38,742 nt of DNA from a virus. Shown here one piece after another: positions 1 to 38,742 of the stretch (position 1 is its first letter; each line of letters opens with the position of its first letter). The stretch lies in the IMG/VR virus record IMGVR_UViG_3300034375_010063, positions 1 to 38,742 of that record. One strand, given 5' to 3'. Made by a program: the position numbers and the translations under genes. The notes under the pieces are model-generated. The model was not told the DNA's origin and searched no databases. It saw only the letters and a program-made list of their open reading frames with translations.

Positions 1-3000
1 ATACACACCTATTTTATCACAATTCGCTATCATACTAACAGCTAAAGACCTACTATTATGTCCCAAAGTGTGAGCACCAATTTTATTATCTGGTCTAGCA
101 CCATACAAAGTACCTTCTGGACTATTATCATTTCCTTCCGAACCCCTACCAATTAAAAAATGATAACCAATACCAGCAAATCCTCTATTTATATGGTCTT
201 GATTTATTGTGGAAACTGGGTCATTACCATAGTTTATTTTAGCGGTAACATGAATAATAATATAATCTAGTTTATCGTCATCTCTACCTCTAAAATTAGA
301 ATTACCGCTTTTAACTGATTCACTTTCTGTGGTGCTTTCTGGTTCAAAACCACCTTGTCTTTGTATCGCTTTTTCTTCTTTAACTTTTTTCCTTACTTTA
401 TTTAAAAATGTTTGATTAACCTTAGCTACTAATTGTGTTATTTCAGGCATTTTGTGAAATGGTACTCTAACACCAGTAAACGTAGTTGTCATTGTATTTG
501 GTTGTATATTGTGTTCTACATCTAAAATTAAATATGGACCACTAAACATAGGTATATGTCTAAGTGAAAAATACATGGTTGGTTGTATACATACATTTCC
601 CATAGCTTCTATTTTACAAGTATAAGACCTAGTTTTATATATGTTAAATAAACTTAATCCTTGAGTTAAAATACTTTTATCATTAGCTGATTGAGCCATA
701 GACTCTGTAACAGCAAATGATTCTGAAGTATTTTTAAATTGACTTTGGTCTAAAGTTATTCCTTTAAAAATTCCTTGACTTTGTATTCCAAAATCAACCG
801 CAAACGCAACTACTTTATTATTTTTTTGTGGGTCATAATTTGTAGACAACAAAGGATTTTGTGCAGTCCTGCCTAATAAAAATGAATCGTTTTCATACTT
901 ACTTTTTTTACTTAATTCACCACCAAGTTGTGTAGATGGTGGTCCTACATACTGACATAAAAATTTAGGTCCAGAATCCAAACTATCCACTTCCAAATGA
1001 GTACCAAAAATTGCATCAGCTTCATCTTGAGTACTTAACTTTGGTATAGGGGTATCTCCTTGGGATGTCATACCATAAAAATTAATGTAACTAGGCATAC
1101 CCATAAAATTAAAGAAATTACCTTGTAACAAAGAACCTATAATTGTTAATAAACTTGCTTTTGCATTGTTAGGACTATCAAAACTCATGATAGCATCAGT
1201 AGTAATAATTGCTTTATCTCCTACATCTCTATTTGCAACGTCATAAAATAGAAAATCTTCGAATAAGTATTTGTTACTGAATTCTTCACCACTAACCCAT
1301 TTATCATTTAATGTTTTAAATACCTGATATTGTTCCAACTTATTTTCATCACTTTCATATGTTGAATTATTAGTAAACTCTTCTATTTCTGTTTCTGTGG
1401 TCTCTGGTAGAACTTTTTGAAGTTGTATGAATAATTGATTTAGATAATCAAACTGACTAAATTCCCAGGACTCAATAACTTCTGTTTTAATCCTTTGTAA
1501 GAATTCTCTATTATCGATATTTTGGTCAGCTCCAGCTTCTATTCTAGCTGTCACATACATTCTTATAATTTTTCTTAAATTTTTAATATTAGTAACATTA
1601 AAATCTATATTAAACTCTCTAAAAAATTCAGTAACATAATTTCCAGCATCATTATATATTAAATTTAAAGTATAACCCGAAGATAATGAATCACTATAAA
1701 ACCCAACATTTTTTCTTAATTCTTTCCATTCATTCGGATATAATGTGGTTGATTGAGTTAATGAAATATCTGGTGGTAAATTTCCTTGATAGTTTCCAAA
1801 ATTAATATATTGTGTAGCTCCCGAAGAAGGTGCTATACTCTTAAATACTAATATATCCACATCTTTAGGGTTATAGAAATTAAAAGCAGTTTGGTGTGAT
1901 AAGAATTGTCTTAGTGTCACATTTATTTTATCCAACTGTGTTTTACCTAAATTATAACTTAACTGTGTATTACTTTGTGTTGTATTAACTTTATCTTGGT
2001 CTATCTTTAAAAATTCTCTTAATAATTTTTGAAAGTTCAAAGACATAATATCTTCCTCATCATAAAATACCTGTGGGTCTGGGTCAAAATATTTTGTAAA
2101 GTTTAAAAAATATTCTTCAAACCTATCTAATATTTCTGGTGTAAATATATCAAAAAGTTCTTCTATTGAAGCATACTCTTCATTATTTACAATGTCAAAA
2201 GACAACTGTTCTTCTTGGTCACTTAATATTCTTTTTAAATATTGGTCTGGTCTAGGTAATGTATTTGGTTTATGTTCAAAATAACCATAATTTGATAATC
2301 CCCAAACTAATCTAACAGCACCATTAGTCACATTTTGATTATTTTTTAAATAATACGGACTTTCAACTTCAAATTCTAATTGTGATTTTTTCATACCTCC
2401 CTCACATGGAAATAATAAATATTGAGCTGTTGTATACCCACTTAAATAACCTTCTCTAGTTAAGTCATAATAATTAAACCATAAATTAGCTTTTGTTTGT
2501 ATTGGGTCCGTATCTATTGAAGTTATTGTAAGTTCTTCAGCGTTTTTTAAATATAAAGATTCTTGTAATATTAATTGATTAATTTGATTATCTGTTATTG
2601 GGAAACCACTAACATTTAAACCATCATACAAAAGTTCACCAGTTACAAAATAATAAATATAGTTATTTAGTTCTGGATAAAACCCTAAATTTAATTGGTC
2701 TGTGGTTGGTGCTGGAGACCATTGTCCACCAAAACTAATTAATGCATTATTAACTCCCACATTTAAATCATACGTGTACCCTAAACCATTTGTATTGTTG
2801 AAGTAGGTATTAGCATCAAAATTATCCCATACGTCACTTAAAAAATCATTACCATTGTCAATAAATTCTTTATATCTATGCCATATAGCACCATATTTTA
2901 AAATCCAAGCACTAGGTAATGGGTGTACCGCAGATACTTGATTTAACGTTTTAGCTATGTAATCACCATATATATTATAGGTTGATTGATTCGTTAATAA

Positions 3001-5916
3001 TGTTTTTTCTCTTAAAGTTGGTAGTGGTAATGAATTCAAAAATAAGTAAGCCGCTGACTTATATGGATTATCAACATTATTAATTTCGTTAGAAACACCT
3101 TCAACTAAACTATTAATAAAATAAGGTGTATTCAATAATGAAGTTATTTGTTTAGAAAAAATCTTACCATTGTAATCATTACCATATTCTAAATTACCTT
3201 CTGTTGTAATTAAGTTTTGATTACACACGTATTCTGTTCCCTCCTGATATTGTACCGTACCATAAAAAGTTTCCCAAGAATTTCTAGTATTTTGATTATT
3301 AACAAACCTATCTTGTACCTTATTAGATAATTCTGTTAATGCTGTTTTTGTTGCCCAATCACCATCAGTATAAAATTGTATGTTTTCTACAACTAAAGAT
3401 GTTGCATTATTTGGTATTATTGAAGCGAAAACTTTTTGGTCTGCTTGGTAATTAATACTTTGTGAAATATTGTTTAAATTTTCATAACTAGATATATCTA
3501 TACCAGCAGCTAAATTATTTACAGTCCAAGATGTGTTTGGTGATGTTGAAACAAAATGTGAAAAAGGAAAAGTTTCCAAAATATTTTCATTTCTAATGTT
3601 TCCAGAAATTAAAACAGAATTTAATTTATCCAAAGTTTCTTGTATGTCACCATCATTTAATTGATAAGTTAAATTTTTAAATTCGTTAAAAGGTGTCAAT
3701 GTAAAACTAGAATCATTTACTTTAGTCCTAATATATGGTGTATTAAATTGGTCTCTTATTAATAGTTGGTAATTGTTTAATGGTGATATTTCTTGTAAAT
3801 AATCTAAATAAGTATTGTAATTAAAGTTTTGATTTTTAAGTAATTCATTAAGGTCAAGCAAACCACTTAAATATTCTTTTATATTAAAAGCCTCTATTTT
3901 TGATAATTCGTAAAATGCATTTTTACTAACATTTTCTTTTAATCTAGTTGATAAACCAGAAAAAACAGAAAATACTGTAGACCTATCCCAAATTTCATAA
4001 TTGAATGGAACTACAGATTTATTAATATAAACTTGTTCTTCACCTAACTCAAATGATGTAATAGGTATCCAATTACCACCAACACTATTAACTGAAAATT
4101 CTGGTTTGGTATCAGAATTACTGATAAGTTGAGCTTTAAAAAATTCTTCCACAAAATAAACTTCTGGCCACAATATATTATCATAAGCCTTTGTTTGACC
4201 TAATACTTTTGGTGAACCTGGGTAAGTACTAACATACTGTGGTCCATTTTCATCAGTTTCTTCAATATAATAATGTGGCCAAGGGTAAACTATAACGTCT
4301 TCATCAACACTACTAGGATTACCAGGTCCTTTAACAGCATTTAATCTATCTAAACTATCTCTAACCGCAAAAGCTTCTGAATGTGTTTCATCCATCAATC
4401 TTAAAAATGTGTCAGCGTGTGATATAAATATAGCAAATATATTTCTTATCGTTGGATTAAACCCTAATGATTCTATAACTACAGAATTTACAGCTGAAGT
4501 TAATTCATTTTCAATTTGTGTCCTTTTTGTATTAAATACTGTTATTATTTTGCCTATTTTATCTTCAAAAATATCAAACCTAAACCAATCACCCGTACTA
4601 TCTTCAAACCCTGTAGGTGGTGTTGTTATAAAATCATCTAATTTTATATCGACAGGTATGGATTGTTTACCTCCATTGCCAAAAGTTTTATTTCTTAATA
4701 AAGATTCATTACCTTCTTTTATTCTTTTTTTTATATTTTCGAAAGCTTCTTTTTGTTTTACTGGATTATCCCTATATTGTTTTTTAAATTGGTAATATAC
4801 TACGTCTGTAGATATATCAACTTGTGGACCACTAACTGAATTTATATCTGTATCAATATATGTTGACCTCCAACCACCAGAAGTTAATATTTTATTTCTA
4901 TATAATGTTGAACTTTTATCATAAGTTTCAATATCATCCAAAGCATCTAAATTATAACTTTTTAATTTTTTTTCTATATCATTTTCTAACTCTTTTACTC
5001 TTTGTATTAAGTCATCTATTGTTATATCTGGTAAATTTTCACTAATTAAACCTTTTGATTTGTAAGCAGCATATACTTGACTTAAAATTTGTCTTCCACG
5101 ACTAGTTATAAAATCAGACTTTTCATCCTCATTAGTCTCTATTTGGTATGATTTAGAAAACATATATGGAGCTACTCTCATTTCTTGTAGTGTAATGTCA
5201 GCTAATAACGCTGTCACTCTACCTTTAAAATTACAAACTACATTATAGTTTCCTGATGTTGAATCAAATGATGCATTAAATTTTTCCAACATTAGTTGGT
5301 ATTCTACCGCTTTACCATAATATCCCTTTAATTTTAATTTAAATAATGGATATGGTAGTTGAAAAAAAGCGGCGTATGGTGAATTAGCTCCTTGTTCAAA
5401 AAGTGTTTGTCCTCTTACATCAGTAAAAGTTATATTTACTATTGGAGTAAATGCTCTACTTAATGAGACTGAAATATTATTAATTCCAAAAGATTCAGAA
5501 TCAATTTTATTTCTAATTTGTTCATTAAATAATAATTGACCATTAGCTCCTATTGTACTAGTTTGTATCCTTTGGTTTAGTGAACCAGCGTCAGTACCAA
5601 ATCCTTTACCAGTTTGTGTATCAGTCCAATCACTAGTGTAATAATCTTTACCTTGTGGTTTTAAAAAATTTATTTCACCTTCAAAAACATCAATAAAAGC
5701 CTCTGGTGTTTGATTATCTACACCGGCACCACTTATTAGTTTACTTCTTGGTACCACTCTAGCTTTTAAACTAGCATATATTACCAATTCTTCAGATTTA
5801 ACCAATCTATCTTTTACTCGTCCACCTTCAAAAACTCTGTTTGGGTCTACCAATAAAATATTGTTTTCTGAAAATTCAACTAATACATTATCACCATTAG
5901 ATATTTCATTTGCCAT
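1..5916 (-). CDS. Giant baseplate hub protein with C-terminal amidase domain (3' end outside window)
   Basis: An open frame of 1972 codons starts at ATG 5916 and is still open at the left edge, so the gene is partial. Most of the protein is an unrecognised, Asn/Tyr-rich structural region. Around residues 1760-1830 lies a segment containing MFSGPYLILDVEH and TMTTTFTGVRVP, which resembles tail hub proteins of the gpD/gp27 type. From about residue 1880 there is an N-acetylmuramoyl-L-alanine amidase (Amidase_2, T7 lysozyme/PGRP fold): IIIHVTA with the first zinc His at 1889, GIGYHFLIGR with the catalytic-type Tyr, and GAHTLGHNSRSL at about 1947-1958. The other zinc ligands (the H...C pair of T7 lysozyme) would lie beyond the window. 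It starts 14 bases after the gp53-like gene, so it is probably co-transcribed. The likely role is the central hub and spike that cuts peptidoglycan during injection, as gp27/gp5 do in T4. The amidase call is firm; the hub call is inferred from position and the hub-like segment. Confidence 0.8.
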   Translation of the reverse strand, partial: MANEISNGDNVLVEFSENNILLVDPNRVFEGGRVKDRLVKSEELVIYASLKARVVPRSKLISGAGVDNQTPEAFIDVFEGEINFLKPQGKDYYTSDWTDTQTGKGFGTDAGSLNQRIQTSTIGANGQLLFNEQIRNKIDSESFGINNISVSLSRAFTPIVNITFTDVRGQTLFEQGANSPYAAFFQLPYPLFKLKLKGYYGKAVEYQLMLEKFNASFDSTSGNYNVVCNFKGRVTALLADITLQEMRVAPYMFSKSYQIETNEDEKSDFITSRGRQILSQVYAAYKSKGLISENLPDITIDDLIQRVKELENDIEKKLKSYNLDALDDIETYDKSSTLYRNKILTSGGWRSTYIDTDINSVSGPQVDISTDVVYYQFKKQYRDNPVKQKEAFENIKKRIKEGNESLLRNKTFGNGGKQSIPVDIKLDDFITTPPTGFEDSTGDWFRFDIFEDKIGKIITVFNTKRTQIENELTSAVNSVVIESLGFNPTIRNIFAIFISHADTFLRLMDETHSEAFAVRDSLDRLNAVKGPGNPSSVDEDVIVYPWPHYYIEETDENGPQYVSTYPGSPKVLGQTKAYDNILWPEVYFVEEFFKAQLISNSDTKPEFSVNSVGGNWIPITSFELGEEQVYINKSVVPFNYEIWDRSTVFSVFSGLSTRLKENVSKNAFYELSKIEAFNIKEYLSGLLDLNELLKNQNFNYNTYLDYLQEISPLNNYQLLIRDQFNTPYIRTKVNDSSFTLTPFNEFKNLTYQLNDGDIQETLDKLNSVLISGNIRNENILETFPFSHFVSTSPNTSWTVNNLAAGIDISSYENLNNISQSINYQADQKVFASIIPNNATSLVVENIQFYTDGDWATKTALTELSNKVQDRFVNNQNTRNSWETFYGTVQYQEGTEYVCNQNLITTEGNLEYGNDYNGKIFSKQITSLLNTPYFINSLVEGVSNEINNVDNPYKSAAYLFLNSLPLPTLREKTLLTNQSTYNIYGDYIAKTLNQVSAVHPLPSAWILKYGAIWHRYKEFIDNGNDFLSDVWDNFDANTYFNNTNGLGYTYDLNVGVNNALISFGGQWSPAPTTDQLNLGFYPELNNYIYYFVTGELLYDGLNVSGFPITDNQINQLILQESLYLKNAEELTITSIDTDPIQTKANLWFNYYDLTREGYLSGYTTAQYLLFPCEGGMKKSQLEFEVESPYYLKNNQNVTNGAVRLVWGLSNYGYFEHKPNTLPRPDQYLKRILSDQEEQLSFDIVNNEEYASIEELFDIFTPEILDRFEEYFLNFTKYFDPDPQVFYDEEDIMSLNFQKLLREFLKIDQDKVNTTQSNTQLSYNLGKTQLDKINVTLRQFLSHQTAFNFYNPKDVDILVFKSIAPSSGATQYINFGNYQGNLPPDISLTQSTTLYPNEWKELRKNVGFYSDSLSSGYTLNLIYNDAGNYVTEFFREFNIDFNVTNIKNLRKIIRMYVTARIEAGADQNIDNREFLQRIKTEVIESWEFSQFDYLNQLFIQLQKVLPETTETEIEEFTNNSTYESDENKLEQYQVFKTLNDKWVSGEEFSNKYLFEDFLFYDVANRDVGDKAIITTDAIMSFDSPNNAKASLLTIIGSLLQGNFFNFMGMPSYINFYGMTSQGDTPIPKLSTQDEADAIFGTHLEVDSLDSGPKFLCQYVGPPSTQLGGELSKKSKYENDSFLLGRTAQNPLLSTNYDPQKNNKVVAFAVDFGIQSQGIFKGITLDQSQFKNTSESFAVTESMAQSANDKSILTQGLSLFNIYKTRSYTCKIEAMGNVCIQPTMYFSLRHIPMFSGPYLILDVEHNIQPNTMTTTFTGVRVPFHKMPEITQLVAKVNQTFLNKVRKKVKEEKAIQRQGGFEPESTTESESVKSGNSNFRGRDDDKLDYIIIHVTAKINYGNDPVSTINQDHINRGFAGIGYHFLIGRGSEGNDNSPEGTLYGARPDNKIGAHTLGHNSRSLAVSMIANCDKIGVY

Positions 5917-5930
5917 AATTAATTAAATAG

Positions 5931-6398
5931 TTAAAAAGAAGATGAATAAGAACTACTACTATTATTTGACCTAGTATTAATGGTACCTTGTCTCCCAGTT
6001 GTGTTAGTACTTACGGGTGCCACATAAGTAATTGGTGTGGTACCAATATTTGGAACATCAAAAGTGTTTATTGGTACATTTTTACCATAAAAAAAGAAAT
6101 AGTCATCCACCGCTTGTTTATAATTTTGCAAAGAAGCTACTAAAGGATACGGAACAATCAATACTTGACCATCTTTAATATTCCATTCCAATCCACCAAC
6201 TTGTGGATTAGCTTGTAAAATTAACCAACCAAAATATGGACTATCATAATATTGTTGACTTATTTTATCTAGTCTTGAACTATTAGTTTTATATATAGTT
6301 TTTTTGTCTGTAGGTAATGATGGTAATTTAAGAAATGGTATTGTTAAATTTTCACCATTAACGTTAAAATCTGAATATCTATTATAATATCTAGCCAT
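5931..6398 (-). CDS. Baseplate wedge protein, gp53-like, with LysM-type domain
   Basis: A 155-residue protein. Residues about 38-85 form a LysM-like unit: KTNSSRLDKISQQYYDSPYF, then WLILQANPQVGG and a closing VLIVPYP. This matches the architecture of T4 gp53, a baseplate wedge component that closes the wedge ring and has a LysM-like fold. The C-terminus is a Thr/Ser/Asn-rich tail ending SSSSYSSSF. The gene starts 2 bases after the 1685-residue baseplate gene and is followed by the hub gene, so the three form one baseplate operon. No Shine-Dalgarno sequence is present. Confidence 0.8.
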   Translation of the reverse strand: MARYYNRYSDFNVNGENLTIPFLKLPSLPTDKKTIYKTNSSRLDKISQQYYDSPYFGWLILQANPQVGGLEWNIKDGQVLIVPYPLVASLQNYKQAVDDYFFFYGKNVPINTFDVPNIGTTPITYVAPVSTNTTGRQGTINTRSNNSSSSYSSSF

Positions 6399-6400
6399 AA

Positions 6401-9400
6401 TTAATAAAATTTTAAATTAAAACTACTAGTAGGACCTAAGCTTTTCTGACTAGCGTTTTCTCTTATGTAAGATTCTAATGTTGGGTCTGTAACTTGTTCG
6501 TAAGTCATTTCTCGTTTTTTATCATCTTTTAAATCTGTTAAGTCAGTAGGATAAACTAATTGTGTTAATCCTTGTGATAATGTATTTTTTCCTTCTGGTA
6601 TTGTTTTATCAACAAACTCTTCTTTAATATCTAATAATTTTCTCATGTAGAAATCTTCATTTAAAGCTATGAATTCAGAACATTTGTTTTGGAAGGTAGT
6701 TATCCATAAAGGTGTTGTAAGTGGTGGTGGATAAAGTACATCTATCATTTCAGTTATAAAATTAGCTGGACCTGGATAATTTATATTATTATCTTTTAAT
6801 GGTTGTATGTTTGTTGTAACTAAAGAATCAACAGTAGATTCGTCCATTAAGTCTATTCCAAATAAAATATATTCCATAATAAATGGGTCTAGAGAAGAAC
6901 TAGATGGTGAACTAAAATTATTAGCTAATGTTCCAGTTGATGACAAATCAAATTGGTTTTCTGTTGTTAATTTAGCATTCACAACGTCATTAAGTGCCGT
7001 ACTTAAAGCTAAATCACTACTATCACCATTATATATTTTACTGTAACACGTTACTAAATTTGTCAAATATTTGTAATCATCACCCAATTCTTTTAAAGTG
7101 TTATCTGGTGGTGCAACCCCATTAGCTGTTGGGTATACATCAGTCCCACCAGACAATTTAAGTGTTGTCCACTTACCATTTTCACCATAACCGTCAGCTC
7201 CCCTATTAACAACATTTAATTGATTAACATACTTAACATAGTTTAATGTTAACGTTTTTAAATTTAAATCTAATTGGGTAAATTGATATTCGTATTCACC
7301 TATACTAAATTCTAACTGTTCTAATAAGAAATCTTTAAGGTCATCTTCTTGTGCTTCTGTAAGTCCATCAGCTATTGTTTGTATATATGTAGTACCACTT
7401 TCTATTTTAGATTTATATGTATCACTAAGGTTACTAAGTCTATTTTCCCAACCCTCTGAAAAACCAATTAATTTTCCATTATTAGTATCAAAAGTACCAG
7501 ACGTTGATGTAGATGTATAATATTCACCTTCATACATTTGTTTTTCAGAAAAGAAAATTTGTAATCCAGCGTAATTTTGTTCACTAATATATTTAAATAG
7601 ATAATCGTTAGTTCCACTTATATATTCATAAGCTGCTTCACTTAAATCATTCCAATTATTTTGATAATTTATAGTACCAGTTTGACCACTAGTACCTTCT
7701 TGTGAGTTTGTTCTATCACCTATCGTAATACCATCATTAGATGAAGTATCTTGTTCATCTACTTCATCAGCTGTACCTTGTGGATTATCTAATCCAGTAT
7801 TATTAATTAAATCAGAATTTTCTTGTATCCAAGCTTGTTCGTCTGGGTCTTTATCTGTTACAGTTAATACAGCTCTATCATCATAAACTTCTGTATTAGC
7901 GAAAAAGTTAAATGATAATGCATTTTGTAATTGTGTTACTGGTTCTTTTAACCCTTGACCACCAATATATTTAAAACTAATACTTACAGTAGCTATCATA
8001 GGTTGTACTCCAATACCTTCAGGATTTAAATCTAATAAATTATTATCGTATGTAAAAGAAACATTATCTATAGCTATTTTTGTGTGATAAAAATCACCAA
8101 CCCTTAAAACACATATCGGTGGTGCACCAAATGATGTATTTTTAGCATCTACAGACCTATTTAAAGTTCCTCCTCTATCAACAACTGTTGGTATTGTAGC
8201 ACCAGGTCTAACACATTGATTTAAAAAAGTTAATCTACTATTTAAACCTTCGGGTGTAATACTATGAAAACTTGGATGGAAAAATTTAAATTTTTGTTTT
8301 AAAGAATCATAAATAAATTCATTTTCTTCTTGTATCATATCAAAATAATCACATTCTGTAACCATTTTTTGTAATATCTTATTAGCGATTTCTCTTCTAG
8401 TATTTTTATCTTCTTCAATATTTAATTCTTCTTGTTGTGATATCGGTCTAATTCTTTTTCTATCTATAGGTGGTTTTGGTTCAGGTTCTGGTTCAGGTTT
8501 TGGTTTAGCTTCCATATCAATGTTAGATATTGTCACATATCTACAACTAGCTGCTGGAGCAGAATAAACAGCTCCAACTTCTCCAGCCTCACCAGTTCCA
8601 GTTGTCGCAGAATATAAAACATTATTACAAAATTCTTCACCTAAAGCTTGACCATCTGGTATATTTAAATCACCACTATCAATGTAAGCTGAAAATGCAT
8701 TTTTCCCATCTATTTGATAGTTTTTAAACATTTGTTTCACAGAATCTAATCTTCTTTGTGATAATTTTTTGTTATATTCATTAGTAGCGATAGAACTAGC
8801 TGAACCATTAAAACTCAATGTAACAGTATGTAATCCCGAATCTAATATTGTTTTTAAGTCCCTAGCAAATTTAGGCCAAACATCTTGATATTCACTATAA
8901 GCTATATTATTGAAAAAATTACTTAATCCTTCTTTTTGTGAATCAACAGCTCTATCTATTTGTGGTTGAAATGATGTTCCTCCAGGTACTAAATATTGTC
9001 CAAATGAAGACATACTCCCTTCCGCACATTCAACATAACTAACAGTTGATGTAATTCTAGATGTATTTGGGTCTGGATAATCGTTATCAAAATAAAATGT
9101 TAGACCTGGTTCTAGAGTTGGTAAAGTTACATTCTCTACTTCTTGTGGTTCTTCTGTCGCTGATTCATTTATAATTTCTCTAGTTGCTCTATCTGATAAA
9201 CCAGGTGTGTTAAGTTGTTCGTTTAAAGATTGTAACTCATTAACTGAAAATTGTTTCCATTTCCTAGCTAAATCAAATATGTCATATCTTTTACACCCAG
9301 CAAAAAATGAATCTACTATAGCGTCAGTTTGTTCTGGTCCTAATTTTTCTAATTCTTTCCTAACTAATAAATTAAGAATACTTGGGTGGTCAACAACTAT

Positions 9401-17361: not shown

Positions 17362-20300
17362 TTATATGTTCTCAAAAGAAGCTCCAGTAGGTGTAATCAA
17401 GAACTCAATATCTATAAATTCTAGAGACCTAGTTGGTTTTATGTAAATCTTACCTTCCAAAGTATTTTGGTCAATTAATTGTGGGTCATCAGAAAGAACA
17501 ACTCTAAAGTCTGTTAATCCTCTTTCTCTTCTAATAGAATCTAAGATTGGGTTTACTAAATCTAAGAACTCATTTCTAACTTGTTCGTCATTTTGTTCGA
17601 AAAGTAATTTTACTGCTACAGCTGAAATTAATTTTCTAGCTTGTAACAACAATCTTCTAACATTAATTCTATCAAGAGCTGATTGTCTAGTTTGTAGAGT
17701 TTTATTACCCCATATAATTGTACCAACATCTGAGTAAGTTGCGATTGGGTTAATTCTACCAGCGTATAACGTATCTCTTTCATCAAGAGTAAGTTTCTTT
17801 CTAGCTTTAACCGCGTTTACAATACCTCTAGTGTAACCAGCTGATGCGAACCAAGGGAATGAGATATTATCTGTTAAAGCGATGTTTCTCATTACATCAT
17901 AAGTAGGTGGTAACCATACTCTAGTGTTGTTTTCTTGGTCATTGTACTGTACCCATGGGTAGTAAGTAGCGGTGTAGTTAGAATCAATTCCTGTCAAATC
18001 TAAGTTATCTACCGCTTCAGTAGGTTGAATAATATTTGAAGCTATTGTAGCTCCAGGTACAAATAAATTGTAATCTGGTGTAGTTGTTACATATAATGAA
18101 TCAGCTCTTTCAGTTTCAATCATGTCTATAGTCTCTTCAACTAAGTTACTATTATTAACATAATCAATACCTGGTGTAGCGAAAACATTTATGTTTACAG
18201 CTTCTGGGTTTCTAAAAGTTCTAATACCGAAGTAATAAGCGTAATAGTCAGTAGTTGCGAAGAATCCAGATTCACCCCAAGGAGTACTAGATAACAATTT
18301 AAATGAACCATCACCACTAGCGTTAGGGAATGTTGTAGTTGAACAAGCTCCATTTAAGAAACCTGACTTACCTCTAACATAGTTATCACCATTACTTCTT
18401 GATTTTCTATATATGTCCCAACCATCAAAACCACCATAAGGAGCTAAAGTGAATTTTCTAGACTGTAACAAGTAATATGGGTCTTGTGAGTCAGTTGGTT
18501 CTGCTCTAAACGTTGCAGCTCCAACAGCAAATTGGTCTTCAGTTGTTGTTCCTGTACCACAATTCTTACATTGTGTTGTTACACAAAGTTCACCTTGAGT
18601 ACCTACACAAGTAGCTCCACTATCCATATGGAATCCTTGAGTTAAACAATTCCAATCGTCACCATCTGGGTCATCGCACTTTCTAGTTGGTGCTTGTTTT
18701 CCTTTATATTGGAAGAAATCGTCATCATAAGCTGAAGCCGCTGTGTCTGAAATACCTAAGTATACTCTTCTAATTTTATCACCCGCACTTATTGTTGTGT
18801 TGTCAGCTGATGCACTTGAAGCAAAAGGAGGATTCCAGATTATGTCTCCAGGTTTATTATATTTTGTTTTATAATATAATGTAGGACTTTGTTCTCCTAA
18901 ATAATTTCTAGTTACATAACCTTCGAAACCACAAGGAACAGCATCATATCTATTTACGTCTGTTTCTTGTTCTGGGTCAATGTCAACCATAATATATCTA
19001 CTCTTAAGTTCATACTCACCATTAGCTGTACCTATTTTAACACCAACAAATGAATTTAAGTTAGGGTTCATACTACATCTAGTATATCTTTCTAATACTA
19101 CTGGTGAAGCATCTGTATCGTAGAAACTTCTAACTAATATATCAAATTCATTTCTTTCAAATGAAATGTTCACAATTGAAATCTTAACTTGAGTGTTAGC
19201 AGCATTTCCATCACATATTGAAATAAATCTAAATAGTTTATAAACTTTAGTACCTCTAAGTTCTGATACAACATATGGTGTTACTGGTGTTTGCCATTGT
19301 TCTTGGTAGAAACCAATAGTACCTGTATTATCATTATCTCTAAATGATGGTAAATCTAATAAAGAACAGTTTAATCCTTTAATATAACCTTTTTTGTATG
19401 CGTATGACAACATGTTAGGGTAAGCTTCCTCCACAAAGATTGGGACTTGTTCCATATCCTTATCAAACGGAGCTACACCGAATACTCGTTTTACGAAGTC
19501 TTTAGATGTTTGTGACATAGAAGTTTCAAATCTAAAATTATCACCATCAACATCTGTAACATCTATAGCAAATGTAGCAAATGGGTCAGTATTTACTTGT
19601 GAATATGTGTCACCTGTACAAATCATAGACACATCTGTACCTCCCGTTACTTGGTAAACTGGTCCACCAGAAGATTGTGTACTAACACCTCTAGAACGTA
19701 GAGTTGCTACAACTAAATCATTATAATTACAGAAAGTTTGACCAGTATATAAAGTATATGAATATCTTAATGCGGAAGCTCCCGAATATAATCCAGTTGA
19801 TGCAGATGTACTAATATCTAATACATCATTTGTGTTAACACCAAAACTCATTGAAAATCCAGTATAATAATCTGTACCAGGTATAATATCAAAAAATCCA
19901 TACAACCATGGGTCATTAATATCATTACAGAATACTGATGGTTTAGGGTCACATGAACTACCTAAAACAGAAGTTGGTGTAACACCACTAAATTTAGTTT
20001 GATAAGTATACCCTGAAGATAATGGGTCTGTCGCGTTTTCTAAGAAAGTACCTTCATATAGTGTATTACCAGAATTGCTGTCCCCATTATAGTTACAACC
20101 AAAAGACTTTTCAACACTTGTTCCCCCAGTCATAGGTAAGAAACAAGGTGTTCCTCCTGTAGCACAAAAAACATCATGACTTAAACTACCGTAATATGTT
20201 GACAACATACTAATAAGTTCAGATGAAATTGTAGTTGTACTACCATCTGTTTTTTGTAATGTTGCATTAATTTTCTCAGAGATAGGCCAAGGTAATTGTG

Positions 20301-20841
20301 ATAACGGAGTAGTTGTGGTACTGGAATCAGTCCAAACACCGGTTGACCCAGTAAAGTATAATGAAATAGCACCAGTATTAACTACAGCTGTACTACCACT
20401 ACCAGATTCAAAAGGAGTACCTATATTACAAGTAGAAGCACTATAAAGAGTACCCTCAGTACTTACACATTGTGTTCTAATTGTTTCACAGTCAGGGTTA
20501 CCAACTGTTGTTATAGACCAAGAAGGTCCTGCATCATATCCAGAATATCCTAAAACTCTAGTTACAAATAACTGATTTGATTGTTGTAGATAAGCTTTTG
20601 CTATATATGCTAATTCGTATTTAGGAATTTGTGTTTCAGTAAACTTTTGTGGGTTTAGACTACCGAAATATGTTTGGAACTCACCGTAAGAACTTATAAA
20701 AATAGGTTCAAACGCAGGACCTTGAACTGTTTCACCCGCTAAACCAAGTGTTGTTACTCCTACACTCTGTGCTACGAAGCTTAAATCTTTTTCTGACGTG
20801 TATACCCCTGGGGATACAAAAACTTTGCCGTCTGTTGCCAT
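17362..20841 (-). CDS. Contractile tail sheath protein, gp18-like, with large insertions
   Basis: A 1159-residue protein, against 659 for T4 gp18. The N-terminus FVSPGVYTSEKDL with GLAGETVQGPAFEPIFISS, SYGEFQTYFG and AYIAKAYLQQSNQLFVTRVL is classic sheath. The C-terminal sheath core is also clear: a TLDERDTLYAGRINPIATYS segment, WGNKTLQTRQSALDRINVRR, LLLQARKLISAVAVKLLFEQ and a final FIDIEFLITPTG. Between them, roughly residues 105-450 and 690-790, are Ser/Thr/Gly/Cys-rich insertions that are probably surface domains on the sheath. One of them has eight Cys within about 45 residues. The protein contracts to drive the tube through the envelope. A TATTTATTA motif lies about 40 bases before the ATG. 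Confidence 0.9.
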   Translation of the reverse strand: MATDGKVFVSPGVYTSEKDLSFVAQSVGVTTLGLAGETVQGPAFEPIFISSYGEFQTYFGSLNPQKFTETQIPKYELAYIAKAYLQQSNQLFVTRVLGYSGYDAGPSWSITTVGNPDCETIRTQCVSTEGTLYSASTCNIGTPFESGSGSTAVVNTGAISLYFTGSTGVWTDSSTTTTPLSQLPWPISEKINATLQKTDGSTTTISSELISMLSTYYGSLSHDVFCATGGTPCFLPMTGGTSVEKSFGCNYNGDSNSGNTLYEGTFLENATDPLSSGYTYQTKFSGVTPTSVLGSSCDPKPSVFCNDINDPWLYGFFDIIPGTDYYTGFSMSFGVNTNDVLDISTSASTGLYSGASALRYSYTLYTGQTFCNYNDLVVATLRSRGVSTQSSGGPVYQVTGGTDVSMICTGDTYSQVNTDPFATFAIDVTDVDGDNFRFETSMSQTSKDFVKRVFGVAPFDKDMEQVPIFVEEAYPNMLSYAYKKGYIKGLNCSLLDLPSFRDNDNTGTIGFYQEQWQTPVTPYVVSELRGTKVYKLFRFISICDGNAANTQVKISIVNISFERNEFDILVRSFYDTDASPVVLERYTRCSMNPNLNSFVGVKIGTANGEYELKSRYIMVDIDPEQETDVNRYDAVPCGFEGYVTRNYLGEQSPTLYYKTKYNKPGDIIWNPPFASSASADNTTISAGDKIRRVYLGISDTAASAYDDDFFQYKGKQAPTRKCDDPDGDDWNCLTQGFHMDSGATCVGTQGELCVTTQCKNCGTGTTTEDQFAVGAATFRAEPTDSQDPYYLLQSRKFTLAPYGGFDGWDIYRKSRSNGDNYVRGKSGFLNGACSTTTFPNASGDGSFKLLSSTPWGESGFFATTDYYAYYFGIRTFRNPEAVNINVFATPGIDYVNNSNLVEETIDMIETERADSLYVTTTPDYNLFVPGATIASNIIQPTEAVDNLDLTGIDSNYTATYYPWVQYNDQENNTRVWLPPTYDVMRNIALTDNISFPWFASAGYTRGIVNAVKARKKLTLDERDTLYAGRINPIATYSDVGTIIWGNKTLQTRQSALDRINVRRLLLQARKLISAVAVKLLFEQNDEQVRNEFLDLVNPILDSIRRERGLTDFRVVLSDDPQLIDQNTLEGKIYIKPTRSLEFIDIEFLITPTGASFENI

Positions 20842-20940
20842 ATTACTTAATTTTTTATATTTTAATTGGTTTTATTTTTATTAATAAATATTATGTCTAA
20901 ACCCAAAAGATTGTGATATTATATATTAGTATCACTTAGT

Positions 20941-20969
20941 GTATGAAAAAAAACATACTATTTTCATAC
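20941..20969. promoter_or_regulatory. 9-bp inverted repeat upstream of the RHH-like gene
   Basis: GTATGAAAA (20941-20949) and TTTTCATAC (20961-20969) form a perfect inverted repeat with an 11-base spacer, 8 bases before the ATG of the small ribbon-helix-helix-like gene. The spacer contains a further CATACTA. The layout fits an autoregulatory operator; a role as an RNA hairpin over the start region is the alternative. Confidence 0.4.
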
Positions 20970-20977
20970 TTATTAAT

Positions 20978-21139
20978 ATGAGTGGTCATAGAAAAATAAA
21001 AAATATTAAAATAGATAGTAGGGTTCACAAACTATTAAAAGAATATTGTCAGACACATGGACTTAAAATGTTTCAGTTTGTTGAAAAACTAATTAAAGAA
21101 AAATGTTTAGTGAAAAAAGATATATACGGTGATTATTAA
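20978..21139 (+). CDS. Small ribbon-helix-helix-like DNA-binding protein
   Basis: A 53-residue basic protein from the ATG at 20978. A longer version from 20939 would translate through the inverted repeat and is less likely. KNIKIDSRVHKLLKEYCQTH gives the short beta strand and first helix, and LKMFQFVEKLIKEKCLVK the second helix, a CopG/Arc-like pattern. It is the only plus-strand gene inside the minus-strand tail cluster and sits between the sheath and the gp15-like gene. A possible target is the inverted repeat just upstream. The family call rests on pattern only. Confidence 0.6.
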   Translation: MSGHRKIKNIKIDSRVHKLLKEYCQTHGLKMFQFVEKLIKEKCLVKKDIYGDY

Positions 21140-21145
21140 ACTAAT

Positions 21146-21268
21146 TTAGTTCATTTTTTTATATGCTTCAATAGCCTGTTCTAAAGTCATTCCACTTTCT
21201 ATAGATTTTTTTATAAAACCAATTTTTTGGAATGTTTTCTTCATTTTTTCAAATAATGTATTATTCAT
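21146..21268 (-). CDS. 40-residue peptide of unknown function
   Basis: ATG at 21268 to TAA at 21146 encodes 40 residues: a basic N-terminal helix (MNNTLFEKMKKTFQKIGFIK) and a second helix (GMTLEQAIEAYKKMN) of the short-helix kind seen in many small phage proteins. AAGGA lies 6 bases before the ATG, a canonical Shine-Dalgarno sequence that most genes in this window lack. It follows the gp15-like gene by 16 bases and converges on the RHH-like gene, with 6 bases between the two stops. Confidence 0.55.
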   Translation of the reverse strand: MNNTLFEKMKKTFQKIGFIKKSIESGMTLEQAIEAYKKMN

Positions 21269-21284
21269 GTCTTTTCCTTTTTAT

Positions 21285-22730
21285 TTAAAATTCACAAGCC
21301 CCGGCGGAAACCGTTACCGAACCTTCACCTAATGGAACTTCTCCTAGAGGTAATTCATTTATTGAACCACCTTCGACACCACCTTCAGATTCTTCGTTAA
21401 ATAGATACCATCCATCAGGTCCACCTGGTACTAGTACTGGAAGCCATATGAAAGTTAAAGCAAAGCCAGCCCATATTGGTGGAACTTCAGTATTTTCATC
21501 TTGGGATTCAAACCAAGCAGGGCCAGGTTGAACTAATCCCGTTTCACCAGCATCTATACAATATACTGGTAATATTGGATAACCACAAGTTGTAAATCCA
21601 GCAGAAGGAGTTCCTGGTGATGCAGTCCCATCCCAATTTGAACTAATTAGGGTATCTGAATAATATACATCAGTATTATCGGCAGTTAAAACAAATTTCC
21701 ATTTATTTACATCATAATCATAATTTAATGTAGCCCCCGCATAACCACCAACAAGAGTATATCCGTATGTAGGTTTTCCAAATTCATCGTCACCTTGATA
21801 CTCCATTCTAATTAATACTTTTAAAAAACCTAAGTCGCTTTCAGTATCAAGAGATAAATACATTCCAATCCCACTTTCAGGTGGACAGTTTATGGTAGGT
21901 GGTGGTTGTACTGGCTCCATATTCTTTTTCTTAGTTTTCGTATCGGTTTCAAAAACTAATAACTTTCTAGTTATAGCTGGAGTAATTTCGAATTCTTCTT
22001 CATCAATTAAAAATCCTTGTAATTGTAATGTATAATTTTGGGTATAAAATTTTCTTTTTTCATTATCACCTATTTGACTCTCATCACTTAATGTATTTAA
22101 AATAATTGGTATATAATGTCCTTTAACAAAAGTATACGCTTGTCTTGATGTGAAAGTTTGCATCATAACTTTATTAAAGTTATTAAGTTCTCTCATTCTA
22201 TTACAAACAATTTTTAAATCATAAGTTATGTCAACTGGAACTGGTTGTGGTATTTTATATAAATCCATACCTTTTCTTTGACCATCCCAAGTAGGTACTT
22301 TAGCATAATGAAATGTTCTCCTATCTGGAATAGTATAAGTTAAAGAAGGGTTAGAACCATATTGTACAGCTGGATTTCTAACAGTAACCAAAAAAGGTAT
22401 TTCGGGATTAACATCTTTATCGGAAAATGACCATGTGTTTGAAAACTCAGCCCATCTTTGTGTTGTAAGTATTTGGTCGACTATTGAAATTGGTTTACCA
22501 TCAACAGTCATCCGTAATCTATCTTTAACAAAATCTAACATGCCTCTATCTAAATCAGCATGTAAAACACTTTTTGGTAAAAATGTACCATCTTCACTTA
22601 TAAACTCAGCTAGTTGTTTTCTACGTTTAGGTGTGGATGTGCCATCATAACCAGATGGGTAATGTGGTTGATTTCTAACCACAGGGTACATATTCAAAGT
22701 TTTCTTTATTTTTTTATTAATTTTAGCCAT
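21285..22730 (-). CDS. Tail terminator / sheath stabiliser, gp15-like, with C-terminal extension
   Basis: A 481-residue protein. Residues about 100-270 resemble T4 gp15 in layout: IPFLVTVRNPAVQYGSNPSL, PVPVDITYDLKIVCNRMREL, NFNKVMMQTFTSRQAYTFVK, then KFYTQNYTLQLQGFLIDEEE. T4 gp15 (272 residues) caps the completed tail and binds the neck. The remaining ~200 residues (PVQPPPTINCPPESG onward, Gly/Pro-rich with short beta strands) are an extension I do not recognise. It starts 2 bases after the gp14-like gene. The assignment is by motif layout and position beside gp13/gp14-like genes. Confidence 0.55.
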   Translation of the reverse strand: MAKINKKIKKTLNMYPVVRNQPHYPSGYDGTSTPKRRKQLAEFISEDGTFLPKSVLHADLDRGMLDFVKDRLRMTVDGKPISIVDQILTTQRWAEFSNTWSFSDKDVNPEIPFLVTVRNPAVQYGSNPSLTYTIPDRRTFHYAKVPTWDGQRKGMDLYKIPQPVPVDITYDLKIVCNRMRELNNFNKVMMQTFTSRQAYTFVKGHYIPIILNTLSDESQIGDNEKRKFYTQNYTLQLQGFLIDEEEFEITPAITRKLLVFETDTKTKKKNMEPVQPPPTINCPPESGIGMYLSLDTESDLGFLKVLIRMEYQGDDEFGKPTYGYTLVGGYAGATLNYDYDVNKWKFVLTADNTDVYYSDTLISSNWDGTASPGTPSAGFTTCGYPILPVYCIDAGETGLVQPGPAWFESQDENTEVPPIWAGFALTFIWLPVLVPGGPDGWYLFNEESEGGVEGGSINELPLGEVPLGEGSVTVSAGACEF

Positions 22731-22732
22731 AA

Positions 22733-23248
22733 TTAAATTCCATTAAATTCGTTAGTGCTTGTTGGTGTACAAACGATTGTTCTATAAAAAGATTTATACC
22801 CCAATATGGTATGTGCGTTATCACTAACTACTTTACCATCATTTACTACTGTAAAATATCTAATAAAATCTTCTCTTTCTGGGTAACCAATATAATCACC
22901 ATAAGTTATATCAACACCTAATTGTTCTAATTCTTTTATGTAAACACTTATGGTTAAATTTCCACTTTCCATATATCTCATTAATCCACCAGCATAACTA
23001 TCATTAGTTGGTGCAGATATATTTACTAAACCTTTAAATTCTACTGGTGGGAAAAATCTTATTTCTTCTTCAGCAGCTTCACCATAAACATCATCAACAT
23101 TACTTTTACTTCTATCTACTCTAAATAATACTAATGTAAAATTTAAATTACCACTTAAGTATTCCATACCTAAAGATTCGTGTAATCTAAAATCTTCATC
23201 ACCAAAAAATTTATTCACTCTAGTTATGGGAATTCTTTTGTCACTCAT
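22733..23248 (-). CDS. Neck / head-completion protein, possibly gp14-like
   Basis: A 171-residue protein. KSNVDDVYGEAAEEEIRFFP, then VEFKGLVNISAPTND, and GVDITYGDYIGYPEREDFIR followed by YFTVVNDGKV, recall gp14-type neck proteins, where a GD-I-Y-FP segment precedes a beta core. T4 gp14 is longer (256). It is first in the minus-strand tail operon, divergent from the helicase gene, and directly upstream of the gp15-like gene, which supports a neck role. The start ATG at 23248 lies 17 bases after the palindromic TATTTATAAATA. Confidence 0.5.
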   Translation of the reverse strand: MSDKRIPITRVNKFFGDEDFRLHESLGMEYLSGNLNFTLVLFRVDRSKSNVDDVYGEAAEEEIRFFPPVEFKGLVNISAPTNDSYAGGLMRYMESGNLTISVYIKELEQLGVDITYGDYIGYPEREDFIRYFTVVNDGKVVSDNAHTILGYKSFYRTIVCTPTSTNEFNGI

Positions 23249-23261
23249 TATTATTCTTTTT

Positions 23262-23273
23262 TATTTATAAATA
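23262..23273. promoter_or_regulatory. Divergent promoter palindrome TATTTATAAATA
   Basis: The perfect palindrome TATTTATAAATA lies in the 62-base gap between the divergent gp14-like (minus) and helicase (plus) genes, so each strand reads TATTTATA toward its own gene (17 and 41 bases from the two ATGs). The same palindrome occurs at 32624-32635 and near 36772. Promoter activity is inferred. Confidence 0.5.
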
Positions 23274-23310
23274 TATAAGCTTTACGTATATTTAATTAGA
23301 TAATTATCAC

Positions 23311-25056
23311 ATGGTTGAAATAAAAGTACCAGAAGTTGAAGCAAGAACTATTCTCACCAATTATGTTGGTGCTAATAACTTTATATTAGATTTAAAAGAA
23401 AAAATTAAAAGTAAATATTTTAATTTAACTAGGAATCAAGCTGATTATATTTTATCTAATCATGAAATTGTACCTAAAATAGCTAGAAAAAAAGTAAAAA
23501 TTGACCCCTACTATTCTCAACAACTACAAGAAAAAAAACTATTACCAAAAGCACCAACAGAAATTTGGGTTGAAAAAATATTAGTTGAAGGTGAAAAATC
23601 ATATCATATATGGGGTAAAATCATAGAATCAGAAGATTTGTATTCTTTTTGGGTACCAAAATCACAAATAGTTCCAACATCAAATAAAAAAATAGAAGTA
23701 GACTATTCACCATTTTCTCATAGACCCCCAATGGAACATCAGAAACCAGCTATAGAAGCTTTATTAAAAAATGATATGTACATTTTAGCTGATGATATGG
23801 GTTTAGGTAAAACCACTTCAGCTGTAATAGCTAGTATTATTGAAAATAATGTACGTACTTTAATTGTGTGTCCAGCATCACTAAAGATAAATTGGAAAAG
23901 AGAAATTGAAAATTATACCAACGAAGAAGTTGTTATAGTTGAAGGTAAAAAATGGCAAGAAGGAAAATTTATTATAATTAATTATGACATACTTAAAAAT
24001 TTTCATTCATTTAAAAATGATAGTGTTAGAACTTTATTAGATTCTGGGATTGAAAGAATAATTATTGATGAAGCTCATTATATATCAAACCCAAAAGCAC
24101 AAAGAACAAAAATAATTAATGAAATATCTAATAAGTTAGGTAAGGTTTGGTTATTAACTGGAACACCTATGACTTCTAGACCCATTAATTATTATAATTT
24201 ATTAAAATTAGTTAATAGTAGAGTAGCAAGTAATTGGATTGCGTATGTCACTAGGTATTGTGAGGGAAGACAATTTAGAGCACCAAACGGTAAAAAAATA
24301 TGGAATGTAAACGGAGCTTCTAATTTAGAAGAATTAAGAGATAGGACGCAAGATAAAATTACTAGAAGATTAAAAGAAGAAGTTTTAGATTTACCAGATA
24401 AAATCATAACACCAATATATTTGGAATTAAAATCTGAGGAATATGAAAAAGAAATGGGTGAATATTTGTCTTGGTCTGACGAAAATAAAAATGAAAGTAT
24501 TACAATACACTTAGCTAAATTAACTAAAGTAAGACAAATCATAGCTTCAAACAAAATAGAACATACAAAAGAATTAATTAATGATATTCTTGAACAAGAT
24601 AAAAAAGTTATTGTTTTTACTAATTTTACAGCCCCATTAATGGAATTACATTCCCTTTACCCAAAAAATTCAGTTATATTACATGGACAAATGTCTAAAG
24701 AAGATAGACAAAAATCAGTAGACGAATTTCAAAACAACCCAAAAATTAAAGTTTTTATTTCAAATCTAAAAGCTGGTGGGGTTGGAATTACTTTAACTTC
24801 TGCTGAAGCTGTCATAATGAATGATTTAAGTTTTGTCCCATCAGACCATTCACAAGCTGAAGACAGAGCTTTTAGGATTGGTCAGAAAAAAAATGTTTCA
24901 TGTTTATATCCAACATTTGATAATACCATAGAAAGAATAATATATAACATATTACAAAAAAAGAAAAATGTCATAGATACTGTTATGGGAGATATTCCAT
25001 CTCATCCAGAAATAGATATTATGTCAGAATTATTTAATGAGTTACATAATAGTTGA
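23311..25056 (+). CDS. SNF2-family DNA helicase / translocase
   Basis: A 581-residue superfamily 2 ATPase. Motif I ILADDMGLGKTTSAV (about 156-170), Ia TLIVCPASLKINWKRE, motif II IIIDEAHYIS (DEAH, about 251-260), motif III WLLTGTPM, then the second RecA domain: VIVFTNF (IV), NSVILHGQMSKEDRQ, FISNLKAGGVGITLTSAEAV (V) and DHSQAEDRAFRIGQ (VI). The GLGKT, GTP and RIGQ signatures are SNF2/SMARCAL1-like. It probably remodels branched DNA or replication forks, a job done by UvsW in T4. It is placed between neck genes, not with other replication genes. Confidence 0.9.
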   Translation: MVEIKVPEVEARTILTNYVGANNFILDLKEKIKSKYFNLTRNQADYILSNHEIVPKIARKKVKIDPYYSQQLQEKKLLPKAPTEIWVEKILVEGEKSYHIWGKIIESEDLYSFWVPKSQIVPTSNKKIEVDYSPFSHRPPMEHQKPAIEALLKNDMYILADDMGLGKTTSAVIASIIENNVRTLIVCPASLKINWKREIENYTNEEVVIVEGKKWQEGKFIIINYDILKNFHSFKNDSVRTLLDSGIERIIIDEAHYISNPKAQRTKIINEISNKLGKVWLLTGTPMTSRPINYYNLLKLVNSRVASNWIAYVTRYCEGRQFRAPNGKKIWNVNGASNLEELRDRTQDKITRRLKEEVLDLPDKIITPIYLELKSEEYEKEMGEYLSWSDENKNESITIHLAKLTKVRQIIASNKIEHTKELINDILEQDKKVIVFTNFTAPLMELHSLYPKNSVILHGQMSKEDRQKSVDEFQNNPKIKVFISNLKAGGVGITLTSAEAVIMNDLSFVPSDHSQAEDRAFRIGQKKNVSCLYPTFDNTIERIIYNILQKKKNVIDTVMGDIPSHPEIDIMSELFNELHNS

Positions 25057-25074
25057 AACTAACGTAATTAGTAA

Positions 25075-25089
25075 TATTTATATATAAAA
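25075..25089 (+). promoter_or_regulatory. Putative late promoter, TATTTATATATAAAA
   Basis: The 15-base motif TATTTATATATAAAA begins 21 bases before the gp13-like ATG, in the 39-base gap after the helicase gene. It is identical to the motif before the gene at 35468 and to the minus-strand motif at 15329-15315. The spacing leaves room for only a very short leader. Confidence 0.55.
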
Positions 25090-25095
25090 CAAATT

Positions 25096-26217
25096 ATGCC
25101 GAGCAATGTTTCCATATTAGACAAACAAAGACTTTATACACAATTAAGACATCAATTGGGAGCACCAATAGTGGGTGTAGAACTTGAAGATGATATGTTA
25201 GATTCTCTATTAGATATTGCAATTCAAGACTACGCTATGTATGTTAATGATTGGTTAATTGAAAATCAATGGTCATCATTATATGGTATAAATGTTGACG
25301 AAGCTGATTTAGCTAGAGCATATACCACACGTAGTTTAGATTGGGAAAGTTCTTTTACTTACGCGTACTCCAAAATAGTTGGTTTACAAACTATGGGTCC
25401 TTGGATTTTAAAAAAGGATTATGTTGAGTTAGTAGCTAACCAACAAATATATCAAATACCCGCTGGTAGAGAGATAAATGAAATAATGTGGTATACTAGA
25501 CCAGAATTAAATGAAATGTTGATTGACCCATTTTTAGGTGGTTTCGGTGGTTTCGGTGGTATAGGAATGGGTGGAGCTGGTGGTTTCGCTCAAATGGGAA
25601 TTGTTGGTTCTTATTATATGATGCCAGCATATGATATTCTATTAAGAATGCAAGATAGAAATATCAAAAACAGATTAATAGGTTCAGATTTAACTTATAG
25701 AGTTACAGCTGGACCACAAGGGACAAGATACTTACATTTATATAATGTACCAGGTGGTAAATTTGATTTCGGTAGTTATGAAATACAAGGTTCTCGTGTT
25801 TGGTATTGGTATTATGATGTTAATCCCGATAATGTGAATGAATGTTTAGAAGAAAATAAAGATATTATCAGAATACCTTCTGATGCTCCGATAAGTGATA
25901 TAGAATGGGTAGACTTAAATTCACCAGCGAGAGCTTGGGTTAGAAGATATTTCACAGCTTTAGCTAAAGAAACTTTGGGTAGAGTTAGAGGTAAATTTAG
26001 TGGTGCTTTAAAAGTACCAGATAGTGAGTTAACTATGGATTATTCATCATTATTTAGTGAATCTCAAGATGAAAAAACAAAATTAACAGAAGAATTAACA
26101 TTAAGATTAGAGAGATTAAGAGAAGATAAGATGATGGAAAGAAAAGCTTTAGTAGCGGAAAATCTAAATAAAACTTTGGGGTACAGACCCTTCCAAGACC
26201 CTTATAATATAATATAG
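25096..26217 (+). CDS. Neck protein, gp13-like
   Basis: A 373-residue protein. Near the N-terminus LRHQLGAPIVGVELEDDMLD followed by LLDIAIQDYAMYVNDWL matches T4-type gp13 neck proteins, in which a LGxPxxxVELxDxxL helix precedes a helix with an acidic-aromatic pattern. Central beta sequence (LIGSDLTYRVTAGPQGTRYL) and a C-terminal helical tail (LTEELTLRLERLREDKMMER) follow. An unusual Gly/Phe-rich loop lies at residues about 145-168. gp13 and gp14 link the portal end of the head to the tail. The next gene starts 2 bases after the stop. Confidence 0.7.
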   Translation: MPSNVSILDKQRLYTQLRHQLGAPIVGVELEDDMLDSLLDIAIQDYAMYVNDWLIENQWSSLYGINVDEADLARAYTTRSLDWESSFTYAYSKIVGLQTMGPWILKKDYVELVANQQIYQIPAGREINEIMWYTRPELNEMLIDPFLGGFGGFGGIGMGGAGGFAQMGIVGSYYMMPAYDILLRMQDRNIKNRLIGSDLTYRVTAGPQGTRYLHLYNVPGGKFDFGSYEIQGSRVWYWYYDVNPDNVNECLEENKDIIRIPSDAPISDIEWVDLNSPARAWVRRYFTALAKETLGRVRGKFSGALKVPDSELTMDYSSLFSESQDEKTKLTEELTLRLERLREDKMMERKALVAENLNKTLGYRPFQDPYNII

Positions 26218-26218
26218 T

Positions 26219-27097
26219 ATGGGATACAATTATCCAGGATATGGTTTAAGAACCAAGACAGATTTTTCAAGACAAGTATACCAAAATTGTGCTACAATTT
26301 CTGAGTTGTCTGGTAGTACAAAAATGCAACAAGATTTATATGTTAATTTATCTGGAACTAGTTCTACATATAATTTTAATTTTACGTCAACATCAGCGAA
26401 TACAGCAGTATTTTCAATGGGAATTGACCCCGATTTAACATACGGTAAATCAGCTTTACAAATTTTATCTAGTCTAATACCTACTGGTAGTGGAAATGAT
26501 TTAGAAATTGATGTGTCAACCAATGAAATTTATAAGGCAGCATCTTCTATGAGATATAAAACAGATATTGAGAAGTTGTCCTACAATGAATTAAAATCTG
26601 TTTTAGAATTAACACCAGTAAGGTTCAAATGGAAAAATAACAATAAACCTTCAGTTGGTTTATTAGCTGAAGAATTAGATTCAGTTGGTTTAAAAGATTT
26701 TGTTATATATGACCAAAATGGTCAACCAGATGGAATTAGTTATAAACTATTAACTATAGCTTTAATATCTGTTTTACAAAATGGAGGAACAAATCTAATA
26801 GAAACACAAAAAACAACTGAGGTTTTTGAAGAAATACCAATAACAATAGAAAATAATTACACAACAAAAAGTACTAGGTATATTATAGCAACTAAAGATT
26901 TAACTATAAACCTTGATAACAAAACTTTAAATAGGTTTTATATTAAATCTATGGCTAATATAATAATTAAACCATTAGTAGGTAAAATAGATGAAGAATG
27001 GGAGGAAATAAATATGGGTCCACAAAGTAGTGTTGAGATATTATTTAATGGTACTAATTGGTATATTCTTTCCTCCGATGGTTTAAAAAATTCCTAA
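26219..27097 (+). CDS. Fibre-type protein with internal S74 intramolecular chaperone domain
   Basis: A 292-residue protein. Residues about 108-188 are a peptidase S74/intramolecular chaperone (ICA) domain: SSMRYKTDIEKL, VLELTPVRFKWK, VGLLAEELDSVGL, IYDQNGQPDGISYKLLTIAL. ICA domains trimerise tail fibre and spike proteins and usually cleave themselves off before a Ser-Asp pair. Here that position reads SSMR without the Asp, so cleavage may not occur. Unusually the domain is followed by ~100 residues of beta-type sequence (ENNYTTKSTRYIIATKDLTI, SSVEILFNGTNWYILSSDG). Its 3' end overlaps the convergent polymerase gene by 15 bases. Confidence 0.75.
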   Translation: MGYNYPGYGLRTKTDFSRQVYQNCATISELSGSTKMQQDLYVNLSGTSSTYNFNFTSTSANTAVFSMGIDPDLTYGKSALQILSSLIPTGSGNDLEIDVSTNEIYKAASSMRYKTDIEKLSYNELKSVLELTPVRFKWKNNNKPSVGLLAEELDSVGLKDFVIYDQNGQPDGISYKLLTIALISVLQNGGTNLIETQKTTEVFEEIPITIENNYTTKSTRYIIATKDLTINLDNKTLNRFYIKSMANIIIKPLVGKIDEEWEEINMGPQSSVEILFNGTNWYILSSDGLKNS

Positions 27098-29794
27098 TGG
27101 TTCTAAAAACTTTTCTGGGTCGAGATTCATTTTATTCCAAAACACATCTTCTTCCACAGATAAACTTAATACTTCATTTAAATCGTCTTGGTCACCTTCT
27201 TTTCTAGCTAAACCATTTATTAATTCACATTGTTTATTTGTAAAAAATTGTCTGTCTTTTGGATTTTTAACAATTAGTGTGTCCCTAACTTCTTGTTTAA
27301 ATACTACTAATAAAGGTTCAACTCGTTTATTAAAAATACTCAAGTATCTAGGTACATTATAATCACCACACATATCTGGATTTTCTTCTATATCTTTTTC
27401 AGGTATTCTATAACATCTAAGTATCGTTTCTTTAGTACCATCACTTAATTTTTTATTTTGTACATCACCATGTGACATAGCTGTACCATTATTTACATAG
27501 TATATCGTATCACCTAAATTTACTCTTAAATTTTCTCTAATTACTAATTCCATATGGGCCATCTTCGACATAGGATTACCAGCTTTAGTAACTTGATTAC
27601 TTCTTTTTTTGTATTCTTCTACTGTTAATTTAACTCTAGATTTATTAGCTATTTTAGATAATGGAATTTGTTTATTATAGATTTTTTCAACATAAGAGTA
27701 ATAATATTCAATAAATGATTTACCATCACCTTTTAATAACATCTTTAAACCTTCATCTATAAACTCTACCAAAAATCCTTGTAATGTTTTAGATTTAATG
27801 GAGTTTCCAGTTAATTTAACTTTACCTTTATCAGTTAACAGTGCGTAGTTTTTTCTAGCTACATTAATACAAGACGGCCAAGTACCATCAGTATCTAAAC
27901 CCATTTCATCTCTCATGTAAAGGTCATTATATTCAGCTACATCAGCGTCAGCACCTTTATATTCCTTTCCTACTACCACTAATTCATTATTTCCTTTACC
28001 TATGTAAATTCTATTTTCTACACCTTCTGGTGATGAAAAGTTTACACCATCAGTATCTAATACTAGTGGTGAATAACCACGGTCCATAAACCATCTAATC
28101 ATGTGACGTAAATACTGTCTACCAGTACAAGTAACCATTTCACCACTATCCATTTCACCCCACGGAAAAACCTGTGGAGCTGAAAGTGAACCAAACATAG
28201 AGTTAATGAAGATTTTAATTGGTAATTGTTTTCTGCCATATGATGAAGATTTTTTATCATCAACACCATAATATTCTGAAGCTAATTTTTTATATTTTAT
28301 TCTAGTATCTCTAAAATATTTTAACATAGCTTCCATAGCACCAGTTACATCACATTTTGGAAAAACTTTATGTACCAATTGTATTGATGGATATAGTGAA
28401 CTAAAATCTAACTTTAACACATTAGTTGAGTATCCTGTTTTTAACAATCTAGAAAGACCACCAACGAAAGGACGTTTTTCATCTTTTTTAGGTATAGCTA
28501 AATTATATTTATATGACCAAGCTAACATTAACATTTTCCATAATGTAGCTGTTCCCATAGTTGAAACTCTCTCATATGTTGTTGGTACCATTGAAGCCAA
28601 AAGAAAAGAAGCTTGGTTAAATTCTTCGTCCACAGTTAAAGTTTCTTCAATATCACCTTCTAAATATTTTTTAATTATAAACTGACCGTTAACTTCTTCG
28701 TAAACATTTGGATGTCTTTGTAGTAGATTTTCTAACCCTTCTGTATTTTTTAATCTATATTTTCCAGTTCTAGGATTAAAATAAAATTCTTCATTTTCTT
28801 CGTATATTGAAGATATTTTATCTCCTTGAACATAAACACGATTATCCTTATTAGCTCCGATAAACTTAGTGATGTATTTTAATCCCCAAGATTTAATGTC
28901 TGAATTAATTGTTTGTGCTCTTCTAACAGCGTGAGCAATATCAATTACGTTATATCCCCACATAATAGTAGACGTGTAATCTTCTATTTCAGCACCTAAT
29001 TTAAGTAATGACTCTTTTCTCTTTATATTTATATTTGGATGTAATGTATTTGAAATTTCATTTATATTAAGACCAAGTATCTCCGCTCTTTTAAATATCC
29101 ATTCCCAATCAAATGAAGATGAGTTGTAACCACCAATTATTGTTGGTCTAACTCTATCTAGTGTATTGAAAAAATTAATAATTAATTGTCTTTCACTTTC
29201 ATCATCATGAGCATAAAATATTTCACTATTACCTCTATTATCTAATATCCCTATTAAGAATATCATACCATCTGAAGGTCTTAAAGCTGTTGTCTCAATA
29301 TCGAAAACTAATCTATGGACATCATTATAATCCTCAAATCCCTTAAATAATCTTTTTTCTTTTTGAATTAAATATTGTTCTACTGGACTTAGTATAATTA
29401 TAGATTCTCTAGAATCTTGACCCCAAGGATTTACTCCACCTTCTCTAAAAAATGAAATTAAATTTTGATAAGTTTTTGTTGTTTTAATTATAAAATTTAA
29501 ACCACTAACTAATCTAGGCTCATCAAAATTTTGTAACTTTTCAATTACAATACCATGTTTACTCATGGCTTCTTTTTGTTTAGCCTTACTATTTGAATAA
29601 AAATTATATGGTCTTAAATCACCTACCCACGCAAAAGGAACAAACTTATCCTTAACTATCTCTTTTCCATTTATTGGGTCTTCTTTTATTTTAAAAATTG
29701 AACTGCTTTGGTAGTCGTATTCTATTGCTACTATATATTTTTCTTGGTCACTACCTTCTAAAAATTTTTGAATTTCTTCTTGTGTTGGTTTCAT
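27083..29794 (-). CDS. Family B DNA polymerase, gp43-like, with 3'-5' exonuclease
   Basis: A 903-residue protein, near T4 gp43 (898). Exonuclease motifs: Exo I VFDIETTALRP (D165, E167), Exo II GGYNSSSFDWEW (N224, D229), Exo III YLEGD (Y377, D381). Polymerase motifs: A KLDFSSLYPSIQ (D463), B KIFINSMFGS (K527, N531, G535), C VLDTDGVNFS (D580, D582). Motif C is DTDG where T4 and most family B enzymes have DTDS. All catalytic acids are present. The C-terminus EKFLEPLGIF might bind the sliding clamp as the gp43 tail does. It lies among fibre genes, without the TATTTATA motif, and has its own sigma70-like promoter. Confidence 0.95.
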   Translation of the reverse strand: MKPTQEEIQKFLEGSDQEKYIVAIEYDYQSSSIFKIKEDPINGKEIVKDKFVPFAWVGDLRPYNFYSNSKAKQKEAMSKHGIVIEKLQNFDEPRLVSGLNFIIKTTKTYQNLISFFREGGVNPWGQDSRESIIILSPVEQYLIQKEKRLFKGFEDYNDVHRLVFDIETTALRPSDGMIFLIGILDNRGNSEIFYAHDDESERQLIINFFNTLDRVRPTIIGGYNSSSFDWEWIFKRAEILGLNINEISNTLHPNINIKRKESLLKLGAEIEDYTSTIMWGYNVIDIAHAVRRAQTINSDIKSWGLKYITKFIGANKDNRVYVQGDKISSIYEENEEFYFNPRTGKYRLKNTEGLENLLQRHPNVYEEVNGQFIIKKYLEGDIEETLTVDEEFNQASFLLASMVPTTYERVSTMGTATLWKMLMLAWSYKYNLAIPKKDEKRPFVGGLSRLLKTGYSTNVLKLDFSSLYPSIQLVHKVFPKCDVTGAMEAMLKYFRDTRIKYKKLASEYYGVDDKKSSSYGRKQLPIKIFINSMFGSLSAPQVFPWGEMDSGEMVTCTGRQYLRHMIRWFMDRGYSPLVLDTDGVNFSSPEGVENRIYIGKGNNELVVVGKEYKGADADVAEYNDLYMRDEMGLDTDGTWPSCINVARKNYALLTDKGKVKLTGNSIKSKTLQGFLVEFIDEGLKMLLKGDGKSFIEYYYSYVEKIYNKQIPLSKIANKSRVKLTVEEYKKRSNQVTKAGNPMSKMAHMELVIRENLRVNLGDTIYYVNNGTAMSHGDVQNKKLSDGTKETILRCYRIPEKDIEENPDMCGDYNVPRYLSIFNKRVEPLLVVFKQEVRDTLIVKNPKDRQFFTNKQCELINGLARKEGDQDDLNEVLSLSVEEDVFWNKMNLDPEKFLEPLGIF

Positions 29795-29861
29795 GTATAT
29801 TAATTTTCGTTTGTAATATTAGCTTCACCATCGTAAGTGAATTTTACTTAACATCGATTAA

Positions 29862-29890
29862 AATATATGAAAAAATTATTTACTTGTCAA
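29862..29890 (-). promoter_or_regulatory. Sigma70-like promoter for the DNA polymerase gene
   Basis: On the minus strand TTGACA (29890-29885) and TATATT (29867-29862) are separated by exactly 17 bases. The same segment also reads TTG-n20-TATATTTT, close to the Bacteroidota TTG/TAnnTTTG consensus. It lies in the 97-base gap upstream of the polymerase, which contains no TATTTATA motif, so early expression by host RNA polymerase is plausible. Confidence 0.5.
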
Positions 29891-29891
29891 T

Positions 29892-30266
29892 TTAAATTAT
29901 ACCAAAACTGTCTTGTATATTGATATATAAGTCTTCTCTAACTGGAGCAACTAGCTGGGTCCCATCGGTCAAAAATTCTATTAAAAATTGACCTTGGTAT
30001 CTACCAGCTTCCATAACATCGGTTGGTTGCCACCTATAATATATGTAATATTCTGGGTCATTGATTGGGTCAATTTCTGTTTTTTGTACAATACCTGCCG
30101 CTCTATTTAAAATAACATATTCCCCAGTATCTACTTTTTTCATAGAAAAACTCAATACCGCATTTTCCAAATTACGATAGAATTTTCTAAAATCGTTTCT
30201 ACCATCTTGTATCAATTGCATTTTTAAAATAGGTTCTAAAGAGTCTTTTCTTATAAAAAATTCCAT
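29892..30266 (-). CDS. BppU-like baseplate/fibre N-terminal domain protein
   Basis: A 124-residue protein of beta-sandwich type: FFIRKDSLEPILKMQLIQDG at the N-terminus, LENAVLSFSMKKVDTGEYVI, YIYYRWQPTDVMEAGRYQGQ, and FLTDGTQLVAPVREDLYINI at the end. This order (low-charge strand, xG-VI, Y-W-x-D, G-Y-x-x-F, P-x-x-x-L-x-I) is that of BppU-family baseplate upper-protein domains that anchor receptor-binding proteins. It lies next to the fibre genes. A sense TATTTATA (30293-30286) sits 19 bases before the ATG. Confidence 0.6.
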   Translation of the reverse strand: MEFFIRKDSLEPILKMQLIQDGRNDFRKFYRNLENAVLSFSMKKVDTGEYVILNRAAGIVQKTEIDPINDPEYYIYYRWQPTDVMEAGRYQGQFLIEFLTDGTQLVAPVREDLYINIQDSFGII

Positions 30267-30322
30267 AAATTTAAATTTTATATTATATAAATAGATTAAT
30301 TAAAATATTAATTATCTAACTA

Positions 30323-30511
30323 TTATTCAATTTCTTGTGTTTTTAACCAATCTAAATACTCTTGAGGTGATTCATCAAACCAATCCCAACCATCTATACT
30401 TTCACGATTACCATCTCTATGTAACTCATAATCTTTATGATATACAAAGTTAGGTGCAAACCACCATTCTTCATTACTTATTTTTTTATAAAATCCACTT
30501 GTATCTTCCAT
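30323..30511 (-). CDS. Small Trp-rich protein of unknown function
   Basis: A 62-residue acidic, aromatic-rich protein (EEWWFAPNFVYHKDYELHRD, DGWDWFDESPQEYLDWLK). It contains six Trp. It starts 2 bases after the stop of the DUF285 fibre gene, so it is translationally linked to it and may be a fibre chaperone or accessory protein. No family motif is recognised. Confidence 0.6.
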   Translation of the reverse strand: MEDTSGFYKKISNEEWWFAPNFVYHKDYELHRDGNRESIDGWDWFDESPQEYLDWLKTQEIE

Positions 30512-30513
30512 AG

Positions 30514-32109
30514 TTATCCAGTTATTGTCCAGTTTTTATCTGTTGCTATTTGCCTTTCACCTGCCGTTAATGCAGTTGCACCCCAACATCCACTTATATT
30601 TATATTTTGTGCTGTTAAACCAGTTAAGTCTATTAGGTTGTTAAATATGTTTACTAATTCACTTTGTGAAAGTAATGCTTCGTCAAATCTAACTGATTTT
30701 CTACAAATAATATCAGTATGAGCTAAAGAACGACAGTATAAGAATTGATTACCTTGACTAGTAACTGATGTAGTATCAAGTGCTGGTACTTCTTGTAATG
30801 AAGTACAATTAAAAAACATACCAAACATATTCGTAGCACCAGATGTGTTTAAAAGTGGTATAGTTTTCAAAGCATAACAATATGCAAATATTTCTCTCAT
30901 ATTTAAAACATTAGACGTGTCAAATAGTGGTATACTTTCTAATGCATAACAACCATAAATTGCTCTATACATTGATGTGACACCACTTGTATTAAGTAAA
31001 GGTAAACTTACTAGTGAATAACAACTTTGAACAAAATAGTCCATGTTTGTAACATTAGAGGTGTTTAACGCAGGTATAGTTTTTAGAGAACGGCATCCTG
31101 TAAATGTACTATTCATATTTGTAACACTAGATGTGTCCAATAAAGGTACTTCCCTTAATGAATAATCCGCCTGAAATAATTGATACATATTTGTGACACT
31201 AGATGTATCTATTAGTGGAATAGTTACTAATGAGCGACATTCCTCAAATGTTCTATACATATCTGTCACATTAGATGTGTTTATGAGTGGTATTGTTATT
31301 AATGAATAACAGTTTAAAAACATCTGTCGCATAGTAGTCACACTAGATGTATCAAAAAGAGGTATAGTTAATAAACCAGCACACAATTCAAACATGCTGT
31401 TCATGTTTGTAACATTAGAAGTGTCAAAAAGAGACAGAGTTTTTAAATTAAATGAATAAGCAAACATATATTGCATAGTTGTAACATTGGATATCCCTGA
31501 TAATGATACGCTTTCTAATACGCTACAACTTCTAAACATATAATCCAAACTTATTGCTTCACCAATTGTTTTTATAACAAAACGTTGACAAGAACTGTGA
31601 GCTACTAATACGGTAGCATCACTAAATTTAATAGTTTGACCACTACTTACGGTTTCACCACTACTTGCATTCGGCATTGATAAAATGCAATCTAAGAACC
31701 CACTTGCGTAACTATAATTTATTGTAGGTGTACCTGAATATCTAACTTGAAAATTTGTACTTTTTAACTGTCCACTAACTGGTGTAACAGTTATCATTGC
31801 TTGTTTATACCCCTCAGATGTTAATGTTCCATCTAAAGCTGGATTAGTAAAATCATATTGATGTTGTGCTTGTGTATTACTTGCTACAGTATCAGTATTA
31901 CCATCCCCCCAATCTACTTGGTAGTCTCCAACGTCTGTTGTAAAAATAAATGAGGCGAAGTTAGCACCATTTGGGCGTACTGCATGTAATCCAACAAATG
32001 TGTCGTCTGTATCTTCAACAGTTGGCATTGTTAACCAATCTGTAGGTCTTACCCATTCAGAGGTCGGAATAGAGGTATCACTCTTAACTTTTATATACAA
32101 ATTACTCAT
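30514..32109 (-). CDS. DUF285/BspA-type leucine-rich-repeat fibre protein
   Basis: A 531-residue protein. An N-terminal PKD-like domain with VDWGDGNTDT (65-74) leads to eleven 24-residue repeats (about 190-463) of the form L-(F/L)-D-T-S-(N/S)-V-T-x-M-x-x-x-F-x-x-C-x-x-L-x-x-(I/V)-P, for example LFDTSNVTNMNSMFELCAGL. This is the DUF285/BspA repeat. The C-terminus (VNIFNNLIDLTG, CWGATALTAGERQIATDKNW) matches the end typical of such surface proteins in Bacteroidota. A role in receptor binding is likely. The start overlaps the stop of the 168-residue gene by one base (TAATG), so the two are coupled. Confidence 0.8.
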   Translation of the reverse strand: MSNLYIKVKSDTSIPTSEWVRPTDWLTMPTVEDTDDTFVGLHAVRPNGANFASFIFTTDVGDYQVDWGDGNTDTVASNTQAQHQYDFTNPALDGTLTSEGYKQAMITVTPVSGQLKSTNFQVRYSGTPTINYSYASGFLDCILSMPNASSGETVSSGQTIKFSDATVLVAHSSCQRFVIKTIGEAISLDYMFRSCSVLESVSLSGISNVTTMQYMFAYSFNLKTLSLFDTSNVTNMNSMFELCAGLLTIPLFDTSSVTTMRQMFLNCYSLITIPLINTSNVTDMYRTFEECRSLVTIPLIDTSSVTNMYQLFQADYSLREVPLLDTSSVTNMNSTFTGCRSLKTIPALNTSNVTNMDYFVQSCYSLVSLPLLNTSGVTSMYRAIYGCYALESIPLFDTSNVLNMREIFAYCYALKTIPLLNTSGATNMFGMFFNCTSLQEVPALDTTSVTSQGNQFLYCRSLAHTDIICRKSVRFDEALLSQSELVNIFNNLIDLTGLTAQNINISGCWGATALTAGERQIATDKNWTITG

Positions 32110-32615
32110 TATTGGGTTATATTTAAATTAATTACTGAACCTGTACTAACTGTTACTTCTATTGATTCTCCTAATGTTATAGGATTTCCTAACGTATACG
32201 GTAAACCCTCAACTGTTATAGTAGTTGTGGGTGAATTTAAAACGTTAGTCACACTGTCAATTGTTAAATTATAGGCCGCATATAAAGTTGTTGTTAATAC
32301 TCCGTCAGTAAAGTCTAAAGTCCAAATTGAGTTAAATCCAGAAAAAATATCTAATAGATTTGTACCACCACTATATATGTTACCTAATATGTCAATATCA
32401 CAACTAAATACAGAACTTCCACTAACAATTAAAGTTGTATTACCAGATGTACAACCACTATCTGAACCTATAGTTACTGGTGAGCACCCAATTATATTTG
32501 ATACGCTAAGTGTACTTCCTGAACCACAAATATCCACATTCCCCAAAAAAGAAGTGTCCAAAGGAATTGTACCACCTTGAAAGTTTTCTATAATGTTTTT
32601 ACATTTACAGGACAT
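32109..32615 (-). CDS. Small fibre or virion surface protein, Cys-rich N-terminus
   Basis: A 168-residue protein of beta-type, Ser/Thr/Gly-rich sequence. It begins MSCKCKNIIENFQGG and continues VDICGSGSTLSVSNIIGCSP and SGCTSGNTTLIVSG. The last 80 residues are short beta strands. It resembles small phage fibre or decoration proteins, but no named family is evident. It lies directly upstream of, and coupled to, the DUF285 gene. The palindrome TATTTATAAATA at 32624-32635 lies 8 bases before its ATG. Confidence 0.55.
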   Translation of the reverse strand: MSCKCKNIIENFQGGTIPLDTSFLGNVDICGSGSTLSVSNIIGCSPVTIGSDSGCTSGNTTLIVSGSSVFSCDIDILGNIYSGGTNLLDIFSGFNSIWTLDFTDGVLTTTLYAAYNLTIDSVTNVLNSPTTTITVEGLPYTLGNPITLGESIEVTVSTGSVINLNITQ

Positions 32616-32640
32616 ATTTTTTTTATTTATAAATAGTTTT

Positions 32641-35415
32641 TTACTTAGCTAAATTACCTAATATTGTTACTTTAGCTTCTTTTGTTGGGTCAAATTTAAC
32701 TATATCAACCTTAATTATGTCAGTTGGACTTACTGAAAAGACAGCAGTATTGTTAGTTATAACAGTTGTAGGTCCGTTACCCATATTTTCAATAACTGAT
32801 ATTACATAAGTAACAACATTATCCACTAACGCTCCATTAAATTTTGCTGATGTGTATTCTGGTAATACTATAAATTGTGATAAACTATTAACAGAAGTGT
32901 TAGTTTGACCAATAGCAAAATCTAATATTATATCCAAAGAATCACAATCTCTTATTACTATAGCTGGACAAGGACCACAACCATTCGTACAACCACCAGC
33001 ACAATCAACTAAATTATATCTGTCTTTGTTTACCAAAAAGTTGTGGAAAATTTCATCAAAACCTAAAGGTTTTATATAATACCTTAATTGTGATATTCCA
33101 CCAATATAAGTTCCAGCAAAATTCTTTTCTATTAATAATCCCAAATCATCAGGGTCTTGGACATATGGTGGACAAGTAATCGTATTTCCACTAGTGTCAG
33201 TATTAAACGTTTGATTATCAATTAATCCTTGAGTACCCCCGCCCCAAGAAATATTAAAAGGAACACCTACTTGTTTTTGTTTTTCGGTATTTAATCTTCT
33301 AGGGATTATTTCCTCAAATTCAGAATCAGTTAAAACTGGTCTACCATTTACAAAAATTGTTAATGTTCCAGTTCTAAAAGATTTATCGTCAGACCATTTT
33401 TTAGAAAATTTTATTTTTTCTGTTAATTTAGTGTAGTTTGTAGTACAACCAGTTCCTGGTCCACAAGTAGCACAATTCGTTTGTGTACAACCACTACAAC
33501 CACAACTTGTGGTACAACCAGTAGCTATTTCACCCGAACCTAGATATTGTCCCGTAACAACAACAGTATTTCCCATATCATTCCACCCCGGCATTAGTGG
33601 AGCTTCTCTGACTAATGTTGTTGAAGTAGTGTTTAATCCAGAATCTATATATCCTGGTGTGTCAATTACTGGAATATCTATTAAATCGTTAACACCACCT
33701 TTATTCTCTAAATCACATCCATCATAACAATAATTTCTTTTGAATCTTGCAGTTACTAATAACCAAGGACAAGTTTCTACAAAAGTAGAACCAGTCAATC
33801 CACAAACAACATCACTATATTTTTCAATTATTGTATAACCCGAACTATATGTTAATCCAGTAACACAATTTTCAATAGTATAATATTCATTTGTATTACA
33901 ATCTAATACTTTTTTATCAGAATAAGTTGTAATACAATTACCAGTATAATATAAAGCTCTATAACCTACTCTACCATCATCCGTTAATCTAAGTGCGAAA
34001 GAATTACTTAAAGAATCTATTGTTTCATCATATGTTGATGTTATTACTTGTACTTGAGTACCACAGTCACCAGTATATCCAGTAGTTATAATTGGTGTTG
34101 GAATTCCAGAACAACTATAATCTCCTTGGTCACAAGTAAATAATCCTGTTTCAGCAGAATAATAATTGTGAAATTTATTTTCCGCTCTTGTTCCCATATA
34201 GAAGTATATGCCTTTATTATTTGGGTAAACATCATTTAATGTTTGTGTATTTGGAATTATACATTCGGTTACACACTCAACATCAAATTTAAGCAGACTC
34301 TCAACTGTCCATCCACATTCTGTTCTTTGTGGTAATACTTCATAAGGATAATCATATAATTTATAAAATCCTTGATAAAAACCTCCTCTTAAATTATTGT
34401 AATAACCTTCAGTTTCTCCACTCACAGATTCAATACCGTAACTGTATTGGTGTGTTAACCCAGTTACTTGTTTCATCTTAAATCTTCTATCATAATGTAA
34501 ATGGTCCCATTTATATTCTTCTGGCATATCTGTCCAAATCTTTAAAGACTCTACTTGACATGGTGCTTGCCAATAACCTTCTTCTGTTACTAATTGTGTT
34601 GTAAAGGAATCACCACTAAAAGTTTGTGTAAAACTTGAAAAAGTTAAATATAAACCACTATTATCATCTTTACCTGTTGTAAAATAACAACAACCAGATA
34701 AAGTCATACCAGATTCTATTAAATTAAAATTTTCCCAAGTTATTGTTGTTGCACTAGTTACAGAATCTGTCCCACCAGTACAAGGGTACTTTAAAGGTAT
34801 TTGTCCACTAGTTAAATAAGATTCAACACTTGCAGGTACAGAACCACTAATTACTTCAATAAAATTACCCACACAACCACTACCAGTTGTTCCACTGATA
34901 ATAGCTGTTGAAGCTGATACTTTAATAAATTCTAACTTACATATGTCGTACTCTGTAGTATTACCACTCATATATTGTACAAGTCCATTATCCACACCAG
35001 TTAAACCAACATCACAAATAGATTGTACAAAATTAGTATTACCAGTATAATCTCTATTTTCACATTTTGGACAAGTACATTGAGTATCACTTGAATTTGG
35101 GGTTGCTGAACACCAATAGGATAAACTTAATAGAGTATTATTTTCATCATATTCATCACATAAATAAGGGTGTAATTTTCTTGATGATTGTGGATTGTTT
35201 AAATCAATCCATAATGGTAAACAATCTGAACACCAAGTGTTACCACTTAGATAATCATTAATGTGGTCACCTACACATATAAGATATGGTGAGAATACAA
35301 CTTCACGATTGTAATCCCATTCATCAGATGTTAAAAATATATCATAATAACTACTATAATCTAATCTAGCATCTAATTTATTGAAATAATAATTATTTAA
35401 ATTTTGTGGACTCAT
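32641..35415 (-). CDS. Large Cys-rich virion surface protein, possibly lectin-like
   Basis: From ATG 35415 the protein has 924 residues; an ATG at 35442 would add nine residues, but the TATTTAT motif lies inside that extra stretch. It contains about 40 Cys, clustered in CTCPKC, SGCCYF, and a segment around 33440-33530 with seven Cys in 25 residues. Segments such as SFALRLTDDGRVGYRALYY and GTLTIFVNGRPVLTDSEFEE recall concanavalin/LamG-like beta sandwiches; that is a weak resemblance. It lies among fibre genes, so a structural or host-binding role is likely. I recognise no enzyme motif. Confidence 0.6.
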   Translation of the reverse strand: MSPQNLNNYYFNKLDARLDYSSYYDIFLTSDEWDYNREVVFSPYLICVGDHINDYLSGNTWCSDCLPLWIDLNNPQSSRKLHPYLCDEYDENNTLLSLSYWCSATPNSSDTQCTCPKCENRDYTGNTNFVQSICDVGLTGVDNGLVQYMSGNTTEYDICKLEFIKVSASTAIISGTTGSGCVGNFIEVISGSVPASVESYLTSGQIPLKYPCTGGTDSVTSATTITWENFNLIESGMTLSGCCYFTTGKDDNSGLYLTFSSFTQTFSGDSFTTQLVTEEGYWQAPCQVESLKIWTDMPEEYKWDHLHYDRRFKMKQVTGLTHQYSYGIESVSGETEGYYNNLRGGFYQGFYKLYDYPYEVLPQRTECGWTVESLLKFDVECVTECIIPNTQTLNDVYPNNKGIYFYMGTRAENKFHNYYSAETGLFTCDQGDYSCSGIPTPIITTGYTGDCGTQVQVITSTYDETIDSLSNSFALRLTDDGRVGYRALYYTGNCITTYSDKKVLDCNTNEYYTIENCVTGLTYSSGYTIIEKYSDVVCGLTGSTFVETCPWLLVTARFKRNYCYDGCDLENKGGVNDLIDIPVIDTPGYIDSGLNTTSTTLVREAPLMPGWNDMGNTVVVTGQYLGSGEIATGCTTSCGCSGCTQTNCATCGPGTGCTTNYTKLTEKIKFSKKWSDDKSFRTGTLTIFVNGRPVLTDSEFEEIIPRRLNTEKQKQVGVPFNISWGGGTQGLIDNQTFNTDTSGNTITCPPYVQDPDDLGLLIEKNFAGTYIGGISQLRYYIKPLGFDEIFHNFLVNKDRYNLVDCAGGCTNGCGPCPAIVIRDCDSLDIILDFAIGQTNTSVNSLSQFIVLPEYTSAKFNGALVDNVVTYVISVIENMGNGPTTVITNNTAVFSVSPTDIIKVDIVKFDPTKEAKVTILGNLAK

Positions 35416-35445
35416 ACATAAATAAATATTTAATGAAAGCATTAA

Positions 35446-35460
35446 TATTTATATATAAAA
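35446..35460 (+). promoter_or_regulatory. Putative late promoter, TATTTATATATAAAA
   Basis: The motif begins 22 bases before the ATG at 35468 and is identical in all 15 bases to that at 25075-25089. It lies in the divergent gap between this gene and the Cys-rich protein gene, and heads the plus-strand operon of small genes. Confidence 0.55.
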
Positions 35461-35467
35461 AGAAAGT

Positions 35468-36133
35468 ATGGACAGAATAGCACATAAAGGCAAAAGTTGT
35501 GATGAAGTTCACCCAGATAAAGAACATGAAATGTGGGAAAATGAACAGTTGGAGGATAATAATGACCAAGAACTTGATGAATTAGTTGATTTTGATGGTT
35601 CTATGCTTAATTCTAAAATTCCTTTAGGAATTAATAAAAGTAATAAAATTAGTAGAAGTACTACTGATGATATGGTTAAAACCGCACATCAAAAAGGTAA
35701 TGGATTTGGTTATTATTATAAAAGATATTGGGGTGAAGCTTATCTAGGTGGTGGTCTAGGTGATAATGAAGAGTTAGATACAGATGTAGAAACAACGAAT
35801 GACTGTTTAGAATACTTTATGGATAATTATGGTTTAACTAGACGTAGAGCAGAAGAAAAATGTGAAGAATATGGTTACGCTACTAGTGTGTCACAAGAAA
35901 AAGCTGAAAATGATGATAGAAAAAGATTAGTTGAGTTGTCTAACAAAAAAATGAAAGATATGTTAGAAGTTTTACTAAGTAAAAAAGACGAAGAAGATGA
36001 AATAAAAATGGGTGTTGAGATGGAATTACACGATAAAAAAGACTACCCACTTTTAAATAAAATGGGTTCTAGATTTAAAAGAGCTTGTAAAGCTCAAGGT
36101 GTAAACCCTAATGATATATTAAATAAAGTATAA
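35468..36133 (+). CDS. Charged hypothetical protein
   Basis: A 221-residue protein. The N-terminal half is acidic (WENEQLEDNNDQELDELVDF) with a Gly/Tyr segment (GNGFGYYYKRYWGEAYLGGG). The C-terminal half is helical and highly charged (LVELSNKKMKDMLEVLLSKK, MGSRFKRACKAQGVNP). I see no catalytic motif. It heads a plus-strand operon and is followed after 3 bases by the next gene. A virion or head-assembly role is possible by position only. Confidence 0.55.
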   Translation: MDRIAHKGKSCDEVHPDKEHEMWENEQLEDNNDQELDELVDFDGSMLNSKIPLGINKSNKISRSTTDDMVKTAHQKGNGFGYYYKRYWGEAYLGGGLGDNEELDTDVETTNDCLEYFMDNYGLTRRRAEEKCEEYGYATSVSQEKAENDDRKRLVELSNKKMKDMLEVLLSKKDEEDEIKMGVEMELHDKKDYPLLNKMGSRFKRACKAQGVNPNDILNKV

Positions 36134-36136
36134 ATA

Positions 36137-36586
36137 ATGCCAGATAAAGCATTAAAAGGAGAACAAATAAGAGTACCAGATAAATGTGTTAAACACATTA
36201 AGGTTGCTGTAGAAAATTTTGAAGGTCCAAAAACTACTGAAGGATATCAAAGAGCTATCAATATAGTTAAAAATCCAATCATTAGTATGGAACTACTAAA
36301 AAAAATAAATAATTTTTTTAGAAATGAAGAAAAAGGTACAGCACCTTATGAATTAACTGGTGGTGATTATGGTAAAAAAGTTTTTAATGAACTAGAAAAA
36401 CAACTTAGAGATGGAAAATCTATGGGTAGGAAAGCTAAAATGAATGGTGGTATGATGAATACACATTATGATGAACATGAAAAAGATGGTAACAAAAACC
36501 CCACTTCAGTTAAGGTGCCTAAAGTTGATAGTGTTGAAACATTAAGAGAAACAATAAAAAGAATAAACAAACTTATAAATTATTAA
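36137..36586 (+). CDS. Small basic hypothetical protein
   Basis: A 149-residue basic protein. The middle is helical (YQRAINIVKNPIISMELLKK), followed by Gly/Lys-rich KAKMNGGMMNTHYDEHEKDG. The last residues (SVETLRETIKRINKLI) form a short amphipathic helix. No motif is recognised. It lies between two short genes with gaps of 3 bases on each side, so it is certainly part of the operon. Confidence 0.55.
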   Translation: MPDKALKGEQIRVPDKCVKHIKVAVENFEGPKTTEGYQRAINIVKNPIISMELLKKINNFFRNEEKGTAPYELTGGDYGKKVFNELEKQLRDGKSMGRKAKMNGGMMNTHYDEHEKDGNKNPTSVKVPKVDSVETLRETIKRINKLINY

Positions 36587-36589
36587 ATT

Positions 36590-36757
36590 ATGGTTAATTG
36601 GATTAATTCATGGAAAAGTGGAAATAAAAAACAAAAATATAGTTTAACCTTAAGATTAGGTAAAATAACTGTTTTTGAATTTAAAATTTGTCCATGTAAC
36701 GAAGAATCGTGTTCAAAACTAAGAGTTATGTTATTTAACTTAGGTTTTGAGGCATAA
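36590..36757 (+). CDS. 55-residue protein with CxC motif
   Basis: ATG 36590 to TAA 36757 encodes 55 residues: basic N-terminus (MVNWINSWKSGNKKQKYSLT), then a strand-like LRLGKITVFEFKICPCNEES and CSKLRVMLFNLGFEA. Three Cys (CPC and CSK) lie close together. It starts 3 bases after the preceding gene and 33 bases before the next operon start, so it is a plausible small gene. Confidence 0.5.
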   Translation: MVNWINSWKSGNKKQKYSLTLRLGKITVFEFKICPCNEESCSKLRVMLFNLGFEA

Positions 36758-36790
36758 ATAAAAAAATAAAATATTTATAAATAAAAAATT

Positions 36791-37111
36791 ATGGCAGGAG
36801 AACAACAAACACAACCAGGTCTAAAATTAAGTGAGTATGCTCAAGCTGAGAGAGACAAACTATTTCCTAAAAATCTTTATAGTCCTAAGTCTGACAAATA
36901 TGGTCCACAACATCCCAATGCTATAAGTGATGGGGATGAAAAAGGAAGAGGGACTGCAGTTTTTTTAGGTGTTAGAGATGATAATACTGGAACAAAAACA
37001 GATATATTAACTAGGAAAGATAACATTAAAACTAACTCATATAATGCGGGTAATGGTTACGGTGTTCCTAGTGATGACGCTATCGGTAGCAATACGATTA
37101 ACTTAAGTTAA
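36791..37111 (+). CDS. Hypothetical protein, low-complexity, Gly/Asp/Asn-rich
   Basis: A 106-residue protein with a helical start (PGLKLSEYAQAERDKLFPKN), then an Asp/Gly/Thr-rich, probably extended region (GDEKGRGTAVFLGVRDDNTG, NAGNGYGVPSDDAIG). No motif is recognised. TATTTATAAATA lies 7 bases before the ATG (11 bases from its TATTTATA core), so the gene starts a transcript. A structural or head-associated role is possible. Confidence 0.5.
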   Translation: MAGEQQTQPGLKLSEYAQAERDKLFPKNLYSPKSDKYGPQHPNAISDGDEKGRGTAVFLGVRDDNTGTKTDILTRKDNIKTNSYNAGNGYGVPSDDAIGSNTINLS

Positions 37112-37121
37112 TAAGTTTTTT

Positions 37122-37487
37122 ATGAGTCTTTACAACACACTACATTCACTTATACTTGAAGTAGCTAATAGGGACGAAGTCCAAAAAGCTATAAAAAATA
37201 GAAATACTTGTGTTATTTACTATGAAGGTGATACAGTAAATAATCCTGGATGGAGAACTATTGAACCAGTAGCTGCAGGTACAACTAAAAAAAATAATCC
37301 AGTTGTTAGAGCTTGGCAGACCGAAGGGGCCACAGATACTGAAGTACCTGGTTGGAAATTTTTTAGATTAGATAGGGTTAGAAATTGGAATCCTACAACT
37401 GAAAAGTTTAATCAACCTAGACCAAACTACAATCCTAATGGTGACAAAAGTATGAACCAAGTATGGATTAATGCAAAATTTGATTAA
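37122..37487 (+). CDS. WYL-like domain protein with short N-terminal tag
   Basis: A 121-residue protein. After an N-terminal helix (SLYNTLHSLILEVANRDEV), residues about 23-95 have a WYL-domain pattern: IKNRNTCVIYYEGD, WRTIEPVAAGTTKKNNPVVR, AWQTEGATD, and WKFFRLDRVRNW. WYL domains bind ligands, often nucleic acid or nucleotides, and in bacterial regulators sit behind a DNA-binding domain; none is present here. The domain stands alone in a row of virion-type genes. The next gene starts on the base after its stop. Confidence 0.6.
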   Translation: MSLYNTLHSLILEVANRDEVQKAIKNRNTCVIYYEGDTVNNPGWRTIEPVAAGTTKKNNPVVRAWQTEGATDTEVPGWKFFRLDRVRNWNPTTEKFNQPRPNYNPNGDKSMNQVWINAKFD

Positions 37488-38123
37488 ATGAAAAATTTAG
37501 AACAATCGTTATTGAACGCTAAAAAATTTATGGAACACGATGCCATGAATAAAAATCGTGAGGGAATTAGAACAAATAGAAATATTCAAACAGAATCTAT
37601 TAATATACCAACACAACTTAATCAATCAACAAACATGTCTGTACCTACTTCTAGGACACCAAACATGAACCCAAAATCAAATATGAGTAAAGAATCCATT
37701 ATGAATTCTAAATTACCAGATGCCATAAAAAAAGCTATGATTGAAACACCAATACCAGACGTTAGTCCAACACCAACATTATCGGAATCATTTATAGACC
37801 AAGTAAGTAAAAAAATGAATTCTGAAGAATATAGTATAGAAAATATGAGAAGTACTAGTAATAGTAACCTTAGAGAAACAACACAAAGAAAAGTTAATGT
37901 GCCGACAAGTAATAATTATGATGACCCAATACCACCATTATTTCAAGAACCACAAGTAGATACAAATTCCTTAAAGGAAACTATTAAAGAGTGTATTAGA
38001 GAACTTATGAATGAAGAAAATTTATTAATTGAATCTAAGAATATTAATGAAAATTTACAAATTAGAGTGGGTAATAAAATTTTTAGTGGTAACATTAAAT
38101 CAATAAAGTCTGTAAAAAAGTGA
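37488..38123 (+). CDS. Low-complexity protein, possibly head- or scaffold-associated
   Basis: A 211-residue Asn/Ser/Met-rich, largely disordered protein. It begins with a helix (MKNLEQSLLNAKKFMEHDAM), contains Pro/Thr-rich stretches (IPDVSPTPTLSESF), and ends with an amphipathic helix (NSLKETIKECIRELMNEENL) and a short beta tail (LQIRVGNKIFSGNI). Such a layout is common in scaffold or internal virion proteins, but no family is recognised. It abuts the WYL-like gene and its stop lies directly beside the TnpB relic. Confidence 0.5.
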   Translation: MKNLEQSLLNAKKFMEHDAMNKNREGIRTNRNIQTESINIPTQLNQSTNMSVPTSRTPNMNPKSNMSKESIMNSKLPDAIKKAMIETPIPDVSPTPTLSESFIDQVSKKMNSEEYSIENMRSTSNSNLRETTQRKVNVPTSNNYDDPIPPLFQEPQVDTNSLKETIKECIRELMNEENLLIESKNINENLQIRVGNKIFSGNIKSIKSVKK

Positions 38124-38124
38124 A

Positions 38125-38238
38125 CTACCCAACCACTAAAGATGGTTGGGCTTCAGGAATCATAGACTCACCTAGTGGCAACGCCTCCTCCTGTTTTTGT
38201 TTAATTTCCGATTCTATTCCATAACCAGACAATATATT
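38125..38238 (-). pseudogene. TnpB (IS200/IS605) C-terminal relic and right-end hairpin
   Basis: On the minus strand 37 codons run open from an in-frame TAA to the stop TAG at 38127-38125 and encode SGYGIESEIKQKQEEALPLG then ESMIPEAQPSLVVG. This is the pattern at the extreme C-terminus of Bacteroidota TnpB proteins of IS200/IS605 elements. The last codons contain an 8-bp hairpin CCCAACCA / TGGTTGGG, as the right ends of these elements do. The base composition is visibly more GC-rich than the surroundings. No TnpB catalytic core, TnpA or left end is present, so the remnant is about 110 bases. In intact elements this region also encodes the 3' part of the omega RNA. The call rests on pattern memory. 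Confidence 0.55.
38128..38150. repeat. 8-bp hairpin, IS605 right-end type
   Basis: CCCAACCA (38128-38135) pairs perfectly with TGGTTGGG (38143-38150) around a 7-base loop. No T-run follows on either strand, so it is not a good intrinsic terminator. CTACCC...CTAAAG...GGTTGGGCTTC is the layout at the right ends of IS200/IS605 elements, where the hairpin is bound by the Y1 transposase. Confidence 0.6.
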
Positions 38239-38302
38239 TTAAATCAAGGTTAAAAATCGTTTTTTTTTTTATTTGATAGATATTTATATTAAAAATATAA
38301 TT

Positions 38303-38742
38303 ATGAAAAAAGTAGTAAGACTAACTGAATCAGAATTAATAAGAATAGTAAAGAGGGTTATTAATGAACAATCTGATACTAAATTAACACCTGAAGAAAT
38401 AAAATCATTGAATATGTTTTTATCCTATATGCACCCAAAAGGAGATAATGGTACCTGGAAACAACTCAATTCGACTTCATCATCTGTTGTTGTTAAACTT
38501 CAACCTAACGCTCGAATTGCAAACTTAGGTGGTTTTGATATTAAAAAACCTTTATCTTGGGAGTTTTATAAGGACGGTGAAAAGTTAGAATATGGAAAGG
38601 GGGTACCTGAAGGTGCAGGAACATTTGAGATTTATAAATCTCAAGGAGCGTTATTTTATAGTGTTTTTTACCCATCTAAGTTATTACAGAAAGATGAAAA
38701 ATTTATTGGAAATGAAAAAAAAGCACTTCAGTTGTTCAATAA
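38303..38742 (+). CDS. Hypothetical protein with N-terminal tag (3' end outside window)
   Basis: ATG 38303 opens a frame that is still open at the right edge (146 codons). After MKKVVR comes LTESELIRIVKRVINE, an N-terminal helix ending in (L/I)xE tripeptides like capsid-targeting tags. The rest (SSSVVVKLQPNARIANLGGF, LSWEFYKDGEKLEYGKGVP) is beta-type and unrecognised. TATTTATATTAAAAA at 38281-38295 lies 14 bases (from the TATTTATA core) before the ATG. Confidence 0.6.
   Translation, partial: MKKVVRLTESELIRIVKRVINEQSDTKLTPEEIKSLNMFLSYMHPKGDNGTWKQLNSTSSSVVVKLQPNARIANLGGFDIKKPLSWEFYKDGEKLEYGKGVPEGAGTFEIYKSQGALFYSVFYPSKLLQKDEKFIGNEKKALQLFN

Follow-up and report, generated by a model that had tools for sequence, protein, structure and literature searches.

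A TnpB relic in a large phage is probably the right part of a core-deleted, passenger-bearing IS200/IS605-family element

What does the 3′ end of a tnpB gene stand for when it is found in a phage genome without the rest of the gene? The question is raised by a 38,742-nt viral stretch (the whole of IMG/VR record IMGVR_UViG_3300034375_010063, hereafter the window), near the end of which a phage gene is followed by an islet of about 120 nt. A sequence-only reading had recognized in this islet, on the minus strand, the last residues of a TnpB-like protein with an IS200/IS605 right end (RE), and had raised the possibility of a stand-alone guide RNA (reRNA or omega RNA) that borrows TnpB supplied elsewhere. 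The islet is real and larger than first noted. It is very probably the core-deleted right part of a passenger-bearing IS200/IS605-family element residing in a large phage, which from its tail sheath, tail tube and baseplate genes is contractile-tailed. This reading draws directly on homology, the remnants of two genes, a target motif, the layout of intact relatives and the open reading frames (ORFs) restored when the element is removed from them.

Identity, extent and insertion site of the islet

The minus-strand ORF 38125–38238 translates into 37 residues, NILSGYGIESEIKQKQEEALPLGESMIPEAQPSLVVG followed by a stop, with a C-terminus reading ...EEALPLGESMIPEAQPSLVVG. The 119 nt from 38120 to 38238 match the RE-bearing tnpB 3′ ends of other viral contigs with 94–97% identity and E values down to 2e-53, so that both the proposed tnpB relic and its expected similarity to IS605 right ends are borne out. 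The intact TnpB proteins of the matching contigs carry the Pfam domains PF01385, PF07282 and PF12323, and in these proteins the C-terminal sequence is almost the same as the 37 residues of the window. The 37-residue piece itself gave no relevant match in Pfam, and the covariance search for omega RNA that had been suggested matched no Rfam family over 37400–38742, the piece being a very short one; comparison of the islet with phages and plasmids by BLASTN gave no islet match. The subterminal hairpin of IS200/IS605 right ends is present, is the same in close copies with the exception of L058, and lies in a 120-nt segment that folds better than shuffled sequences (z = −2.8). Only four substitutions separate the relic from the corresponding region of the intact copy L035, too few to judge its age or the selection acting on it.

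The limits first given to the islet (38125 and 38240) are both displaced. The RE reaches 38120, and beyond the tnpB remnant the plus strand at 38231–38253 reads AATATATTTTAAATCAAGGTTAA, the end of the divergent Y1 transposase gene tnpA, so that the element continues past 38240; the next gene is probably part of it as well. The full-length tnpA of relatives corresponds to PF01797 (E = 1.9e-33). Since only the last ~6 codons of this Y1 (HUH) transposase remain in the window, the element is described as a derivative of IS200/IS605 and not as an autonomous member. TnpB, which is an accessory protein of the family and is not needed for transposition, is likewise reduced to ~37 C-terminal residues, and a search of the 38.7-kb contig gave no PF07282 match. 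A reversed tnpA tail beside a tnpB tail is what the divergent arrangement of the two genes leads one to expect. As read from the sequence, the islet would be the product of one internal deletion of about 1.4 kb within a larger element, with its junction in a short microhomology (Table 1). L034/L032 have undergone an independent core deletion at a different microhomology (AAAACATC), and retain both ends.

IS200/IS605 elements characteristically insert 3′ of one short motif, and this feature too is recognizable. In all five homologues of the gene 37488–38123 whose ends were read, TTTAT lies on the minus strand across the TAA stop codon, at exactly the predicted position, and the same motif precedes the copies of the left end (LE). 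The element would thus have inserted beside this TTTAT, where the GTGAAC of the RE would turn AAA TAA into AAG TGA, a change that leaves the encoded protein as it was; the L035 insertion, in which TTA TAA became TTG TGA, reads in parallel. The earlier statement that the bases past the RE belong to the 3′ end of this gene holds. Downstream of the gene, near relatives have a terminator-like hairpin and then another gene, with no gene of the type that follows the islet in the window (MKKVVRL-type, see below). In a 194-kb close relative the same scan found neither tnpB, LE or true RE nor such a gene; one 'RE' line there is a chance hairpin. In the window, positions 37122–37487 encode a small protein with a WYL-domain match slightly under the curated cut-off (E = 2e-4) and 63–93% identity across 14 related phage loci.

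Table 1. Features of the window around the islet, and one protein-less element of another contig
Feature	Position	Strand	Remarks
Flanking phage gene	37488–38123	+	last codon AAG, stop TGA completed by the end of the element (AAA TAA in relatives)
Would-be guide flank, TTTTTTACAGACTTTATTGA	38100–38119	−	end of gene 37488–38123
RE terminus, ...TAGTTCAC	ends at 38120	−	
tnpB 3′ remnant with RE	38120–38235	−	last ~36–37 codons; 94–97% nt identity, copy alignment, folds
Stop codon TAG of tnpB remnant	38127–38125	−	
RE hairpin	38127–38151	−	10-bp stem, 5-nt loop
Putative deletion junction, 5-bp microhomology AATAT	38231–38235	.	common to the tnpA and tnpB 3′ regions, read from the sequence
tnpA 3′ remnant, last codons YILNQG and stop	38231–38253	+	same as the tnpA ends in L026, L035 and L050
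Promoter-like TTGATA-17-TATAAT for passenger gene	38273–38301	+	overlaps gene-start motif ATATTTATA
Probable passenger (cargo) gene, MKKVVRLTESELIRIVKRVINEQ...	38303–38740	+	open at contig end
Conserved 22-residue N-terminal module	38303–38368	+	capsid-targeting-sequence-like
230–240-bp element, copy L382	18670–18909 of contig IMGVR_UViG_3300032315_001292		

Intact relatives and the passenger gene

Intact elements (2242 bp in L026, 2213 bp in L035 and 2186 bp in L050) are ordered as TTTAT, LE hairpin, passenger gene, divergent tnpA, tnpB with its reRNA scaffold, RE hairpin and TTCAC. Their true left end reads TTTAT followed directly by ATAACTCCACCGAAAAACCCACAAATCTTTAGTTTGTGGGATG. The LE hairpin was seen in L026, L034, L035, L050, L245, L249 and L252; in L026, L035/L245, L050, L252 and L249 it lies, as seen from tnpA, beyond a small phage-type gene, and in L034 the same slot is occupied by a longer gene. 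TTTAT directly precedes each of the 26 LE copies with a full hairpin, a count in which many copies represent one site in several contigs. Placement of the LE between passenger and tnpA was favoured at first, the sequence there being common to all copies, and was ruled out by the finding of TTTAT and the hairpin beyond the passenger and by the joining of the flanks. Indeed, when everything from LE to RE is removed in silico, the flanks in L050 rejoin into a 43-codon ORF, and in L035 the end of one phage gene comes to lie a few nucleotides from the start of the next. Such restoration of phage ORFs indicates that the passenger belongs to the mobile unit in these relatives. For a natural empty site of L035, which was also sought, no close relative was found.

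The gene 38303–38740 of the window occupies the slot that the small phage-type genes fill in the relatives, and its position suggests that it probably lies inside the element. The LE would then be located off the contig, which ends within the passenger gene and so leaves it out of sight. Six passengers share the N-terminus MKKVVRLTESDLxRIVKRVIxE and only these first ~22 residues: BLASTP alignments among them cover residues 1 to 22–31, extending to 47 in one pair, and Pfam gave no credible match for five. At 45 viral loci the MKKVVRL-type module is found on otherwise different proteins. By this resemblance to short propeptide-like N-termini borne by unrelated proteins, as in T4, and by its modularity, the passenger looks like a capsid-packaged protein, and it is probably what matters to the phage today. 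The motif ATATTTATA that accompanies its putative promoter occurs near other gene starts (TATTTAT within 60 nt upstream in 14 of the 28 listed window genes) and is probably a phage promoter or leader signal. Over-representation was also noted for TATAAATA, with 22 occurrences in the window on either strand for 12.4 expected.

As to hosts, close bacterial relatives of tnpB are few: in a one-phylum sample of 395 genomes built around a Polaribacter genome, 9 reach an E value of 1e-60, with 50% as the best identity, for which reason this tnpB subfamily seems phage-borne. Matches of a 15-mer RE pattern in genome contigs, among those listed, are spread over many phyla and were not used for host placement. 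The element appears adapted to large contractile-tailed phages, the hosts of which are probably Bacteroidota.

The guide RNA scaffold, protein-less relatives and rival explanations

The reRNA has been described as about 150 nt covering the tnpB 3′ end and the RE, with about 16 nt of the flank as guide (PMC8612924). Of this stretch, 116 nt remain in the window; they are predicted to fold into three stems, in which 35 of the 36 pairs comparable with L035 are kept and one is broken. A wider comparison is offered by L059, the TnpB of which is about 52% identical in protein: of 39 scaffold pairs, 6 show double-compensatory and 6 one-sided compatible changes and 4 are broken relative to L035. These compensatory changes show that the family conserves a structured RNA. 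The identification of the segment as an reRNA scaffold, made from the tnpB 3′ end and the RE, was correct, and the scaffold is nearly complete.

Protein-less forms are found in other phage contigs. An element of 230–240 bp consists of TTTAT, LE hairpin, complete scaffold and RE without any protein gene and is present at four distinct sites (L382/G025, L365, L377 and the L379 group); two copies (L365 and L391) share one contig, and one contig with the element also holds its likely TnpB parent. The copies have one deletion junction in common, which implies that the element multiplied after gene loss. Minimal forms of ~48 bp, in which the tip of the LE is fused to a single RE hairpin with TTTAT before it, are found in L064, L066, L030, L232 and L239; those of L064, L066, L232 and L239 suggest that the ends should suffice for transposition alone. 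That the 230–240-bp element still has about 160 nt of scaffold hints at a use, without proving it. Several further arrangements were observed. Two more protein-less families (L369 with L375, and L374/L378) have a tnpB 3′ scaffold behind non-coding sequence. In L011/L023 and L058, tnpB 3′ relics lie inside GIY-YIG-type endonuclease-like genes, with frames that join in L011/L023; domestication by in-frame fusion was considered there and rejected, since the apparent rest of the GIY-YIG gene resumes past the RE, leaving a relic inside that gene. Finally, L004 and L060 have tnpB with an RE and no intact tnpA, and in L004 only a few bases lie between tnpB and its phage neighbours on either side, while TTTAT stands immediately ahead of the tnpB start codon, an arrangement that would suit movement by homing and not by TnpA.

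Could the window locus itself be a guide RNA element? A minus-strand transcript would then run through 38120 into the gene 37488–38123 and, with TnpB from a co-infecting phage or the host, cut insert-free copies of the site, so spreading the element with its passenger. The nearly whole scaffold, its structural conservation with respect to L059 and the occurrence of the 230–240-bp family at four sites, in one contig together with its likely TnpB parent, speak for such a function. Against it, the deletion took away the tnpB start along with the ATATTTATA motif belonging to it, and a search for a promoter into the relic found none, the only promoter-like site pointing to the passenger; the loss of the natural tnpB promoter makes transcription of the scaffold unlikely. 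No tnpB was found in the contig, where its search had been recommended, or in 14 related phage records. The would-be guide fits the empty sites of sampled relatives poorly beyond the first bases, and the four substitutions from L035 are uninformative on selection. Current guide function is thus unlikely, given the deleted promoter and the contig without tnpB, and the stand-alone element as a whole is very unlikely at this locus, where the end of tnpA is kept and a single deletion appears to be the origin. The idea of an reRNA retained without TnpB is not supported here and fits the separate 230–240-bp family of other phages better.

It is quite unlikely that the islet is an inert remnant beside an ordinary MKKVVRL gene unrelated to any transposon. 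Related phages commonly have such genes with no LE or RE nearby, and no LE is visible in the window; yet five other copies have the LE hairpin just beyond a gene of this type and tnpA just before it, and relatives lack the gene at this site. An assembly error that attached the last 622 bases to the phage contig would be in keeping with the position of the element at the extreme contig end and with the presumably repeated nature of such elements, but the join is base-exact: it coincides with the RE end and with the TTTAT site that five homologues predict, and a stop codon is restored, which makes a chimera highly improbable on the sequence evidence. The core-deleted, passenger-bearing element remains the preferred reading. 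A deletion between the AATAT repeats near both 3′ ends would later have removed nearly all of tnpA and tnpB, leaving behind the right end, the passenger gene, nearly the whole scaffold and presumably the left end. The element today is most likely non-autonomous or dead, and could move only if a related TnpA acted in trans on both ends. A broader proposal, which we regard as unlikely, is that IS605 elements in large phages have an exchangeable slot for capsid-packaged proteins, and that protein-less derivatives keeping the scaffold (the passenger-bearing form of the window and the 240-bp family) persist and spread with TnpA and TnpB borrowed in trans and so serve phage effectors as RNA-guided homing cassettes.

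Relation to known systems

As an idea, the favouring of carriers by a guide directed against the insert-free site resembles the TnpB-driven gene drive of insertion sequences, which was shown with TnpB on plasmids and not with phages or protein-less derivatives (PMC11870625). The passenger module recalls the T4 capsid-targeting sequences, N-terminal propeptides of 10–19 residues by which unrelated proteins are directed into the head and which are later removed: as in the T4 internal proteins, a short N-terminal module is borne by otherwise unrelated proteins (PMC9026906). Unlike them, the passenger module has about 22 residues and another sequence. It ends in I-x-E, in resemblance to a gp21-type cleavage site. 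In the literature searched, no IS605 passenger slot filled by varied phage genes with one propeptide-like N-terminus was found. Such a slot with a common N-terminus could explain how phages trade injected proteins, and the protein-less families with full scaffold offer a clean test of reRNA action in trans; it is the passenger slot and the protein-less, guide-bearing family that deserve further attention.

Core-deleted IS605 elements are already known, and the decay of the window relic is ordinary. Haloquadratum walsbyi contains core-deleted IS605-type transposons and PATEs, including 52-bp forms made of the termini only (PMC3119063). As there, tnpA and tnpB are divergent, the deletion is internal and short C-terminal remnants of both genes persist, and the 52-bp forms resemble the ~48-bp forms of L064, L066, L232 and L239 (PMC3119063). 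PATEs are terminal-only IS605 derivatives that lack a transposase gene, are too short to encode one and have a palindrome close to each end; of these traits, the window shows the lack of a transposase and the RE palindrome, with the passenger probably included and the LE presumably beyond the contig end. In contrast to the H. walsbyi elements, the family described here resides in phages and has a passenger gene between LE and tnpA, and its reRNA scaffold is nearly complete. With ISDra2 of Deinococcus radiodurans, the family shares LE and RE, a Y1 TnpA, TnpB, a 5-nt motif kept 5′ of the element, and a scaffold made of the tnpB 3′ end and RE with a guide taken from the flank (PMC8612924); it differs by TTTAT in place of TTGAT, by the loss of tnpA and tnpB in the window, and by the presence of a passenger gene.
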